Source: a virus. From it: 64,000 nt of DNA. The notes below the pieces were generated by a model. That model worked only from the letters and a program-made list of their open reading frames with translations, had not been told where the DNA came from and ran no database searches. Both the position numbers and the translations under genes were made by a program. This document shows, in pieces, positions 1-64,000 of this stretch; the first letter of the stretch is position 1, and every line of letters starts with the position of its first letter. Location: positions 1 to 64,000 of IMG/VR virus record IMGVR_UViG_3300032241_002567. The stretch is one strand, 5' to 3'.

Positions 1-189
1 GCCATTTAATCCTTGTGGACCCTGTGGGCCATTTAATCCTTGTGGACCAGTAGCGCCATTTAATCCTTGTGGACCAGTAGCGCCATTTAATCCTTGTGGA
101 CCCTGTGGGCCATTTAATCCTTGTGGACCAGTAGCGCCATTTAATCCTTGTGGACCCTGTGGGCCATTTAATCCTTGTGGACCAGTAGT
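1..189. repeat. 27-bp tandem repeat coding for collagen-like GXY triplets
   Basis: Seven near-identical 27-bp units (gccatttaatccttgtgg plus 9 bp) sit head to tail inside the collagen-like gene. Each encodes nine residues, GATGPQGLN or GPQGPQGLN. The units are almost identical at DNA level and come in two alternating forms, so repeat number can probably change by slippage or recombination. The array continues past the left edge. Confidence 0.9.
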
Positions 190-318
190 GCCAGAATTGC
201 TATTAAAATTTACATTTATTAAATTTCCATTTCCGTCATAAAACTGACCATTTACATATTGTGTAAGTTGTGGATATATTTCTGGTAATAAATTATATAT
301 TTTTAAATTTTGAGGCAT
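1..318 (-). CDS. Collagen-like tail fibre protein, N-terminal part (cut by window edge)
   Basis: The gene reads leftward from ATG at 318-316 and runs off the left edge with 106 codons visible. The first ~45 residues ([20 protein letters not shown]...) form an ordinary N-terminal domain. From about residue 44 the protein becomes Gly-X-Y repeats of the type GATGPQGLN or GPQGPQGLN. Phage proteins with such repeats are usually trimeric fibre shafts, so a tail fibre or head-fibre role is likely. No Shine-Dalgarno sequence is visible. The rest of the protein, including any receptor-binding tip, lies outside the window. Confidence 0.8.
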
Positions 319-378
319 AATCTATATATTAATAAATAAGTTTTTAAACAAATTTATTTATTAAAAATATAAAATATT

Positions 379-2244
379 ATGATTATAAATATACTTACTA
401 GATGCTATAGGATAGACAATTTATTTAAAATATATGAAGGACTTAAAACTGATTTAGTTAATGTTAAGTGGTGGATTCTTTTTGATACAAATATAATACA
501 AACAATTCCAACTTCTATTTTAACTTTTTTAACTTCTATAAATGCCGAAATTCGTTATGCTGGCGGTGATTCTAATAGTTGTGGTATTAATTTAATTAAT
601 AATGTATTGGATGAGATAAAATCTGATTGGATTTATATTTTAGATGATGATAATTTAATTCATGAAAATTTTTTTGAAACTATTTCAAATTTAGTTTCCG
701 AGAATATAAGTAAAAGAGGATTTATTTTTAACCAAAAGGTTGGTGGAATTGATTTTTCTGGACTTGATATAAGAGAAGCAAAACCAGAAATGGTTAGAGT
801 TGGTTATATTGATTCTGCACAATTTCTTTTAAAACGAGATATTATCTCTGATTTAAGATTTAAAAATGACTATAAAGCTGATGGATATTTTATTGAAGAA
901 TTATATAATAATAATAAAAATGAATTTATTTTCTTAAATAAAGAATTATGTTATTATAATAAGATACAAAAGGCTAAAGTTAGTTCTTATCCTAGAATAC
1001 TTGTGCTTGGTTCAGATAAGGAAATAAAATTACAATCAAAACAATTAGTTGATTTTGAGGAAAAAGACATGATTTGTAAATTTTATAAAACAGATAATGA
1101 TATAATTAAAAATCTAAATGAATTTAATCCAGATGCTATTATAACTGTTGGTGAAGATCATGGTAAATTTCCTGTTTTAAGTAGTCAGGCTTTAGATATA
1201 AGAAAACGTTGGATTCATGTTAATGAATTAAATGAAACAATTGGTGAATATGCTTATAATTGTGCTAATTATTATATTTTAGATTCAAAAGATCAAAATA
1301 CTCCATTAGTTAGTTTTTTTACACCAATTTATAATACTGGTGATAAATTATGGAGAACTTATGAATCAGTTAAAAATCAAAATTATAATAATTGGGAATG
1401 GGTTTTAGTTAATGATTCAAATGATTATGGGAAAACTTTGATGATTGCCGAGCAAATTGCTGATATTGATTGTAGAGTAAAAGTTTATGATTTTAAGAAA
1501 AAATCTGGTGGTATAGTAGGAGAGTCTAAATATCGTGCTGCATGTTTATGTTCTGGTGAATATTTAATGGAACTTGATCATGATGATTATTTGACTAATG
1601 AAGCGGCTTTTTGGATGGTTGAAGCATTTAAGAGATACCCTGATGCTAAATTTGTTTATTCAGATTGTGTAGAAATATTTGAGAATCATGAATGTATTAC
1701 TTATGGAGAAGGATTTTCTTTTGGTTATGGCTCTTATCGTGATGAGGTTTGGAATGGAAGAACTTATAAAGTTATGAATACTTCTAATATAAATCCTAAA
1801 ACAATTCGTCACATTGTTGGTGTGCCAAATCATTTCAGAGCTTGGGAAAGAAAGTTTTATCATTCTATAGGTGGTCATAATAGAAGATTAACTATTGCTG
1901 ATGATTATGAATTGATTGTTAGAACTTTTTTAAAAACTCGGATGGTAAGAATACCAAAATTATTATATCTTCAATTTTATCATAATAACAACACACAAAA
2001 TGCAACAAGAGCTGATATTCAAAGGCGAGTAAAATCTATAAAAGATTTTTATAATAAAAAAATATACGAAAGATTTATAGAATTGGGTGTAAGAGATTGG
2101 GCTTATGAAGAAAATCCTTGGGAACCTTTATTAGTAGAAAGTAAATTTGGTGATGAAGAAAATTATGTAAATTATATTTTAGAGGATAAAATAAATTTTA
2201 ATCCTTATCATGTTTATAATCAGGGTGTAAATTGGATAGTATAA
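379..2244 (+). CDS. Two-domain family 2 glycosyltransferase
   Basis: This 621-residue protein holds two GT-A type domains. The first (residues ~1-200) opens with a beta-strand and carries DDD at about 89-91 (YILDDDNL). The second (~308-560) starts PLVSFFTPIYN, the usual GT2 opening, followed by a V-N-D-S nucleotide-binding stretch and DHDD at ~399-402 (ELDHDDYL), which fits the metal-binding DXD site. The middle (~200-300) resembles neither. It probably adds sugar to a phage structural protein, to DNA or to the host surface; the target cannot be read from sequence. The fibre gene next door makes a virion target plausible. It ends at a bidirectional terminator shared with the next leftward gene. 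Confidence 0.85.
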   Translation: MIINILTRCYRIDNLFKIYEGLKTDLVNVKWWILFDTNIIQTIPTSILTFLTSINAEIRYAGGDSNSCGINLINNVLDEIKSDWIYILDDDNLIHENFFETISNLVSENISKRGFIFNQKVGGIDFSGLDIREAKPEMVRVGYIDSAQFLLKRDIISDLRFKNDYKADGYFIEELYNNNKNEFIFLNKELCYYNKIQKAKVSSYPRILVLGSDKEIKLQSKQLVDFEEKDMICKFYKTDNDIIKNLNEFNPDAIITVGEDHGKFPVLSSQALDIRKRWIHVNELNETIGEYAYNCANYYILDSKDQNTPLVSFFTPIYNTGDKLWRTYESVKNQNYNNWEWVLVNDSNDYGKTLMIAEQIADIDCRVKVYDFKKKSGGIVGESKYRAACLCSGEYLMELDHDDYLTNEAAFWMVEAFKRYPDAKFVYSDCVEIFENHECITYGEGFSFGYGSYRDEVWNGRTYKVMNTSNINPKTIRHIVGVPNHFRAWERKFYHSIGGHNRRLTIADDYELIVRTFLKTRMVRIPKLLYLQFYHNNNTQNATRADIQRRVKSIKDFYNKKIYERFIELGVRDWAYEENPWEPLLVESKFGDEENYVNYILEDKINFNPYHVYNQGVNWIV

Positions 2245-2276
2245 AAATCAGTCAAATTTGACTGCTTTTTTATTTT
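2245..2276. terminator. Bidirectional intrinsic terminator
   Basis: A perfect palindrome CAGTCAAATTTGACTG (2249-2264) is followed by a T-run on the + strand and by ATTTTT on the - strand. It lies exactly between the convergent ends of the glycosyltransferase and the 483-aa leftward gene, so it probably ends both transcripts. Confidence 0.8.
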
Positions 2277-3721
2277 ATATATTGTGATATTTTATTGGCT
2301 AGTGCATAATCGCCAGAATCAATAGATGCATCCATTAGGTTTTGTAAGTCTTTTTGACTCATATTAGCATAATCTGGTTCTTTTTCTTCTTGTGACGGTG
2401 TTTCTGATTTTACTATATTTTTAGGTTTTTGTGATTTAGTTTTTTGTTTTTCTTTCCATTTTTTTAAATCTTCTTGATATTTTTTTAATTTATGTTCATA
2501 TTCAGATTTCATTCTTTTATTTTCATAATAATTATGTAATTTAATTATAATTTTTTTCAAAATAATATCTCTGGTAATTTTAGATTCATCTGTTTTTCCT
2601 AAAATTCCTCTAAATAATTTTAAAAACTCATCAGCTTCCATTTTAAGCATATGAATCCAAAATTGCTCTCTTATATTTGGATAGGCGTTCAATACTTCTT
2701 GTGTTAGTTTTGAACTATCGTTAATAAAATCTCTTAAATCTGCGGCTATCATTGGTCCCCATTTAAATTCTTCTGGTTCTTCTCTTATTGCATAACCTTT
2801 ATTCAAAACTCTAACAGATATTTCTTTTTCTTTTGGAATACCTATAACAGAAAGAATTAAATATAAACCTTTAATTGTTTCGTGAATAAGCATAGTAAAA
2901 TCAACACCTCTGGCAACAACTTTTGGTGTAAATTTATTTCTAATATAGTTATCAGGAAGATTATTTTGGGTTTGTATTTCTTCTGCTTCTTCTAAATTTC
3001 CACTTTGAAGAGCTTTAAATATTAAATCATCAATATTTTCTTTGGGGGTTTCATCATCATCTTTATCTGGATTTTCCCAAAATTCTTCATAGTCATCATT
3101 TGCTTCATTAGTTTCTGTTTTATCCCATTCTATTTTACAAGCTCCTCCAATAGTATTTTTAACAAAAGATGTATTCCAAGGTCCATTTAACGGACGATTT
3201 ACGTCAATTGCGTCAACTGCTTTCACAATATCAGTCCATAAATTAATTAATTTTCTACCTTTTACTTCACCAAAAATATCATATATACCCTGTGTAAATT
3301 CTTCATTATGAAAAACATACATCATATTTTTAGCTTCACCTTGACCTACTAAATTAATTAGTTTTCTTTTATATTTTTCTGATTGTATAGATTCACTGAT
3401 ATTTAACATATTACCAATGCTTCTTTGATCAGCAAATTTAATATCAAATTTAATATTATATCTATCAACTAATCCTTTATAAATATTATTAAAAACTTTT
3501 TCTAAAAGTAATTCTAATTCAATTTCATGCCCTCTAACTTCTCTTGCTGAAGTATCAAAATCAAAATTGCCTGGACCTTGTTGTCTAATTTGTTGTTTTC
3601 GTTTAGACCAAGATGTAGAAAGATAATCTTCTTCACCTTCTTTACGAGAAGGCTGACCTGGTATGCCAGGATTGCCATAAATCCATTCTTCGGCTTCGTT
3701 GAATTTTTTAATCATCTTCAT
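2270..3721 (-). CDS. Uncharacterised 483-aa phage protein
   Basis: I do not recognise this protein. It starts MKMIKKFNEAEEW, a loose match to the MKYLKLYE-type N-terminus seen on several genes here. It then has a low-complexity Gly/Pro/Lys/Glu stretch (residues ~15-50), a mostly helical body, an acidic insert around 215-245, and a basic coiled-coil-like tail (~410-440) followed by a short helical C-terminus. No catalytic motif or membrane segment is visible. Its start overlaps the end of the upstream 85-aa gene by 14 bp, so the two are probably translated together. A head or internal virion protein is possible because of the N-terminus, but that is a guess. Confidence 0.75.
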   Translation of the reverse strand: MKMIKKFNEAEEWIYGNPGIPGQPSRKEGEEDYLSTSWSKRKQQIRQQGPGNFDFDTSAREVRGHEIELELLLEKVFNNIYKGLVDRYNIKFDIKFADQRSIGNMLNISESIQSEKYKRKLINLVGQGEAKNMMYVFHNEEFTQGIYDIFGEVKGRKLINLWTDIVKAVDAIDVNRPLNGPWNTSFVKNTIGGACKIEWDKTETNEANDDYEEFWENPDKDDDETPKENIDDLIFKALQSGNLEEAEEIQTQNNLPDNYIRNKFTPKVVARGVDFTMLIHETIKGLYLILSVIGIPKEKEISVRVLNKGYAIREEPEEFKWGPMIAADLRDFINDSSKLTQEVLNAYPNIREQFWIHMLKMEADEFLKLFRGILGKTDESKITRDIILKKIIIKLHNYYENKRMKSEYEHKLKKYQEDLKKWKEKQKTKSQKPKNIVKSETPSQEEKEPDYANMSQKDLQNLMDASIDSGDYALANKISQYIK

Positions 3722-3965
3722 GAAGTTTTTTATATTTTTTATAAACTTTATGCATTAATTCTTCTTCTCTTTTTTCAGAAGCTTGTGGATCAGGATCTAA
3801 TTCAGGTCTTTCAATTTCCCATTCTCCGGGTTCTTCAGGATAATAATCTGGTTCTTCGGGAGGAAGAGGCATAGTATCTGGTTCTACTTCTGGTTCTACT
3901 TCTGGCTCTTGTGGTTGTATCTTTGTTGAAAATTTAAATTCTTCGTATAATTTTAGGTATTTCAT
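3708..3965 (-). CDS. Small acidic Pro/Glu-rich protein with MKYLKLYE N-terminus
   Basis: This 85-residue protein begins MKYLKLYEEFKF. Its middle is made of Pro-Glu rich repeats (EPEVEPEVEPD, EEPDYYPEEPGEWEIE), so it is probably disordered. The end is a Lys/Glu-rich helix. The first eight residues match the N-termini of several unrelated proteins in the window and fit an LXE-ending capsid-targeting peptide as in T4 internal proteins. An acidic, disordered small protein would suit a prohead-core or internal protein, though no homology was established. It leads the operon with the 483-aa gene. An AATAATATATAAGG box lies about 20-35 bp upstream of its start. Confidence 0.7.
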   Translation of the reverse strand: MKYLKLYEEFKFSTKIQPQEPEVEPEVEPDTMPLPPEEPDYYPEEPGEWEIERPELDPDPQASEKREEELMHKVYKKYKKLHEDD

Positions 3966-3995
3966 ACTATTATAAAATTTTTATTACCTTATATA

Positions 3996-5489
3996 TTATT
4001 TATCATAATTAAAAAATGACCAATCAGTTACAATTCCTAAATAATTTTTAGCTCTTGTATAAGCAATATATTCAAGATTTTTTTCTTGTTCTTTTTGCCA
4101 CGAAAGTTTTGCCCATTTAGAAGGAAGCGTTTTTTCTTTATCAATTATAAACACTCTATTAGATTCTAATCCTTTGGCTTTATGTATTGTAGAAAGGCAA
4201 ATTCCAGTGCTATTATCTAAAAATATTTGTCTTATTTTTACTATTAAATTATCACATAAAGAAATATTTTCGTCTTTTATTATTGTATTAATAAGTAACC
4301 ATTTTTCATAAAAAAGAATAAAAGAATTATGTCCTTTTATTTCGACGTCATCTAAATAAGGATATTTAGCTTTGATTGCCAATATAGTTTTTTTGATTTC
4401 TACATCTAACCATATTTTTAAATCAGTTGTAGTTTTTGTATTTGATTTTATAATTAATCTTATTAAATCTTCTCCTATATCAGTTCCTTTAACATAAGCT
4501 TTTTTTCCTTCGTGTAAAAATTGTAGACAAAGTTTAACGAGTGGCGCAGAATTTCTACATAAAACCATATCATTATTATTTATTTCTAAATATGAAGCAT
4601 TATAATTTAATTCACCTTCGATTGCATTATCATGAGCTTCAATCTGAGCAACAAATGATTTAGCTAAATCAATTATTTTAGAACCACAACGATAATTAAC
4701 AGAAAGTGGTAGTAATTGTGTATTTGACATATTTGTTAAATTATTAAAACTATCTGTATCGGCACCAGCGAATCCATAAATAGATTGATTTCTGTCTCCT
4801 ACAGCTATTAATCTAGTATTTGAATGTGATATTTTTTCTATTAATTTATGTTGCGTTTTATTTAAATCTTGACATTCATCAACAAATATATAATCATATT
4901 TTTCTAATTGAAAATGATCATATTTAGCAGGCCAATAAATCATATCGGTAAAATCAAATCTAGAAATATCATTATCTGAATCTGAGATAATTTTTAAAGC
5001 TCTTTCAATTTCATTTCCAAGTATGTCTATTTCATGTTTATAACAAATTTCTTTTAACGAATTTTCTTCTAGACACATTGACAATCTAGCTATATCAACT
5101 ATTCTCTTTATTCTAGATTTATAATCTGCATCTATATTTGTTTTATCTAAAAAAGACCATTTTGGAGTTAAATTATTTATATAATCGAATATTTTATTTT
5201 CGTCTAGTTTAGATTTGTCTTTATAACATTTAAATATTGAAGATGCTCCGAGTGAGTGAAAAGTTTTAACTTTAACATTTTCTGGAACTTTTTGTTGTAT
5301 TTCTTGGACAATTGATTTATTAAATGCTAAAAATATAACAGATTTATCTTCTGGAATATAACGAAGTGAAGCAATAATAGTCGTAGTTTTACCAGAACCG
5401 GCAACAGCATTTATGACGGCATTTCCAGTGCCAGTTTTAATAAATTCAAATATTGCTTTTTGAAAAGATGATGGTGTAAGTTTGCTCAT
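3996..5489 (-). CDS. UvrD/Rep-type SF1 DNA helicase
   Basis: This 497-residue protein has the SF1A motif set in order: Walker A GSGKTT (31-36), motif II DECQD (204-208), motif III GDRNQSIYGF (231-240), an NYRC motif (~265), STIHKAKGLE (433-442) and motif VI YTRAK (~477). It should be an ATP-driven 3'-5' DNA translocase. Its short length compared with cellular UvrD (~700 aa) suggests that the 1B/2B accessory domains are trimmed. In T4 the SF1 helicase Dda does related work at replication starts and in recombination; this protein looks closer to UvrD. It stands alone between two leftward units, and TTTAATATAAAG about 20 bp upstream may be its promoter. Confidence 0.9.
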   Translation of the reverse strand: MSKLTPSSFQKAIFEFIKTGTGNAVINAVAGSGKTTTIIASLRYIPEDKSVIFLAFNKSIVQEIQQKVPENVKVKTFHSLGASSIFKCYKDKSKLDENKIFDYINNLTPKWSFLDKTNIDADYKSRIKRIVDIARLSMCLEENSLKEICYKHEIDILGNEIERALKIISDSDNDISRFDFTDMIYWPAKYDHFQLEKYDYIFVDECQDLNKTQHKLIEKISHSNTRLIAVGDRNQSIYGFAGADTDSFNNLTNMSNTQLLPLSVNYRCGSKIIDLAKSFVAQIEAHDNAIEGELNYNASYLEINNNDMVLCRNSAPLVKLCLQFLHEGKKAYVKGTDIGEDLIRLIIKSNTKTTTDLKIWLDVEIKKTILAIKAKYPYLDDVEIKGHNSFILFYEKWLLINTIIKDENISLCDNLIVKIRQIFLDNSTGICLSTIHKAKGLESNRVFIIDKEKTLPSKWAKLSWQKEQEKNLEYIAYTRAKNYLGIVTDWSFFNYDK

Positions 5490-5530
5490 ATACTCTTTAT
5501 ATTAAATACTCTTTATTATGTTTTAAAAAT

Positions 5531-5560
5531 AAAAAAGACTCAATATTGAGTCTTTTTTAT
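5531..5560 (-). terminator. Intrinsic terminator after the nuclease gene
   Basis: A perfect palindrome, GACTCAATATTGAGTC flanked by A6 and T6 (5531-5558), lies just downstream of the leftward secreted-nuclease gene and upstream of the helicase start. The U-tract after the stem makes it a good intrinsic terminator in either direction. Confidence 0.8.
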
Positions 5561-5575
5561 TTTTATTTTTTTATT

Positions 5576-6265
5576 TTAGTTAAATTTTAATCCAGTTAAT
5601 TTTTCAACTTGTTCTTTTGTCGCTTTACATTTATCTAAACCAACTGGTTTATCTGGTGTATTATTAAATACATAATATTCAAAAGTTTTTGTTTTAGATA
5701 TATAAATAACTTTCCAACATTTTTCTGGAATAGTTAATCCATCAACTATCATAAGATTACCAGTTGAACCACACCATATATGTACTGAATCGTCTTGTAT
5801 TGATAGTTGTCTTGTTCTTTCTTCTAATTTTTTCCAATCACCTGCGTTTAAGCTATGATATTGTGGCGCCATATTTGAAAAATAGAAACATTCTGTTAAC
5901 ATTTTCTCTGCTGGTATTTTTACACCATTTTTTGTATAAGTACATTCGTTGTCAGCAGCTGGAGACATATGTCCCCTATCAAATCCTTTTTTATTAGATT
6001 CTTTTTCGGATTTATTAGCAGCATCATAATTTTTTTGAATGCTTGTTTGTTTATATAGATTTGGATCTGGAGCAAACTGATCTTTTCTATCAATTTGCTG
6101 GCAATTACATCTTTCTTTTGTGTCCCACCATTCAACTAAAATAGGATATTTTTTAACGGTATCAAATGTTGTTATATAACCGTTGTGTTCCAATTTTACA
6201 CAATTGGACTGTGCCTTTACAAAGAATGGCAGAATCATTATTAATAAAATAAGTATGTTTTTCAT
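5576..6265 (-). CDS. Secreted DNA/RNA non-specific endonuclease (DRGH family)
   Basis: This 229-aa protein starts with a clear signal peptide: KN, a hydrophobic run to about residue 16, then VKAQS with cleavage likely after A18 or S20. The mature part carries DRGH at 96-99 and a downstream SNMAPQYHSLN stretch, the catalytic His and metal-binding Asn of the NucA/Serratia-type beta-beta-alpha-metal nucleases. It should cut DNA and RNA without sequence preference outside the cytoplasm. A phage making an exported nuclease is unusual; it could destroy incoming DNA of rival phages, clear extracellular DNA, or recycle nucleotides. It forms a single-gene unit bounded by two terminators, and GATATATAGAG lies just before the start. 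Confidence 0.88.
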   Translation of the reverse strand: MKNILILLIMILPFFVKAQSNCVKLEHNGYITTFDTVKKYPILVEWWDTKERCNCQQIDRKDQFAPDPNLYKQTSIQKNYDAANKSEKESNKKGFDRGHMSPAADNECTYTKNGVKIPAEKMLTECFYFSNMAPQYHSLNAGDWKKLEERTRQLSIQDDSVHIWCGSTGNLMIVDGLTIPEKCWKVIYISKTKTFEYYVFNNTPDKPVGLDKCKATKEQVEKLTGLKFN

Positions 6266-6283
6266 ACTCTATATATCAATTTA

Positions 6284-6312
6284 AAAAAGTAGTTAGGAAC
6301 TAACTACTTTTT
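6284..6312. terminator. Strong hairpin terminator
   Basis: A 13-bp stem, AAAAAGTAGTTAG with loop GAA and its exact complement, ends in a T-run. It lies downstream of the leftward 65-aa gene and just upstream of the nuclease start, and so separates the two transcription units. Confidence 0.8.
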
Positions 6313-6333
6313 ATAATGTTTTTTATTTTGTTT

Positions 6334-6531
6334 TTAATCTTGTATAAAATTGTTATTATTGTCAAAAAATCTTTCAAATTCTAATGAAATTAAATTTTTT
6401 TGTTTATCGACATACCAAAGTAATTTATTTTTAAAATTAACTGCAAATGTTAATTCTTGATCAGAATAATTATTTTTTACTGTGAGATACTTCAATTCCT
6501 TTTTTAATTCCGGTTCCGAATCTGTTTTCAT
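6334..6531 (-). CDS. Small hypothetical protein (65 aa)
   Basis: No family is recognised. The product is a 65-residue mixed-charge soluble protein. Its ATG overlaps the stop of the upstream peptidase gene (ATGA arrangement), so its translation is probably coupled. It ends just before the 6284-6312 terminator as the last gene of its operon. Confidence 0.6.
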   Translation of the reverse strand: MKTDSEPELKKELKYLTVKNNYSDQELTFAVNFKNKLLWYVDKQKNLISLEFERFFDNNNNFIQD

Positions 6532-7352
6532 ATGTTATTTATATTTTTAGTCGGCAGATTATCCCAGTCTATTTTGGTACAAGCATCACATAATTTTTCT
6601 AAAAATGTAATGTTTTGATATTCACACTTTTTATGTTCGTGAAAATAACCTACAGATATATTAGTACATTCTTTTATTAAGCCAATAAAATTGGCGGAAT
6701 CAGTAAATATACCAGTATTATCTTTTTTAAATTTCATTCCTTGTTCTTCAAAGGCTAAACAAATTGAATCCGCAAATGTTTCACTACAACAAGATTCAGA
6801 CATTTGTTCTGTTATAACAGAATAATAACCTCTTCTATCAAAAGATACACATTTTTCTATACCATCAAGATTTGTATGTCCATTATATGCTAAATCAGAA
6901 GAACCAATACCACCAACTTCTTCACCAACAAAAAAGTAATAAAGACCTGGAACATTATGTTCAATCATATATAACATAATTGTAACACCAGCTTTATCAT
7001 CCGCACCTAAAATAGAACCGCCGTCTGTTGAAACGAAAAGGTTATCACCTTCAAAATATTTAACTAAATTTACTTTTTGTTTTTTATCAGTAAATGAATC
7101 AAAATGTGAAGTAAACATAGTATTTGATTCACCAATTTTTAAAAACCAATTGCCGTATTCATCTTGTTCTAAATTGAGATTTATCCATTTTAAAACTTCA
7201 GATTCTGTACCATATGGATAAGTTTCTTTTGTAAGAGAGCAAAATGTATAAAATATATCCTTTGGATTGTAGTTGAAATTTTCATAAATCTTATTATCTA
7301 TTGATTCCTTAATCACAGGTTTATAATTAGTGAAATTATTTAAATATTTCAT
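6528..7352 (-). CDS. M20/M28/M42-type zinc aminopeptidase-like protein
   Basis: This 274-aa protein shows the two-metal exopeptidase pattern: H83-x-D85 in TSHFDS, the bridging Asp in LGADDKAG (118-119), the general-base pair GEE (143-145), Asp in FDRRG (172), and a late His in YFHEHKK. These are the expected positions for co-catalytic zinc peptidases, so it probably trims peptides or hydrolyses small amide bonds in the cytoplasm. It is shorter than typical cellular M20/M42 enzymes (~350 aa) and appears to lack the dimerisation insert. Its N-terminus, MKYLNNFTNY...IKESIDNKIYENF, belongs to the recurring MKYL group, so packaging in the virion is possible. The substrate is unknown. Confidence 0.8.
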   Translation of the reverse strand: MKYLNNFTNYKPVIKESIDNKIYENFNYNPKDIFYTFCSLTKETYPYGTESEVLKWINLNLEQDEYGNWFLKIGESNTMFTSHFDSFTDKKQKVNLVKYFEGDNLFVSTDGGSILGADDKAGVTIMLYMIEHNVPGLYYFFVGEEVGGIGSSDLAYNGHTNLDGIEKCVSFDRRGYYSVITEQMSESCCSETFADSICLAFEEQGMKFKKDNTGIFTDSANFIGLIKECTNISVGYFHEHKKCEYQNITFLEKLCDACTKIDWDNLPTKNINNI

Positions 7353-7382
7353 ATTGTATATATATTATCTCGAAATGTTCGA

Positions 7383-7652
7383 TCATAGCATATCCATGTG
7401 AGATGCTTGTATTTCAAGATATTCAACATATAAATCTATCATATCTAAATAGATGTCAAAAATTTCATCTGCTAAATCTTCGCAAGATTGTCCAGTTTGC
7501 TTTGTTATATTATATAAATCTTCCGAAATCAATTGTAATTCTTCATAACATTCAATTATTTTTTCAGGTAAGTTAGAGTTATAAATAACAATTTGCGTCA
7601 ATTCACCTAAAATATTTTGAACTGTATAATCTAAATTTCTACTCATAAACAT
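7383..7652 (-). CDS. Small acidic helical protein (89 aa)
   Basis: Not recognised. The sequence is acidic, predicted helical, with no motif. It overlaps the 115-aa ASCH-like gene upstream by 10 bp, which suggests coupled translation. The start may be M1 or M3. Confidence 0.55.
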   Translation of the reverse strand: MFMSRNLDYTVQNILGELTQIVIYNSNLPEKIIECYEELQLISEDLYNITKQTGQSCEDLADEIFDIYLDMIDLYVEYLEIQASHMDML

Positions 7653-7990
7653 AATTTATATTGATATTGCTGGTATTTATTTGTTAATCTATTATAAACA
7701 GATTGGTCCCAACATTCTAATTTTGACCATTCTTCTGCAGTTATATCTTTTATAGAATATGGTGCTTTTGTAACTTCTACATAAACTTTTTTAGAACCAT
7801 TAAAAAATAAAATTATATCGCCTACTCTTATATCAATTTTATTATAAGCCTTTGACATATCTCTACTAGTTCCAGTTCTATGTCCTTCAATAACTAAATC
7901 AATACAAGTTTTGCCTTTAAATTGTGGAAGCATTTTTCTACCACCATCTCCATCTTGGAACCACATAGGTATTTTATGTTTTACTTTCAA
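7643..7990 (-). CDS. ASCH/PUA-like domain protein
   Basis: This 115-aa protein has the layout of small ASCH-type domains: a basic beta-strand (KGKTCIDLVIEG), the RVGDIILFFNG turn, a second strand KVYVEVTKA and then a helix with DITAEEWSKLE. ASCH domains share the PUA fold and bind RNA or modified nucleotides. In phages such single-domain proteins are common and mostly of unknown role. It overlaps the 102-aa gene upstream by 4 bp. The assignment rests on the VGD...V.KITKA..DI..EEW pattern from memory. Confidence 0.6.
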   Translation of the reverse strand: MKVKHKIPMWFQDGDGGRKMLPQFKGKTCIDLVIEGHRTGTSRDMSKAYNKIDIRVGDIILFFNGSKKVYVEVTKAPYSIKDITAEEWSKLECWDQSVYNRLTNKYQQYQYKLCL

Positions 7991-8295
7991 CCTTCAAATT
8001 CTTTTTTTAATTTTAAATAGGATTTATATCTATTTTCTTTCATTATTTTTAAATCTCTTTCTTCTTTTTCTAACCTTTTTTGAAACTCCAAATCTGTTTC
8101 TAATCTATTGCGAAAAATAACGGCGGAATAATAGCCGTTACAAGAATTATCTTCTGAATAATAAGGTTCATTCCATTGAATTTGAAATTCATCTTCATCT
8201 TCAAATTGGATATGTTTGATGTCTTTCCATTTTATAGGATGCTGTTCTTGTAATTCAAGAATAACATCTTTTTTAATTTTTTTTTGCTTACCCAT
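7987..8295 (-). CDS. Hypothetical protein (102 aa)
   Basis: Unknown family. The N-terminus is basic (GKQKKIKKD), the middle is acidic with tryptophans (FEDEDEFQIQWNEPYYSED) and the C-terminus is a long charged helix that could form a coiled coil. The stop overlaps the start of the ASCH-like gene. Confidence 0.55.
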   Translation of the reverse strand: MGKQKKIKKDVILELQEQHPIKWKDIKHIQFEDEDEFQIQWNEPYYSEDNSCNGYYSAVIFRNRLETDLEFQKRLEKEERDLKIMKENRYKSYLKLKKEFEG

Positions 8296-8327
8296 TATAG
8301 TAAATTATAATCTGTTAATTTTACTCT

Positions 8328-9005
8328 TTATTCATAAATTATTTTTGCCTCTTTAATTGTTACTTTATTATTTTCTACGATAATTTTACCTCTATCGTTT
8401 CTATCTTCACCTTCCCATTCAATTTGACCATTTAAAATAATTCCCCAAGGAGTAAAGAAATGTTTAATCATATACTTTAACCATTCAGTATAATAATAAC
8501 ACTTTTCACCACCATCCCACTCTAATAAGTTGCCGTCATCAGATATAATCCATTGACACCAAAGACTAGGTTGGCATTCACCAGTTTGGATTCTTCTTTG
8601 GTTTTCTTTCCGCCTATAGCCCCAGTCTAAACTATCACCAGTTAAATGCCCAGGTGCTTCATTATAATCTATAATAGAAGCATCACGAGATTGACCACTT
8701 TGTTTATCGTCCATAGCAAAGTATTCACCATCATTGCCATAGATTTGTTCTGCGGTGCGATTTTCAACTATTTGTTTATATTTAACTTCTAAACCAGTAT
8801 CTTTAAGTTTTTGTAGTAAATCTTTTTGTTCTTGTGTTAGAGAAAAATTAGGAAGGCCATGTTTTCCGTTATAAAGTTCCATTAATTTGTTCACATCTCT
8901 TTTCATTCTGCGAGTGCCTGAGAAAGTATTGATGTAATTTTTTTCTTGTTCGGTTGCTGTGCGGCTTAATTTAAATCCGCCATAAAAATCTGTTGAATAT
9001 CCCAT
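8328..9005 (-). CDS. Conserved phage protein of the MGYSTDF type
   Basis: This 225-aa protein starts MGYSTDFYGGFKLSR and contains FSGTRRMKRD and a central WCQW (in PSLWCQWIISDDG) followed by a Trp/Tyr-rich stretch. I recall proteins with the same opening and a PGLWCQW motif in phages and some bacteria, where the function is unknown. No catalytic signature is visible. It is one of the more aromatic and compact proteins in this leftward block and is probably a single globular domain. Confidence 0.65.
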   Translation of the reverse strand: MGYSTDFYGGFKLSRTATEQEKNYINTFSGTRRMKRDVNKLMELYNGKHGLPNFSLTQEQKDLLQKLKDTGLEVKYKQIVENRTAEQIYGNDGEYFAMDDKQSGQSRDASIIDYNEAPGHLTGDSLDWGYRRKENQRRIQTGECQPSLWCQWIISDDGNLLEWDGGEKCYYYTEWLKYMIKHFFTPWGIILNGQIEWEGEDRNDRGKIIVENNKVTIKEAKIIYE

Positions 9006-9121
9006 ATTTTATTATTTATGTTTTTTTATAAAGTCAATTTGGATAATAGTTTTGTCGAAGATCGGCAACATCATGATATATATAATACTACTATTATAAT
9101 AACATAATTATTATTTTGCGG

Positions 9122-9661
9122 TTAATTATTGAGTATGTCATCTATCCTCGTATCTCTAATATAAGCTTGTTTAACAACTTCTATATCTGATTGCCATAGA
9201 TTTCCAGTTATCTCCATTTTAAGTAATGGATCAATTCTTATTGGTTCAATTTCGGAATCATCTTTGCAATAGAGTAATTTATCATTATTCCATAAAGTTT
9301 TTCTAATGTCTTTGCTTGGTTTATCCGCTGATATATAAAGTATTGTAAAGGATGCTAATTCTTCTACATATTTGATTAATCCTAAAAAATTGGTGATAGA
9401 ATAATCATTAGAAGTCATATTTACTTTTACATAATCATTTTCATAGATTTCTCTATTACGAATGTCGCGAATTCCGATATATTGATCTAGTTCGAAATTT
9501 TTCATGCCGCCATAATCATTGTGCATATGATGTTCCTCAATTTCGGATATAACAGCAGTAGCTCGAATTACTTCACTGGATATAAGCCATTCGACTTTAT
9601 CTATCGGTGAATAGATAAAGTCAGTTTTACGACAATAAGCTCTGTATTTTATTTTATTCAT
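9122..9661 (-). CDS. YopX-like protein
   Basis: The 179-aa sequence matches the YopX pattern: a start of the form KIKYRAYCRKTD, then QYIGIRDIRNREIYENDYVKV (the family's QYTGLKDKNGKEIYEGDIV), and near the end EITGNLWQ. YopX proteins are frequent in phages and prophages of Firmicutes and Bacteroidetes; their function is not established. It overlaps the upstream gene by 8 bp. Confidence 0.75.
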   Translation of the reverse strand: MNKIKYRAYCRKTDFIYSPIDKVEWLISSEVIRATAVISEIEEHHMHNDYGGMKNFELDQYIGIRDIRNREIYENDYVKVNMTSNDYSITNFLGLIKYVEELASFTILYISADKPSKDIRKTLWNNDKLLYCKDDSEIEPIRIDPLLKMEITGNLWQSDIEVVKQAYIRDTRIDDILNN

Positions 9662-10136
9662 TTATTTCTAAAATATAAGTTGAAGAATAATTTGGATTTC
9701 CACATTGATCGCAAGATTCAAAATTAGATTCAATTAAAAGTGAATTATGATACATCATAATGTATTCAACTATGTATAGCCAATCCATTGAATCTAATTC
9801 TTCTTTAGAATTGTTTAATTCTTGTAAAATTACATCTGTATTATAATTAAACTTTTGACATAAAAATTTTCCATAAGATTCGTCTTCATCTAACGCCTCA
9901 AATTCTTCTTCTGATAGAGAAAATAATTTATTTCCTCTATAATGTAGTATGTCTGTTAAATGTTCTAATTCTTCTTTAGAGAATTTATTAATTGATTGTT
10001 TTAACCAATTGAAAATTAATTCAAAAATATTTTGATTTAATTTAATTTCATCATATGTTTCTTGCATTAAATTAGAATCATTAATTCTAACTATTGGTCC
10101 AAAACAATGTTCTCCTATTAAAATAGTATATTTCAT
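9654..10136 (-). CDS. Acidic hypothetical protein with C-terminal CxxC (160 aa)
   Basis: Not recognised. The protein is acidic and helical through most of its length and ends with SCDQCGNPNYSS, a single CxxC that could be half of a zinc site or a redox pair. Its ATG overlaps the stop of the upstream lipoprotein gene by one base (TAATG), indicating coupled translation. Confidence 0.6.
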   Translation of the reverse strand: MKYTILIGEHCFGPIVRINDSNLMQETYDEIKLNQNIFELIFNWLKQSINKFSKEELEHLTDILHYRGNKLFSLSEEEFEALDEDESYGKFLCQKFNYNTDVILQELNNSKEELDSMDWLYIVEYIMMYHNSLLIESNFESCDQCGNPNYSSTYILEINE

Positions 10137-10303
10137 TATCTATGACGATGTTGTGGGTAATAATATTGGTGAAAATAATGTGGATGATAGTATCTATAAT
10201 GTGGATACATATGTCCGTAATATACTGGATGATATGGATTTACTACCATACATGAAGTAAGTGTAGTAGCAATTAGTAAAAAGATTAATAATAATTTTTT
10301 CAT
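10136..10303 (-). CDS. Tiny His/Tyr-rich lipoprotein (55 aa)
   Basis: On the minus strand an ATG at 10303 opens a 55-codon frame ending in TAA at 10138-10136. It begins MKKLLLIFLLIATTLTSC: two lysines, a hydrophobic core and an LTSC lipobox, so Cys18 should be lipid-modified. The mature part is only 38 residues and is dominated by Tyr, His and Pro (such as HPVYYGHMYPHYRYYHPHYF), with eight His in all. It should sit on the outer or inner membrane facing the periplasm. Small phage lipoproteins can block receptors (T5 Llp is the known case), and a His-rich peptide could also bind metal. It is translationally coupled to the 160-aa gene that follows. Confidence 0.85.
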   Translation of the reverse strand: MKKLLLIFLLIATTLTSCMVVNPYHPVYYGHMYPHYRYYHPHYFHQYYYPQHRHR

Positions 10304-10361
10304 AATGTTTTTCTTTTATATATTTTTAATATAGGTTTGGTATAAATCTATTTTTTGACTT

Positions 10362-11573
10362 CTATATAGAAGCATCTTTAAAATTTCCTTCTTCAAACCC
10401 TAACTTAAAACTTTCAATTCCGGTTAATCCATTTAAAGTTGTTTTTAAATCATTAATACTTGATTGTTTTAATTTTCCATTTAAAGTGTATTGAATATCT
10501 CCTTGTATTTGGTCTAAACAAGAAATAACAATTTTTTTATTAGTCCATTGAGAGAAATTATTATCACATTCAATGGCATAATTTAAAAAATCTAAATCTA
10601 AAATAGATTTTCTAAATATACCTTGAAACGATGTATCAACATTAATTTCATTTTGGTTATTGATTAATTTTGGCTCAGGTAAATCTCTATTAGACATAAA
10701 TCCTAAACCATGACGAGTTTGATACGGTCTTGTAATATAATAAGTATCTATATATAACCAATCTTCTGGATTTAAATCAAATTCAGCATTTAAACCAGTT
10801 CCAAAACGATTTAATAAATTAAATACATTTTTAGAAGTTGTATTAGATCTTGTTACATTTGGGAAGAATCCAAAATCTTGGTCTAGTAAAATACCTTGTG
10901 CTCCTTCAAATATAAGGTGGTCATATCTTTCTTCAAAAAAATCTGCACCTTCGGATAGTTTATTAAACCCTAATCTTTTTTTTGATAAAATGCCTTCATT
11001 AATTAAAGTATCAATCGCATTAAACCAATTTTCTAATATATTATTAGGAATAGAAATTCCTTTATAATAATTTTTTATATTGGTCATTTTGGCTTTTAAA
11101 ACCGTATTATTAAATAAGTCTGAAACATACAACTTATAAAAAGATTCTTGCCTTTTAAGAGTTGTGCCAAATCCAACACCAACAGAACCATGATTATTTT
11201 TTGATTCTAAATCTATGTTTGCGAAAACATCGTAAGGTGTTGTGACAGGACACAGAGGATCAAAGAATATTTGTGGTTGTAAATGTAAGTTATATTCTTT
11301 AAGTTTATTCCATTCATTAAGTAGAGCGATTGGATAAACGGTGCAGTATTCTGACCAAAATGTAGGAACATTTTGTAGTGTGCCTGAACCAAAAGAAGAA
11401 AACGTATGACGCACACCATTATGTAGAACGGTATGCCCTGCTTGGTGCCCACCATTGAAGCGAATAACTAAAGGACGTTGTTTTAATTCTTTTGCTTGTG
11501 TGCATAGCCAATTAGTAAAAGAACCTTTACCTTCGTCGCCAAATTGAGTTCCGAGAATGATTGAATATTTCAT
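10362..11573 (-). CDS. Adenylosuccinate synthetase family protein (PurA or PurZ type)
   Basis: The 403-aa protein carries the family's GTP-binding start, GTQFGDEGKG (8-17), with the catalytic Asp13 and Lys16, then GGHQAGHT (41-48) with catalytic His47, FEGAQGILLDQD, and NVTRSNTT. It should couple L-aspartate to a 6-oxopurine nucleotide using a nucleotide triphosphate. It differs from cellular PurA at several points: Ser follows GDEGKG where PurA has Lys, Gln44 replaces the Asn of NAGHT, and the Arg-rich aspartate loop (TTGRRRR) is replaced by TSFQGIFRKS. It is also about 25 residues shorter. Phage PurZ enzymes make 2-aminoadenine precursors. PurZ proper has lost the Asp that is kept here, so a PurZ0-like or a true PurA role are both open. 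It is transcribed leftward and followed by the lipoprotein gene. Confidence 0.88.
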   Translation of the reverse strand: MKYSIILGTQFGDEGKGSFTNWLCTQAKELKQRPLVIRFNGGHQAGHTVLHNGVRHTFSSFGSGTLQNVPTFWSEYCTVYPIALLNEWNKLKEYNLHLQPQIFFDPLCPVTTPYDVFANIDLESKNNHGSVGVGFGTTLKRQESFYKLYVSDLFNNTVLKAKMTNIKNYYKGISIPNNILENWFNAIDTLINEGILSKKRLGFNKLSEGADFFEERYDHLIFEGAQGILLDQDFGFFPNVTRSNTTSKNVFNLLNRFGTGLNAEFDLNPEDWLYIDTYYITRPYQTRHGLGFMSNRDLPEPKLINNQNEINVDTSFQGIFRKSILDLDFLNYAIECDNNFSQWTNKKIVISCLDQIQGDIQYTLNGKLKQSSINDLKTTLNGLTGIESFKLGFEEGNFKDASI

Positions 11574-11610
11574 AAATTACTTTTTGTAAAGATACGAAAT
11601 TTTTCTGAAA

Positions 11611-12036
11611 TTAAGAAACTTTTCTTAATTTATCAGGATTATAACCCATCTTTATAAGAATATTTCGTCTTTCTTGTTCATTTTTTTTATCTTTTACTTT
11701 TTTTGTATATTCTTTTTTATTTTTAGATAAGTCTCTTTTATCAATAATTTTATTTACAATATCTTTAAGATTATCACGACTGGTTGTAGAATGCTCATTT
11801 ATTACTTTTACTTGGTTAGTAGAATAATGTTCGAAACCTTTGCTAATCATTAAATGCTTGAAATTAGCACGCTTCATCACCAGTGAAGCTTTTGAAGTGC
11901 CAATTACGCTTTCAGCTAATTCAGTTTCATCTTTTACCAAGAGACCTTCTGTCCCAAACTTTTGGCAATAAAAAGCAATAAGTTCGTCTTCTTCGCTCCA
12001 GTTATGTGTTTCCACAATTTTAGTTAATTTTTTCAT
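11611..12036 (-). CDS. Hypothetical basic protein with possible HTH (141 aa)
   Basis: No family is recognised. Residues ~10-75 (NWSEEDELIAFYCQKFG...ESVIGTSKASLVMKRANFKHL) look like a compact helical bundle that could be a helix-turn-helix of the SANT/Myb or sigma-like sort. The second half is strongly Lys/Glu-rich and probably disordered or coiled. A DNA-binding role is possible but unproven. It lies directly upstream of the PurA/PurZ-type gene. Confidence 0.6.
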   Translation of the reverse strand: MKKLTKIVETHNWSEEDELIAFYCQKFGTEGLLVKDETELAESVIGTSKASLVMKRANFKHLMISKGFEHYSTNQVKVINEHSTTSRDNLKDIVNKIIDKRDLSKNKKEYTKKVKDKKNEQERRNILIKMGYNPDKLRKVS

Positions 12037-12055
12037 TTTAGTTAAATTTTAATTG

Positions 12056-12199
12056 TTATATTATTGTATAAGGTGGATTTGGATTATAGACACATAATTT
12101 AGCAGTAAAGGTTTTGTCATCATATTCGTTTAAAATTTGTAAATCGCCATGTTTTTTTACCAAATCTCGTAATTTTTTTATCAATTCTGTTGCTTTCAT
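12056..12199 (-). CDS. Small protein MKATELIKKL (47 aa)
   Basis: A 47-codon minus-strand frame starts at ATG 12199 and fills most of the gap between its two neighbours. The sequence begins MKATELIKKLRDLVKKHGDL and continues with a strand-rich part ending in NPNPPYTII. The pattern (amphipathic helix, then HGDLQI) is like short phage proteins of unknown function that open with a TVGELIEALK-type helix. Codon usage agrees with the neighbours. Confidence 0.6.
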   Translation of the reverse strand: MKATELIKKLRDLVKKHGDLQILNEYDDKTFTAKLCVYNPNPPYTII

Positions 12200-12231
12200 A
12201 ATTTAATTATTAGTTATATTGTTTTCTGCTG

Positions 12232-12630
12232 TTAATTCATTTTTCCTTCAATTAACATTTCTCTAACTCTTGTCCAATCAACAAAAGGTCTATCTCCGTT
12301 TTGTGGATAGATAAGAGGGCAACCGAGTGCTGCATCATCGATGTAAAGATTGGCGTAACATTTATTAGATTTAGTCCAATTTCTTTGAGTGGGATTATAT
12401 TGCACTCCCCAAAGTTTTATATCATTATTTTTAAACCAATTAATAGCATCTTGTAATTCTTTACCATCTCTCATGGTAAAGAGTATTAAATCGTGTCCTA
12501 AATTAACTAATTCTTTAAGTACTGGAATAGAGCCGATGTCGGCACCGACTTTTGGATATTCATGTGTGACGCAAGTTCCATCAAAATCGATGGCGATAGC
12601 GAGTTTATCTTTTTGTTTTTGTTTTGCCAT
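12232..12630 (-). CDS. HAD-superfamily phosphatase-like protein (132 aa)
   Basis: Motif I is IDFDGT (14-19) with nucleophile Asp15 and acid/base Asp17. Motif II is the Thr of LILFTMR, and IDDAALG near the end fits motif IV. The size and the DFDGTCVTHEYP opening match small phage and bacterial HAD hydrolases that carry no cap or only a small one. These usually remove phosphate from nucleotides, sugars or polynucleotide ends. The substrate cannot be read here. It is followed by the small 47-aa gene, and upstream lies a hairpin that separates it from the VWA gene. Confidence 0.82.
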   Translation of the reverse strand: MAKQKQKDKLAIAIDFDGTCVTHEYPKVGADIGSIPVLKELVNLGHDLILFTMRDGKELQDAINWFKNNDIKLWGVQYNPTQRNWTKSNKCYANLYIDDAALGCPLIYPQNGDRPFVDWTRVREMLIEGKMN

Positions 12631-12646
12631 AATATAAATATTGGTT

Positions 12647-12675
12647 CCAAGAATACACTTTCGTTGTATTCTTGG
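12647..12675 (-). terminator. Hairpin downstream of the VWA gene
   Basis: An 11-bp perfect stem, CCAAGAATACA / TGTATTCTTGG with a 7-nt loop, lies just after the stop of the leftward VWA gene. The downstream T-run is weak (AACCAATATTTATATT), so this may be a terminator, an RNA-stabilising hairpin or an attenuator. Confidence 0.55.
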
Positions 12676-12681
12676 AGTTGA

Positions 12682-13620
12682 TTAAAGTGCTACTATACCT
12701 GTATTTTGAGAAAAAGTAGTAACCGAGGTATTTACTTTTGCAAGAGCAGTTTTTACTCTATCTGCTGTTATAGTGTCAAAAGATGAAGTAACTGTATCAA
12801 TAGTCACACCATTCATCACTGCTATTGTTGAAGCAATTATTTCAGCGACATCATTATAGTCATCCATAATGATTAATCTTTCACCCAAAAGGTCTTTCCA
12901 ATAGTTTAAAACTTGTGGATCGTCTTTATAAGATGTTTGATTAGCGTGTATATGAAAAACATGATACATACGTTGTGCGCTTTCTAACATTTCTTTATCA
13001 GTCATATCTTGACCTGCTTCATAGCCAAATATTTCTATTTGCTCTTCTGCTGTAAATAGACGATGATTTTTTTCATCACCAATAGTAAATAAGAAACCTT
13101 TTTTACCTCTTATTTCGTAGCAATCAATAGAAGTATGTTTGCCGGCAAAATAGTGTGCAAGACAATATGATTCGCAACTATTTCCACCACCACCACCTTC
13201 TATATAAACAGAAGAAAGGCATTTAATCAATTCATCTGTACCGGATTCAAATTGACCAACTTGAAGTGGATATTTATCTGAACGCATACCTGTATTGTGG
13301 TCACCGATAGCACCAAAGAAAACAGCGGCATCTTTAACTCCGTGGTTAATTAATGTGCTCATGATTTTGTCTAATTTTTCTTTGATTATAATTTCAGGTA
13401 TTTTACCCATAGAACCAGTTACATCTAACCAAACCATTATTGCTAATGATTCTGGATGTACATTTGAATCTCTTGCTTCTCGGAATGTGATTCCTTTTGG
13501 GTCCATTGTTGAAGCAATAGTTCTAGTTTTATTTTGTGTGAAAATGTCGTCAGCTGCTTTTGTTTTAGCGGAGCTGGAAAAGTACGAATAAGCATCGTGG
13601 CTGTAGGATGAACTTCCCAT
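12682..13620 (-). CDS. VWA-domain protein with MIDAS motif
   Basis: This 312-aa protein has a von Willebrand A fold: VWLDVTGSMG with the MIDAS sequence DVTGS (66-70), a glycine-rich loop EGGGGGN (141-147) that supplies a metal-site residue region, and FTIGDEKN (178-185) for the last MIDAS Asp. Such domains bind partner proteins through Mg2+. The N-terminal ~55 residues (SSSYSHDAYSYFSS...) are Ser/Tyr-rich, and the C-terminal ~50 residues are Thr/Val-rich. No signal peptide is present, so it acts in the cytoplasm. It lies a few genes downstream of a J-domain pseudokinase. VWA and kinase pairs are known from bacterial TerY-type triads, so the two may work as one complex. Confidence 0.85.
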   Translation of the reverse strand: MGSSSYSHDAYSYFSSSAKTKAADDIFTQNKTRTIASTMDPKGITFREARDSNVHPESLAIMVWLDVTGSMGKIPEIIIKEKLDKIMSTLINHGVKDAAVFFGAIGDHNTGMRSDKYPLQVGQFESGTDELIKCLSSVYIEGGGGGNSCESYCLAHYFAGKHTSIDCYEIRGKKGFLFTIGDEKNHRLFTAEEQIEIFGYEAGQDMTDKEMLESAQRMYHVFHIHANQTSYKDDPQVLNYWKDLLGERLIIMDDYNDVAEIIASTIAVMNGVTIDTVTSSFDTITADRVKTALAKVNTSVTTFSQNTGIVAL

Positions 13621-13626
13621 AATTGT

Positions 13627-13839
13627 TTAGTTTAATTCTTTAATAATTTGTTTTAAAGATTCTGTTTTATCTTTTGCGTCAGTATATTGTGTGACTAACT
13701 TATCCATTTCTTCTGTGTGTTGTGGATGTTCGCCAATTGCTACTGGATTTTTTGCATAAACTTCGAATCTTGCGATTGCATCATCCATTTCTGCTTGATA
13801 CTTAGAAAGGAGAGCTTTTACTAATCTGTTTTTTTCCAT
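13627..13839 (-). CDS. Small coiled-coil protein (70 aa)
   Basis: The sequence is helical and charged (EKNRLVKALLSKYQAEMDDAIARFE ... DAKDKTESLKQIIKELN in two helices with a loop NPVAIGEHPQHTEE between). It probably forms a helical hairpin. It sits 6 bp upstream of the VWA gene and may be a partner of it. Its start lies inside the end of the 38-aa frame upstream. Confidence 0.65.
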   Translation of the reverse strand: MEKNRLVKALLSKYQAEMDDAIARFEVYAKNPVAIGEHPQHTEEMDKLVTQYTDAKDKTESLKQIIKELN

Positions 13840-13937
13840 TTTATTCGTATTTGAATGTTACTTTTTGTTTCTTCGGTAATTGGTTGATAGTCTGTAGCAC
13901 TATTCCACAATTCGTCCCATAAATTTTTGTCAATCAT
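13821..13937 (-). CDS. Very small protein MIDKNLWDELW (38 aa)
   Basis: A 38-codon minus-strand frame starts at ATG 13937, fills the space upstream of the 70-aa gene and overlaps its start by 19 bp. The sequence starts MIDKNLWDELWNSATDYQP. The overlap looks like the other coupled starts here, but the frame is so short that coding is not certain. Confidence 0.45.
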   Translation of the reverse strand: MIDKNLWDELWNSATDYQPITEETKSNIQIRIKWKKTD

Positions 13938-13952
13938 TTTCTATATTTTTAT

Positions 13953-14213
13953 TTAAAAATTGTAATCATCAACTTCACCAATGAAGTATTTTTGAATATA
14001 TTGCCCTCCACCACCTGGTGAGCCTAAACAATAAGTTTCCCAATCATTCCAAGAAAGATCGCCTAAATGGAAACCTTCTTTTTTTAATAATTGGACTCTG
14101 TTATAATAATCTTCGTAAGTTTCTTTACCTTCTTTTGGTGAAGGATATTCTCCTTTATAATTTTCACCAGAAAAGGTTTTACCAACCATACTGCCGTCAT
14201 CGTTTAATTTCAT
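13953..14213 (-). CDS. Hypothetical protein (86 aa)
   Basis: Not recognised. The sequence is rich in Gly, Tyr and charged residues, with a GSPGGGGQYIQKYF stretch near the end and a central helix (KETYEDYYNRVQLLKKEG). No motif gives a function. It is separated by one base from the upstream 68-aa gene. Confidence 0.5.
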   Translation of the reverse strand: MKLNDDGSMVGKTFSGENYKGEYPSPKEGKETYEDYYNRVQLLKKEGFHLGDLSWNDWETYCLGSPGGGGQYIQKYFIGEVDDYNF

Positions 14214-14214
14214 A

Positions 14215-14421
14215 TTAATATAAAATTTTATTTATTTGTTTTTCTCTAAATTCTGCAAGTGTAATAAACCTATTTTCTGGAAACCATCCTAACTTGTTTA
14301 TTTCATAACCAGGTTTTTTGTATAGATTTTGCGTATATGTTTTTTCTACAAACTGTCCTTCGTAAACTTTTAATAATTCCAATGGTGCTTCATTTACCAA
14401 ACTTACTAATTGTATTATCAT
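14215..14421 (-). CDS. Hypothetical protein (68 aa)
   Basis: Unknown family. It is a short soluble protein with mixed helices (IIQLVSLVNEAPLELLKVYEG, then a basic half). It overlaps the 72-aa gene upstream by 4 bp (ATGA-type) and so belongs to the same leftward operon. Confidence 0.5.
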   Translation of the reverse strand: MIIQLVSLVNEAPLELLKVYEGQFVEKTYTQNLYKKPGYEINKLGWFPENRFITLAEFREKQINKILY

Positions 14422-14636
14422 ACTATTGAATATATTTGCATTCCATTATTAATTATCTCAAACTTTTTCTGAGACATTTCTGTTTCTGAATCAAATTTTA
14501 GAATTTTTAGGATGTTATTTGGATAACTCCAATATTCTATCTTTTTATCAAAATCTTCTTTTGACAATTCACCCCAGTTATGATAACTTGGTTTTGGAAA
14601 TAAGGGATTTTTAATTTCTACTAAATAGTATTTCAT
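14418..14636 (-). CDS. Hypothetical protein (72 aa)
   Basis: No family is seen. It begins MKYYLVEIKNPLFPKPSYHNWGELSKEDF, which looks like a beta-hairpin followed by a helix. It is linked by 4-bp overlaps to both the J-domain pseudokinase gene upstream and the 68-aa gene downstream, so it is probably expressed together with them. Confidence 0.5.
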   Translation of the reverse strand: MKYYLVEIKNPLFPKPSYHNWGELSKEDFDKKIEYWSYPNNILKILKFDSETEMSQKKFEIINNGMQIYSIV

Positions 14637-15523
14637 ATATGCAAAGGTATAAATTTTTTCTCAAAATTTTTATCTAACATATCTCTATAATCAAAAAATG
14701 CTTGTATGGGATCAGTATGTTTCTTTTGACAAAAATCTAAAAATGGAATTGAATGGGTTTTTCTTAAACTATTACCTATGCCAGATTTATCACCAAGTAA
14801 CCAAATAGCCGTTCTCTTACATAAATCTATATCTATATCAGGTTTAGCAATTTTATCCTTTTTAACATGTTCTGGATACATATATAGCCATTTGCCAGAG
14901 GCGGTTCCCATTTTTTTCCCTATTTCTGTCATATGATAAAACGACATAACATTTATACCATGATTAATTGGCTCAACGAAAACCGAATCAGGATTTATTC
15001 CAGCATGCACATATCCCTTTTTATGAATATATGAAATAAACTCTAACATTCTTGATAGAATCCAATTGACATGTGCTTGAGTTAATGTTCCAATCGAAGA
15101 AAGAGGTAAGGTGCGTAGTTTTGTTTTAAACTCTAAATTAGTATCTAATTTAGCAGTTTCGGGTAAGTATCTCTGGAAGTCAATATCCATTTTATCTTTG
15201 AAAGACATTAATTTTGAAAAATGTTTTAAAGAAGTTTCTAAAATAGGTTTTATACCTTCTATTGATATAGAATTGATTTTATATGTAATTTGTCCAGCAT
15301 CGTCAGAATAGGTTTTACCTTTTTCTAACTCTTCTTTCCATTGGTTTAATATAGCAAGTGCTTCTTTTGCTCCTGGTTCTTTACAGATGTCAGGATGAAT
15401 AAGTTTTGCCATTTTTTTATATTCTTGAAGCCAATTATTTATATCGTTAAATGCGTCTATATAAGATTTGCCGGATTTAAGTTTTTCGATTGTATCTTTG
15501 GCTCCTAATTCAACAGTAGTCAT
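14633..15523 (-). CDS. J-domain fused to a degenerate protein kinase (pseudokinase)
   Basis: The N-terminal ~70 residues have the DnaJ pattern: a helix ending in KKMAKLIHPD with HPD at 43-45, then KEALAILNQWKEEL as helix III. Residues ~120-290 resemble the C-lobe of a protein kinase: a long helix VNWILSRMLEFISYIHKKG, then VHAGINPDSVFV (172-183) where active kinases have HRDxKxxN. Here Asp is Gly, Lys is Asn and Asn is Ser, and the DFG site reads MSFYH. Catalysis by the normal route is therefore unlikely. J-domains recruit Hsp70, so this may steer host DnaK to a target, with the pseudokinase as the binding part. It belongs to the operon that also holds the VWA gene. Confidence 0.75.
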   Translation of the reverse strand: MTTVELGAKDTIEKLKSGKSYIDAFNDINNWLQEYKKMAKLIHPDICKEPGAKEALAILNQWKEELEKGKTYSDDAGQITYKINSISIEGIKPILETSLKHFSKLMSFKDKMDIDFQRYLPETAKLDTNLEFKTKLRTLPLSSIGTLTQAHVNWILSRMLEFISYIHKKGYVHAGINPDSVFVEPINHGINVMSFYHMTEIGKKMGTASGKWLYMYPEHVKKDKIAKPDIDIDLCKRTAIWLLGDKSGIGNSLRKTHSIPFLDFCQKKHTDPIQAFFDYRDMLDKNFEKKFIPLHI

Positions 15524-15524
15524 A

Positions 15525-15752
15525 TTATTTAGTTTGAGTGCAAGATACTAATAATTTTTGATTTTTGAAAAAATCAACCCATTTTTTCTCACATAAATAT
15601 TTTGTTAATTCAATATCAAGAAAGTCGTAATAAACTATAGCACATATATTACAATGACAAATAAAGTCATCAAGTGATTGAAAATTATTTGGTTTCATAA
15701 CACTTGAATTAACAAATTTAATAAAGGTTTCTTTAGTTGTTGTCTTCTTCAT
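15525..15752 (-). CDS. Hypothetical protein (75 aa)
   Basis: Not recognised. It contains CHCNICAIVYYDF, a possible metal- or membrane-associated patch, and an amphipathic helix. It overlaps the 364-aa gene upstream by 20 bp and ends one base before the pseudokinase start, so it is part of one operon. Confidence 0.5.
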   Translation of the reverse strand: MKKTTTKETFIKFVNSSVMKPNNFQSLDDFICHCNICAIVYYDFLDIELTKYLCEKKWVDFFKNQKLLVSCTQTK

Positions 15753-16827
15753 CTATTTTTATGTTAGCAATCTCTTGGATATAACCATTAGTATTTTTTA
15801 AACTATATTTAATTTTTATATTTTCTGGTGTATTATTAAATAATGCTTTTTGTTTAAATGAAATATAATGGAAAGTATCTAAATAAGGATATTTTCTAAA
15901 ATCAAGTTTTTTAAGTGTAACTTTTAATTTATGCTTAATATTATGAGATTTTTTATATCCTAATTCTTTGCAGATATTTGAATAAACATGTTCAAACCAA
16001 TCTTGTGTATAATAAATTCTGTCATGATATAAATTGCCATCGTCACATTTCCAAATTAATGTGCGACCAGCAATTTTATCTTTATCTTCTACATCATAAA
16101 AAACTAATAAAGAAATATTCTCTGGATTATGTGTGTAAAGTTTTAACAAATCTTTTTTATCCGACATACAAGAATTGTGAAGAGTGCCTTTACCTTTACA
16201 GTAAAAAGAATTTGAATAGCCTTTGATAATATCCTGTCCTGTTAAGATATCATATTTAACTTCAGAGGTGTGAGCCGCCATCCATTGGTTGTGTAATTTT
16301 TGAATATCTTTATCTAAAAATTTAAATGGTTGGTTTTTAGGATTTGTTGTAATTTTTTGATTAAAAGCGTTTATTAATTTACCTATAAGACGCCCAAGTT
16401 TGATAGATAATTTTTTATTTCTTTTTTTAGAATGTAATTCAACAAAGCCTTGTTTGTCTGATTCTGAAATTATTTCATATTTATCAATCTCTCCTAATTT
16501 TAGATAGAAAAGTGGATAAAGATTAATTTGATTCGATAAAAATATACGGAAGCCTCTAGTAATTGAATCATCCGGGTGTTTAAAATTTTTTTCAACTTCT
16601 ATTTTATGAAAAATAAAATTATCTGATGATTCTTCTAATCTAAAAAACCAAGCATATTTATATTTTGTTTTAATTGGTGTATCATCATACCAATAAGAGC
16701 GTTCATTATGTAGTATGTAATATTCATCATCATCTGGTATATGAATTTGTCCTTGAATTATTGTATCATTATAAAAAAATGTAATTTCGTCTCCATCATT
16801 AAATTCATTGTTATTAATTTTAATCAT
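15733..16827 (-). CDS. Conserved phage protein with LHNSCM...GRTLIWKC pattern (364 aa)
   Basis: The central region has KGTLHNSCM, then LYTHNPENISLLVF, IAGRTLIWKCDDG and DRIYYTQDW. I recall the same order of motifs (HNSCM, then GRALIW and a DRIY) in uncharacterised proteins of T4-like and other large phages. No enzyme class can be named. The first ~70 residues are an aromatic acidic domain (YWYDDTPIKTKYKYAWFF). The gene starts the long leftward block, and the 108-bp AT-rich gap to the divergent amidoligase gene presumably holds promoters for both. Confidence 0.65.
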   Translation of the reverse strand: MIKINNNEFNDGDEITFFYNDTIIQGQIHIPDDDEYYILHNERSYWYDDTPIKTKYKYAWFFRLEESSDNFIFHKIEVEKNFKHPDDSITRGFRIFLSNQINLYPLFYLKLGEIDKYEIISESDKQGFVELHSKKRNKKLSIKLGRLIGKLINAFNQKITTNPKNQPFKFLDKDIQKLHNQWMAAHTSEVKYDILTGQDIIKGYSNSFYCKGKGTLHNSCMSDKKDLLKLYTHNPENISLLVFYDVEDKDKIAGRTLIWKCDDGNLYHDRIYYTQDWFEHVYSNICKELGYKKSHNIKHKLKVTLKKLDFRKYPYLDTFHYISFKQKALFNNTPENIKIKYSLKNTNGYIQEIANIKIDEEDNN

Positions 16828-16919
16828 ATTTGTTAGTAAACATTTAATTTTTATTCTTACAAATATATTAATTAATTTTTACAAAACAAAATTTTTTTTA
16901 TATTTTTATAAGACTTATA

Positions 16920-16933
16920 TTTAATATATAAAT
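16920..16933 (+). promoter_or_regulatory. TTTAATATATAAA box before the amidoligase gene
   Basis: The box TTTAATATATAAAT ends 2 bp before the ATG at 16936. The same sequence recurs upstream of many genes in the window. It resembles the T4 late-promoter TATAAATA. If it is a -10 element, the transcript would start at or beside the start codon. Confidence 0.5.
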
Positions 16934-16935
16934 AT

Positions 16936-18294
16936 ATGCGTAAATATTCAGAAGAATTCATTAATAATTCGGATATACTAAAAGGAGCAATAATTGGTTT
17001 TGAGTTCGAGTTTTACTTGAAAGATTTATCTTTTTATAAAACCTTAGAACTTCTAAATAAAATTTTAAATCCAGTTCAAATTCAAGGCTTTAGACATTAT
17101 CATCCAGATACTAAACCTACTGATAAATTATTTATTTTAACTCCCGACTTATCAGGTGGTTCAAATATGGTTGAGGTAATTACTGGACCACTTTCTTATT
17201 TTGAAGCAAAATATTATATGGTTAAAATTTTGAAATTCATTCAAGATTATGGTTATACAAATGAAAAGGCTTCTATACACTTTAATATATCTTTTGTAAA
17301 TAAAGATTTGAAAGAGTTAAATATATTAAAAATGATTCTTGGAATGAATGAAGATGAGATTTATACTTCATTTCCAACAAGAAAAAATAATGTTTATGCC
17401 AAATCTATTAAAAGAATAATTCCATTTAGAGATTATGATTTTAAAGATATACCAATATCAACTGTTAAAAATAATCTAAGAATACCAGAAGATAAATATT
17501 ATGGTATTAATTTTCTACATATTAATAAGGATAAAGGAGAGCAAAGATTAGAATTTAGATATATTGGCGGAGATGGATATGAGAAAAATATAGGTGAATT
17601 AATTTATTTTTTAGATAAATTTATATTACAAGTATATAGTTGTATTGGTGTTGGATTTACAGAAAAGGATGAAAAAGATTTAGAAAATTATTTAGATAAA
17701 AATATTTCTAATTTCAAAACATTTGCTACTTATGAAAATTTTTTAGTTTCTTTTCCAAAGATTAATTTGCAGGTAAATCAGGTATCTGATTTTGAGATAG
17801 TTAATACTTTTTATAATCGTATTTTTGGTAAATTATATTCATTGGTTGAATCAACAGATAATTTACAGAATTGTATTTTAAATTGGCTTACGGATCAACA
17901 AAGATTAGAGGTAGTTGATGCTGATGTAAAATGTTTAATGAATGTTAATAATGTTGATTTTATAAATTGTAGATTAGAAGGTATTTTTGATAATTGTAGA
18001 ATTATTAATTCAAAGGTTAATGATTCTCAGTTATTAAAATGTCAGATTAATGGTACTGAAATTAATGGATCAAAAATACTTAATTCATCAGTTGAGAAAT
18101 CTGAAGTGAAAGATTCATTTGTAATGAATGGATATTTTGATTCAAATATGGAAGGTGGTGTATTTAGAAGCGGAAAACTTGGACCTTATGCTAATATAAG
18201 TTCGACTACTAAAATTGTTAGTGATTCAGATAATTTCTTTGATACAAAATTCGGAGAAAATGATAAAAATTCAGATAAAAAATCATTCAAATGA
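16936..18294 (+). CDS. Amidoligase-like enzyme with C-terminal repeat region
   Basis: Residues ~15-260 look like the amidoligase family (GCS/glutamine-synthetase-like fold): IIGFEFEFYL (19-28) at the first acidic metal site, GGSNMVEVITGPLSYFEA as the E-x-V/I-T-G-P segment, and KASIHFNISF in the place of the family's G-x-H-x-H strand. These enzymes join a carboxylate to an amine using ATP. The C-terminal third (~310-400) is made of short strands with regular Asn/Cys/Ser positions (VDFINCRLEGIFDNCRIINS), like a pentapeptide-type beta-helix. The substrate may be a peptide, a protein or a cell-wall component. It leads a small rightward operon with the Nudix gene, joined by a 4-bp overlap. Confidence 0.72.
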   Translation: MRKYSEEFINNSDILKGAIIGFEFEFYLKDLSFYKTLELLNKILNPVQIQGFRHYHPDTKPTDKLFILTPDLSGGSNMVEVITGPLSYFEAKYYMVKILKFIQDYGYTNEKASIHFNISFVNKDLKELNILKMILGMNEDEIYTSFPTRKNNVYAKSIKRIIPFRDYDFKDIPISTVKNNLRIPEDKYYGINFLHINKDKGEQRLEFRYIGGDGYEKNIGELIYFLDKFILQVYSCIGVGFTEKDEKDLENYLDKNISNFKTFATYENFLVSFPKINLQVNQVSDFEIVNTFYNRIFGKLYSLVESTDNLQNCILNWLTDQQRLEVVDADVKCLMNVNNVDFINCRLEGIFDNCRIINSKVNDSQLLKCQINGTEINGSKILNSSVEKSEVKDSFVMNGYFDSNMEGGVFRSGKLGPYANISSTTKIVSDSDNFFDTKFGENDKNSDKKSFK

Positions 18295-18707
18295 AATATT
18301 TAAAATTATATGAAAATTATTGGGGAACAATTGGCGCCGGTATTGTTCCATTTTGCAAAACTACAAAAAAGTTTTTAATTGGATTTCGTTCTGCTTATGT
18401 TTATGAACCACATACTTGGGGTGGATTTGGTGGTAAACTTGATATAGACGAAGGAATTGAAGAAGCAATAGAAGAAGCAGCTGTTCGTGAGTTAGAAGAA
18501 GAAACTAGATATGATGGAGAAATTAAATTGTTAAAAGGATTTATTTTTACTGATCCAAAAGCTGGATTTGAATATCATAATTTTATAGGTTTAGTTATTG
18601 ATGAATTTAAACCAATATTAAATTGGGAAAATGAAAAAGCAGTTTGGATGACTTATAAAGAATTAATAGAATTACCAAAAAACATTTTGGATTACAAAGA
18701 TTCTTAA
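18291..18707 (+). CDS. Nudix hydrolase
   Basis: The 138-aa protein shows a Nudix box around GGFGGKLDIDEG...EEAAVRELEEET (residues ~45-75) with the REL-x-EE core. The space between the box's Gly and first Glu is a few residues longer than standard. It should hydrolyse a nucleoside diphosphate linked to another group (such as oxidised dNTPs, ADP-ribose or RNA caps). The N-terminus is MKYLKLYENYWG, identical in its first eight residues to the small acidic protein at 3708-3965. That extension is not part of the Nudix fold and may be a targeting tag. Its ATG overlaps the stop of the amidoligase gene. Confidence 0.85.
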   Translation: MKYLKLYENYWGTIGAGIVPFCKTTKKFLIGFRSAYVYEPHTWGGFGGKLDIDEGIEEAIEEAAVRELEEETRYDGEIKLLKGFIFTDPKAGFEYHNFIGLVIDEFKPILNWENEKAVWMTYKELIELPKNILDYKDS

Positions 18708-18811
18708 ACGAGTCCAAAGAAATGTTTGAATCGTTAATATAAATTATTTTTAAGAATTATTTTGAAAATACAAATAGAATCTGTATATTTGCTCAAATAA
18801 TTTTTAAATAA

Positions 18812-20437
18812 ATGTCAGGAATCAAAAAAATCCGAAAAATTAGAAAAAATTACAATGAGGCTGAATTGTATTTTCATCAAGATTTAGATGGTGTCACTTC
18901 TTATTTAGCCATGAAATCTTATTTAGAGTCTCATAGAATTAAAGTTAAAGATTCACATGTGATTCAATATGGTAGTTTAGAGTTTAATGTAAAAAATACA
19001 AAAGAAGGACGACTTCCTGTTTTAGTTGATTTTGCACATATAAAAGATATATTTGTTATAGCAACAGACCATCATGATAATCAAGCAGGTGCTAATTATA
19101 GTATGTCAACTAATTTTAAGAAATCAAGGTCCAATGTTGAAACTATTTCTGGTGAAATTTCATCTTCTGATGTTTTTGAGCCAATTGATATTGAACTAAT
19201 TAAGACCATAGATTCTGCTGACTTTGTTAAATGGAATTTAACCCCAGAAGATATACAAGAATCTTGTTTTAAATTAGATAAAAAATTAACAGCTTCTCAA
19301 AATCGTTTCAAACTTGGATTGGTTGTTAATAGATTATTACTTGCCTTGAAGAATAAGAGAATTAAAGTTTTAAGTTTAGATAAAAAATTAGATCATCATA
19401 ATCGTAATTTATTAGAATGTTTAGTTAGTGATGCTACACCTAGTTTATATTCACTCTATCTTAATTTAAAACATTATATTAATAATGCTATTTGCTTTGA
19501 ATATAACCATGATATGCGTTCTTATCATGACCCGGTAAATCTCCCTACACAAGAGCAAATAAAAGAAAATCTATTTAATTATATCTTAACTAGAAAAGAA
19601 TATGTTTTACAAGGTGAAAACATAGTTAAAAATAATACATTATATTATAATGATGAGTATAAAATAGTTAAGCAGTTTGATATTGGAGAAACTTTTAAAA
19701 CAGGCTCATATGATAGATATGTTGTATTTAAGAATTTTCCAGAATCAGAATGGGTATGTAGTATTTATAAAATGGGATTAATACAAATTGCTTGTAATCC
19801 ATTTAATCCGATAAAACATAATATACATCTTGGTGAAATCACAAAAGAGTTATTGGAAAAGTGGAAAACAGTATTTCAAAATTTTAGAATTCCAATTACT
19901 GCTGTAAAAAGAATTGCTGAAGAAGAATCATTTAAATTAAAACAAAAATATGCTAATTATAAACCTATTGGATTTACTTGGAATGATTTAATTACTTTTT
20001 ATGGTGATTCAATTTTATATCAACCAAATCGGATAGATGGAGATTTAAAAACTATTGCTAATTTAGATATAAATAATTTATCAGACACTGAAGTGCAGTA
20101 TGTTAAACAAACTATGAATAAACTTTATTCAGATTGGAACTTTGTGGAAAGACAAGAAATGATGAATTATAAAATCTCAGCTTATAGTATTTTGAAAATA
20201 ATGTCGGGAGGTCATTCTTCAATAACTAATTTACAAGGATTTAATTATTTAGAAGAAAGACCTGATGCTATTCAAAAATTTTTTGGTGGTATAAAGATTC
20301 AAAAATTTAATCAAAATGGCGAAATGTATTATAAATACATTTCTAATTCTGAAGATTTGTTACATTTTTTTGCTACTGAATACATACAAATACTTAAGTC
20401 TGCTTTGAAACAACCGAAGATTGACCTTGTGGGGTAG
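18812..20437 (+). CDS. DHH-family phosphoesterase
   Basis: The 541-aa protein carries motif I FHQDLDGVTS (21-30) and motif III ATDHHDN (84-90), both metal-binding sites of the DHH family (RecJ, NrnA, c-di-AMP phosphodiesterases). GGHSSITNLQG near the end resembles the GGH substrate loop of the DHHA1 domain. It is longer than nanoRNases (~320 aa) and close to RecJ in size, so an exonuclease acting on single strands or short oligonucleotides is likely. The last 44 bp overlap the end of the convergent structural gene. It is preceded by a ~100 bp AT-rich gap. Confidence 0.8.
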   Translation: MSGIKKIRKIRKNYNEAELYFHQDLDGVTSYLAMKSYLESHRIKVKDSHVIQYGSLEFNVKNTKEGRLPVLVDFAHIKDIFVIATDHHDNQAGANYSMSTNFKKSRSNVETISGEISSSDVFEPIDIELIKTIDSADFVKWNLTPEDIQESCFKLDKKLTASQNRFKLGLVVNRLLLALKNKRIKVLSLDKKLDHHNRNLLECLVSDATPSLYSLYLNLKHYINNAICFEYNHDMRSYHDPVNLPTQEQIKENLFNYILTRKEYVLQGENIVKNNTLYYNDEYKIVKQFDIGETFKTGSYDRYVVFKNFPESEWVCSIYKMGLIQIACNPFNPIKHNIHLGEITKELLEKWKTVFQNFRIPITAVKRIAEEESFKLKQKYANYKPIGFTWNDLITFYGDSILYQPNRIDGDLKTIANLDINNLSDTEVQYVKQTMNKLYSDWNFVERQEMMNYKISAYSILKIMSGGHSSITNLQGFNYLEERPDAIQKFFGGIKIQKFNQNGEMYYKYISNSEDLLHFFATEYIQILKSALKQPKIDLVG

Positions 20438-21986
20438 TTATGATAGTCTGATTATTCTGTGATGTGTCTGACGAATCTGTAGATATAGATACACTGCCAT
20501 CTGGATTCTGTTTATTAACTACGACATTAGTTTGGTTAAAATCTGGCAATCTCTTATAAGCCCTAGCCATACTATTATTAAATTTTGCAAATAATTCATC
20601 TGCTCCAAGTGATCTAGTATTTTCCATAGTAAATTCAGCGGTTATACTTGAAGGCAAATCATTCCAAGAAAGAACCGGACCCATCGTTAGAGTTACTTCT
20701 TTTACATACATATCTCCAGAGCTAAATACTGGTCTTCTTGGATTTCCGACTGATATATGCCAATAGCCAGAAGGTGAGCCTGTTAAAGCATTTATAACAC
20801 CTACAATAGCTACTTTATATTTTCCAATAATTGCCCCTATTGACTTCAATAAATATTGAATTATACTAGGTGCTGGGCCACTTTTTGGGTCACTGGCTTT
20901 TTTTTGTGTAGAATTAAATATGTTAGTTACTTGATCCTTAATTTGGTTGGATAAATTGCTTAACACAGATGTAATTAAAGAAACTATATCTTGTAGTGCA
21001 CTATAAAACGCATTAACATTCCCACTTATAAGTCCAATTAATTTTGATTGAGCTTTTGTGGAAAAATTTTGATTAAACATAAATCTAGCGTTTGACGTTC
21101 CAAAACTTAATATATTAGAAACTATATCCATATAAACTAAGGTTGGATCGACTCCATCAATATATTTTTGTTCATATTCAACCTTCATATTTATATTAAT
21201 TGTTGCTTTTAAACCAGAACCTGCGCTTCCTTTATCTACAGTTGCTCTTCTCTTAGCCTCTTTAATTAAATTCGGGTCACCTATTGGTAATTCATAATCG
21301 CTATTATTTGGGTCCATTAAGCCTAATTTGTCCATAATATCTTTTTGCAATTTTTCAGTTAAACCTGGTAATGGTACGGCATTGAAACCTTGTGCAGCAA
21401 GACTACCTAAATTTCCCATTCCTGATTTATTATCAGAACTGAGTGACAAATCTTTACCCATATCATTTAAAATAGTTTCAAATGAACCAGCAGCATCTGT
21501 CCAGTTTTCACCAAAGGTTATTTTAATAAAATCGCCGTCTGGTGGGACCCAAGAGATTAATGTTGAAAGAGGTCTAGTAGTTGGTGATTGTGCATCTAAA
21601 GCTAATAAATCGTTTCCTACCGGAGTCATAAATCTTCTAGCTATCATTAATCTATTGTTTGGATATACACCTAAATTTTTTAAGTAAGCAAAATCAGCAT
21701 ATGAAAGTTGATAAGCAGAACCAGAACCTTTTTTTGTAGACCAATTAACTATAGTAGTCACCGATGTATCTTCAAATTGTGAAAAATCTGTTGAATTATT
21801 ACCAGATGGATTTCCGTTCGAATCAGGAGAACCTGGAAATGGCGAAAATTGTGTTTGTCCAAATAAAGATTTTAGAAAATTGCTATTACTAGATATGACG
21901 CTTCCGTAACCTTTAACTGTCTGCACATTATTTCCTGATGTTGTGTCAGATGTGAAATTCAAAGGTGAATTAGTTTGATTGGACAT
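20394..21986 (-). CDS. Putative baseplate/tail structural protein
   Basis: The 530-aa protein is rich in Ser, Asn, Thr and Gly, with a low-complexity first 75 residues and last ~40 residues. The middle has hydrophobic helices (for example around LIGLISGNVNAFYSALQDIVSLITSVLSNL). The C-terminal part, YWHISVGNPRRPVFSSGDM...LTMGPVLSWNDLPSSITAEFTME, looks like a tail or baseplate beta-domain. It stands next to the baseplate operon but on the other strand. I infer a virion role from composition and position; no family was named with certainty. Confidence 0.6.
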   Translation of the reverse strand: MSNQTNSPLNFTSDTTSGNNVQTVKGYGSVISSNSNFLKSLFGQTQFSPFPGSPDSNGNPSGNNSTDFSQFEDTSVTTIVNWSTKKGSGSAYQLSYADFAYLKNLGVYPNNRLMIARRFMTPVGNDLLALDAQSPTTRPLSTLISWVPPDGDFIKITFGENWTDAAGSFETILNDMGKDLSLSSDNKSGMGNLGSLAAQGFNAVPLPGLTEKLQKDIMDKLGLMDPNNSDYELPIGDPNLIKEAKRRATVDKGSAGSGLKATININMKVEYEQKYIDGVDPTLVYMDIVSNILSFGTSNARFMFNQNFSTKAQSKLIGLISGNVNAFYSALQDIVSLITSVLSNLSNQIKDQVTNIFNSTQKKASDPKSGPAPSIIQYLLKSIGAIIGKYKVAIVGVINALTGSPSGYWHISVGNPRRPVFSSGDMYVKEVTLTMGPVLSWNDLPSSITAEFTMENTRSLGADELFAKFNNSMARAYKRLPDFNQTNVVVNKQNPDGSVSISTDSSDTSQNNQTIITTPQGQSSVVSKQT

Positions 21987-21999
21987 TTAATATTTTATT

Positions 22000-22012
22000 T
22001 TTATATATTAAA
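22000..22012 (-). promoter_or_regulatory. TTTAATATATAAA box before the 530-aa structural gene
   Basis: Reading leftward, TTTAATATATAAA lies 13 bp before the ATG at 21986. It is an exact match to the recurring box, which occurs at this kind of position on both strands. Confidence 0.5.
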
Positions 22013-22073
22013 TGAATTATAATTCATAAGGAGAGAAACTTCATGTAATATATATTTAAAATTAAGCAAAAAC

Positions 22074-22466
22074 ATGAAATTTTTCTGTGTATATGTAAAA
22101 TCAAGGAAAAAACTTGATAAAATGATAAAAGTTAATCATATCAAAAATAAGTATATAATTGATCTTAAAAAAATACAAGAAGAAGAAGAAATTATAGGAG
22201 ATAAAGAAAAAACTTATCTAAAGATTATAATTTTTCAAAAAATACAACAAGCATTAGAAAAAAATAAAGATATTTATTATATACCTGATTTTGATATGGA
22301 TTTTTCCATTGATAAATTACTTAATATTAAGAAAATTTTAGGTGAGGGGAATGAATTTAATGTTTTAGTATTTTATAATGAATTTCGAAAGGAACAAAAA
22401 ATTTTAGATGATGTATATGCTAATTTAAGTAAATTCAATTCAAGTCAAATAATCCGCGATTATTAA
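22074..22466 (+). CDS. Hypothetical protein (130 aa)
   Basis: Not recognised. It begins MKFFCVYVKSRKKLDKMIK and is Lys/Ile/Glu rich. The pattern strand-helix-strand, with YYIPDFDMDFSIDKLLNIKKIL and then LVFYNEF, suggests a small alpha/beta domain without Walker motifs. Such proteins near baseplate genes are sometimes assembly factors, but nothing in the sequence shows that. Confidence 0.55.
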   Translation: MKFFCVYVKSRKKLDKMIKVNHIKNKYIIDLKKIQEEEEIIGDKEKTYLKIIIFQKIQQALEKNKDIYYIPDFDMDFSIDKLLNIKKILGEGNEFNVLVFYNEFRKEQKILDDVYANLSKFNSSQIIRDY

Positions 22467-22568
22467 TTGGTATGCTTTGAAGAAATTGAAATTAAATAAT
22501 TATATCAATTTACAATTTTTGTGCAGTTATACTAATAGGTATATTAAAATGTATAAGTGTTAAAATAA

Positions 22569-22579
22569 TTAATATATAA
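22569..22579 (+). promoter_or_regulatory. TTAATATATAA box before the baseplate operon
   Basis: TTAATATATAA ends 5 bp before the ATG at 22585. It is a one-base-shorter version of the recurring TTTAATATATAAA box, at the head of the baseplate operon. Confidence 0.4.
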
Positions 22580-22584
22580 TTATT

Positions 22585-23055
22585 ATGATGAGTTTTTATG
22601 ATTTAAATAATTTAAAACAAGACCCGGAACAAAATAATTTATATAATTTTTTTGCTTCTACTTTTAACTTTATACCAACATTTGTTTTAAGTCAGTATAC
22701 CGTTAATCCTTGGGAAGAAATGAGAATTGATTTGATTTCTAACAATTTATATTCAAATACAGATTACTGTGATTTTTTATTGGATTTAAATTGCATAGAT
22801 AATCCATTAAATATAATGTCTGGTGATATTTTATATTATGTTACTCAAGAGCAAATGGATTTTTTCCAAGTTGATGAGAGTAGCGCTGTGTCACTTCGTA
22901 ATCAATATCTTAATGCAACTAAACTTCAAAAATCCGATCAGAATAGGCAAAATTATGTTGGAAATAATCTAAGTTTACCACCAACATTTTTACAAGAACC
23001 AGCTGCAGCTGTTAATATAAAAGGAAGTCAAATAATTTTAGGAGGAAATAGTTAA
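22585..23055 (+). CDS. gp53-like baseplate wedge candidate (156 aa)
   Basis: The central part, NPWEEMRIDLISNNLYSNTDYCDFLLDLNCIDNPLNIMSGDILYYV (read in sections), follows the pattern of T4 gp53 and LysM-like baseplate proteins: a helix pair, 'Y-N-N-x-x-x-P', then 'G-D-x-L-x-x-x' before a strand. The C-terminal 50 residues are Asn/Gln rich. It is the first gene of the rightward baseplate operon and overlaps the start of the next gene (TAATG). The assignment is from pattern and position only. Confidence 0.55.
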   Translation: MMSFYDLNNLKQDPEQNNLYNFFASTFNFIPTFVLSQYTVNPWEEMRIDLISNNLYSNTDYCDFLLDLNCIDNPLNIMSGDILYYVTQEQMDFFQVDESSAVSLRNQYLNATKLQKSDQNRQNYVGNNLSLPPTFLQEPAAAVNIKGSQIILGGNS

Positions 23056-24266
23056 TGTCTAATAATAATACATCGGTTAATTATAATGGACAAATTTTTA
23101 AGAAATCATCAGATATAAATAATTTTTTTTCAGGATTATTTGGTGTAGGGTTTCCAGATTGGTTTAATTCACAAATTCAAAGTTTAAATCCATGGACATA
23201 TGATTATTTAAATAATAGAAAAGAATATTTTGTTGATAAAACAAATTGGAATATTTTTTGGAATAATATACCTTTATTATTCCAAAGAGACACTATTAAT
23301 TTGATTGAATTTCTATGTTTAAATTCAATTGTCATAAATGAAACAGGTGGTTCATTTATATCTAAGCTTGAAAGTGTTAACAAGTCAGGCAATCCAACTG
23401 CTCCAGGTATAGCTTATGAGTTTAATGGTAGTGGTGGCAAATCATCTTATAATACTTCTAAGCCTAATTTAACAGCTTATGCTTGTTTTAATGATCCAAA
23501 CTTTATTAAGGTTAATGGTACAAAAGGATTAGCAAATATTTTAAAAAATACAACAGATTCTCGTTGGCAGAGTGAATCTTTTCCTTTAGGATTTTCAGGA
23601 TTAAGTCATGCCGACGAAACTTCTGAAACTGGTAAAGCAAATGGCTTCTTAATAGAAGCAGATTTTTTTAAATTTAGAGGGCGTGGTTATATTCAGATAA
23701 CTAATAGATCTAATTATAAAAATCTTTTAAATTATGTGCTTTCTTATTCTGGAAATGATAATTCTGTGTTATCTATACAATCAACTTGGAAAAAATTTGG
23801 AAAAAATTTAGATACAATTTTAACATGCTCCACTAACAAAGATTGGGATGCTTTATTTCTAAATAAAAATTATAGTTTAGCATTATGGGCAGTCGGTAAT
23901 TACTTAGTAAACCACTATAGAAAACCTTTACCTATTAGTGCTGATTCTTCACCGAACGGATTGCAAGCTAGTATATTAAATTTTGGAGCAAGTATAAGTG
24001 GCGGAAATACTACAGATGCATATCCGAAATTATTTTACCAAAGAGTTATTTCTCAACTAAATTTAATAAATAATGCTCCGACTGTGGCTACACCTTTGCC
24101 GATGGCTGCTTCGATGCCAGTAATTAGCCAAACATCTAGTAGAGCAGTAGAAACAAACAGTCAAAATGCAACAAGTCAAACAACCACAACAGGTCAATTA
24201 TCAAGCATAACTAATATATTTGGCGCGACTATTAAACCTGACCCAATAATAATAGATATAACATAA
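23055..24266 (+). CDS. Tail-associated GH19-like peptidoglycan hydrolase
   Basis: Residues ~70-310 look like the lysozyme/chitinase domain of glycoside hydrolase family 19: FRGRGYIQITNRSNYKNLL at ~204-222 is the conserved substrate-groove stretch, with ETGG as a likely catalytic Glu at ~96-99. The last 80 residues are a Ser/Thr/Asn/Gln-rich linker. It should cut the glycan strands of peptidoglycan during DNA injection. It is set in the baseplate operon and overlaps the gp53-like gene by one base, which argues for a tail part and not an endolysin. A second gene with the same domain follows directly. Confidence 0.78.
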   Translation: MSNNNTSVNYNGQIFKKSSDINNFFSGLFGVGFPDWFNSQIQSLNPWTYDYLNNRKEYFVDKTNWNIFWNNIPLLFQRDTINLIEFLCLNSIVINETGGSFISKLESVNKSGNPTAPGIAYEFNGSGGKSSYNTSKPNLTAYACFNDPNFIKVNGTKGLANILKNTTDSRWQSESFPLGFSGLSHADETSETGKANGFLIEADFFKFRGRGYIQITNRSNYKNLLNYVLSYSGNDNSVLSIQSTWKKFGKNLDTILTCSTNKDWDALFLNKNYSLALWAVGNYLVNHYRKPLPISADSSPNGLQASILNFGASISGGNTTDAYPKLFYQRVISQLNLINNAPTVATPLPMAASMPVISQTSSRAVETNSQNATSQTTTTGQLSSITNIFGATIKPDPIIIDIT

Positions 24267-24280
24267 AAACTATGTAATTT

Positions 24281-26413
24281 ATGCCAATACCAGCAGCCGT
24301 AAATCAACAAACTTCAAATAATCAACCAACAGCTTACCAGAAAGAATTTAGTTCTAATCTAGGTAATATTCCATATGTTTATTATAATGGTTTGCAAATT
24401 GATTTGGAAAATATTGAAAATTTCAAATTATATTATAGTAGAGGTGTGCCATATTTAAGAATTACATTTTATGATGGGCTCAATTTAATGCGTGATAAAA
24501 ATATGCCATTAGATAATTCTAAAATAAAAATATTTATAAATCCAAAATCTAATCAATTAAAAGAAATTTTGCTACAATTTAAAATTATAAACTTCAGTAG
24601 CACAGGTTCGACATTTACTCTAACTGGAATAATTGATGTTGATTTATTACATGTCATACAATATAAATCCTATTCAAATCTTACATCATATAAGGCATTG
24701 CAACAAGTTTGTAAAGAATGTGGTTTAGGGTTTAATACTAATATAGATGACACAAATGATCAGATGACTTGGATAAATACTGGAAGTTATGTTCATGATT
24801 TTATTGATGAGATTGTTGATAATTCATATAAATCGGATACATCTTTTTTAGCATATTTTATAGATTATTATTATAATTTTAATTTTGTAGATATAGCTAA
24901 AGAATTGGAAAGAAATATAGATGAACAGTTAGGTATAACAGATAAATCTTTAACTGATGCTTTTAATGAAATGGATAAAGATGATTTAACCAGTTTATTT
25001 CTTAGTAATGACTCTTCTATGGAAGATACAAATCAATATTTTGAAAGTTATAGAATAATAAATAATTCAACACAAGTTTCTTTAACTTCTGGTTATAAAA
25101 ACATAATAAAATATTATGATGAATTACAAAAAGATTTTCTAATTTTTAATATTGATTCTTTAACTTCTCAGACTGGCAATAATATAATCTTGAAAAGCGC
25201 CCCTCAGGATAATAATTTTTATAATTTGAATATAAATACTTACTATTTAGGTAAATTTGATTCAGATAATGTTCATAAAAATTTTAATTTTGCTTTTGCA
25301 CAAAATGATAAAAATCTTTTTGATTTGCAAAAGATAGTTTTAGAAATTAACATGAAAAATCCAAATTATGCTATTTATAAGTATCAAAAAATAAAATTAT
25401 TTATTTCAAATTTAACACCAACACCTACCGCCAATTTATTCAATAATCGTCTTTCTGGTGATTGGTTAATTACCGATATAGAATTTATCTTTGAAAATAG
25501 AAAATATTATCAAAAAATAAAATTAATTAAGAGAGAATTAGATTTATCACAAGATGAATTAGATCAAGAACCAGAAATCACAAAACAAAAAGAAACAGGT
25601 GACAATACAACAAATCCAGAATTTACTATAAATAATAATCCATTAGTACCACCATCAGCAAATGGTGGAAGCACTAATGCAATACAATCTAATCCGATTG
25701 ATTCTATATTAACCAAAGATATTTGGAGGCAAATTTATCAAGGTCGTGTTAAGCCTCAAATTATTGAAACTATGTATAATCCAGTTGTTGGGGCTATGCA
25801 ACAATATCAAATAAATACTCCAAGTAGAATAGCTGCATTTTTATCTCAAATTAATATAGAAACTGGATTTTTAAAATATGTTACCGAATTGGGAAGTGGA
25901 ACAGAATATGATAATAATCAAAATTTAGGAAATGGTCCAACAGATGGACCCACTTACAAAGGTAGAGGATTAATACAATTAACTGGTAAAAAAAATTATA
26001 AAAAAGCTGGCAATTATTTGAATCAAGACTTTATTGATGATCCAACAACAGTTTCCGCGGACAATAAAACACATATTAATGACGCTGATACAACACAACA
26101 ATTAAACAATTCTGCTCTTGTTAGTATTATTTATTGGTTAAAAATGTCTTCTTGGGGTGATTTGAATAGTTATGCAGATTCATTAAATATAAAAGCATCT
26201 TTAAATACTAATGGTACAATACCTCCAAATTCTCAATTTGATGCTTCTTCTTCTGGATATAAAAGGAAGAAAAATAATAATTTTGCAACAGATGTGAATG
26301 GAGATAGTAATTTATTAAATTTTACTTTAATATGTTTTGGAGTAAATGGTGGATATAATGGATATAATGATAGAATAAATGAATATAACAGAGTAAGGCA
26401 ATTTTTTGATTAG
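24281..26413 (+). CDS. Baseplate hub (gp27-like) fused to a GH19-like lysozyme
   Basis: Residues ~1-430 look like a gp27/GpD-type hub: opening strands around the Tyr-rich YVYYNGLQIDLENIENFKLYYSRG, a mid part with repeated beta-barrel strands, and SGDWLITDIEFIFENRKYYQKIKLIKR at ~390-415, typical of the hub's closing strands. A linker of Asn/Thr/Pro follows. Residues ~480-710 are a GH19-like domain with AAFLSQINIETGF (catalytic Glu region), YKGRGLIQLTGKKNYKKAG (~559-577) and YWLKMSSWGDL. T4 splits these jobs between gp27 and gp5; here one protein holds both hub and lysozyme. Confidence 0.75.
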   Translation: MPIPAAVNQQTSNNQPTAYQKEFSSNLGNIPYVYYNGLQIDLENIENFKLYYSRGVPYLRITFYDGLNLMRDKNMPLDNSKIKIFINPKSNQLKEILLQFKIINFSSTGSTFTLTGIIDVDLLHVIQYKSYSNLTSYKALQQVCKECGLGFNTNIDDTNDQMTWINTGSYVHDFIDEIVDNSYKSDTSFLAYFIDYYYNFNFVDIAKELERNIDEQLGITDKSLTDAFNEMDKDDLTSLFLSNDSSMEDTNQYFESYRIINNSTQVSLTSGYKNIIKYYDELQKDFLIFNIDSLTSQTGNNIILKSAPQDNNFYNLNINTYYLGKFDSDNVHKNFNFAFAQNDKNLFDLQKIVLEINMKNPNYAIYKYQKIKLFISNLTPTPTANLFNNRLSGDWLITDIEFIFENRKYYQKIKLIKRELDLSQDELDQEPEITKQKETGDNTTNPEFTINNNPLVPPSANGGSTNAIQSNPIDSILTKDIWRQIYQGRVKPQIIETMYNPVVGAMQQYQINTPSRIAAFLSQINIETGFLKYVTELGSGTEYDNNQNLGNGPTDGPTYKGRGLIQLTGKKNYKKAGNYLNQDFIDDPTTVSADNKTHINDADTTQQLNNSALVSIIYWLKMSSWGDLNSYADSLNIKASLNTNGTIPPNSQFDASSSGYKRKKNNNFATDVNGDSNLLNFTLICFGVNGGYNGYNDRINEYNRVRQFFD

Positions 26414-26425
26414 ACTTGTTATTTA

Positions 26426-26436
26426 TTAATATATAA
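26426..26436 (+). promoter_or_regulatory. TTAATATATAA box inside the baseplate operon
   Basis: TTAATATATAA ends 3 bp before the ATG at 26440, just after the upstream gene's TAG stop. It may give the second half of the operon its own start. Confidence 0.4.
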
Positions 26437-26439
26437 TAT

Positions 26440-28215
26440 ATGGGTTCTCTAATCGGGTCATTAAATAATCTTGGAACTTCTTTAAGTACAAGCACTGGGC
26501 AGCCAGCAGATGTTAATTTGTCTGGCAACTCTTTTTTAGGTGGTAAAAAATTAGATTTAGGTAATAGTCTATTTGCAAATTTGCAAGGCTATAACGGCGA
26601 AACGGTTGAGGGTGGTGCACTATCAATAGTGCAAGCTATACAAAATGATTATTCTTTAAGGAATAATCTAGATGAATGGTTATTTAGACATTATTTAGAA
26701 GATCTCGGAATTTCTTATCCTGAGGGATATAATAATACTACTACAAATACACCAGAAGATAATGAAGACCCTGTTTCTTTTGGATATGATATTATAATAA
26801 ATTTTGCAAATTCTCCATTATTTAATGGTGCAATAGAAGATTTTTGTGATAAATTTAGTAATGTTACAGAAATTAATTCAAGACTTGGAATTATTAAAGA
26901 ATTTAAAAAACAATTTTTTAAATTCTTTAAAATTGATTCACCAAAACTTACATCAAATGATGCTACTTTGGATACTTATACTATTAATAATAGAAATCCT
27001 CAGAAAGCAAGAAGTTATTATATAAAAAAGATTGCTGGTCTTGATAAAATATCAGAGTCTATAAATTCGGATTCACCTTTGCAATTTGTTGAATATAAAA
27101 AAGATTATTTAACTTTAACTTTATATGAAGATGTTAGAATCAATATGGGATATTTAGCATCACTTTATAGAATGTTAAGTTGGTCAAGATTGAATGGGAA
27201 AAATATGTTCCCTGAAAATTTATTGAGGTTTGATATGACAATAGTTGTTACTGAGGCAAGAAAATTTAATCGTGTTAATAATGGAATTGAATTTGCTGAT
27301 GTGATTTCTAGATATGTTTATAATATATATGAGTGTCAAATGTTTTTTGAAAAATTATCACATGACGATACTATTGATATGACAGCACTTGAATTATCAA
27401 GTGGGTTTGATATGAGGATAAATTATAAATACGCAACATTAGAATTTGACTGGTTGAATTTATACGATTTTACTAATAATTATATTTCAAGTATTTATAA
27501 TTCAGGATTAAATATTTTAAATAATGCTCTTGCAGATTTTACAACAATTCCTTCAAATGTTACAAATATTTTTTTAGTATCTGGCTCAGCTTCAATTCAA
27601 ACATCGGTAAATCAAGATGTTTTAAATCAAATTCCCACAAATGGAAGTAGTGATACCATTGTTTATGGTTATTATCATTCTGATTCAGGATGGCGTAATA
27701 CTTCAATGGGGTCAGCTGATTCGACAGTGTGGCAAGATGATAAAGATACTATTCGGTATGAACTTTTGAAAAAGACATTATCTAATATAAAACAATCTCT
27801 TAATCAAAATACTGGATCTTTAATTTCTGGATTTACAAACGATGGTTGGAGCTATAATATCACAGAATCGACGCAGAATAATAATTTATTGGGTTCGTTA
27901 TTAAATCAAGTTATAAGTTCTTTTGTTAGTAATTTAAATTCTGGTTTCACAGATGACGGTTGGACTTATAATATTGCTGCTTACTATGTAAATAGAACAT
28001 TTAATTCAATAAATAATACTATATCAAGTGCTCTAGGTTTAGGCTTAACAAGTTTAAATACTACACAACATGGATCAAATATTTCCGCTGAAACTTTTGA
28101 TGGATTACAAATCGATTCCAAAGATTGGTTATCAACACATCCAGATATTTTTAATTCAAAAATTGCTCCTCAACTTACTTTAGGAAAAGATGGTTGGAAA
28201 ATAAATAGTATATGA
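26440..28215 (+). CDS. Baseplate/tail-tube structural protein (591 aa)
   Basis: The central domain has RFDMTIVVTEARKFNR...VISRYVYNIYECQMFFEKLS, a pattern found in tail-tube-like or tube-initiator proteins of myophages (strand, then Y-x-Y-x-L-x-x-C-x-F). That would place it at the tube/baseplate junction like T4 gp48 or gp54. The C-terminal third holds two copies of SGFTNDGWSYNI / SGFTDDGWTYNI separated by ~40 residues, a small internal duplication. Its stop overlaps the next ATG (ATGA). The role is inferred. Confidence 0.6.
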   Translation: MGSLIGSLNNLGTSLSTSTGQPADVNLSGNSFLGGKKLDLGNSLFANLQGYNGETVEGGALSIVQAIQNDYSLRNNLDEWLFRHYLEDLGISYPEGYNNTTTNTPEDNEDPVSFGYDIIINFANSPLFNGAIEDFCDKFSNVTEINSRLGIIKEFKKQFFKFFKIDSPKLTSNDATLDTYTINNRNPQKARSYYIKKIAGLDKISESINSDSPLQFVEYKKDYLTLTLYEDVRINMGYLASLYRMLSWSRLNGKNMFPENLLRFDMTIVVTEARKFNRVNNGIEFADVISRYVYNIYECQMFFEKLSHDDTIDMTALELSSGFDMRINYKYATLEFDWLNLYDFTNNYISSIYNSGLNILNNALADFTTIPSNVTNIFLVSGSASIQTSVNQDVLNQIPTNGSSDTIVYGYYHSDSGWRNTSMGSADSTVWQDDKDTIRYELLKKTLSNIKQSLNQNTGSLISGFTNDGWSYNITESTQNNNLLGSLLNQVISSFVSNLNSGFTDDGWTYNIAAYYVNRTFNSINNTISSALGLGLTSLNTTQHGSNISAETFDGLQIDSKDWLSTHPDIFNSKIAPQLTLGKDGWKINSI

Positions 28216-29681
28216 TTGAAAGAATTAGTAATAAATTATATGTAGGTGTTGTGGAAGACAATTCTGATCCAAAACATCTTGGTAGAGTAAGGGTAAGAGT
28301 ACAAACTATTTTTGACAATATACCTACTTCTGACATACCATGGGCTATGCCTTATAAAGATGTAAATGGTAATGTATTTAACATGCCAGAAGTTGGTAAA
28401 GTTGTCGGTGTTATATTCAATAGCGGAACTATTTATAAACCAGAGTATATTTATGCAGAACATTATAATATAAATCTTGAAAATAAGCTATCTTCCTTAT
28501 CCGATGATGATTATATAAGTTTTAAAGCAGTTTTATTTGATCAATCAACTCAAATATGGAGAACTAAAACTGATGGTTTGAAAATTGATCATGAATATTC
28601 AAATATTAATTTAGATTCAAATGGTAATATAAACCTTAATGCAAGAGATAATAATTCAAAGGTTAATATTGGCTCATCAGATGCATCGGAAGCAGCTATT
28701 TTAGGTACTACGTTTTTAGAATGGTTTGATCAAGTAGTACAATTACTGCTTACTAATGCCGCTTTATTATCGGGTGGTTCTCCGGTAACATGCTCACCCG
28801 ATTTAACTAATTTATTAACAGAATATCAAAATTCAAAAGAATTAAAATATTTATCAAATAATGTTTGGATAAATGAAAATGGGGAGATACTTGAGCAAAC
28901 AAGAGATTATATAAATCAAACTGGTGATAACTGGCAATCGACAACAGAAACTAATATCTTGTCTTCTGTTCAGCCTACACCATATACTCCGCAATCAAGA
29001 CCAGAAACTGGAAGACCAATACAAACCGATAATAGTGTGCCTAATGATACTTTTACGCAAACTATCACCTCTGAAGCAAATGGTGGCTCAACTATAACAG
29101 CAGTTTCTAATTATTCTAATGGTCAAATACCTTCGAATGTTATGAAACAAAATAAAAATCTTGCTAAAAATCTTACAGGTGATGCTGCTTATCTTATGTC
29201 AGAAGCTTCAGATTCGCTTGATTTAATGATTGCTGCTTTTAATTTTGCTTCGTTTTCTGGGAAACAAAAAATCACATTTACTGATGGTTACAGAAGTTTG
29301 GCAAGGCAACAAGCACTTTTTGATAAATATGGTTCTACAAGAGCGGCAAAACCAGGAACTTCGAATCATGGATGGGGCATAGCAATTGATATGTATTGGG
29401 GTGTAAGAACCTCTATGTATAAAGACTCAAATAAGAGAACCTCTGGATATAAGCATCCAAATTATATTTGGTTTTTAAATAATGGTTGGAAATGGGGTTG
29501 GATAAATCCGGCAAAATTAAGAGATAATTCTGGCACTGACGAATGGTGGCACTGGGAATATCATCCAGAACAAAAAGGAGTAAATCCATTAATAAAAGAC
29601 CCAGTTGCTCAATCTTATTTGGGCAATTTTACAGCAGATGATATTGCAATTATAAAGGCATCAGGGGGCACATTTACTTAA
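28212..29681 (+). CDS. gp5/VgrG-like spike protein with VanY-type D,D-carboxypeptidase domain
   Basis: Residues ~1-95 form the OB-fold of gp5/VgrG spikes: KLYVGVVEDNSDPKHLGRVRVRV, PWAMPYKD and VGKVVGVIFN. Residues ~95-150 continue with short beta-repeats (LDSNGNINLNARDNNSKVNIG), as in the spike stem. After an Asn/Thr linker, residues ~320-480 match LAS-type peptidases: GYRSLARQQALF, SNHGWGIAID with zinc ligands His and Asp (~385-392), and EWWHWEY (~444-450). It should cut peptide cross-links of peptidoglycan. The phage's spike thus carries an amino-acid-side cutter while its two neighbours cut glycan. Confidence 0.85.
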   Translation: MIERISNKLYVGVVEDNSDPKHLGRVRVRVQTIFDNIPTSDIPWAMPYKDVNGNVFNMPEVGKVVGVIFNSGTIYKPEYIYAEHYNINLENKLSSLSDDDYISFKAVLFDQSTQIWRTKTDGLKIDHEYSNINLDSNGNINLNARDNNSKVNIGSSDASEAAILGTTFLEWFDQVVQLLLTNAALLSGGSPVTCSPDLTNLLTEYQNSKELKYLSNNVWINENGEILEQTRDYINQTGDNWQSTTETNILSSVQPTPYTPQSRPETGRPIQTDNSVPNDTFTQTITSEANGGSTITAVSNYSNGQIPSNVMKQNKNLAKNLTGDAAYLMSEASDSLDLMIAAFNFASFSGKQKITFTDGYRSLARQQALFDKYGSTRAAKPGTSNHGWGIAIDMYWGVRTSMYKDSNKRTSGYKHPNYIWFLNNGWKWGWINPAKLRDNSGTDEWWHWEYHPEQKGVNPLIKDPVAQSYLGNFTADDIAIIKASGGTFT

Positions 29682-29705
29682 GATATATAAATAAAAATTA
29701 ATAAG

Positions 29706-31034
29706 ATGGCGTCAACACAACAATCAATCGATAATCAAATACACGGGGTTATGCAGACTCTTGAAAATGATATTTTACTGGGTAAAATATTTGACGGATT
29801 AGGATTGTTATTATTAATTGATGCTAATATATTAAGCCCAAGACAAATTGCCAAAAAAATTACTTCTTATAGTATAAATCCTTCTACAGGTGTTGGATAT
29901 ACAGATCAAGAATTAAATTTGATTTATTATGGACAAGATTTAACACAAGTTTATCCAGAATATCAAATACCTTTTCAAGATGAGCAAGAATATATGGTTA
30001 ATTTTGATGGAAATCCAGTTGATATAAGAGATCAAGTTAAAGATAAAATACATGAAATAATAAGAGAAACTAGAAAGGAATTGATGAATTTTGAAATTCA
30101 ACTAAAACATCTTATTAGTAATATACCAAGAGCTATAACACAAGCTGTTACTTCTATCTTAAGTGTGACAACTCCACAAGTTACACTACCACCTTTACCT
30201 ATGATTGTAAGTAATCCTGCTGCTACTGCACAGGTTGCTGGAAATCTTCATAATACAGCTTTGGTAATTAGGAAAATAGTTTTAGAGGCAATTTTAGCAA
30301 TAAAAATATTTTCAACTTTACCAAAATTAACAGTTGGAGAATCTTTTAATGCAAATATTTTAATTCCGCAAGTTTTACCTAATACATCTTTAAATCGTGC
30401 TAAACCAATTAAAGTTCCAATTAATTTTTCAGTTCCACAAATTCCTAAAATTAAATTTTTATTATCAGACACAATTTTAAATTTATTTTATGATGTTTTG
30501 TCAATAATTTTGTCGATTTTACAATTTGCTGCTGATATCGTGGTTGCTTTAGACACTTTGGCTGTTGCTTTAGAAACTGCCACAGCAGCATTGAATGGTT
30601 CGTTGTCTACACTTTTAGCTGAGCAAGCTTCGCTTTATGCCATGCAAAATGGCATAAGTCAAGTGATTGGTAATCTAAAATCTACTTTACCTGCGGGTGT
30701 TAAACTTTCGTCACCTAAAAATATACCATCACCAAATCCTGTAAATTACTCAGATTCATCATCTGGTCAACCTGGTAATCAATCTGGTAATTCAGGATCA
30801 CAATCAGAAACGGGAGCTGCATTATTAACTAATACTTCAAATGAAGCAACTAATACAATTAATCAAGCATCAAGTGTCACTGCTAGTTTGCCTCAAACGA
30901 TTCTATCTGCTTATACATATGATAAAAGCGGTAATCCGCAATTATATGCTACGTTCTCCAATTTTATCTTTACTGGACAACTTGGAATTCAATTAGGTAG
31001 TGATAAATCAAATCTTGTTATTAGTGCAAGGTGA
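29706..31034 (+). CDS. Baseplate-associated protein with long helices (442 aa)
   Basis: No family is named. Residues ~100-150 and ~250-305 are long helices, the second strongly hydrophobic (ILNLFYDVLSIILSILQFAADIVVALDTLAVALETA), and the last ~100 residues are Ser/Gly/Asn/Gln rich. The hydrophobic helix could be membrane-active or buried in a tail assembly. Position at the end of the baseplate operon argues for a virion part, for example a tube or wedge protein. Confidence 0.55.
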   Translation: MASTQQSIDNQIHGVMQTLENDILLGKIFDGLGLLLLIDANILSPRQIAKKITSYSINPSTGVGYTDQELNLIYYGQDLTQVYPEYQIPFQDEQEYMVNFDGNPVDIRDQVKDKIHEIIRETRKELMNFEIQLKHLISNIPRAITQAVTSILSVTTPQVTLPPLPMIVSNPAATAQVAGNLHNTALVIRKIVLEAILAIKIFSTLPKLTVGESFNANILIPQVLPNTSLNRAKPIKVPINFSVPQIPKIKFLLSDTILNLFYDVLSIILSILQFAADIVVALDTLAVALETATAALNGSLSTLLAEQASLYAMQNGISQVIGNLKSTLPAGVKLSSPKNIPSPNPVNYSDSSSGQPGNQSGNSGSQSETGAALLTNTSNEATNTINQASSVTASLPQTILSAYTYDKSGNPQLYATFSNFIFTGQLGIQLGSDKSNLVISAR

Positions 31035-31049
31035 TTAGTCAAAAGATGA

Positions 31050-32048
31050 TTAGAGATTAATTTTAATTAATTTATATGGATATTTTCTTTTTATATAAAA
31101 CTTTTCTCTTTCTAAAAATTGTTTATAAAAGATATTTTTTGGATCTTTTTCAAATATATCCACCAAATCAAAAACATTAGCGGTATTTTTCCCACTAAAT
31201 AATCTTAAAATACGACCTATTGATTGTATTATTATTTGCTCTGATTTAAATGAATCAGCAAAAATCACATTAAAAAGATTTTTAATTGATACACCAGTAG
31301 AAAGAGTTCCAAATGATGCAACAAGTATTCTTATTTTACCATCATTTAATTCCATTTGTTTTTTTATTTCTTCTCTTTTTTTGCCATTAATTTCTCCATC
31401 AATATAAAAAAATTCTTTATCTGATAATTCTTTTTGTAATTTTTCAAATATTTTCTGTCCATATTCAATGGTATGAAAAAGAATTAAAGTATTATTATTA
31501 CATTTTTCAACAATCTTTTTAATAAAATCTAATCTTTTATCAGAAACATGTATATATTCTTTCTCAATTAAATAAGCCGCTTGTCCAGCACCTTGTTTTT
31601 TAACATAGTTAATCTTATCATTAAACTCTTTATCATTATGGTTTAACATAAGCACTTTAATATCCATTGGTGTTATGATTCCTTTTTCAATTAAAGTTTT
31701 TGCTTCTACATTAGAAATAATTGGACCTAAAACAGATTGTATATAAAGTATTTCCATAGTTTCTTCTGTTGGAAAAGTTCCGGATACACCGAATCTATTA
31801 TAAGCATGTCCAAATGTTTTGGATAATATTGATTTGAGACTTTTTGATTTTGCTGTGTGACATTCATCTACGGATACCGTGTGAAATTGTTCGAAAAAAT
31901 CTTTTGGATAATTTACTAATGATTGATAAGTTCCAATACATATATTAGGATTTTCAGAATTAGAATGTTTTCTAGGTCTATCAGACATTATTTCTTCTAT
32001 TCTTATCGGCTCTTCTTTTTTAATTTTGCTAATTCTTTTAATTTTCAT
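31050..32048 (-). CDS. UvsW-like helicase, C-terminal half (fractured gene)
   Basis: The 332-aa piece starts with an intein-C-like stretch (MKIKRISKIKKEEPIRIEEI, 1-20) and then enters helicase sequence: NICIGTYQSL, motif II VDECHTA (60-66), motif III-like GVSGTFP, and the second RecA domain with ASFGTLSTGVSIKN (motif V) and QSIGRILR (275-282, motif VI). Alignment by eye with T4 UvsW is good from here to the end. Motif I is missing because it lies in the separate gene at 33273-33998. UvsW remodels recombination and replication forks. Its start overlaps the homing endonuclease gene by 11 bp. Function needs joining or assembly with the N-half. Confidence 0.85.
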   Translation of the reverse strand: MKIKRISKIKKEEPIRIEEIMSDRPRKHSNSENPNICIGTYQSLVNYPKDFFEQFHTVSVDECHTAKSKSLKSILSKTFGHAYNRFGVSGTFPTEETMEILYIQSVLGPIISNVEAKTLIEKGIITPMDIKVLMLNHNDKEFNDKINYVKKQGAGQAAYLIEKEYIHVSDKRLDFIKKIVEKCNNNTLILFHTIEYGQKIFEKLQKELSDKEFFYIDGEINGKKREEIKKQMELNDGKIRILVASFGTLSTGVSIKNLFNVIFADSFKSEQIIIQSIGRILRLFSGKNTANVFDLVDIFEKDPKNIFYKQFLEREKFYIKRKYPYKLIKINL

Positions 32049-33276
32049 TTGCTAATTCTTTTTTTAAAATTTCATTAATCTTTTTAATATTCCAATATGG
32101 AATTCTAATTAATTTTTCATTATTTACTTTGAGTAATTCTTCTTTTAATACATCTCTGTGTTTTTGATATTCGAATTTTTTTAATCCACCAAAATATTCA
32201 ATCGGTTCAAAATGCTGTTTACCATCAAATTCAATAAATATATTTTTTTCGGGGAGATAAAAATCAAAGTAGAACCCATATTTTGGATATTGTTGATTAA
32301 ATTTATAAAAATTTTCTTCTAGAAATATTCTTATTGTTTTTTCACCCTTTGTTTCTTTACATATAGGGCATCCTTTGCTATAATTTAAATAATATCCCGC
32401 TTTTTGTTTAAAAATTCCATGTTTATCACAAGTTGCACTTATATATTCATTGATTCCTTTATATTCTGTTATACTATGATCTATTTCGGGATATCGCAAT
32501 TTGCAAATATTTAAAAATTCATCATTTGTATATTTTTTACTTTCTATTCCACATAAATTACAACCATGTCCTGATAATAAAATTTCTGGTTTAGATGAAA
32601 AGTCTCCGTGTTTATTACAAGTTATTATTACCTTATTTTTGAAGTCTATAAAATTACATTTTTCAAAAGAATAGTTATTAAATTTATTCTTTAAGCATTC
32701 AATAAAAAAATTATTATCATATTTTTTTTTCTTAGAACATTTTCTACATCCATATCCAAGTAAATGTTTATCTTTTCTTATTGTAAAATCTCCATGTAAT
32801 TTACAGGACACAATTATATTTTCTTTATTTAAAAATCCGTCTTTATACGAATATTTATTATTATGTGTTGTTAATAATTTATTTCTTAAATCATTTTCAT
32901 CCCATATTTTACCTTTACAATAAATACAAGCTTGTCCATCTAAAAGTTGAGTAACTCTTATTAGTTTTTCGCCGTGTTTACATTTCATCAAAATTTTTGA
33001 TTTAGTGTTGACATAACCGGAAAAATCAAATTCATAATTTTTGTGTAAATTTAAAATCTTAATCTTAACCTCTTCTATTGAATATGAATTACTACAAATT
33101 TTACAACCTTGACCTTTTATATGTTTTGCAGCAGATTGTAAAAACCCCCCATGTATTTTGCATTTTATTATTGATTTATTATGATAATTTTTGTAAATAA
33201 AATTATCATAATTATATCTATCACCATGTAATTTAGTGAAATCTATCAGTATTTCTTCTCTTGTTTTTTTCCTCAT
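32038..33276 (-). CDS. EDxHD-type homing endonuclease with zinc-ribbon repeats
   Basis: The first ~320 residues hold about six copies of a CxxC-type ribbon with 'C-x-x-H-G-x-F' cores (KCKIHGGF...GCKICS, SCKLHGDF...GCRKCS, TCNKHGDF...CNLCG, TCDKHGIF...CPICK), probably the DNA-binding part. The last ~75 residues form a Vsr-like nuclease: FDFYLPE (337-343), IEFDGKQHFEP (348-358), QKHRD (371-375) and LIRIPYW (389-395). This matches the EDxHD homing endonucleases found in phage 'fractured genes'. It lies between the two UvsW halves with ATGA-type overlaps at both ends, so it presumably targets an intact uvsW. Confidence 0.82.
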   Translation of the reverse strand: MRKKTREEILIDFTKLHGDRYNYDNFIYKNYHNKSIIKCKIHGGFLQSAAKHIKGQGCKICSNSYSIEEVKIKILNLHKNYEFDFSGYVNTKSKILMKCKHGEKLIRVTQLLDGQACIYCKGKIWDENDLRNKLLTTHNNKYSYKDGFLNKENIIVSCKLHGDFTIRKDKHLLGYGCRKCSKKKKYDNNFFIECLKNKFNNYSFEKCNFIDFKNKVIITCNKHGDFSSKPEILLSGHGCNLCGIESKKYTNDEFLNICKLRYPEIDHSITEYKGINEYISATCDKHGIFKQKAGYYLNYSKGCPICKETKGEKTIRIFLEENFYKFNQQYPKYGFYFDFYLPEKNIFIEFDGKQHFEPIEYFGGLKKFEYQKHRDVLKEELLKVNNEKLIRIPYWNIKKINEILKKELANEN

Positions 33277-33998
33277 ATTTCGTCAGTGCTTTTTAATTCA
33301 TAACAGAAAATTTCACCTCTATTTTTTGTTAAAATTTTTTCACCTGGATTTTTTCTTAAAATTGTACCATCTTCCAATTCTAATTCTATTTCATAATCAT
33401 ATATATTATTAATATTATTCTCCCCATAGAAGTTTTTTAGAAAGTCATCATACATTTGTGTCACCAATGAGATGGAAGGCACAATTAACAACATTTTAGC
33501 ATCTTGATTAAGATGTGTTATAGTATAAAAATAAACAATAGAAATAATTAAAGATTTACCACCAGAAGTGGCAACTTCTGCCAAACAATAACGATTTTTT
33601 AAGATTTTAAATGCAGTTTCTATTTGGTGATCATATGGCATAAATGGAATCCATTGTTCGTCTTTTTTAACTTTATGATTTTTAAAAAATTCTTTACAAA
33701 AGTCTTGCACTGATTCTAATGTAACATTTCTATTAATAGGAAATTCTTCTTTATTTGTAATAGTGAATTTTGCACCTATTATTTGACACGCTTTAAGACA
33801 TTCTTTCCATAGACCTTGATTTATTTTACCACCATTAAAAACTGAATCTTTACCGTCCCAATACCCTGCTTTAAATGCAGGTGTAAAGCGATATCCCTTA
33901 GGATTTCTAGTAAGCCATATATCTAATTGATGATATTCGGTTCTTGTTGCTTCTGTCACAACAAGTTTTTCAGTTTTCGGATCATATTTTAGTTCCAT
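33273..33998 (-). CDS. UvsW-like helicase, N-terminal half with Hint-like tail
   Basis: Residues 1-190 align by eye with T4 UvsW: an N-terminal domain with YRFTPAFKAGYWDG, the Q-like PYDHQ, motif I ATSGGKS (143-149) and motif Ia LIVPSISLVTQM. From about residue 200 the helicase stops and a Hint/intein-like stretch begins: YEIELELEDGTILRKNP, then KILTKNRGEI and ELKSTDEI at the very end. In split inteins this is the middle of the N-half, but the first ~50 residues with the nucleophile Cys1 are absent. So trans-splicing by the usual route seems impossible. Its TGA overlaps the ATG of the endonuclease gene. Confidence 0.85.
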   Translation of the reverse strand: MELKYDPKTEKLVVTEATRTEYHQLDIWLTRNPKGYRFTPAFKAGYWDGKDSVFNGGKINQGLWKECLKACQIIGAKFTITNKEEFPINRNVTLESVQDFCKEFFKNHKVKKDEQWIPFMPYDHQIETAFKILKNRYCLAEVATSGGKSLIISIVYFYTITHLNQDAKMLLIVPSISLVTQMYDDFLKNFYGENNINNIYDYEIELELEDGTILRKNPGEKILTKNRGEIFCYELKSTDEI

Positions 33999-34027
33999 GC
34001 AGATTATATTAAAAAAAGTTATAGTGG

Positions 34028-34040
34028 TTTAATATATATT
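34028..34040 (+). promoter_or_regulatory. TTTAATATATATT box before the ART-like gene
   Basis: TTTAATATATATT ends 4 bp before the ATG at 34045. A second, leftward TTTAATATAA-type box lies ~40 bp away for the divergent helicase gene, so the 46-bp gap serves both directions. Confidence 0.45.
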
Positions 34041-34044
34041 CTAT

Positions 34045-34974
34045 ATGAAATATTTAAAGTATTTTGAAGCAAAAGTAATACACTTTAAAACACCATATGC
34101 TAATTACCCAACTTATAGGATAATTAATTTTGAAAAATTAGAACCTTTAAAAGATTCTGATATAATAATTGTTTATCACGGATTTTATAGCAAATCTGAT
34201 GTTGAGATTGCATTAACAAAAGGATTATCTGGGCAAGAAATTGCTAGAAGAGTTTATAGCTACGAATCAGGCAATAATAAAAAAGGATTATTTGTTTCAA
34301 TAGATTTTAATAGTGTTAAAAGATTTGCATCATCTGGTATAATTATAGAATTTGCTACTAAAGTATCTGATTTAGAATCACCTATGTGGGTAGGTGGAAG
34401 ATATTTCAAACAGGGAGAATATACCAAATCTTTTACTGATTGGAATAATGAAACAGGAACTTCTGAACAAAGAGAAGAAGAAAGATTAAGAAAAAGAAAA
34501 GAAGCAAATAATAGTGAATATAATTATATAAGATTAAGTGATAGACCAGAATTAGCGCAATCTTTATATTTAGAATCTGAACACCAAGCACTTTTTACTG
34601 GCAATTTAAATCCAAATATGATAAGAGCAGTTTGGTATAATCCAAAAAACAGATATGATGATAAGTGGGAAAGATTGTCTAGAAAAGAGTTTATTGAGAG
34701 GTTCAATATAAAAAAAGAAAAAGGACAATACCCTAATCGTGAATATTTACCTAATGATGAATTTACAATAGAAGATTTTAGGAAAAGATGTATTGAATAT
34801 AGTAATGATGAGAATGAAGGCGAAGAAATATTTCAAAGTTATTTAAAACACTATCTTAAAGATAGATATGCTAATAGATTTGAATTAAAACAAATGGGGT
34901 TTTTCCCAAAACAAATTGAAGAAATACTTCGTTTAAGAAATAGTGGTGAATTTCAAAAATGGATTAAAAATTAA
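34045..34974 (+). CDS. Probable ADP-ribosyltransferase with MKYLKYFE tag
   Basis: The 309-aa protein has the spaced motif set of the ART fold: VYHGFY (43-48, His that holds NAD), KKGLFVSIDFNSVKRFAS (79-96, the 'G-x-F-x-S/T' strand and helix), GIIIEFATKV, and SEHQALFTGNLNP (178-190, with Glu179 and the E-x-x-x-x-G-x-L-x-P form seen in these proteins). It would transfer ADP-ribose from NAD+ to a host target. The first eight residues, MKYLKYFE, are outside the fold and belong to the shared N-terminal tag. T4 Alt is also an ART that is packaged by an N-terminal signal and injected. No substrate can be named. Confidence 0.68.
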   Translation: MKYLKYFEAKVIHFKTPYANYPTYRIINFEKLEPLKDSDIIIVYHGFYSKSDVEIALTKGLSGQEIARRVYSYESGNNKKGLFVSIDFNSVKRFASSGIIIEFATKVSDLESPMWVGGRYFKQGEYTKSFTDWNNETGTSEQREEERLRKRKEANNSEYNYIRLSDRPELAQSLYLESEHQALFTGNLNPNMIRAVWYNPKNRYDDKWERLSRKEFIERFNIKKEKGQYPNREYLPNDEFTIEDFRKRCIEYSNDENEGEEIFQSYLKHYLKDRYANRFELKQMGFFPKQIEEILRLRNSGEFQKWIKN

Positions 34975-34997
34975 ACATTCTAATTAGAATGTTTAAT
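34970..34997. terminator. Bidirectional terminator
   Basis: A perfect palindrome, TAAACATTCTAATTAGAATG plus TTTA (34972-34995), is flanked by AT and T-runs. It lies between the convergent ART-like and capsid-like genes and overlaps the stop codon of the first. Confidence 0.8.
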
Positions 34998-35018
34998 TTT
35001 TAATCCATTTTTCTTTTT

Positions 35019-35861
35019 TTAAGAAATTTTTCTTTTTTTAAGAAAATTATAAACTAATTTTTTATACCAAGGTAAATCATCAATAAGTTTTACATTTATT
35101 AATTCAAACATATATTGTGAAGTTGGTGAGTATTCTTCAATTGCTCCTATCCAGGTAATATGTTTAGTATCAATTTGAATATCATTTTCAATCAAAGCTA
35201 CGCCAGCTAAATTATTTTGACTACTATATCTTCCAACTAAAATTATATCATCATGTGAATCATAATTTACAAAAACAGATAACCCCATTACATTTCCAAT
35301 TTGTGTTATAACTTCATATTCTTTAATTTTGCCATTTGTATCATAAATAAATCCTGGTATATTTTGAATTAAGTGAACTAATTTTGGACTAATAACCATA
35401 AAAGTAGCCGGACCAATTCTATTATTTACTGCTATACTATTACCAACATGCATAATTCTTGTTATTAATCTTTTTGCATCAATATCATTATTACCAATAA
35501 GTATGTCAGAATTACTGTTTATCCATCTTAATAAGAGTTTAGATTTAGGTTTTAATGTAGTTTTTCTTATACTTTTATCGTTAATTGTCGCTAATTGAAT
35601 ATATTTGTTGAATAGTTTAGAAATTAAAGTATTTATTAATATAAAAGTATTTTTTTCATCTTTTGTAAAGATAATTTTATCACAATAAATATCCTCTTGT
35701 TTTATTTTTAATCCAAATTCTTTCATTGGAAAGCCATTTGGACCATTTGTTTCACCAAGATCGATTTGTTCGATATATGAAATTGAAGCTTTTGTTTCAG
35801 GTGCTTTATAAAAATAAGCTGTATTTAAAAATTCGGAATTTAGATAACTTTTTGAGTTCAT
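35019..35861 (-). CDS. gp23-like capsid protein relative, shortened (280 aa)
   Basis: Residues ~130-240 recall the P/A-domain region of T4 gp23: RIGPATFMVISPKLVHLIQ matches gp23's RGEGNFIIASRNVVNVLA region, GLSVFVNYDSHDDIILVGRYSS matches KYRVYIDQYAKQDYFTVGYKG. The N-terminal third is unlike gp23 apart from a possible E-loop-like stretch GPNGFPMKEFGLKI. At 280 aa it is about half of gp23. It may be a vertex or minor capsid protein, or a decayed copy. It is 8 bp downstream of the ClpP gene, an order (protease then capsid) common in phage head operons. The match is remembered and was not searched. Confidence 0.5.
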   Translation of the reverse strand: MNSKSYLNSEFLNTAYFYKAPETKASISYIEQIDLGETNGPNGFPMKEFGLKIKQEDIYCDKIIFTKDEKNTFILINTLISKLFNKYIQLATINDKSIRKTTLKPKSKLLLRWINSNSDILIGNNDIDAKRLITRIMHVGNSIAVNNRIGPATFMVISPKLVHLIQNIPGFIYDTNGKIKEYEVITQIGNVMGLSVFVNYDSHDDIILVGRYSSQNNLAGVALIENDIQIDTKHITWIGAIEEYSPTSQYMFELINVKLIDDLPWYKKLVYNFLKKRKIS

Positions 35862-35869
35862 TTGTCATA

Positions 35870-36532
35870 TTATTTTTTTCTTGGTTTAATAACTTCGTCT
35901 ATCATACCATAATTTTTAGCCTCAAGAGAATTCATCCAATAATCTCTATCAGCATCTTGCTCAACCTTTTTAATATCTTGACCAGTTTTTTCTGATATTA
36001 TCTCATATAATTCTATTTTTAGCGTATTTATTTCTTTAGCATCGATAGTAATATCCGAAGCCTGATATACGCCATAAGAGCCAGACATTGGTTGATGTAT
36101 CATCGTTCTTGCACGTTTTAGAGATTTTCTTTTTCCATTTGAACCAGAACAAAGAATTACTGCTGCCATAGAAGCTGCTAATCCAGTATTAATAGTTATG
36201 ATATCAGGACGAATAAAATCCATAGTATCTAAAATGCCAAGTCCATCATAAACAGAACCACCTGGTGAATTGATATACATTTTTATATCCTTTTTATGAT
36301 CTAATTGTTCTAAATAAAGAAGTTGATTTTTAACTAGTTCAGAAGTATAATTATCGATTTCATCGTTTAAAAAAACAATTCTATCATTTAGCAATTTGGT
36401 ATAAATATCTAACATAAAACCTTTTTCGTTGTCTATAATAAAGTTAGAGTTATTATGTATTGATTTCCTAATAATGCTTTCAGGAACTTTGGAGTAAAGA
36501 AATTTTTGATAATCTGATGCTAATTTTCTCAT
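35870..36532 (-). CDS. clpP: ClpP-like serine protease
   Basis: The 220-aa protein is a full ClpP: INSPGGSVYDGL (88-99), GLAASMAA with the catalytic Ser121, MIHQP with His146, and DADRDYWM with Asp195 at the right spacing for the triad. It even keeps the GSNGKR loop and a ClpP-length body. It may assemble into the host's degradation system (with ClpX/ClpA) or act as a head maturation protease, as many phage S14 proteases do. The next gene downstream is capsid-like, which supports the maturation role. TTAATATAAG lies ~10 bp upstream of the ATG. Confidence 0.92.
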   Translation of the reverse strand: MRKLASDYQKFLYSKVPESIIRKSIHNNSNFIIDNEKGFMLDIYTKLLNDRIVFLNDEIDNYTSELVKNQLLYLEQLDHKKDIKMYINSPGGSVYDGLGILDTMDFIRPDIITINTGLAASMAAVILCSGSNGKRKSLKRARTMIHQPMSGSYGVYQASDITIDAKEINTLKIELYEIISEKTGQDIKKVEQDADRDYWMNSLEAKNYGMIDEVIKPRKK

Positions 36533-36580
36533 ATTTCTTATATTAATGTTTTTTCAAAAGATTAAATTGTAAAATTAATT

Positions 36581-36593
36581 TTTAATATATAAA
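36581..36593 (+). promoter_or_regulatory. TTTAATATATAAA box before the acidic small protein
   Basis: An exact TTTAATATATAAA ends 15 bp before the ATG at 36609. It is one of the exact copies of the recurring box. Confidence 0.5.
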
Positions 36594-36608
36594 AGAAAAA
36601 ATATTAAT

Positions 36609-36911
36609 ATGAAATTAACATTTGAAATGCATGGTTATACTATCGTCATAGAAGAGACTGAAGAAAATTTAATTAAAGTTTCGGCTGAAAAAGATGGCGA
36701 AGAAGTTGAATCTTTTGAGCTTGAAGGCGGTGAAGATCATCCAGGACACGAAGAAGAGCTTCCGGAAGCTGGCGAAGAAAGTGGCGAAGAAATCAAAGGT
36801 GAAACACCTGAATCTGATTTTGAAGAAACAGAAGAAACAGAAGAAACAGAAGAAAAGCCTATGGGTGAATCTAAATTATATAATTTCTCAGATTTCCTAA
36901 AAAGGAAATAA
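36609..36911 (+). CDS. Very acidic small protein (100 aa)
   Basis: The first ~40 residues form a small beta domain (KLTFEMHGYTIVIEETEENLIKV read in parts). Residues ~40-88 are a Glu-rich disordered tail with EETEETEETEE repeats. The last 13 residues, SKLYNFSDFLKRK, are basic-aromatic and resemble the MKYLKLYE tag placed at the C-terminus. Prohead-core proteins of T4 (gp67, gp68) are similarly small and acidic, and it lies beside the ClpP and capsid-like genes. A scaffold or core role is a reasonable guess without direct proof. Confidence 0.7.
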   Translation: MKLTFEMHGYTIVIEETEENLIKVSAEKDGEEVESFELEGGEDHPGHEEELPEAGEESGEEIKGETPESDFEETEETEETEEKPMGESKLYNFSDFLKRK

Positions 36912-36919
36912 AAGAATAA

Positions 36920-36969
36920 ATGAAAAAAAAATTACGAAAAGTTAAACTTTTCGTAATTTTTTTTTCATT
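36920..36969. terminator. Long bidirectional terminator
   Basis: A nearly perfect 50-bp inverted repeat (core AATTACGAAAAGTT / AACTTTTCGTAATT, flanked by A9 and T9) lies between two convergent genes. It is the strongest terminator-like structure in the window. Confidence 0.88.
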
Positions 36970-37384
36970 ATTCCTCTATCTGTTCAATTATAATTTTTTG
37001 TCCATAAGACCAAGGAGAAATATAAACTTCCAATTCTTCGCCATCTTCATCTTCTGTAATTAAACAGGGCTCTTGTTCAAATACTTCGCCTATTCCATCG
37101 CTCCATTGTCCTTGTGTATATTCAGATAATATCTCTAATTCATCATTTGTTAATTTTTCGTTGCAATGATATTCGGTTATAGTCCATAAATTATTATTCT
37201 CGAAAGAGAAATGCATATAACCATTATTTACTTTTTTATTAATTAAAGATTGCTCATTTTCTCTATCCTTATATTTACCCTGAAAATATTCGGTAAATTC
37301 TTCTTGACAATCAATACCATCAAGTTCAGACAAATCATAATGATCTGTTTTTGCTATTCCTTTTACTATAATTTTATAACTCAT
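36968..37384 (-). CDS. Acidic hypothetical protein (138 aa)
   Basis: Not recognised. It has a strand-rich acidic sequence with many aromatic residues (YHCNEKLTNDELEILSEYTQGQWSDGIG in the middle). The C-terminal part, EVYISPWSYGQKIIIEQIEE, looks like paired strands. The 'L-x-x-Y-T-x-G-Q-W-S-D-G-I-G' pattern occurs in phage and plasmid proteins of unknown function. It ends at the long terminator. Confidence 0.6.
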   Translation of the reverse strand: MSYKIIVKGIAKTDHYDLSELDGIDCQEEFTEYFQGKYKDRENEQSLINKKVNNGYMHFSFENNNLWTITEYHCNEKLTNDELEILSEYTQGQWSDGIGEVFEQEPCLITEDEDGEELEVYISPWSYGQKIIIEQIEE

Positions 37385-37478
37385 ATTGTTTTATACAAAA
37401 ATAAGAAAATTTTTTGAATTAACAAATTTTTGTCATGTATTTTTTAAATTTATATTTAATGGTAATCTTATTATAGAT

Positions 37479-37491
37479 TTTAATATATAAA
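37479..37491 (+). promoter_or_regulatory. TTTAATATATAAA box in the 37.4-37.5 kb gap
   Basis: An exact TTTAATATATAAA copy lies 53 bp before the ATG at 37545, in a 160-bp AT-rich gap between divergent genes. Here the leader would be longer than at most other copies. Confidence 0.45.
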
Positions 37492-37544
37492 TTAAAATTT
37501 GTTGATTTGATAAAATAATACTATCTTTACAACAAATAAAAAGT

Positions 37545-38645
37545 ATGAAAAAAATAAGCAATTATGCTTCATTCATTAAGCAAAATAAATTAAAGTATTA
37601 TTCATTTGACTGGGATGATAATATTTTACATATGTCGACTCCTATTCATATGGATAAGTTAATTGAAGGTAATTGGGAGCCTATTTCAGTTTTTCCTTCT
37701 GAATTTGCTCATATTCGTAATAATTTAAATTTCAGAAACAGAGAAAATAATCCTCATAAAGCTTATGAAGAATTTAGAGATATAGGACCAAGAGGTAATA
37801 TGGCTTTTTTGCTTGATATGCAAAAATCAATTTCTGAATCAAAATTTGGTCCTTCTTGGAATAAATTTATTCAATGTTTAGTTGAAGGTTCTTTATTCTC
37901 TATTGTAACAGCAAGAGCACATGAATATCAAACACTTAAAGAAGGTGTTAAATGGATTATAGATAATTGTCTTATAAAGCAGCAACAAGATTTAATGTAT
38001 GAAAATTGTCAAAAATTTCTTCAATTATTTGAAGGTAAATCATTTGTAAGAGAAAATAATATAAATATATCGGATACTAAATTAATAAACTATTACTTAG
38101 ATAAGTGTAAGTTTTATGGCGTTGGATTTCCTTTTTCAAATTCATTCAAGTCTGAATTTAATTTAGATCCTTCAATTAAAATTGAAGAAGCAAAGAAAAT
38201 TGCATTAGATAAATTTTTAGAAATTTGCAACTCTTATGGTAAACAATCTAATAGAAATGTTTCTGTTGGGTTTTCTGATGATGATAAAAAGAATATTGAA
38301 CATGTAAAAAAATTCTTTGAATTTAAATCAACTATCTATGATAGAATGAAATTAAATATTTATGATACATCTAAACTATCTAGTCATAAAATTAGATTTG
38401 AGAATGGTATAAAAGAAGATATGGGTCCATCTTCCTCTGGTAAAGAAAATTCTATTTTATTATATATGAGTCCTAATTCTATGCCAAATACATTACAAAA
38501 TGCTACTAATGATTGGAGCCAACCAAATTATACACTTTTACAAAAATCAAAAGTAGCTACTCTGTTAACAAAAGATGTTGTGAAAAAGAAAGCCAAACTT
38601 AAAAAGAAAAATGCAAAATCTAAAAGTAACAATAATCCAGCCTGA
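37545..38645 (+). CDS. HAD-like hydrolase (366 aa)
   Basis: Motif I is SFDWDDNILHM (20-30) with Asp22 and Asp24. SIVTARAHEYQTL supplies the motif II Thr, and VGFSDDDKKN (~245-254) fits motif IV. A large helical insert between motifs II and IV (~130-240) would be the cap. The C-terminal ~30 residues are very basic (KKKAKLKKKNAKSKSNNN) and could bind nucleic acid. Phage HAD proteins often remove 3' or 5' phosphates from polynucleotides, and the basic tail would suit that. The end overlaps the nitrilase start by 35 bp. Confidence 0.75.
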   Translation: MKKISNYASFIKQNKLKYYSFDWDDNILHMSTPIHMDKLIEGNWEPISVFPSEFAHIRNNLNFRNRENNPHKAYEEFRDIGPRGNMAFLLDMQKSISESKFGPSWNKFIQCLVEGSLFSIVTARAHEYQTLKEGVKWIIDNCLIKQQQDLMYENCQKFLQLFEGKSFVRENNINISDTKLINYYLDKCKFYGVGFPFSNSFKSEFNLDPSIKIEEAKKIALDKFLEICNSYGKQSNRNVSVGFSDDDKKNIEHVKKFFEFKSTIYDRMKLNIYDTSKLSSHKIRFENGIKEDMGPSSSGKENSILLYMSPNSMPNTLQNATNDWSQPNYTLLQKSKVATLLTKDVVKKKAKLKKKNAKSKSNNNPA

Positions 38646-39378
38646 TATTATTTGGGAAAATAAGATTTCTAATTTATTAAAATATGAAGATATTATTAAA
38701 AATATAACATCCAATCCGGATGTTATTATTTTACCTGAAATGTTTACTACGGGATTTACTATGGAAAATAAATTATCCGAAAAATCTTGTGGATATACTG
38801 TTGAATGGATGAAAATAATGTCTATGAATAAGAATGCTCATATAATGGGTAGTGTTATAATAGAAGGTGATGATGGAAACATATATAATCGATTATTATC
38901 AGTTAAGGATAATTTTATTGAATTTTATGATAAGAAGCATCTATTTGCTTATGCAGGTGAAGATAAATTTTACACTGCTGGAAATCAAAGAAAAATAGTT
39001 AATATAAATGGTTGGAGAATACTTTTACAAATATGTTATGATTTAAGATTTCCAGTTTTTTCTCGCAATCAAGATGATTATGATGCCATTGTTTATGTGT
39101 CCAATTGGCCAGAAAAAAGAAACATGTCTTGGAAAATACTTTTAAAAGCCAGAGCAATAGAAAACCAAAGCTATGTAATTGGGGTAAATAGAGTTGGCAC
39201 AGATGGCAATGGACATAATTATTTAGGAGAAAGTCAAGTAATAAATCCACTTGGTAATATAATTTGTATTTCAAATAAACCCGAAATTATAGACGTTGAA
39301 TTGGATTTAGATTATTTAAAAAAAATAAGAATTGAACTACCTTTTCTTAAAGATAGAGATTTTTTTGATTTAAAATAA
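38611..39378 (+). CDS. Nitrilase-family amidase (omega-amidase-like)
   Basis: The carbon-nitrogen hydrolase triad is in place: Glu43 in LPEMF, Lys108 in YDKKHLF, and Cys142 in QICYDLRFP. The pattern PEMFTTGF and YAGEDKFYTAG is closest to omega-amidases of the YafV/Nit2 type, which release ammonia from alpha-keto acid amides such as 2-oxoglutaramate. The length of 255 aa is normal. Such a metabolic enzyme is unusual in a phage. It may support glutamine and nucleotide metabolism during infection. The start inside the HAD gene (35-bp overlap) is chosen because the conserved strand KVTIIQPDIIW begins at residue 5. Confidence 0.88.
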   Translation: MQNLKVTIIQPDIIWENKISNLLKYEDIIKNITSNPDVIILPEMFTTGFTMENKLSEKSCGYTVEWMKIMSMNKNAHIMGSVIIEGDDGNIYNRLLSVKDNFIEFYDKKHLFAYAGEDKFYTAGNQRKIVNINGWRILLQICYDLRFPVFSRNQDDYDAIVYVSNWPEKRNMSWKILLKARAIENQSYVIGVNRVGTDGNGHNYLGESQVINPLGNIICISNKPEIIDVELDLDYLKKIRIELPFLKDRDFFDLK

Positions 39379-39380
39379 AA

Positions 39381-39725
39381 TTAATTTATTTTATCATCTG
39401 GTTCTGGTTTATCATCTGGTTCTGGTTTATCATCTGGTTCTGGTTGATTATCTTTTTTATCATCTGTAACGTCTTTAGCTGCTTCTGCAATTTTTCCGTC
39501 TGATTTTTTAAAAATGCTTTCAGTCATATTAAACCCAAATAATCCAGCTACTACAAGTAATAAACCATTATACATAGTATCCGGGCATATCCATTTGTTA
39601 TGTGAGGCAGCTATAAAAGCTAATATTATACAAGAAAATAATGTTATAAGTGCTGCAAATCTTTTTGAACTTAAAGGGCTGTTGGCACTTAATAAATCAA
39701 GTAAAAACTTTTTCATGTTAAACAA
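39381..39725 (-). CDS. Two-helix membrane protein with PEPDDK tail, possible holin
   Basis: The 114-aa protein has two membrane segments (about 22-42, RFAALITLFSCIILAFIAAS, and 52-70, MYNGLLLVVAGLFGFNM). A charged stretch follows, then three PEPDDK repeats at the C-terminus. The layout fits class II holins and similar small phage membrane proteins, but many other roles are possible. The start could also be M4. No lysis gene is next to it. Confidence 0.6.
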   Translation of the reverse strand: MFNMKKFLLDLLSANSPLSSKRFAALITLFSCIILAFIAASHNKWICPDTMYNGLLLVVAGLFGFNMTESIFKKSDGKIAEAAKDVTDDKKDNQPEPDDKPEPDDKPEPDDKIN

Positions 39726-39791
39726 TAATTTTTTATATGATATATATTATATAAAAAAAATAAAATTCATGAAAGTGGATTCTGGTGAATA

Positions 39792-40280
39792 ATGTTTGGA
39801 AAATTAAAAGATGATTTCCAAAAATTAAAAAAGATTTTTAAAGCAAAAAACGAACACTTTCTAAAAGCTGATTTCGTTTTTTACAAAAGATGGAAATTAC
39901 TAATTAAATTATTAGTTTATTTTAATAAAAATTATGTAAGTTGTGAAATTGCTAGAAAACGATTCAAATCACATCGTAATTTTATAGTTATTGGTCTTAA
40001 ATGGAATGGTAAAAACGTTAAACGTAGAACGATAGGTTTTGCTAAAGAATTTGTAAATTCTAACAAAAACGCTAAGTGTATTTATTGTGAAACTAAATTA
40101 ACAGAAGAAAATGCGACAACAGATCATATTATTCCAATTGCCTCTGGTGGAAATAATTGTAAAGTTAATCTCATGGTTTGTTGCCAGCCATGTAATTCTG
40201 AAAGAGGAACTATGCCTTTTAATAAGTATTTAAAGTTAAAAAATGAAAAATATAAAAAAAGTAAATACACCTTTATATAA
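39792..40280 (+). CDS. HNH endonuclease
   Basis: The 162-aa protein has KCIYCETKL with Cys96 and Cys99, then TTDHIIPIASGG with the catalytic DH (111-112), NLMVCC and QPCNSERG with Cys131/134. This is the standard zinc-bound HNH module, with a basic ~90-aa N-terminal part that probably binds DNA. Free-standing HNH genes in T4-like phages are mostly homing endonucleases. Its natural target gene cannot be told, but it sits between the holin-like gene and primase. Confidence 0.88.
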   Translation: MFGKLKDDFQKLKKIFKAKNEHFLKADFVFYKRWKLLIKLLVYFNKNYVSCEIARKRFKSHRNFIVIGLKWNGKNVKRRTIGFAKEFVNSNKNAKCIYCETKLTEENATTDHIIPIASGGNNCKVNLMVCCQPCNSERGTMPFNKYLKLKNEKYKKSKYTFI

Positions 40281-40302
40281 ATTAATTTTTCCTTGGAAAA
40301 TT

Positions 40303-40671
40303 ATGTTCGATACTTTTAATATAAAACAACGACAAAAAGATGTTGCTTCACATTTACGCAGTGTTTCACACGATCCATCTGGATATATAACTATTAGATT
40401 TCATAATTCGAACAATATTTCTGAAATTCAGAAGAATTGCATGGATGACTTTTCAATTTATTCAATTTATAAAAAAATTAATATTAATTTATTAATTGTT
40501 AATGATGATTGTTCCTCTACTTTATCTATGTTGGCAGGCGCAAGACTCTGTGATGTAAATTATGATAAATTTGAAATTGAATTTTATTTTGATGCTTATT
40601 TTTATATGGAAGATTCAGTAGAGGCAATACCTTATATTGGGGATATAAAAATTAATCAAGCAATTGATTAA
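40303..40671 (+). CDS. Hypothetical protein (122 aa)
   Basis: No family is recognised. The chosen start, MFDTFNIKQRQKDV, avoids overlap with the HNH gene; an earlier ATG at 40243 would add 20 residues and overlap it by 38 bp. The sequence has mixed strands and helices, with IYSIYKKININLLIVNDDC in the centre and an acidic aromatic end. It is probably a small alpha/beta domain. Confidence 0.5.
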   Translation: MFDTFNIKQRQKDVASHLRSVSHDPSGYITIRFHNSNNISEIQKNCMDDFSIYSIYKKININLLIVNDDCSSTLSMLAGARLCDVNYDKFEIEFYFDAYFYMEDSVEAIPYIGDIKINQAID

Positions 40672-40674
40672 TTT

Positions 40675-41832
40675 TTATATCCATTTTTTATAAGTTTTTT
40701 GTTTCTTTGGAATCCATTTTAAATCATAAACATCTTGACTGAAAAACTTATCTAATTCTAATTTTTGATAAGGATTTTGCACTAAACATGCTAATTTGTT
40801 TAAATCTTTTACTTGTGAAATCCGATACATTAAGGAATAAGGATCTGTTGCTTTTTTCTTATCAACTATTTCTTCGAATAATTTTTTCCAAAGAAAAATT
40901 TTCCAACCTGCTTTAATCTTTTCTTCTGATTTTAAGAAACCTGCTTCATCATTATCAAAAAAATATTGAACATCTAAATTGTTATTTTCTAACAAACTCA
41001 TATTAGTATTAACACCAACAACACCAACTGAATTAGGATAAAATAAAGAATCTAAATATCCTTCAAAAACAGTTATAGTTGATTCAAAATCTATATTTAG
41101 AATATTAAAGAAATAACTTAATTTATTATAAATTAATAATTGATTCAAATCAACCCCTTCAATTTCTTCTTCATTAATCTTGTTAATCCATTTATAAAGA
41201 GTTTCAAAATTATAGATTTTAAAACTTCTAAATTTACCAGATTTTAGATTTCTAGTTTGAATACCAAGTATTTTATCGTCTTTTCTATTTAAAAGAACCA
41301 TTACCCATTCATATCTATCTTCATTTAACCAATTCTTGGCTTGATAAATATTTTTGTGCATAGATTCAGTAATTCCTCTTTCTAAGAGATAATTATAAAC
41401 TAAACTGCCTCTTATAAGTGGTTTAAATTCGCTAAGTATAGATTCGCCAGAATTAAATAGCATTTCTAAATCGGAAAGGTTTAGAAGTTCGTCTATATTA
41501 ATATCGGACATATCAGATTTGTAATCTGAATTACTAACTACCTGACTCAAATACTCAATCATTTCCATCTTTTTAGCTGGATCAATTTGTATTTTAAATT
41601 GGTTACATAATTTGTTTAATGACGAATTAAATCCACAATTAAAACATTTAAAGAATAATTTATCAAGAAATAAATTACCTCTTTTTTTTGCTGCTGAACG
41701 AGCTGAATCACCACAAACTGGGCAACAAAAATTAATACGATTATCGTATGATATAATATTTCGTCTATTTTCAGCGGTAAATGCTTTATTTAATATTGTT
41801 TGAACTAATGATTTGACGTATGTTAAATCCAT
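40675..41832 (-). CDS. DNA primase (zinc-finger and Toprim)
   Basis: The 385-aa protein begins with a zinc ribbon: CPVCGDS (37-43) paired with CFNCG (63-67). The Toprim part follows with VFEGYLDSLF (255-264, catalytic Glu) and YFFDNDEAG (290-298, the DxD). This matches T4 gp61-like and DnaG-like primases, although the RNA-polymerase core between the two is short (~185 aa). It should make RNA primers for lagging-strand synthesis together with a replicative helicase that is not in the window. It is transcribed leftward and stands convergent to the 122-aa gene. Confidence 0.87.
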   Translation of the reverse strand: MDLTYVKSLVQTILNKAFTAENRRNIISYDNRINFCCPVCGDSARSAAKKRGNLFLDKLFFKCFNCGFNSSLNKLCNQFKIQIDPAKKMEMIEYLSQVVSNSDYKSDMSDINIDELLNLSDLEMLFNSGESILSEFKPLIRGSLVYNYLLERGITESMHKNIYQAKNWLNEDRYEWVMVLLNRKDDKILGIQTRNLKSGKFRSFKIYNFETLYKWINKINEEEIEGVDLNQLLIYNKLSYFFNILNIDFESTITVFEGYLDSLFYPNSVGVVGVNTNMSLLENNNLDVQYFFDNDEAGFLKSEEKIKAGWKIFLWKKLFEEIVDKKKATDPYSLMYRISQVKDLNKLACLVQNPYQKLELDKFFSQDVYDLKWIPKKQKTYKKWI

Positions 41833-41882
41833 AAAAATTATATCTTTAAAAATAAGTAAGTTGTTACTTAAAAATAATATAT

Positions 41883-43103
41883 ATGTTTATGAGATATTTA
41901 AAAAGTATAAATGAATTATATAAATCTCCCGGTTATTTGAATAGAATTTCCACACCTGATTCAGAAACAGGTGATATAAATCTATCAAGATTTGTGGAAT
42001 GGACTCCAAAATATACTCAAGGATGGGAATTAATGGGTATGCATGAAGTTGATGAAGATGGTTATGAATTATCAGATAGATATATTGCAATTGATAAATT
42101 TATATTTGAACAAAACTTAAGTGATGAAGAAATAAATACTATTAAACTTTCAATTACGGCTGCATTGGGTCAGATTGGTAATGCTAAATGGATTGATGGA
42201 TTTAAATTTGAATATAATAAAGCCAATGCTATAATATGTCTTGGTAAATTAGGTTTAATTTTTAAAAACAGGTATTATACACCAGTTTTTAGGATTTCAA
42301 AAAGAGAAGGTAGTTTATTTTGGATCGTAGCTGATTTTTATAAAGGTAACCAAATTGCTAGAAGTATTATGGTTACAAAATCAGATATTTCGAATCATGA
42401 ATTAGAGAGAAATTCTATTGAAATACAAAATGCACATTATCGTAAAGAATTTGAAGAAGAAAATAAAGAAAGACGCAAAGAAGGAAAGTCATTATTGTTA
42501 AAACCAAAAGAAGTTAAAGATGAAAGAAATTTTGTTAATCAATTATCAATAGTAAGAGACACAGGTGAAAAACAATTTTTCGTTATTTATATTGATATAT
42601 CAAAATATGATAGAATACAATTTGCTAAAAAAATGACTGGTGCTGATATAACATTAGAATCGCCAAGAACGGTTGCTGTAAAAACATCTAAAAAAAGAGA
42701 ATATGTTAAATCTGGAAATTATTTTTATTTTGATGTAAATAATGATCCTAAATATAAATATCTTTTAGCAAAAAATAAAGATTATCCAGAAAAATTAAAA
42801 GAGGTGAAAGATTTAGGTGGAAGAATGAAAGTTATTTTATATGAAGAAACACCAGGTGTGTTTAAATATGCCACGATAAAAAATATAGCGGCAACTGCTC
42901 AAAATTTAAAATCTAATTCATTAACACTTATTTTAAGTGCAAATAAAGTAGAAAAAATTCTAAAATTAGAATCGGGTGTTAAATTAAGAATACCTGTTTT
43001 AAATACCGATTATACAGATAGATTTGATTTATTTGAAGTTGAAGTTGGAAAAGTTGATCCAAAAGATAAAAAGAAAATACCAGTAATTAGAATACAAAAA
43101 TAA
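41883..43103 (+). CDS. Uncharacterised protein with MRYLKSINE tag (406 aa)
   Basis: The function is not recognised. The N-terminus reads MFMRYLKSINELYKS; the second Met (41889) gives MRYLKSINE, a member of the shared tag group, and may be the real start. The rest is an alpha/beta protein with two strand-rich parts (for example FKFEYNKANAIICLGKLGLIF and YTDRFDLFEVEVGKVD) and a highly charged linker (~190-215). No catalytic signature is visible. The tag suggests that it may be carried in the head. Confidence 0.7.
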   Translation: MFMRYLKSINELYKSPGYLNRISTPDSETGDINLSRFVEWTPKYTQGWELMGMHEVDEDGYELSDRYIAIDKFIFEQNLSDEEINTIKLSITAALGQIGNAKWIDGFKFEYNKANAIICLGKLGLIFKNRYYTPVFRISKREGSLFWIVADFYKGNQIARSIMVTKSDISNHELERNSIEIQNAHYRKEFEEENKERRKEGKSLLLKPKEVKDERNFVNQLSIVRDTGEKQFFVIYIDISKYDRIQFAKKMTGADITLESPRTVAVKTSKKREYVKSGNYFYFDVNNDPKYKYLLAKNKDYPEKLKEVKDLGGRMKVILYEETPGVFKYATIKNIAATAQNLKSNSLTLILSANKVEKILKLESGVKLRIPVLNTDYTDRFDLFEVEVGKVDPKDKKKIPVIRIQK

Positions 43104-43108
43104 ATAAT

Positions 43109-43177
43109 ATTTAATTGCTTATTTTTAATCTTCTAAAATCTGATCAATTTTATAGTTTCTCAAATAAGCAATTAAAT
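43109..43177. terminator. Distant inverted repeat at a convergent gene end
   Basis: ATTTAATTGCTTATTT (43109-43124) is repeated inverted at 43162-43177, with a 37-bp loop. The right arm overlaps the end of the leftward gene. A 16-bp stem at this point could end transcription from both sides, but the large loop makes this less sure. Confidence 0.5.
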
Positions 43178-43647
43178 AAATTATAACTTTTGCCATTTAT
43201 TATTTCATATCTATTTTTTGGATTTCTCAATATGTTATTATTCAAAGTCCAGACAGCATTTGAAGCATATAATATCTCAGTTGGTGTTATTCTTAAATAA
43301 GGAGGATTAGTTAAATCTAAATTCATATTTGCTAAGAAAATTGCTATATTATTATAATTAAAACAAAATTTATTCAATTCTACTGAAAAAACCCTTTTAC
43401 CGCCAAAATTTTTTGGGTTTGGCAAATTTTTTAAATCAATTAAAAATACCTTATTTGAAAAATTGTATTTTTCAATATCTTTATATGTTTCTATATTTTC
43501 CAAAGTAATAAATTCTTTTGATTTTAATTTAGAAAAAATATCTTTGAGAAAGATATTTAATAATTCTTCAGACTCAAAAGTAGAACCAAATGTAAAAATT
43601 CCATTATGACAGTCTATTAAGTTTGCTATTTGTATGCTTATTTCCAC
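43150..43647 (-). CDS. Hypothetical protein, possibly a decayed RecA-fold domain (165 aa)
   Basis: The order of strands (KVFLIDLKNLPN, VFSVELNKFCFNYNNIAIFLANMNLD, RITPTEILYASNAVWTLN and NPKNRYEI) resembles the core of RecA/helicase ATPases after the Walker B strand. No Walker A is present. It may be a fragment or a binding subunit. It overlaps the 149-aa gene by 44 bp in another frame. Confidence 0.5.
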   Translation of the reverse strand: MEISIQIANLIDCHNGIFTFGSTFESEELLNIFLKDIFSKLKSKEFITLENIETYKDIEKYNFSNKVFLIDLKNLPNPKNFGGKRVFSVELNKFCFNYNNIAIFLANMNLDLTNPPYLRITPTEILYASNAVWTLNNNILRNPKNRYEIINGKSYNLFNCLFEKL

Positions 43648-44053
43648 TACTTTCTAAGATTTGGTTTTGTTTCTCTATTTCGACCATTTTTTCTAAAACT
43701 TTTTCCGAAGCTCTTTTTATTTTACGCATTTGAAATAAAGTTTTTTCTGAACTTTCATAAAGCAATTTGTAATATGACTCTGGATTTGTAGTTTTTAAAT
43801 CAACAGATATATAATCATAAGTTACTTCATCAGGTTGAAAATCAAAATAATCAGAGTTCATTTCTGATTGCATTTTATCTTGCGTTAGATCTAATCCTAT
43901 TGTTTGTGCTGCTATTTTTATATTATTAGGTAATTCTTCTTCAAATGGATGATTAATAAATTTCCATTCTTCTGTAGATTCAGGTTTAACATCATAAATT
44001 AAAATATCGTTTCCTTTTTTTGATTTGAATAAGTTTTTAATTTTTTGTAACAT
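43604..44053 (-). CDS. Hypothetical protein (149 aa)
   Basis: No family is recognised. The N-terminus is basic (KIKNLFKSKKGND), followed by an acidic middle and a long C-terminal coiled-coil helix (YYKLLYESSEKTLFQMRKIKRASEKVLEKMVEIEKQN in parts). The gene is 3 bp downstream of the module-bearing 94-aa gene, so it belongs to the polymerase operon. Confidence 0.55.
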   Translation of the reverse strand: MLQKIKNLFKSKKGNDILIYDVKPESTEEWKFINHPFEEELPNNIKIAAQTIGLDLTQDKMQSEMNSDYFDFQPDEVTYDYISVDLKTTNPESYYKLLYESSEKTLFQMRKIKRASEKVLEKMVEIEKQNQILESSGNKHTNSKLNRLS

Positions 44054-44056
44054 AAT

Positions 44057-44341
44057 TTAAATTTTATTTTGTAAATATAATTGGTTTGAAATATATTCTG
44101 AATAAGCAATAGATTCGTCTATTTGCTTACAAAGATACGAATTAATTCCGTAATAATTCATATAGTTTTTATAAGTATCTGTTTCTTCCACAGTTAATGG
44201 TATATACTCTATATCCTTTAAAATAGAATCTATTTTTCTATCTCTATTAACCGCTTTTAATTCTCTTTCTATTTCTTTAGCAAGAAAAATATCTTTTTCG
44301 TAAATATCAGAATGCATAGTTATATTAAAATTCCCATTCAT
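44057..44341 (-). CDS. Small protein carrying the NRDRKIDSIL module (94 aa)
   Basis: The start MNGNFNITMHSD at 44341 overlaps the end of the polymerase piece by 17 bp; a later Met (44317) is possible. Residues ~24-60 hold the fifth copy of the repeated module: KAVNRDRKIDSILKDIEY followed by VEETDTYKNY. The C-terminal 35 residues are unrelated to the other copies. It has no capsid-like part, so this copy lies in a different context from the array at 47.7-49.0 kb. The function is unknown. Confidence 0.6.
   Translation of the reverse strand: MNGNFNITMHSDIYEKDIFLAKEIERELKAVNRDRKIDSILKDIEYIPLTVEETDTYKNYMNYYGINSYLCKQIDESIAYSEYISNQLYLQNKI
44162..44272 (-). repeat. Copy 5 of the NRDRKIDSIL peptide module
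   Basis: This coding segment gives KEIERELKAVNRDRKIDSIL and then KDIEY...VEETDTYKNY. It aligns with the four copies at 47.8-48.9 kb over about 35 residues, while DNA identity is only moderate, so the copies are old or under protein-level selection. Confidence 0.7.
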
Positions 44342-45731
44342 CCCATTTTTGTTTGTTAAATTCATCATCTGTATAATCTTCATCAGTTTCTTCTTGTTTT
44401 TTCTTTTGTAATGAACTACCAAATATATCCAATACAACTGATAATCTTTTTGTTATTTCTGGCATTCCTAATGGTTCTATAATTGAATTGATAGGAGATA
44501 AGATACATTTATCAAATTGTTCGTCTAAATCTATTTCAGGCGCAATTTCAATAGGATAAGAACCACGATTAAATGCGAATACCGAATTAATTTTTTTATT
44601 CTTACAATAATAATATTTTATTTTAGAACCAGATTTTAAGAATTCATATTTAGATTGTAAATCTTTATTTTTATATAACAACCAATTATAATAAGCGGAA
44701 GCTTTTACCGCAAAATGAGCACCGTTTACAAATAATAATTTATTTTTATCATCCAAAACTTTTTCATTATAATTAGAGCAACTAGATTGCATACTAATCT
44801 CATCAATTCTATCCGGAACACATAAATCAAATTCTTTTTTAAGATTTTTAACCAATTTAAGTAATTCCCGAATGTTAAAAGTATCTGGGTGACTAAATAA
44901 ATATTTAATAATATCTACGATTTTATCTCTCGCAAATGATGGTGTAGAACGTCTAACTAGCTCAACTCCCTTTGGATAGATATAATTTAATCTTTCATAA
45001 GGTATGCCATCTTCAAATACTATGTGTTGAATATATTTCTTTTTGGCAATATAAATAACAGATTCACTAATTCTTTCTAATTCAAAATCTTCTTTATTTG
45101 TAACTCCATAACTTTCAGCATATTCTTCAAGACATTTCTTAAAATATCCAGCATAACGATAATAGTCAAGTCCATGTATATAATCTAATTCATAAGACCA
45201 GTTCCATTTAAGTTTTGATTCTAATTTATTATCATTGATAAACTTATCAAAATCACGATTTTTGATCCATTTACCATCCGCTATAAATAATTCTATTTCA
45301 TCTAAATTTTGAATATCGGACAAATTTTCATAAATACCTAAACAATTAGGATTATCTGATTTAATTTCTTCTCTACCTTTTAGAATTATATGCTTTTTAG
45401 TTATTTTATCTAAATTAGAAAAGAAAAGATTTTTCCAATCTGAATGTGTTATTGCTGGTTTAAATGATACGAATAAAGAATCTGTGTCAGCGTAAATGCT
45501 AACTGGCTCTTTTTCTATTTGCTTTATTTTTCTAATGCAAACTTTTTGATGTAATTCTGTATCTTTATGCCATTGATTATACCAATAATCTTCGTTAACA
45601 CGATTCATTGTTTTAGTCAAATCTCTACCCTGAGCTGTGATTGAAGATGCCACATGGTTATTAAATAGAACGAAATAGGATGCCGCGAAGGCGCCATATG
45701 ATTTTTGCCCCACCATTTCTGGTGGGGCCAT
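44325..45731 (-). CDS. Family B DNA polymerase, C-terminal part (downstream of the motif B break)
   Basis: The frame from ATG 45731 gives MAPPEMVGQKSYGAFAASYF. YGAF is the second half of polymerase motif B; the first half (KLVLNGS) is the end of the small upstream frame at 45732-45857. Residues 80-90 read YADTDSLFVSF, motif C with the two catalytic Asp, and the rest fits the palm and thumb. The C-terminus, KQKWDEWEF, is acidic-aromatic like the clamp-binding tail of phage polymerases. The 3'-5' exonuclease and motif A are not in this window. The first ~10 residues come from the interrupting element and are not expected in a working enzyme. Confidence 0.85.
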   Translation of the reverse strand: MAPPEMVGQKSYGAFAASYFVLFNNHVASSITAQGRDLTKTMNRVNEDYWYNQWHKDTELHQKVCIRKIKQIEKEPVSIYADTDSLFVSFKPAITHSDWKNLFFSNLDKITKKHIILKGREEIKSDNPNCLGIYENLSDIQNLDEIELFIADGKWIKNRDFDKFINDNKLESKLKWNWSYELDYIHGLDYYRYAGYFKKCLEEYAESYGVTNKEDFELERISESVIYIAKKKYIQHIVFEDGIPYERLNYIYPKGVELVRRSTPSFARDKIVDIIKYLFSHPDTFNIRELLKLVKNLKKEFDLCVPDRIDEISMQSSCSNYNEKVLDDKNKLLFVNGAHFAVKASAYYNWLLYKNKDLQSKYEFLKSGSKIKYYYCKNKKINSVFAFNRGSYPIEIAPEIDLDEQFDKCILSPINSIIEPLGMPEITKRLSVVLDIFGSSLQKKKQEETDEDYTDDEFNKQKWDEWEF

Positions 45732-45750
45732 TTAAGATCCATTAAGAACT
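45699..45750 (-). other. Interruption of polymerase motif B: candidate translational bypass element
   Basis: In mRNA order: an upstream stem arm ends at 45740 (its partner is at 45823-45813, 11 bp, CATTAAGAACT / AGTTCTTAATG). Then come GGA TCT, the stop TAA (45734-45732), an 8-bp GC-rich hairpin GCCCCACC-agaaat-GGTGGGGC (45728-45707), AAAAA and TCA (45701-45699), followed by TAT GGC GCC. Removing 36 nt (12 codons) restores KLVLNGS-YGAF, a regular motif B. Both edges are Ser codons, TCT and TCA. This is the layout of T4 gene 60 bypassing: take-off codon, stop, hairpin, landing codon with the same amino acid, and an upstream stem. Stop-restart at TAAATG is the main alternative. Confidence 0.6.
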
Positions 45751-45857
45751 AACTTGAGTGCTAATTGTAAGGCATTGAAATAATCAACATCCTTTTTCAA
45801 GTTAGCAGCTTGAGTTCTTAATGAATCTAATTGTATTAATTTTTCTTCTTTTGTCAT
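45732..45857 (-). CDS. DNA polymerase fingers piece ending in motif B half (41 aa)
   Basis: The 41-codon frame starts at ATG 45857 (MTKEEKLIQLDSLRTQAANL) and ends YFNALQLALKLVLNGS-stop. The helix and the terminal KLVLNGS are what precedes YGAF in family B polymerases, so this is the fingers part of the C-terminal half. An in-frame stop lies seven codons upstream of the ATG, so the polymerase gene truly begins here and the exonuclease/motif A half must be encoded elsewhere. Joined to the next frame it would give a ~500-aa C-terminal subunit. Confidence 0.7.
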   Translation of the reverse strand: MTKEEKLIQLDSLRTQAANLKKDVDYFNALQLALKLVLNGS

Positions 45858-45932
45858 TAAAAAGATATGTTTTTAACTTATAAAACTAAACTAAAAGAAA
45901 GTTTTTTATATAAAAATATATATTTTATTATT

Positions 45933-46772
45933 ATGTTAAAAAACAAAAAGATTGAAGTTTATATTTCATACAGAAATATAACTCACTATAAAAAATTAGG
46001 CTATAACCCCGAATTAAATGAGAATTTGGAAATCGATGTTTATGATTTACCGACATCTTCACATGTTAAAATTGATGCTATTTGTGAAATCTGTAAAGCG
46101 GAAATAAATATAAGATATCATAAATATATTGAAAATAAGAAAAGGCATGGTTTTTATGGCTGTAAAAAATGTTCAAGACAAAAAGCTTCTTTAACTATGT
46201 TCGATAAATATGGAGTTTATAATGTTTCAGAATTAGAGGAATGTAAGAATAAAAAAGAAGAAACATATTTAAAAAAATATGGATATAAAACCAATTTAAT
46301 TTCCCCAGATTATATTTCACTTATAAAAGAAAAATTGAAAGAAAAATATAATACAGAAAATTGGTATGAGATTAGAAACGGTCAAGGTTCTCCTAAAAAA
46401 TTAATAATTTTTGCAGAATCAAAAGAATATACCGAGATAAGTTTTAATTATGATAATCAATTCATGAATAGTGACTATATTATGTATAGGAATGAAGTTC
46501 GTAGACTTACTAAGACTAATGAAAAATTGTTATTCCAAAATTGGAATGGTGAAGATTTTTATGATAAAGAAATTATAAGTAATAATTTTATTTTAGATTT
46601 TAATGACCCAAATTATCCAACTATCGATCATAAAATATCTATTTATTATGGTTTCAAAAATAATATGCAGCCAAAAGATATCGCAAAAATAGAAAATCTT
46701 TGTATCACAAAGAGAAGTATTAATTCTTCAAAAAATAGTAAAAATGAATCAGAATTTATTCGTGAAGATTAA
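45933..46772 (+). CDS. Phage homing-type endonuclease (279 aa)
   Basis: The N-terminal half has a CEICKAE...GCKKCS zinc ribbon (~residues 45-80), followed by a basic helical DNA-binding middle (SLIKEKLKEKYNTENWYEIRNGQG). The C-terminal part, YPTIDHKISIYYGFKNN...IAKIENLCITKRSINSSK, fits HNH-like phage nucleases with a DH dyad and a downstream N-L-C-x-T-x-x-x-N-x-x-K. The start at 45933 is preferred over an earlier ATG because the zinc-ribbon fold begins soon after. It lies divergent to, and 75 bp from, the broken polymerase gene, so polymerase is its likely homing target. Confidence 0.72.
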   Translation: MLKNKKIEVYISYRNITHYKKLGYNPELNENLEIDVYDLPTSSHVKIDAICEICKAEINIRYHKYIENKKRHGFYGCKKCSRQKASLTMFDKYGVYNVSELEECKNKKEETYLKKYGYKTNLISPDYISLIKEKLKEKYNTENWYEIRNGQGSPKKLIIFAESKEYTEISFNYDNQFMNSDYIMYRNEVRRLTKTNEKLLFQNWNGEDFYDKEIISNNFILDFNDPNYPTIDHKISIYYGFKNNMQPKDIAKIENLCITKRSINSSKNSKNESEFIRED

Positions 46773-47256
46773 CTGGTTTTGACATCATAGTAAATGGAAT
46801 CACAACGTCTTTTAGAGACTCCAAAGTTTTTAAGGTTTGTTGATAATTTGTAAAAAGATTTATTTTATTTACTTTTGAAGTTATTTCCCATAGAGGAGTT
46901 TTGGTATTATTTAATACAATACCATCAGAAGTCATATTTAGATATTTAATTTTTTTATCACTATCAATAAATCCAATTTTTTCTGGCATTATTTTATCTT
47001 CTAAGTGTTTTTTTAAAATATAAAATGTTCCAGTTAATAAAACTTCATACTGGTCATTTTTGCCTTTTCTGATTTTATCAATTATTCCCATATAAATTTT
47101 TCTTTTACCTTCAAAAATTGGGTTACTTAAAATTAAAACACAACCACTTTCAATTGGTTCAGTATGTGAAGCTTTCATTGTGGAAAATGGATGTTTGGGC
47201 TTTCTAAGATGTTTATAATTCTCATTAAATGATTTGAAATTAAATATATAATTCAT
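46756..47256 (-). CDS. Hypothetical protein with MNYIFNFKSFNE N-terminus (166 aa)
   Basis: The function is unknown. The N-terminus MNYIFNFKSFNENYKH is a weaker member of the shared tag group (aromatic, ending F-N-E). The body is strand-rich (SGCVLILSNPIFEGKRKIYMGIIDKIRKG, then YEVLLTGTFYILKKH), perhaps a small beta-barrel of the SH3/OB kind. Its end overlaps the convergent endonuclease by 17 bp. Confidence 0.6.
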   Translation of the reverse strand: MNYIFNFKSFNENYKHLRKPKHPFSTMKASHTEPIESGCVLILSNPIFEGKRKIYMGIIDKIRKGKNDQYEVLLTGTFYILKKHLEDKIMPEKIGFIDSDKKIKYLNMTSDGIVLNNTKTPLWEITSKVNKINLFTNYQQTLKTLESLKDVVIPFTMMSKPVNLHE

Positions 47257-47272
47257 AGTATATATATTTATT

Positions 47273-47734
47273 ATGAGATTACAAAAATTTTTGGAACATG
47301 TATTAGCAAATGGACTTACTTTTAAAGTAAAAGAAACTAAAAAAACTATTTTAATAGAATCTTATTCTGAGGAAAAATTAAAATTGGATTCTTGGATTTC
47401 TATGAATAAATTTTATTCTTATGATGATGCAGAGTCAACACTTAAAGGATTAATTGATGAAGATGAATATGAATTATTAACAAATGATAAACCAGTTATT
47501 TTTATTGATAAAATAGGAGTTAGAAAATCTATACAAAGAATAGGAATAGGATCTAATTTGTTAGATAAATGTTTTGAAGTAGCACTCAATAAAAATATAA
47601 ATATTATTTTATTAAATGCATTTCCTCTTGATGATTCAATTACTCCAGAAAAGTTAGTTAATTGGTATAAAAAAAGAGGATTTAAATTAATAAAATCTAT
47701 CGGTAAGAATAATTTAATGATTAAAAGATTGTAA
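47273..47734 (+). CDS. GNAT-family acetyltransferase
   Basis: The 153-aa protein shows the GNAT core: strand VIFIDKIGVR, acetyl-CoA loop QRIGIGSNLL (88-97), helix LDKCFEVAL, strand INIILLNAF, then NWYKKRGFKLI near the end. It should transfer an acetyl or acyl group to an amine; the target may be a host protein, an antibiotic-like small molecule or tRNA. It shares a 16-bp AT-rich divergent gap with the 166-aa gene. Confidence 0.8.
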   Translation: MRLQKFLEHVLANGLTFKVKETKKTILIESYSEEKLKLDSWISMNKFYSYDDAESTLKGLIDEDEYELLTNDKPVIFIDKIGVRKSIQRIGIGSNLLDKCFEVALNKNINIILLNAFPLDDSITPEKLVNWYKKRGFKLIKSIGKNNLMIKRL

Positions 47735-47735
47735 T

Positions 47736-48488
47736 TTATTTTTTATCATCATATTTAAAATCCAGATAAAATAATAGATCAGTAGGAGCCGACATTGGTT
47801 GAACAGAAGCTAAACCTGATTTTAAATATTCTTGATATTCTTCTGTATCCTCTAATTTTAATTCTTCATAATCTTCATCAAAAAGAATCGAATCAATTTT
47901 CCTATCACGATTAGTAGCAGTCACTTTTATTTCTGCTTCTTCTAATAGTTTTTCATCACCCATAGATAAAGTTTGAGCAGCAACTCTTCTTACAAGTGGA
48001 AGAACCGCACTAGCAAATGGATTACTTGAAGTTGCGGTATGTTGACTCCATAGTGTTTGTTGCTGTTGCCAAACACTATTAGAATCAGATTCGCTTATTG
48101 AATGTGCTTGTGCATATTCGTGCATCCAATCTGCTCTGCTTCTTGTAATTTCCATAGAATCTAATACAGGTTGCCATTTATCTATTGTTTCTTGTTTATA
48201 TTTTTCTATATGACATGTTGTGTATTTTAGATTTTTAACTGGTTTAAACCAAGTTTCGGAAAATTTTTTATATTCTTCTGTATCTTCAATTTTATATTCT
48301 TGGAATTCTGTATCTTCCAAAATAGAATCAATTTTTCTATCCCTATTTACTGCTATAACTTTTAATTTTGCTGCTTCTAATAGAGGACTTGATATTGTGG
48401 TGGTTGTTAATTGTATAATATATGGAGCATATATTATTTTTGATTCTTGACTTTTATATCCAATTACAATTTTATTTGAATCTTCCAT
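47736..48488 (-). CDS. Shuffled gp23-like capsid fragments joined by two NRDRKIDSIL modules (250 aa)
   Basis: Residues 5-34 (IVIGYKSQESKIIYAPYI) recall gp23 near its C-terminus (VGYKG...GIYYAPYV). Residues 36-75 are module copy 1. Residues ~98-178 recall the gp23 N-terminus: IDKWQPVLD, SRADWMHEYAQAH, then LPLVRRVAAQTLSMG. Residues ~179-224 are module copy 2. Residues 226-247 (LASVQPMSAPTDLLFYLDFKY) continue gp23 exactly where the module broke it, matching T4's GVQPMNSPTGQVF. So C-terminal, N-terminal and next-to-N pieces stand in the wrong order. No complete capsid protein is possible. The gene starts inside the end of the previous one. A decoy, regulator or debris are all open. Confidence 0.7.
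   Translation of the reverse strand: MEDSNKIVIGYKSQESKIIYAPYIIQLTTTTISSPLLEAAKLKVIAVNRDRKIDSILEDTEFQEYKIEDTEEYKKFSETWFKPVKNLKYTTCHIEKYKQETIDKWQPVLDSMEITRSRADWMHEYAQAHSISESDSNSVWQQQQTLWSQHTATSSNPFASAVLPLVRRVAAQTLSMGDEKLLEEAEIKVTATNRDRKIDSILFDEDYEELKLEDTEEYQEYLKSGLASVQPMSAPTDLLFYLDFKYDDKK
47817..47954 (-). repeat. Copy 2 of the NRDRKIDSIL peptide module
   Basis: This segment encodes LLEEAEIKVTATNRDRKIDS and continues IL, FDEDYEEL, KLEDTEEYQEY. It lies between two gp23-like pieces that are adjacent in normal gp23, so it looks like an in-frame insertion of about 46 codons. Confidence 0.75.
48264..48383 (-). repeat. Copy 1 of the NRDRKIDSIL peptide module
   Basis: The encoded peptide is LLEAAKLKVIAVNRDRKIDS, then ILEDTEFQEYKIEDTEEYKK. 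It follows a C-terminal gp23-like piece and precedes an N-terminal one. Confidence 0.75.
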
Positions 48489-48801
48489 ATTTTATCCATT
48501 CTTCTTTATATTTATCAGACAATCTTTTAAATTCTTCTGTGTCTTCTATATTAGTTGGTGTAAATTCTTTATCTTCTAAAATAGAATTAAGTTTTCCTTC
48601 TCTATTTTGAGCAGTTATTCCAGCAGCAAATTTTTCAAAATTTGCTGCTATTAATTCAGATGCTAAAATATTTTCTAGTGCAGCCTCTACATCTATTCCA
48701 CATTGTGCATACAATCCAGCAGCCTGTTCTCTTGTAATAGAAGCTTTAATTGTTTGAGTTCCAATTTTTATTTCTTTACTTATATTATTTAAGTTTGCCA
48801 T
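48472..48801 (-). CDS. gp23-like middle fragment fused to an NRDRKIDSIL-type module (109 aa)
   Basis: Residues ~8-52 (KEIKIGTQTIKASITREQAA, then GLYAQCGIDVEAALENILASEL) resemble the gp23 middle part (VIEAKSRQLKAAYSIELAQD and so on to ILATEI). The second half is a module copy: ITAQNREGKLNSILEDKEF, then IEDTEEFKRL and the tail WIKYGRFK. The last 17 bp overlap the start of the next array gene in another frame, the same arrangement as at the end of the preceding remnant. It is a fragment and not a working capsid protein. Confidence 0.68.
   Translation of the reverse strand: MANLNNISKEIKIGTQTIKASITREQAAGLYAQCGIDVEAALENILASELIAANFEKFAAGITAQNREGKLNSILEDKEFTPTNIEDTEEFKRLSDKYKEEWIKYGRFK
48496..48642 (-). 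repeat. Copy 3 of the NRDRKIDSIL peptide module
   Basis: The encoded core is QNREGKLNSILEDKEF with the tail NIEDTEEFKRLSDKYKEEW. It differs from copies 1 and 2 by Gly for Arg and Leu-Asn for Ile-Asp, and is closest to copy 4. Confidence 0.72.
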
Positions 48802-49015
48802 TTTTTATCCATTTTTCTTTATCTTCATCCGAAAGCAATTCAAATAATCTTGTTTCTTCGATATTTATTTCGGTATAATCTTTATCTTCCAAAATAGAAT
48901 TAAGTTTTCTTTCTCTATTTTATGCTTTTACACTAGCAGCAACGCACTACATTTTGTAAAATTACTTTACTATTTCTTGTTGCAGAAGTTGTGAATCAAT
49001 TTTATTACTACTCAT
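48785..49015 (-). pseudogene. Remnant array gene with three in-frame stops
   Basis: From ATG 49015 (overlapping the clamp stop) one frame of 77 codons reads MSSNKIDSQLLQQEIVK-stop, a short stretch with a second stop, then VAASVKA-stop-NRERKLNSILEDKDY and on to DEDKEKWIKNGKLK. The stops are TAA, TAG and TAA; each is one C-to-T change from a Gln codon, and the third stands where copy 3 has Gln. The second half is module copy 4 (48785-48930). The end overlaps the next array gene by 17 bp in the same way as the intact members. Translation of the full frame is unlikely. Confidence 0.75.
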
Positions 49016-49796
49016 CGTCTTCGTCAAATGTTTGTTCGAAGGACAGCATTAAATTAGATATATTGTCCTTTACTAAAATAAATGTTTCAAACATATAAAA
49101 ATCAATCATATCCATGTCATCATTTATGTTTGATAAATATTTCTTATTGAATACTATATTTTGATTAATAGACGAATCAATTTCTCCAAGTTGCAATTCC
49201 CATTTAGAAGTTTCATTGGCTGCTATTTTGCCGTTATCAATTTCAATGGAAAGTATTTTGTCCTCTGAATCAATAGCACATAATTTCTTTATATCGTAAA
49301 AATCCTTTTTACTTATTTGGAAATTATAAATAGAATTATCTATATCTGTCCTTGCTTCTATTAAATCAGAATTAAGATCTTTTATATTAGATTCTTCGCC
49401 ACCAATACAATTAATCTTTAATTTACCGTTTGTAAATTGTGCTGAACGAATTTGCATAACTCCTTTATTTTCATGGTGAGGTTTATAAATAATGTCCATT
49501 TTAACCTGTGTATCTATATCAAAAAATTTTAATGATTTAATAAGTTTTGGAGCATTAACTATTATAAAATCATACATTTCTTCTTGCTCAAAGTTATCGA
49601 AATAATTTGTGGTTGGGAGAATATATGATTTCAAAGCCAAAACAGCTGAATCGTTGGCTTTCATGGAATACATAAGCACTTTATCAGATTCTATTTTCAG
49701 TTTTACAACTTCATTTATATTTGATAAGTCTTGTATTTTAGTAATAAAATCAGGGAAATAACGCTTATTTAAGTTGATTGATAATTTTTTGCTCAT
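49008..49796 (-). CDS. Sliding clamp (gp45/PCNA-like) candidate
   Basis: The 262-aa protein has the fold pattern of DNA clamps: an opening helix-strand unit (FPDFITKIQDLSNINEVVKLKI), ESDKVLMYSMKANDSAVLALKSYI, and paired strands with a linker near residue 130, then a second half with YNFQISKKDFYDIKKL and KILSIEIDNGKIAAN. The acidic C-terminus EQTFDEDDE is usual for clamps. It is near T4 gp45 in length (228 aa). It sits upstream of the capsid-fragment array and downstream of the UvsY-like gene, with the polymerase piece ~3.5 kb further on, a T4-like grouping of replication genes. Confidence 0.68.
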   Translation of the reverse strand: MSKKLSINLNKRYFPDFITKIQDLSNINEVVKLKIESDKVLMYSMKANDSAVLALKSYILPTTNYFDNFEQEEMYDFIIVNAPKLIKSLKFFDIDTQVKMDIIYKPHHENKGVMQIRSAQFTNGKLKINCIGGEESNIKDLNSDLIEARTDIDNSIYNFQISKKDFYDIKKLCAIDSEDKILSIEIDNGKIAANETSKWELQLGEIDSSINQNIVFNKKYLSNINDDMDMIDFYMFETFILVKDNISNLMLSFEQTFDEDDE

Positions 49797-49828
49797 ACAA
49801 CATGTATTATTAAGTAATAAGAAGTTTA

Positions 49829-50344
49829 TTAGTTTTTAGATAAAAAATTATATAATTCAATAGTATTCTTTACTTGATAACCTACGTCAGATAATAATTT
49901 TACTAAAGATCTTAAATGTTCGATATGTGTTTCTATAATCTCTGTTGCTCTTTTTGCTTCAACCAAATGTCCTTCAATAATAGCCGTCATTTGACCGCCA
50001 CTAACTTTTCCATTAACATTTAATGGAACTTTTCCAAGTGCATACCAAACAATTTTATCTTGCTCTTGTCTTTTGAATTTAACTTTTTCTTTTGAAAGTT
50101 GATTAAGATAAAAAGCAATTTCATTTTGTAATCTTTCTCTATGCACCAAAGCATCAACCTGTAAATCAACTATTTTCTGTGCATTTTCGGCGTTATATTG
50201 TAATTTGGCAATTTCTAAAACTGGATGTATATCTTTTGTCCATTCATCTCTTTTTCCTTTAAAGAATTCTTCCATTCTATTATTAGACTCTTCTTTTTTG
50301 GCAATTGCTTCTAATTCTTCCTTTTCGTATAAACTAAATGTCAT
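49829..50344 (-). CDS. UvsY-like recombination mediator candidate (171 aa)
   Basis: The protein is helical. Residues ~35-165 follow the UvsY plan: a helix with LEIAKLQYNAENAQKIVDLQ, RERLQNEIAFYLNQL, a basic middle KFKRQEQ, then a helix ending LVKLLSDVGYQVKNTIELYNF. T4 UvsY has a similar close (a helix, then G-F-A-I-K-x-x-x-D-x-x-x-F). UvsY loads the UvsX recombinase on single-stranded DNA. UvsX is not in the window. It lies beside the clamp gene. Confidence 0.55.
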   Translation of the reverse strand: MTFSLYEKEELEAIAKKEESNNRMEEFFKGKRDEWTKDIHPVLEIAKLQYNAENAQKIVDLQVDALVHRERLQNEIAFYLNQLSKEKVKFKRQEQDKIVWYALGKVPLNVNGKVSGGQMTAIIEGHLVEAKRATEIIETHIEHLRSLVKLLSDVGYQVKNTIELYNFLSKN

Positions 50345-50399
50345 GAAATTTTTTGTTTTTATATATCTAAATTATTCTTTTGTTTTTATATATAACAAT

Positions 50400-50866
50400 A
50401 TGAATTATTTATTAAAATATATTTTGTTTGAAAGAAATAAAAATGATAATATATTATACCATGGAAGTCTTAAAAAATATGATATTTTAAAACCATTTAA
50501 ATCATCATTGATAAATGATGAACAGTTGTTTTTGCTACTAATAAAAAATGGATTGCGTTATGTTTTATAATAAAATTCAAAGATTCTGATATAGAAGTTG
50601 GATTTATAAATGATACTCCATATATAATGGAATTAAAAAAGAATGCTTTTGATATTTTTAAAACAAAAGGGTTTATACATAAAGTTAATAAAAAAGGATT
50701 TAAAAGTAATAAAAATTTAGGATTAAAAGGAACTGAATTTATAAATAAATCACAAGTGAAAGTTATAGATTCAGAAGAAATTGATGATGTTTATATGGCT
50801 CTTAAAAATACAGAAGTGTTTTTAATACCTTACGATATATCTCTAATAATAAAAGAAAAAAATTAG
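50400..50866 (+). pseudogene. Frameshifted ART-like gene (YHGS type)
   Basis: The first frame from ATG 50400 reads MNYLLKYILFERNKNDNILYHGSLKKYDILKPF in parts and then runs to an early stop. Stepping back one base at about 50521-50523 (GATGAACAG, where one A seems lost) joins it to a frame that gives TVVFATNKKWIALCF and continues to 50866 (ending SLIIKEKN). The repaired protein of ~155 aa has YHGS...VFAT, the start of ADP-ribosyltransferase-like folds in phages. Its N-terminus is again of the MKYL...E kind. It is inactive by one base, unless frameshifting happens or the read is wrong. Confidence 0.7.
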
Positions 50867-51600
50867 TGTTTATCTATAAATTTTAATTCTATATTACCTT
50901 CTAAATCTTCAATTATATAAGAGCATGATTCTACGAAATCTCCTGTATTATAATACTCACCAAGTATTATTTCTGGGCTATGTGTATGTCCTATCATTAT
51001 AGAATCACAACTTTTGTTTTTTACAAGTTCCATAGATGCTTTTTTATATTCAGTTAAGAATTTTATTATATTTTTAACTTTCTTTTTTATATAAGCAGAA
51101 AAACTCCAATAATTTAATCCTAATAATTTTCTTATTTTATTATATACCCAATTTATTTTCATAGACAACTCATAACCTAGATCGCCTATTAAATAAAGTA
51201 ATTTATGCGTGGCTACAAAACCATCAAAACAATCTCCATGAACCAATAATATTTTTTCATTTTTAATTGAGGTGTAAATACATTCATCACATATTAAAAT
51301 ATTTCCAAGATTTATATTTCCTTCCTTTATTAAATCTCTAATGTAGTAATCATGATTGCCTATCAATAGTGTTATTTGAACTCCATTTCTACTATATTTA
51401 AGAACTTTTTGTATAACAGTAGAGTGATCTTGATTCCAATAAAATTTTCTTTTTAAAGAAGTAAGATCCAAAAAATCACCTATAATAAATAATTTTTTAA
51501 ATTCATATTGCTTAAAAACTTCTAATAATTTATCAGCTTGTGAATTTTTGTTACCCAGATGTATATCGCTAATGAATAAACTTTCTATTTTAATTTTCAT
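50863..51600 (-). CDS. Calcineurin-like phosphoesterase, LpxH-type
   Basis: All metal motifs are there: SDIHLG (11-16), GDFLD (41-45), GNHD (81-84), VHGD (120-123) and GHTHSP (~205-210). The middle insert (LLYLIGDLGYELSMKINWVYNKIRKLLG) is helical and amphipathic as in UDP-2,3-diacylglucosamine pyrophosphatases, which work at the membrane in lipid A synthesis. The length of 245 aa is typical. With the glycosyltransferase at 51887-52843 it forms a pair that I recall as neighbours in Bacteroidetes genomes. It may alter host envelope lipids, possibly against other phages. Confidence 0.85.
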   Translation of the reverse strand: MKIKIESLFISDIHLGNKNSQADKLLEVFKQYEFKKLFIIGDFLDLTSLKRKFYWNQDHSTVIQKVLKYSRNGVQITLLIGNHDYYIRDLIKEGNINLGNILICDECIYTSIKNEKILLVHGDCFDGFVATHKLLYLIGDLGYELSMKINWVYNKIRKLLGLNYWSFSAYIKKKVKNIIKFLTEYKKASMELVKNKSCDSIMIGHTHSPEIILGEYYNTGDFVESCSYIIEDLEGNIELKFIDKH

Positions 51601-51838
51601 ATTTCCATTTTCTTTTTAATACTGGTAAAGATTTTTCATCTATAAACTTATTTAAATAATCAAATATGGTGTTACCACAAATAGTTAAACTAGCATATCC
51701 TCTATTATTAATTCTTACTTTGGTTCTTACTTTCTTTATTAAATTTATTTTATTTAATATTAAATTTAAAAAATCAAACCATGAACTATGTATAAAATTA
51801 TAATCACTCGAAATAAATAAAGTTTTGATTTTTTGCAT
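51590..51838 (-). CDS. Homing-endonuclease-like remnant (82 aa)
   Basis: The start MQKIKTLFISSDYNFIHS at 51838 is taken because earlier codons would overlap the divergent glycosyltransferase. The C-terminal part, RTKVRINNRGYASLTICGNT...FIDEKSLPVLKRKWKYEN, is like the end of LAGLIDADG-type phage endonucleases (the G-Y-A strand, then L-x-R-K-W-K). The catalytic acidic helix is missing or changed, so it is probably a remnant. It overlaps the LpxH-like gene by 11 bp and sits within the gene pair. Confidence 0.5.
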   Translation of the reverse strand: MQKIKTLFISSDYNFIHSSWFDFLNLILNKINLIKKVRTKVRINNRGYASLTICGNTIFDYLNKFIDEKSLPVLKRKWKYEN

Positions 51839-51886
51839 AGAGGACTTTTTATTATCTAATATATATAAATAATAAAGTTTCCAATT

Positions 51887-52843
51887 ATGAAAATTCTTTA
51901 CGGTATACAATGCACAGGCAATGGACACTTAACTAGATCAATTAAAATTATCAATAAATTGAATCTGTTAGGACATAAAGTAGATATTCTTTTGTCTGGA
52001 AAAAATTTCGAATTAGAATTTCCATTTCCTGTTAAATATCGTTTTAAAGGTTTTACTTTTTATAACACTAAAAGTGGTGGTATAGATTATTTAAAAACTA
52101 TTCTATCATTTGATTTAATTGATTTTATTAAACATATTAAATTAGATTTGAAAAATTATGATAAAGTTATAACTGATTTCGAACCAATTACAGCATGGGC
52201 TTGTAAATTACAAGAAAAATCTTGTTATGGTATATCTAATCAATATTCTTTTATTAGTAAAAAGACGCCAAGAAATGGTAAAGATTTATTAGGGGAAACT
52301 ATTTTAAAATGGATGGCACCTGTTGAAACTCCAATAGGATTGCATTATAAAAAATATGATAATTTTATACATAAACCTATTATTAATGATGAGATAATTG
52401 AAATAAAACCAGTAGATGCTGGACATTATACTGTTTATTTACCTTCTTATAGTTTAGTTAAAACAATTGAGGAATTAACATGTTATAATAATAAATTTCA
52501 AATTTTTCACTCTGATATAAAAACAGTATATCGTTTTAAAAATTGCATAATTTATCCAATTGATCACAAAACTTTTGTAGATAGTTTTAGAAATTCACAC
52601 GGTGTAATTACTAATGCTGGATTTCAAACTTCCTCAGAAGCACTTTATATGGGTAAAAAATTAATGGTTATTCCAGTAAAAGGACAATATGAGCAAGAAT
52701 GTAATGCCAAAGCGTTAAGTGATATGGGTATAATAACTGGCAAATTAGAAGATGTAGAATTATTTTTACAATCCGATAAAATTATATTTGATAAATGGAA
52801 CGATCCAACTAATCAAATATTAGAAATTATACTTTCCTCATAA
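51887..52843 (+). CDS. MurG/GT28-like glycosyltransferase
   Basis: The 318-aa protein has a GT-B plan: GIQCTGNGHLTRSIK (6-20), the glycine-rich phosphate loop with GxGHxxR; and NAGFQTSSEALYMGKKLMVIPVKGQYEQ (~243-270), the nucleotide-sugar site with the acceptor-side Glu. The family includes MurG-like lipid glycosyltransferases. It is next to the LpxH-like phosphoesterase, which suggests a common role in modifying a lipid-linked sugar of the host envelope. The start is in a divergent gap of ~48 bp. Confidence 0.82.
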   Translation: MKILYGIQCTGNGHLTRSIKIINKLNLLGHKVDILLSGKNFELEFPFPVKYRFKGFTFYNTKSGGIDYLKTILSFDLIDFIKHIKLDLKNYDKVITDFEPITAWACKLQEKSCYGISNQYSFISKKTPRNGKDLLGETILKWMAPVETPIGLHYKKYDNFIHKPIINDEIIEIKPVDAGHYTVYLPSYSLVKTIEELTCYNNKFQIFHSDIKTVYRFKNCIIYPIDHKTFVDSFRNSHGVITNAGFQTSSEALYMGKKLMVIPVKGQYEQECNAKALSDMGIITGKLEDVELFLQSDKIIFDKWNDPTNQILEIILSS

Positions 52844-53759
52844 AAGTATAAAGTTTAAAGATTTTATTTCCTTTTACTATAGAAGAATCTTCGGCAACTT
52901 TTTTTAAATCTTTGCCTGTAATAGTTTGTAAAACTTTAAATTGTCCAACATTTTCAACATTAACTTGATTTCCTTTTTCTCCTTCTGTTCCAAGAATAGC
53001 AATGTAATTTTCACCATAAATAGATTTTAAGAAAGTAATTCTCAAATTAGCAGCATTTTGTTCGTTTTTAATATACTGATTTTCATAAGGTTCATCTAAA
53101 TTAAGTTCAGTATTGGTATTAATAACTTTAATTTTAGTAGGTTGTGTTTTAACTTCTGGTTGAAGTTGAATATCGGTTCTACTTTGTATTTCTTCTGCTT
53201 TTAAAAGAGTTTCTTGATTTCTTCTAATTTCATTAAAGTCGGCACGAGCAATAATTCCACCACGCATTCCTTTATCATACATATTATAACCTGCTGGTGG
53301 TAATCTATAAAATGAGCCAGTAAATATAATAGATTTAATCCTATCATATCTAAACATTCTCCAAATTTTTTCAATATTTCTATTATTTGAAACAGACCAA
53401 CCTTTTAAGTGATATCCTCTAATTAATAATTTACCAACTGATGAGCGACCAAAAACCATAGGATAAATAACTCTTTCGTGTCCTACCGTATGGTCATCTT
53501 TGGCTCCTTTATAAGTAATTAAAAAAATCATACCATATTTAATAGCTTTAATAATTAAATCTTCTGTTGGAGCAATAGGTTTATTTATGGGTATATTTTG
53601 GAAACCTTCAACATTACCTAATGAAAAACGAGGAGCACTAGCTCCACCAGACGGTATGTATTCATTATCTTCGAAAACGAAATATTTTGGTTTTAATACA
53701 AATTCAACTGATTCAGAATTTTCATGAAGAAGAATATTGGATAATTTTTCTAATATCAT
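52827..53759 (-). CDS. WYL-like domain protein (310 aa)
   Basis: Residues ~65-165 resemble the WYL fold: IIKAIKYGMIFLITYKG, then ERVIYPMVFGRSSVGKLLIRGYHLKGWS and RMFRYDRIKSIIFTGSFYRLP, matching the 'I-x-Y-x-G...P...L-x-G-Y...R-x-D-R-I' order. WYL domains bind nucleic acid or nucleotides and control defence genes and helicases; no HTH is present here. The second half is charged and probably helical. It overlaps the convergent glycosyltransferase by 17 bp. A divergent pair of box motifs precedes it. Confidence 0.6.
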   Translation of the reverse strand: MILEKLSNILLHENSESVEFVLKPKYFVFEDNEYIPSGGASAPRFSLGNVEGFQNIPINKPIAPTEDLIIKAIKYGMIFLITYKGAKDDHTVGHERVIYPMVFGRSSVGKLLIRGYHLKGWSVSNNRNIEKIWRMFRYDRIKSIIFTGSFYRLPPAGYNMYDKGMRGGIIARADFNEIRRNQETLLKAEEIQSRTDIQLQPEVKTQPTKIKVINTNTELNLDEPYENQYIKNEQNAANLRITFLKSIYGENYIAILGTEGEKGNQVNVENVGQFKVLQTITGKDLKKVAEDSSIVKGNKIFKLYTFMRKV

Positions 53760-53762
53760 AGA

Positions 53763-53774
53763 TTATATATTAAA
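53763..53774 (-). promoter_or_regulatory. Leftward TTTAATATATAA box before the WYL-like gene
   Basis: Reading leftward TTTAATATATAA ends 3 bp before the ATG at 53759. With the rightward copy at 53783-53794 it forms a compact divergent pair inside 39 bp. Confidence 0.5.
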
Positions 53775-53782
53775 AAATAAGA

Positions 53783-53794
53783 TTTAATATATAG
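53783..53794 (+). promoter_or_regulatory. Rightward TTTAATATATAG box
   Basis: TTTAATATATAG ends 4 bp before the ATG at 53799. It is the partner of the leftward box in the same short gap. Confidence 0.5.
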
Positions 53795-53798
53795 TAAT

Positions 53799-54563
53799 AT
53801 GAAAAAGAAAATTTCTAATTCACAAGAATTGAATCATTATTATAATTTGGTTAATACTAAATTAAAAAAATATTCAGAAATGGATATTTCTCCTGAAAGT
53901 ATTGCTAAATATTTAGCACCTGGAACACAAAATTTTAATAATTTTATTAGCGAAGATGATGATTTAAAAGATGTAGATGGTATTGAAGTTGTATTGAAAG
54001 ATATAATACAAGATACTTATGCTGCCTTTAAAGATGGTTTATTTAAAAAGATTCAAAAAGGTTATGTTAAAAAATTTGAAAATTATGCTATAAATGAAAA
54101 TATTTTCAATTTTGAAACTAATGAAGAAGATGTTAAACATCACCAAAAAGCTTTAGCAGATATTTATAAGACTAGTTTATCTTATATAGATATAATTAGA
54201 AAGGATATACATTTATATTATGTAAATGATGAAGGTATAATAAGAAATGTTATGGTATTTACACAAGAAGAATTAGATAAGGTAAAAGAGAATATATTAA
54301 AAGAGTTAGTAAATAGCACTAAAAATAAGTATTATCTTTTTAATGATATACATGCGATTGGATTTGAAATTAATAAAAAAATTAAGATTGAAGATATTTT
54401 AAATTATGATAAATTAAAAGGACTTTTAAATAAAGAAATTACCGAAGATGATGTAGTCGAAACAATTGCGGCTAATTATGGTGGTTTAAATTTAGAAGTT
54501 AAATCTCATAAAAAAACTAATCTTAATTCAAAAAACTATTATTTATTTGAGGTAGATGCATGA
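53799..54563 (+). CDS. Hypothetical protein (254 aa)
   Basis: The sequence is not recognised. It is acidic, rich in Lys/Asp/Asn and mostly helical, with SPESIAKYLAPGTQNFNNFIS near the start and a repeated long-helix pattern. No motif or membrane part is seen. Its TGA stop is followed one base later by the ATG of the zinc-ribbon gene, so the two are probably co-translated. Confidence 0.6.
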   Translation: MKKKISNSQELNHYYNLVNTKLKKYSEMDISPESIAKYLAPGTQNFNNFISEDDDLKDVDGIEVVLKDIIQDTYAAFKDGLFKKIQKGYVKKFENYAINENIFNFETNEEDVKHHQKALADIYKTSLSYIDIIRKDIHLYYVNDEGIIRNVMVFTQEELDKVKENILKELVNSTKNKYYLFNDIHAIGFEINKKIKIEDILNYDKLKGLLNKEITEDDVVETIAANYGGLNLEVKSHKKTNLNSKNYYLFEVDA

Positions 54564-54564
54564 T

Positions 54565-54888
54565 ATGAAATATTTATCAATTTTTGAATTGTATAATCCG
54601 TGGTATGTTCCGTTAGAAAAATGCGAAACAGGTAAAATATGTTATCCTGATAAAAAAACGGCAGAAACTCAAAAGAATTTACTAAATAAAAATATAGAAA
54701 ATAAATCCAAAATGTATAAAAGATTAGGTGGATTTATTAAAAATGTGTATCTATGTAAAATGTGTGGCAATTGGCACTTAACTACAACTTCTGAAGAAGA
54801 AATGATGCAAACAAGAATAGCAGCATTACATCATCAACCCTTAAAACATTTACAAAGTTTTCAAAAATATATGAAACATGAAGATTAA
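54565..54888 (+). CDS. Zinc-ribbon protein with MKYLSIFE tag (107 aa)
   Basis: The start at 54565 is chosen over an ATG nine bases earlier because it gives MKYLSIFELYNPW, in line with the shared N-terminal tag, and lies just after the upstream stop. The body has KCETGKICYP (about 16-25) and YLCKMCGNWHLT (about 62-73), two pairs of Cys plus His that could bind one zinc. Small proteins of the form 'C-x-x-C-G-x-W-H-L-T' are common in phages and actinobacteria and have no known function. Confidence 0.62.
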   Translation: MKYLSIFELYNPWYVPLEKCETGKICYPDKKTAETQKNLLNKNIENKSKMYKRLGGFIKNVYLCKMCGNWHLTTTSEEEMMQTRIAALHHQPLKHLQSFQKYMKHED

Positions 54889-55121
54889 TAGTTAAAATAA
54901 GTATTTTCATGATCTAAAATTTTAGTTTTAAAATCAATTAAAACCTGGCATTTTTCATATTCTTCTAAATCTTCGAAATATAAAACCATATTATCTATAA
55001 TTTTAATATTATATGGTTTTTTATTTATGTCTAAAAATTTACCAGATTTAATTCTTTTAAAGTTACTTTCCATTTGAAAATTGAATGCAGAATCAACAAG
55101 TTTATCTATAAGTTTTTTCAT
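54885..55121 (-). CDS. Hypothetical protein (78 aa)
   Basis: No family is recognised. The sequence is basic at the N-terminus (KKLIDKLVDSAFNFQMESNFKRIKSG) and then has short strands ending in HENTYFNY. It overlaps the zinc-ribbon gene's last codons tail to tail. Confidence 0.5.
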   Translation of the reverse strand: MKKLIDKLVDSAFNFQMESNFKRIKSGKFLDINKKPYNIKIIDNMVLYFEDLEEYEKCQVLIDFKTKILDHENTYFNY

Positions 55122-55176
55122 TTGTTATAATTTTGTTAAAGATACGAAAAATTATATTTAAAAAAGAATATGTTTT

Positions 55177-55189
55177 TTTAATATATAAA
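55177..55189 (+). promoter_or_regulatory. TTTAATATATAAA box before the tail fibre block
   Basis: An exact TTTAATATATAAA copy ends 13 bp before the ATG at 55203, at the head of the long rightward fibre operon. Confidence 0.55.
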
Positions 55190-55202
55190 AATAAAACCAT
55201 TT

Positions 55203-56207
55203 ATGTCAACATACGGTGTAACAGGCTCATTAACTTATTCTGTCAGCTATCCTAGTTTAGATGCCATGATGACTGATTTAAAAGATAATAGTAGTGGTGC
55301 CATACAAGCCATTCAATTAAGAAATTCTGTTTTGACATTATGGGATATGTCTGGTAGTGGCTCTGCATCGTCAAATTCTATTTTTTATGGTAGTAATACT
55401 GCTAGCACAATTGCAATAGGTGGATTACCAGTTGGAACTTCTTTTAATCCTGCTATATCATTTCAACAACTATTTGATTCAATGTTTCATCCATATGTTG
55501 CACCAATTATATCTTCTTTAAGTTTAGGCAATTCTATTAGTGGACCTTGGTATAATCAATTATATTTGGAAAATGGAACTTCTTTGTCAAATAATATTTA
55601 TATTAATTGGAATATAATTCAAGGTAGTATTTTATTATCCTCTGTAATTAATAGTATTAAACAAACAGGTAATCCTTATTTCAGATATAATGGTAATGCT
55701 ACACAGTATTATAATGTTTTAGCAACACAAAGTGGTATAATTATTGTTGGTTCGCAATCTAATTCTACTCAATATATAAATTTAATTGTGAATGATGGCT
55801 TAAATTCGATAACAGCAACCGTAAGTGTTACCTTTTTAAATAAATTTTATTGGGGAAATTTTGCTACTAATCCAGCAACTTATAGTTGGAGTAATTCTGA
55901 TATTTCAAATCTTAATGGAGCAAGCGTTAGTTTGCCCGATATTTATGGTGTTTATAATAGTGGAAATATACTTACTAATACAAAAACCCAAACTTTAAAT
56001 GGAATAAATGGTTCTGGAAATTATTTAGTTTTTGCTTTTCCAAATTCATTTGGTACGCCTGTTTTTGTTACTAATGGCTTGGTAAATACAGCCTTTGGTT
56101 TTGCATCCGTTGTTTATACGAATACACATGGTGTAACACAATCATATAGTATTTGGTATTCAAATACTGTACAAAATTCGCCAATTACCTATTTTCAAAT
56201 AAATTAA
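55203..56207 (+). CDS. Tail fibre/adhesin protein with SFQQLFDSMFHPYVAP motif (334 aa)
   Basis: The protein is Ser/Asn/Gly/Thr rich and strand-forming. Residues ~75-105 hold GTSFNPAISFQQLFDSMFHPYVAP, then immunoglobulin-like strands (IISSLSLGNS...LVNDGLNSITATVSVTF), and a third domain with WGNFATN. The same motif and layout occur in the 447-aa protein at 59089-60432 (FNNVTSNAIFDMLLYPALQP), so the two are paralogs. They probably build the distal tail fibre or the baseplate-fibre link. The first gene of the fibre operon, it is followed 10 bp later by the 939-aa gene. Confidence 0.65.
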   Translation: MSTYGVTGSLTYSVSYPSLDAMMTDLKDNSSGAIQAIQLRNSVLTLWDMSGSGSASSNSIFYGSNTASTIAIGGLPVGTSFNPAISFQQLFDSMFHPYVAPIISSLSLGNSISGPWYNQLYLENGTSLSNNIYINWNIIQGSILLSSVINSIKQTGNPYFRYNGNATQYYNVLATQSGIIIVGSQSNSTQYINLIVNDGLNSITATVSVTFLNKFYWGNFATNPATYSWSNSDISNLNGASVSLPDIYGVYNSGNILTNTKTQTLNGINGSGNYLVFAFPNSFGTPVFVTNGLVNTAFGFASVVYTNTHGVTQSYSIWYSNTVQNSPITYFQIN

Positions 56208-56217
56208 ATAAATTAAT

Positions 56218-59037
56218 ATGTCTCAAAATACCGGAACACTTGTAACTTCAACTCTTAGACCAAATGATTCATTAGATCCAATAGCAGTCATATTTTCAAA
56301 TGAAGCTAAGGGCGGACATCATTCCTATATAACTTATGCTAGTTTATTAGCCGATCAAGCTTCTTATCCTAATAGATTTGATTTTGGTATGTTGGCAACT
56401 GTTTATGCTGATCCTACTGCTTCAAATAATAATACTTATATTTTACAATATAATTATGCTAGTACAGCTTCTTCTGATCCAAATAACTGGGTTCAGTATA
56501 GCAATATACCACAGATAAATACTTCTGAATGGCAAAATTCTGTAATTTCAAGAACAAGTTCTATACCATCTATAATTAATAATGGTGATAGATATTTAAT
56601 TACAGGTATAATTGGTGGAACATCGACAGACATTAAAAGCTACAATTGGAATGGACATGTTGATAATATTGCTACTTATGATAATAGGGTTAATTTTTGG
56701 AATTTTACTTTTCCAAGAGAAGGTATGACAGTTCGTGTTGATAACGAAAATGATGTTTTATATAAATATATTGGAATATATGCTTCTGGTGGAACTTGGA
56801 TAAAAGAATATGTTAATCAAGTTTATTCATTAACTGCATCATCAACTGATGGTATTAATTTTACCGCAAATGCTAACTTGGTTGGTTATTATAAACCTTC
56901 TGTTTTTTATACAAGATTTTTAACATCTAGTGTTGGACATAACATGTATTTTAATATAAATAATATAGGTTCAGCTTCAGTAGTAAAAATTATTGGAAAT
57001 ACTTTACAACCATCTCTTAGTAATGGTGATTTTAATACTTCAATTGAGTATCAATTAATATGGGACGGAAGTCAATTTCAAGTGCCATTTAATTCAAGTA
57101 TTACAAATATAGGAAATCCAGAAGTTGGAAATACATATTCTGGCGGTGTATATAATTGGAACACAAGTCCAAGTTTTACACCATCTACTTCTATTGGCAC
57201 AGCAATAGACAGATTTAATAAAATTCTAGCTGGTCTAGTTCCATCTCCTTCTCCAGTATTAACAAATATGCAACCTATAGTTGGTTTTAGTGGTAGATTA
57301 ACATTTCCAATAAGTCCATCGCTCGTAAATAATTTTAATCCAGCAACTCCTTCTGTTCCATCTGGCTATGGTTCGGTAGGCATAGATGGATTATTCTCAA
57401 GTAATGGAAATAGAATTGGTATTTTAGCTGCTACAACTAGTAGTAATCGAAATTTAACAATATCCGGTATAATTAATTTGAATAGTAGTGGGACAAGCAG
57501 TGGTATTCCTTATTATCAAAATTCATTTGCCGACGCAAATCATGGATATCTTTATTTAGTTGTTAATGGTTTAACTATATCAACAGCAACTTTATCTAAT
57601 TTAGGTTCAATAGATACTACTTTTGGTTTAACACAACCAGGTTTTATTTTATCAGCAGCAACCGCTTCAAAATTTGCAACTGGAGCTGAGTTTGAGATTT
57701 ATTATGGTAGAACAGGTTCATATTATATACCAAATACTTCATATTTAGGTCCATATTCATATACTTCTTCAATTGGTTTAACAGCTAATCAATTTGGTTT
57801 TACAAGAGGATATAATTATGTAAAAATAATTCAAGATACGACTACTAATATAATAAATGTCCCTGGAATAGATTTTGTTATAGATGATAATCCAACAAAT
57901 ATAACTATAACATCTAATTCAATATCTTCAACTATTGGACCATCATATTATACTTTATCTGGTATAAAATATTATAATTATATACAAACTACTTATACGA
58001 CTAATATTAATAATGGTTATGGAAGCATTTATGCTGATGGAAATGCTATAACTATTACTGATTATTCTAATTCATTATCGACAAATGCTTCACCTGCTAC
58101 AAATTTAGCTGATGTTTATCAAAGTTTTCCTACTTTGAGTTCTAATCCATCTAATTTTAGTAGTTTTCAAATAACACCATATGTTAAAACATGGAATGTA
58201 AGTGGGCCTAATTTAAGAAGAATAAATGATTCTATTGCTTTTTATATTAAACAAGTTAATAAACCAGCAGTTAATAATGGCTATTTTTCATTTAATACTT
58301 CTTCAGGCGGAGGTTCTAATATTACAGGATTAGTATTTGATAATATGATAGGACAACTTTCAGTTGGATATACTGAATATTTCAGAGAGGAAAGTTTTAG
58401 ATTAGCATATATAATTGGATATCCATATGATAATACAAATCAGATTTCTAATAATCCTTATAATCCGACAGCCTCTTTGGCTACAGTTAATACTAATGAT
58501 TTACAGATTTATAATAATGCTTTACAATATCCAACTATTAATTTTTCAACAATAGGCTCTTCTACACTAACTAATTTAAATTATGGAATTAGCAGTGCTA
58601 ATTATTCTGGACTTTCTGGTAATAGATATTATTATCGTTGGTTTTATTTTTCTGGTTATGGCGCTAATTATAATTTTACATTAAATTTTACTGCATCTAA
58701 TACAACTATAGTTCCTTTAACAACTGCATTAAGTGGAAATAATATTCATGTTGAAGTTAAATTGCCATTTTTTGGCAGCAGTAGTGGACCATACGGTGGT
58801 ATAACTGGCTGGTTAGATGCTGCAACTACATTAAATACAGGAACTTATCCTAATCCAATAAATGGGGCTGGATGTATGTCTTCGACTTTGCCAATATTAG
58901 GTGGATATAATATTCAAATTGGTTGGTCTGGAACAAATATAGGTTCTGGTGGAAGTAATGGCTATTTATTAATGAGAATATCGGCTCCTAGTAGTTGGTC
59001 TGGTAATATAAGACAAATAACTGTAACACCTTTCTAA
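56218..59037 (+). CDS. Large tail fibre protein (939 aa)
   Basis: The sequence is long and of low charge, with many Asn, Ser, Thr, Tyr and Gly residues and repeated short strands. Residues ~40-130 (THYASLLADQASYPNRFDFG type) and ~185-195 (VRVDNENDVLYKYIG) resemble attachment domains of Bacteroidetes phage fibres. The rest looks like several beta-sandwich domains with a C-terminal jelly-roll-like close (GWSGTNIGSGGSNGYLLMRI). No enzyme motif is found. It is probably the main receptor-binding or stalk protein. Confidence 0.68.
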   Translation: MSQNTGTLVTSTLRPNDSLDPIAVIFSNEAKGGHHSYITYASLLADQASYPNRFDFGMLATVYADPTASNNNTYILQYNYASTASSDPNNWVQYSNIPQINTSEWQNSVISRTSSIPSIINNGDRYLITGIIGGTSTDIKSYNWNGHVDNIATYDNRVNFWNFTFPREGMTVRVDNENDVLYKYIGIYASGGTWIKEYVNQVYSLTASSTDGINFTANANLVGYYKPSVFYTRFLTSSVGHNMYFNINNIGSASVVKIIGNTLQPSLSNGDFNTSIEYQLIWDGSQFQVPFNSSITNIGNPEVGNTYSGGVYNWNTSPSFTPSTSIGTAIDRFNKILAGLVPSPSPVLTNMQPIVGFSGRLTFPISPSLVNNFNPATPSVPSGYGSVGIDGLFSSNGNRIGILAATTSSNRNLTISGIINLNSSGTSSGIPYYQNSFADANHGYLYLVVNGLTISTATLSNLGSIDTTFGLTQPGFILSAATASKFATGAEFEIYYGRTGSYYIPNTSYLGPYSYTSSIGLTANQFGFTRGYNYVKIIQDTTTNIINVPGIDFVIDDNPTNITITSNSISSTIGPSYYTLSGIKYYNYIQTTYTTNINNGYGSIYADGNAITITDYSNSLSTNASPATNLADVYQSFPTLSSNPSNFSSFQITPYVKTWNVSGPNLRRINDSIAFYIKQVNKPAVNNGYFSFNTSSGGGSNITGLVFDNMIGQLSVGYTEYFREESFRLAYIIGYPYDNTNQISNNPYNPTASLATVNTNDLQIYNNALQYPTINFSTIGSSTLTNLNYGISSANYSGLSGNRYYYRWFYFSGYGANYNFTLNFTASNTTIVPLTTALSGNNIHVEVKLPFFGSSSGPYGGITGWLDAATTLNTGTYPNPINGAGCMSSTLPILGGYNIQIGWSGTNIGSGGSNGYLLMRISAPSSWSGNIRQITVTPF

Positions 59038-59055
59038 TAAGTAAGAGATTTAAAA

Positions 59056-59068
59056 TTTAATATATAAA
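59056..59068 (+). promoter_or_regulatory. TTTAATATATAAA box inside the fibre block
   Basis: An exact TTTAATATATAAA copy ends 20 bp before the ATG at 59089, after the 939-aa gene, so the second half of the fibre block may be transcribed separately. Confidence 0.5.
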
Positions 59069-59088
59069 ATAAATAAATTAAATTTTAA

Positions 59089-60432
59089 ATGGGGTTATCA
59101 TCACTTACACTGACAAATATTGCGTTTAAAAATGTAATAGGCAAAGCATTAGGATGGACAGCAAATGATTGGTATGTAGAGCAAAGACCTATTAGCTTTA
59201 ATATTACTTCTGATACGGTTTGGTTAGATACGATTAGTTCGACCCCATCAATTTCTGTTTCTAATAATATTGCCTTATCTGTAACTGCTTCTATGATTCC
59301 TGTTTCAGAATCACAACAAGGAAGCACATATCATGCTTATTTATTAATTTGGCCGCCAACACCACCTTCTGGTATAGATCCATTAACAGATGGAACTTTT
59401 TCTTATGGTTATGGTGTTTTAAGTGGTATATCATCAGGAAATACAATTAGAAATATTATACCAGATAAATTTGGAGTTGGTTATCGCCCAAATATATTAT
59501 TAACAGATAATACTATATTAAATCCTAATGATTCTAGGGCTTGGTATTTGCAATATAATGCTGGTGTATATTATCAGGATTCAATGCCTACCCCTAATCC
59601 AGCAACAGCATCAGTTTATGTCTATATTGGTAACACTTTAAAATCAAGACCAAATATACCTTATAATAATAGTAATTTAACTTCTAATAATGTTGGTGGT
59701 ATTTTAAGTAATACATCATTTAATAATGTTACTAGTAATGCTATATTTGATATGCTGCTTTATCCAGCTTTACAACCTAGTTTTATATCATTTAATATAC
59801 AAAATATTAATTCACCATACGAAATTGGATCCAATTTTTCATCAGGTTCATATACGATGAGTTATGTTATTGCTAATTCAGCAAGCATTATAAGTAATAG
59901 TATATATGCTTATGGACCGACAAATTCTATAATTTATGGACCGACAAATAATAATGGTATAATACCAAATACTTTTTTATCTACTTCTTATAATGTGCCT
60001 ACTAATTTAACTTATAGTATAAGCGCTCAAACTACAGCTGGTATAATAATAGAGACTTATTCAACCATTAGATGGAACTATGGAGTTTACTATGGTAATT
60101 CAACTCAATCTCTATTGACTGATTATCATAATTTTATAAGTTATCAAACTAGTTTGAATGGTTTGTCACTTGGAAGATATACTTTACCAGGTGGAACTTA
60201 TTCAACATATAAATATATTATGGTGCCTGATTCATTTGTAACAATTAGCAATATATTATGGAATGGCTTGCCAGTGGTATTGGCTGACTTAACAGATGGT
60301 TACACATTTAGTAGCAATAATTTGAATTATAATTTTATTAATTTTTCAAATGTTAATGGAATTTCATCGAATTATAAAATATATAGAACTAAGAATATGT
60401 TGGCGGCAACAATGTCAATAAATATTGTATAA
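59089..60432 (+). CDS. Tail fibre/adhesin protein, paralog of the 334-aa gene (447 aa)
   Basis: The middle has FNNVTSNAIFDMLLYPALQP and following Ig-like strands, then IRWNYGVYYGNS, in the same order as the 55203-56207 protein. The N-terminal ~190 residues are a separate domain beginning MGLSSLTLTNIAFKNVIGK and containing DWYVEQRPISFNI, which looks like a fibre-attachment part. It lies in the fibre operon and should be virion-bound. Confidence 0.65.
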   Translation: MGLSSLTLTNIAFKNVIGKALGWTANDWYVEQRPISFNITSDTVWLDTISSTPSISVSNNIALSVTASMIPVSESQQGSTYHAYLLIWPPTPPSGIDPLTDGTFSYGYGVLSGISSGNTIRNIIPDKFGVGYRPNILLTDNTILNPNDSRAWYLQYNAGVYYQDSMPTPNPATASVYVYIGNTLKSRPNIPYNNSNLTSNNVGGILSNTSFNNVTSNAIFDMLLYPALQPSFISFNIQNINSPYEIGSNFSSGSYTMSYVIANSASIISNSIYAYGPTNSIIYGPTNNNGIIPNTFLSTSYNVPTNLTYSISAQTTAGIIIETYSTIRWNYGVYYGNSTQSLLTDYHNFISYQTSLNGLSLGRYTLPGGTYSTYKYIMVPDSFVTISNILWNGLPVVLADLTDGYTFSSNNLNYNFINFSNVNGISSNYKIYRTKNMLAATMSINIV

Positions 60433-60446
60433 AAAAAATTAAAAAA

Positions 60447-61184
60447 ATGGCAGGATATACAGGCTCGATACCACTCACAGGATTTATAGCTCCAACAGAT
60501 ACAGCAGATACTTATCCAGTTATTGATCCTTTATTTGGAATCGACGGTTTCAGAAATGTACCTACTGAAACTGATATGAACAACATACCTTTTAATAGAA
60601 GAAGACAAGGAATGGTGGTTGGTTGTAATGGAAGTGGAATTTATTATAAGTTATTACCTGGTCCTTGGACAGGAACAATTACGGATTGGAATAATTTTAT
60701 AACTTCGCCGTTAGCTGGAAATGTATCTAGAACGCAATATTTAATTGCGGGAGGTTCTGTAAGCATACCACAGAATTATCAGTATTTGGTATACGGTGGG
60801 CTTATCATTGGCGCTTCAGGCTCATTACAAAATGATGGTAGAGTAATTATAATCAATGGAACTTTATCTTTTGTAGGCAATGGTACTTACTCAGGAGCCG
60901 GAACATTAACCTATTTAACTGATTTCAGTAGATACAATGATTTAACAGGACCCGTACCAAACTGGAATGCAACACCTCCAAGTGTAAAATATTCAGCAAG
61001 TTTTAGTAGCACTGCTAATGTTCCATTAACTATTACACATGGATTAGGAACTACTGATATAGTATATTCTGTAAGAGAAAATAATAATTTCATCACATCT
61101 AATATACAAATCAATGATTTAAACTCAGTTATATTAACTACTGATGCGACAATAATAAATGGAAGGATAAATATTATAGGATAA
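60447..61184 (+). CDS. Short tail fibre protein (245 aa)
   Basis: The N-terminus, SIPLTGFIAPTDTADTYPVID, is like the start of many Bacteroidetes phage fibre proteins. The middle has beta-helix-like GGLIIGASGSLQNDGRVIII. The last ~50 residues (VPLTITHGLGTTDIVYSVRE...INIIG) match the final domain of the next gene (NVITHNLNTMFYIIQLFDY...VGIIIMG), a known type of fibre tip. It is 2 bp upstream of the 778-aa gene. Confidence 0.68.
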   Translation: MAGYTGSIPLTGFIAPTDTADTYPVIDPLFGIDGFRNVPTETDMNNIPFNRRRQGMVVGCNGSGIYYKLLPGPWTGTITDWNNFITSPLAGNVSRTQYLIAGGSVSIPQNYQYLVYGGLIIGASGSLQNDGRVIIINGTLSFVGNGTYSGAGTLTYLTDFSRYNDLTGPVPNWNATPPSVKYSASFSSTANVPLTITHGLGTTDIVYSVRENNNFITSNIQINDLNSVILTTDATIINGRINIIG

Positions 61185-61186
61185 AA

Positions 61187-63523
61187 ATGAGCGTAAATAA
61201 AATATACAATATACAAGAATGGCAACAAATTATCACTGCCTCTACACCAAGTGCTACTGCGAGTATCATTTATCCTAAGATAGATGGCAATTGGTATTAT
61301 ATGAATAGTGATGGAGTAGAAAGAATAATTTCTTTATCGTATAATTTAGGATATGGTTTGACATCTAGCACCTCTTATTCACCTTATAATTATATTTTAA
61401 ATCTTAATATTGATGGCTCAAGTCTAACTTTTTCTAATTCTCAATTGAGAGTTGGATATTTAACTTCTTCAGTTTTTTCACAATTAGGTCCATCAACAGC
61501 AAGTTATATTTTAAGTGTAAATACCACTGGTATTCCATATTGGATTCCATTTTCAGCACCAGGAATAAATGGTAATATAAATTATATTTCAAAATTTGGA
61601 ACTTCTACTTCTTTAACTAATTCAAATATTTACGATGGTGGTACTTGGATAAGCATGTTTACATCGTCTAATAGTGCTATATCACCTAAATTATTTATAA
61701 ATGGTGGTATAGACGCAACAACTTATTATGTAAATTCTAATGTTACTTCAAATATTAATATAAGTTCGAATTCAGGAATTAATAATTTATTAAAAATACA
61801 AGCTCCTAGTTTTAATATATTTGACCCTTCTAATTTTAGTTTTGTTTTAGGAACAGATAATTCTAATGGTAATTCTTTATCATTACTAAGCAATCTTATA
61901 CAATTAACAGCTACTTCATCTTCTAATTTAACAGCATCTGTAGTTATGCCATTTGTTAAAGTTATTGGAATTGGAACAGCAAGCCCCACACATCTATTAA
62001 CTATATTTGCAACACAATCAGCATTTAGATTAATAGATGGTTCACAAGGTGCAAATAAATATTTAGTTTCTGATTCTAATGGTGTTGGAACATGGCAAAA
62101 TTTATTTATATCTGGTAGTGTATCATTGAATTTTGCAACAGCTTCTGGGTTGACAGTAAGCAATTATCAATATTCCATATTACTTGCTCCTAATTCTGGT
62201 TTAACTTTGAGCACTTTGGGTATTTCAATAAATCCATCTTCTGCTGGATATGGCTTGACTTATAGTTCTGGAAGTTTTAGTGTAATTAGAAATTTTTTCA
62301 ATTTTGGAAATGGTTTAACATTTTCTGGTAATACTTATTCTGTGAATCTTGGAATTAATAGTGGTTTGACATATAGCAATTCAAGTATAATAGTAGAAAT
62401 AGGAAGTGGGTTGACTATATCTAATGGAATAATTATTTCTACTAGTCAAATTCAAGATGGCATAACTTATTCTTTTCCTTATTATAATACAAGTTCTTTA
62501 TTTACAAGTTCAGTTATTTCACAAATATCAAACAATATATTAATAGGGGCTACTTCAAATTTTGGTTATAAACTTTATATTGCTGGTTCTTTTAGCTCAA
62601 CGGGTGACGCTTTTATAAACAATATTAATATTGGTAGAGGTTTAGGTATTAATAATTTAATTTTTGGAAATACTAATTTTGCAACAAACATTACACCAGG
62701 TAGTCAAAGTATAGCAATAGGTGATAATACATTATCAATTAGCAGTGGTGGCAGCGGTGCCAATATTGCAATTGGGTTTAATTCATTAACGAATCTAACT
62801 TCTGGTGTAAATAATATAGCAATAGGAAATAATTCTGGTGAAAGTAGTAATTCAAATTATTCAGTAGTAATAGGTTATAATAACACAAATTTTGGAAATA
62901 ATAGTGTAATAGTTGGTGCTGATTCTGGAAATAGTGGTGCTAATAATGTAACAATTGGTTATAAAAGTGGAGCTAATTCTACCAATTCTCAAAATGTATT
63001 TTTAGGATATAAAGCTGGGACAAGTTTTAATGGTAGTTATAGCGTATTTATAGGTGGTTATGATTCTAGTGTTAATGCTTCCAATAATATATTTATATCA
63101 GATGGTCAGGGAAATTTAAGAATTTATTCGCCATCTTCTGGTAATGTTTTAATTGGCACAATGTCTGAAACTGGTTCAAAATTAGTAGTTTCCGGCAGTG
63201 CATCTTTTTATGGTTATCTAAATATTGTTGATGGAACGCAAGCAAGTGGTAGAGTATTAACATCTGACGCAAATGGTATATCTACTTGGCAATCTTTAAC
63301 CGCTTCTGGTGTTGCGTATAAATATGCTTCTACACAATCGTTTATATCTTCTACACCTAATGTAATAACACACAATTTGAATACTATGTTTTATATTATT
63401 CAATTATTTGATTATTTAACTGGCGACGAAATAATGGGTTCTTATACTAATCGCGGATTAACTCAAGCAACAATCACATTATCATCTAATGTATCAAATG
63501 TTGGGATAATAATTATGGGATAA
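61187..63523 (+). CDS. Tail fibre/adhesin with YadA-head-like repeats (778 aa)
   Basis: The protein has a short N-terminal domain and a long run of 'G-L-T-x-S' strands (~330-430). Residues ~490-625 hold a series of 14-16-residue units such as NNIAIGNNSGESSN, YSVVIGYNNTN, NVTIGYKSGANS and NVFLGYKAGTS, as in the YadA-type left-handed beta-roll head of trimeric adhesins. The closing ~60 residues carry the tip module shared with the 245-aa protein. Trimeric, host-binding and located at the tail end of the fibre operon, it is the best candidate in the window for a receptor-contact protein. Confidence 0.72.
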   Translation: MSVNKIYNIQEWQQIITASTPSATASIIYPKIDGNWYYMNSDGVERIISLSYNLGYGLTSSTSYSPYNYILNLNIDGSSLTFSNSQLRVGYLTSSVFSQLGPSTASYILSVNTTGIPYWIPFSAPGINGNINYISKFGTSTSLTNSNIYDGGTWISMFTSSNSAISPKLFINGGIDATTYYVNSNVTSNINISSNSGINNLLKIQAPSFNIFDPSNFSFVLGTDNSNGNSLSLLSNLIQLTATSSSNLTASVVMPFVKVIGIGTASPTHLLTIFATQSAFRLIDGSQGANKYLVSDSNGVGTWQNLFISGSVSLNFATASGLTVSNYQYSILLAPNSGLTLSTLGISINPSSAGYGLTYSSGSFSVIRNFFNFGNGLTFSGNTYSVNLGINSGLTYSNSSIIVEIGSGLTISNGIIISTSQIQDGITYSFPYYNTSSLFTSSVISQISNNILIGATSNFGYKLYIAGSFSSTGDAFINNINIGRGLGINNLIFGNTNFATNITPGSQSIAIGDNTLSISSGGSGANIAIGFNSLTNLTSGVNNIAIGNNSGESSNSNYSVVIGYNNTNFGNNSVIVGADSGNSGANNVTIGYKSGANSTNSQNVFLGYKAGTSFNGSYSVFIGGYDSSVNASNNIFISDGQGNLRIYSPSSGNVLIGTMSETGSKLVVSGSASFYGYLNIVDGTQASGRVLTSDANGISTWQSLTASGVAYKYASTQSFISSTPNVITHNLNTMFYIIQLFDYLTGDEIMGSYTNRGLTQATITLSSNVSNVGIIIMG

Positions 63524-63602
63524 TATAAACAATTATATTTTATTTTAATATAGATAGAGGAACAAAAATAACTTATATATATTAAAAATAAAATATAATT
63601 CT

Positions 63603-64000
63603 ATGGAACAAGAACAAAAAGCTATGACCGAAGAAGATTATCTTAAAAGACATTTTGAGAAAATTGAACACAAAAAAACATTTACAGAACCTCAACAAAA
63701 TTTACCAAAACAACAAAAGGATAATTCCCGTTTTACAGATTTACAATACCAATCTTTTGATTGTAGTATTTTTCCTTGTGGTATGTTTTACCCAATCGGT
63801 ACTACTATTAAAATTAGACCAGCTTTAGTTAAAGAAATACAAGCTTATTCTATGGTTGATGATAATAATTTTCCAGATATTATTGATAAAATGAATGATA
63901 TGTTAATGGCTTGTGTAAGAGTCCAATATCCCAATGGTGATGTTGCATCTTATTTAGATATTAAAGAGCAGGACAGAATTTATATTTTATTTCTAATTAG
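63603..64000 (+). CDS. Baseplate hub gp26-like protein, N-terminal part (cut by window edge)
   Basis: The frame starts at ATG 63603 and is open to the right edge with 132 full codons. After a charged 45-residue start (MEQEQKAMTEEDYLKRHFEK) comes FDCSIFPCGMFYPIGTTIKI, RPALVKEIQAYSMVDDNNF and KMNDMLMACVRV, then EQDRIYILFLIR. T4 gp26 and related baseplate proteins have the same plan: 'L-P-S-x-G-x-F-Y', 'I-R-x-A-x-V-x-E-I' and 'R-F-Y-I-L-F-x-I-R'. The gene is set apart from the fibre block by an 80-bp AT-rich gap with TTTAATATAGATAG at about 63543. Confidence 0.65.
   Translation, partial: MEQEQKAMTEEDYLKRHFEKIEHKKTFTEPQQNLPKQQKDNSRFTDLQYQSFDCSIFPCGMFYPIGTTIKIRPALVKEIQAYSMVDDNNFPDIIDKMNDMLMACVRVQYPNGDVASYLDIKEQDRIYILFLI

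Follow-up and report, generated by a model that had tools for sequence, protein, structure and literature searches.

T4 gene 60 is essentially the sole well-characterised phage case of long ribosome bypassing so far. The original work on the endonuclease-split T4 topoisomerase gene is reportedly that of Bonocora, Shub and colleagues in PNAS in 2011. In the model for gene 60, the ribosome stalls at a take-off codon with a stop and a hairpin ahead of it, the peptidyl-tRNA is released and lands on a matched codon, and an upstream structure that re-forms behind the ribosome serves as the motor (PMC11194080; PMC5009743). The topoisomerase gene was split by an endonuclease, and the bypassed insert may protect it from the nuclease; according to a 2016 review, counterparts of gene 60 have long been presumed (PMC5009743). 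The closest systems described besides gene 60 are the mitochondrial byps of Magnusiomyces capitatus (PMC5009743) and the split polymerase gene 43 (IC-UTS, seg43) that Aeromonas phages 44RR and 25 carry (PMC2988022). A literature search, with subscription papers and preprints mostly outside its reach, found bypass elements reported neither for phage polymerases nor for huge phages.

The locus described here lies on the minus strand of a 64,000-nucleotide stretch (the window) that belongs to a 143.8-kb virus record. Polymerase motif B is split at 45699-45857: the reading frame arrives at KLVLNGS, the serine being encoded by TCT, meets TAA and a GC-rich hairpin, and after TCA goes on as YGAF. The upstream piece, ORF1 (45732..45857, with its ATG at 45857), has 41 codons, MTKEEKLIQLDSLRTQAANLKKDVDYFNALQLALKLVLNGS, that cover the fingers helix and the start of motif B and end in TAA; it is homologous to the uninterrupted N-terminus MTKEEK...KLVLNGSYGAF of five relatives (L005, L007, L008, L013 and L018). 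The proposed take-off codon TCT (Ser, 45737-45735) adjoins the stop TAA (45734-45732), which is the first codon of a 36-nt insert (45734-45699). This insert is the proposed bypassed gap; its boundaries were taken from protein alignment and it is missing in the uninterrupted homologues. It contains the stop, a 9-bp GC-rich hairpin, P3, with a GAAA loop (45707-45728, GCCCCACCA-GAAA-TGGTGGGGC) and then AAAAATCA. The proposed landing codon is TCA (Ser, 45701-45699), and the frame resumes at TAT (45698-45696) with TAT GGC GCC TTC (YGAF). From there the rest of the polymerase C-terminal subunit, with motif C and the thumb, is open to 44325 (44325..45698). No other stem in the 64-kb window, whose GC content is 27%, combines 6 or more GC pairs with a loop of at most 14 nt as P3 does; two stems passed the same criterion in the 80 kb of the record beyond the window, both of them long palindromes. 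Upstream, a second RNA stem, P2 (45735..45828), is formed by arms at 45813-45828 and 45735-45750, with a nested 9-bp helix (45797-45805 with 45749-45757). Its 16 nt are paired at 94%, and the last base of the take-off codon is the end of its 3' arm. The fold from codon 10 to take-off had an energy of -33 kcal/mol (z = -7.4 against dinucleotide shuffles). Most of this anatomy had been noticed in a sequence-only reading of the window, of which the interruption of KLVLNGS by TAA, its repair to KLVLNGSYGAF by excision of 36 nt and the two flanking serine codons were confirmed, on the minus strand. The GC-rich hairpin in an AT-rich setting stood as well, with 9 bp instead of 8, and so did the upstream stem, which had been taken for 11 bp ending 2 nt before the last two codons and in fact reaches the take-off codon; the RNA folding that the reading suggested bore this stem out.

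The frame downstream encodes a family-B DNA polymerase (PF00136, E=9e-15; phrog_262, E=4e-39) with a mean column identity of 66% across relatives. Pfam and PHROG searches of the 143.8-kb record gave the C-terminal part only, and the N-terminal half (exonuclease and motif A) was not found there; the absence of a Pfam exonuclease match in this record is explained by the N-half lying elsewhere. The relatives encode this half, with the exonuclease and motif A (YDFASLYP), in a gene of its own (about 500 aa), located 42-133 kb from the C-half in six larger records. Eight larger records were available, six with one N-half and one C-half and two with a C-half only, and none of the eight had a complete polymerase gene or a second intact one. 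The predicted gene product is one subunit, the C-terminal one, of a family-B DNA polymerase split over separate genes. The "N-terminal piece" of the sequence-only reading thus exists, but it is merely 41 aa long, the real N-terminal half being a separate gene in relatives, and a hop would yield this subunit rather than the intact polymerase then expected. The other complete polymerase gene that was to be looked for was found neither in the 143.8-kb record nor in the larger records of relatives. The longest contigs of the relatives, together with 634- and 642-kb uncultured phage records (65-66% identity in the C-subunit protein), indicate a huge-phage lineage. In the two closest published huge-phage genomes the polymerase is uninterrupted, and a scan of genome contigs returned no relatives.

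The polymerase C gene was found in other arrangements too. In one relative (L016) the frame enters, after YADTDS, an intein-like N-half, C-FSETLVNTNNGEKTIE...DHSMIVFRDG...ILKTDKILVIKN, and then stops. The gene likewise ends at motif C in five others (L027, L030, L079, L089 and L109), and in several of these six the remaining polymerase is located more than 1 kb further on. It looks as if polymerases of this type were made of three genes joined by a split intein. In L026, motif B to the stop spans 599 aa versus the usual ~435, which points to something inserted in frame, for example an intein.

Relatives were collected by IMG/VR scans, and boundaries were placed by a scan that joins the two coding pieces, scores them against uninterrupted proteins and is blind to codon matching. 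This gave 33 distinct interrupted genes, the window included, versus 16-17 uninterrupted relatives, so that the search for homologues without the insert, which the sequence-only reading had proposed, succeeded. The 33 comprise 29 non-redundant genes with clean boundaries, two class A genes with rougher boundaries (L089 and L090), L212 and L218. All the inserts bear a hairpin, measure 36-48 nt and are found at six positions inside 27 nt. Site classes were defined by the last codon: class B after codon 33, A after 34, C after 37, F after 40, D (the window) after 41 and E after 42. Insert lengths leave remainders of 0, 1 and 2 when divided by three; therefore, only exact skipping of the insert restores the polymerase. 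Removal of the insert restored motif B in every case, and the two ORFs encode one conserved protein only if the gap is skipped. In all classes the G+C stem begins 5-7 nt (mostly 6) past the take-off codon, always with the C-arm first. A stop follows within two codons of take-off in 25 of 29 interrupted genes, at codon +1 in the window and three others and at +2 in most; no nearby stop was found in L021, L033, L109 and L112. Most elements have a sense codon in the A site at take-off, followed by the stop. Bypassing in T4 also requires a nascent-peptide signal in the exit tunnel; here the N-terminus is lysine-rich in interrupted and uninterrupted genes alike.

The upstream stem is also a property of the family. 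Between codon 10 and take-off, the mean z was -4.3 in interrupted genes versus -0.3 in 15 uninterrupted ones (Mann-Whitney p=6e-7, an optimistic value since related sequences are counted as independent); against synonymous shuffles, interrupted genes had a mean z of -3.3. A strong fold was present in 28 of 29 interrupted genes. At every site used, the 3' arm reaches the take-off codon and the 5' partner shifts accordingly. Pairing of this stem reaches 74% in classes A and B, with compensatory pairs (GC/CG/AT/TA/GT exchanges), and 37% in the equivalent columns of uninterrupted genes; each class A arm matches its own partner better than the partners of other genes (arm-to-arm permutation, p=0.002). 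No significance was reached for an extension of the stem, in a fixed register, beyond the take-off codon. A hairpin at or after take-off is combined with a 5' structure across the family, save in L017. The class E insert of this relative (L017:5968-6010) has neither an endonuclease nor an upstream stem, and its GC hairpin is extended to 16 bp and includes the take-off codon; it is possibly an alternative way to bypass, or a recombinant. T4 gene 60 gave no significant z in the same test, hence a strong stem upstream is not to be expected of bypass sites in general.

The proposed take-off and landing triplets belong to the same codon box in five of the six site classes: CTT/CTG to CTA in A, GCT to GCA/GCT in B, GTT to GTT/GTA in C, TCT to TCA in D and GGT to GGT in F. 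From the base composition of the 3' tails, the chance of five class-level matches is about 1e-8. Several pairs differ in the third base, and thus they are not simply fresh direct repeats. In class E (Tyr, eight sequences) the landing triplets are AGC, AAC, GAC, CAA or TAA, none of which matches TAT/TAC. Before GGA/GGT, we found AGC in L012, AAC in L015, L017 and L064, TAA in L021 and L086, GAC in L032 and CAA in L074, with A as second base in seven of the eight. This mismatch is the main unexplained fact of the element family. The parts of T4 gene 60 listed in the sequence-only reading hold for the window as regards the hairpin, the upstream structure and the matched serine codons, but across relatives the stop is not universal and the Tyr class is unmatched.

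A homing endonuclease gene (45867..46772, plus strand; phrog_12131 "homing endonuclease", E=8e-7) lies divergent to ORF1 and immediately upstream of it. Its product scores slightly under the cut-off of Pfam DUF7487, which the proteins of relatives exceed; the motif DHK...NLCITK..INS.K is conserved in these endonucleases. Of 31 interrupted genes, 17 have a DUF7487-type endonuclease just upstream, as against none of 17 uninterrupted ones, so that a homing endonuclease is linked to the insert and missing from the empty alleles. With GIY-YIG genes counted, the figures are 18/31 versus 1/17 (Fisher p=5e-4, optimistic for the same reason as above). One uninterrupted relative, L075, has a GIY-YIG-like ORF where interrupted relatives have the DUF7487 endonuclease. 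Interrupted genes devoid of endonuclease are expected if it is later lost. On the tree of the downstream protein, presence and absence of the insert change at least 7 times on well-supported (starred) branches and 14 times on the best tree, and the seven states together need 23 changes; a tree-based pair test gave at best 4 pairs to 0 and has low power. L019 (class B) and L021 (class E) have an identical downstream protein in this tree. Both flanks match at about 95% identity between L008 (empty) and L012 (filled); L012 has in addition a 39-nt insert and, directly ahead of the start codon, a 0.86-kb (approximate length) endonuclease gene, and its first exon is recoded, being 84% identical to that of L008 with stem-forming changes. 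Since all six sites lie within 27 nt, motif B is a plausible target of the endonuclease.

DUF7487-type endonucleases beside other genes had no comparable hairpin. The other CCCCC..GGGGG hairpins in 49 related records were set aside, being flanked by A/T runs or intergenic (terminator-like) or within open ORFs, with no bypass anatomy. Elsewhere in the window, a UvsW-like helicase gene (31050-33998, minus strand) is seemingly in two pieces around a likely endonuclease ORF (32038-33276), and its upstream piece has an intein-like tail, DYEIELELEDGTILRKNPGEKILTKNRGEIFCYELKSTDEI. Small proteins encoded at 44057-44437, 47736-48488 and 48472-48801 (minus strand) have a common repeat module, NRDRKIDSIL.D.E...ED.EEYK, and close to the C-terminus of the one at 47736 there is a weak match to the major capsid protein Gp23 (E=4e-5). 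At about 97.9 kb in the record to which the window belongs (L038:13895-13978) lies an inverted repeat of 39 bp, perfect and with a spacer of 6 nt, that is far longer than the other stems of this record.

T4 gene 60 and the neighbouring mobA resemble these elements in several ways: a hairpin right past take-off, in most genes with a stop close by, matched codons, an out-of-frame gap and an upstream RNA structure (PMC11194080, PMC5009743). Moreover, ORF1 is short in both (46 codons in T4, 33-42 here), a conserved catalytic motif of a split replication gene is broken near the start of the C-terminal piece, and a homing endonuclease gene is close by. However, the T4 gene encodes a topoisomerase and has a 50-nt gap, whereas a DNA polymerase is interrupted here by 36-48 nt, and no sequence similarity was seen. 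The upstream stem is much stronger here and abuts the take-off codon, the A-site codon is mostly a sense codon with the stop one later, and there are six sites with many codons, the Tyr class being unmatched. While mobA is an HNH remnant, the endonuclease gene here is divergent, of DUF7487 type and intact-looking. The Magnusiomyces capitatus byps are likewise many short bypassed inserts in coding sequences, some with imperfectly matched codons (PMC5009743), but they are mitochondrial, occur in many genes and are described as independent of mRNA context, in contrast to a bacterial virus with a single gene concerned and a strong context.

On this comparative evidence, the element is probably a programmed ribosome-bypass site that forms a selfish cassette with the adjacent homing endonuclease gene and spreads together with it. 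The sequences argue that something skips the insert; that ribosomes do so by hopping is what we infer. In the window, the ribosome would arrive at TCT with the stop in its A site and the GC hairpin right ahead, and the peptidyl-tRNA would be released from TCT. The 3' arm of the upstream stem would be freed only when the ribosome leaves the take-off codon; it would then re-zip behind the ribosome and drive it forward. After a slide of about 36 nt, tRNA(Ser) would re-pair with TCA and translation would restart at TAT to give KLVLNGSYGAF. As for mobility, the endonuclease presumably targets motif B, and the insert, by splitting this target, would protect its carrier. Cleavage of uninterrupted polymerase genes would lead to co-conversion of the endonuclease, the recoded first exon and the insert. 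Both proposals of the sequence-only reading, a hop of 33-36 nt and a mobile byp-like element, gain strong comparative support from the many inserts at six sites, the uninterrupted homologues, the exact restoration, the codon matches in five of six classes, the upstream stem and the linked homing endonuclease.

The main rival to hopping is removal at the RNA level, in which an intron of about 40 nt would be excised by a ribozyme-like fold, or by an endonuclease and a ligase acting on the upstream stem and the GC hairpin. It would account for the fact that every class is restored precisely, even class E with its unmatched codons, and for the strong conserved structure on either side of the insert. 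In addition, the landing region could pair with the exon (P1) to form a three-way junction in about 8 of 12 class A genes, but this pairing is confined to some members of class A and its specificity was not significant by permutation (p=0.067). On the other hand, the 3' boundary has no consensus save codon-box identity with the take-off codon, and neither this identity nor the stop within two codons in 25 of 29 genes is needed for splicing. Rfam searches of the window region (E up to 5) and of four relatives found no group I intron core. In phage polymerase genes, introns and inteins that carry homing endonucleases protect themselves by insertion into a conserved target. The elements here would be alike in this respect, but they have no Rfam group I match and are far too short for a known intron or intein. 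To our knowledge, bacteria have no splicing machinery for inserts so small. We therefore regard RNA excision as unlikely for the family. The chance is small, though slightly greater, that the elements, or at least those of the Tyr class, are either tiny (~40-nt) introns of a new kind, excised by a novel RNA-processing activity, or sites bypassed without cognate re-pairing at landing.

Alternatively, translation could terminate and re-initiate to make two polypeptides that assemble. In the window an in-frame ATG directly follows the stop (TAAATG), where a restart would give MAPPEMVGQKSYGAF, and split polymerases do exist, as in 43A/43B of 44RR. This explanation is disfavoured because 14 of the 29 interrupted genes have no in-frame ATG, GTG or TTG before motif B, and most of the others have TTG or GTG only. 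Furthermore, the cut falls inside or beside motif B, and in classes A and B the stretch K-L-V/I-L-N-G-S, from landing to motif B, is still conserved. Gene 43 of 44RR and 25 is a family-B polymerase gene split between motifs A and B, with a linked endonuclease in phage 25 (PMC2988022), but it consists of two true cistrons, the second with its own ATG and an SD-like sequence at a less conserved spot; here the halves are far apart and there is a further insert at motif B, mostly without ATG. The 44RR intercistronic sequence was rejected as an instance of the same element. Restart thus appears very unlikely next to programmed bypassing. Another explanation, which the endonuclease linkage favours, is that the structures act only in DNA, for recognition by or immunity to the endonuclease, or in transcription, the polymerase being made by stop readthrough. 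Readthrough is excluded in most relatives, whose insert lengths make the frame impossible to restore; no T-run follows the hairpin, and the coding strand always has the C-arm ahead of the G-arm, at a fixed spacing to the take-off codon. We consider this explanation highly improbable. A decaying pseudogene or an assembly artefact, which a metagenomic fragment with an in-frame stop within a catalytic motif could suggest, is hardly credible and is already contradicted for the element family as a whole by 33 distinct elements from many metagenomes, a strongly conserved downstream polymerase, a single C-half and no complete polymerase per record, and compensatory changes that preserve the structure.

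If these elements are bypass sites, as we propose, they would form a natural family of more than 30 members, with six sites, several tRNAs and built-in empty alleles, in which the rules of take-off, landing and structure could be read by comparison. They would also support the idea that bypassing arises as the part that makes the self-protecting insert of an endonuclease harmless.
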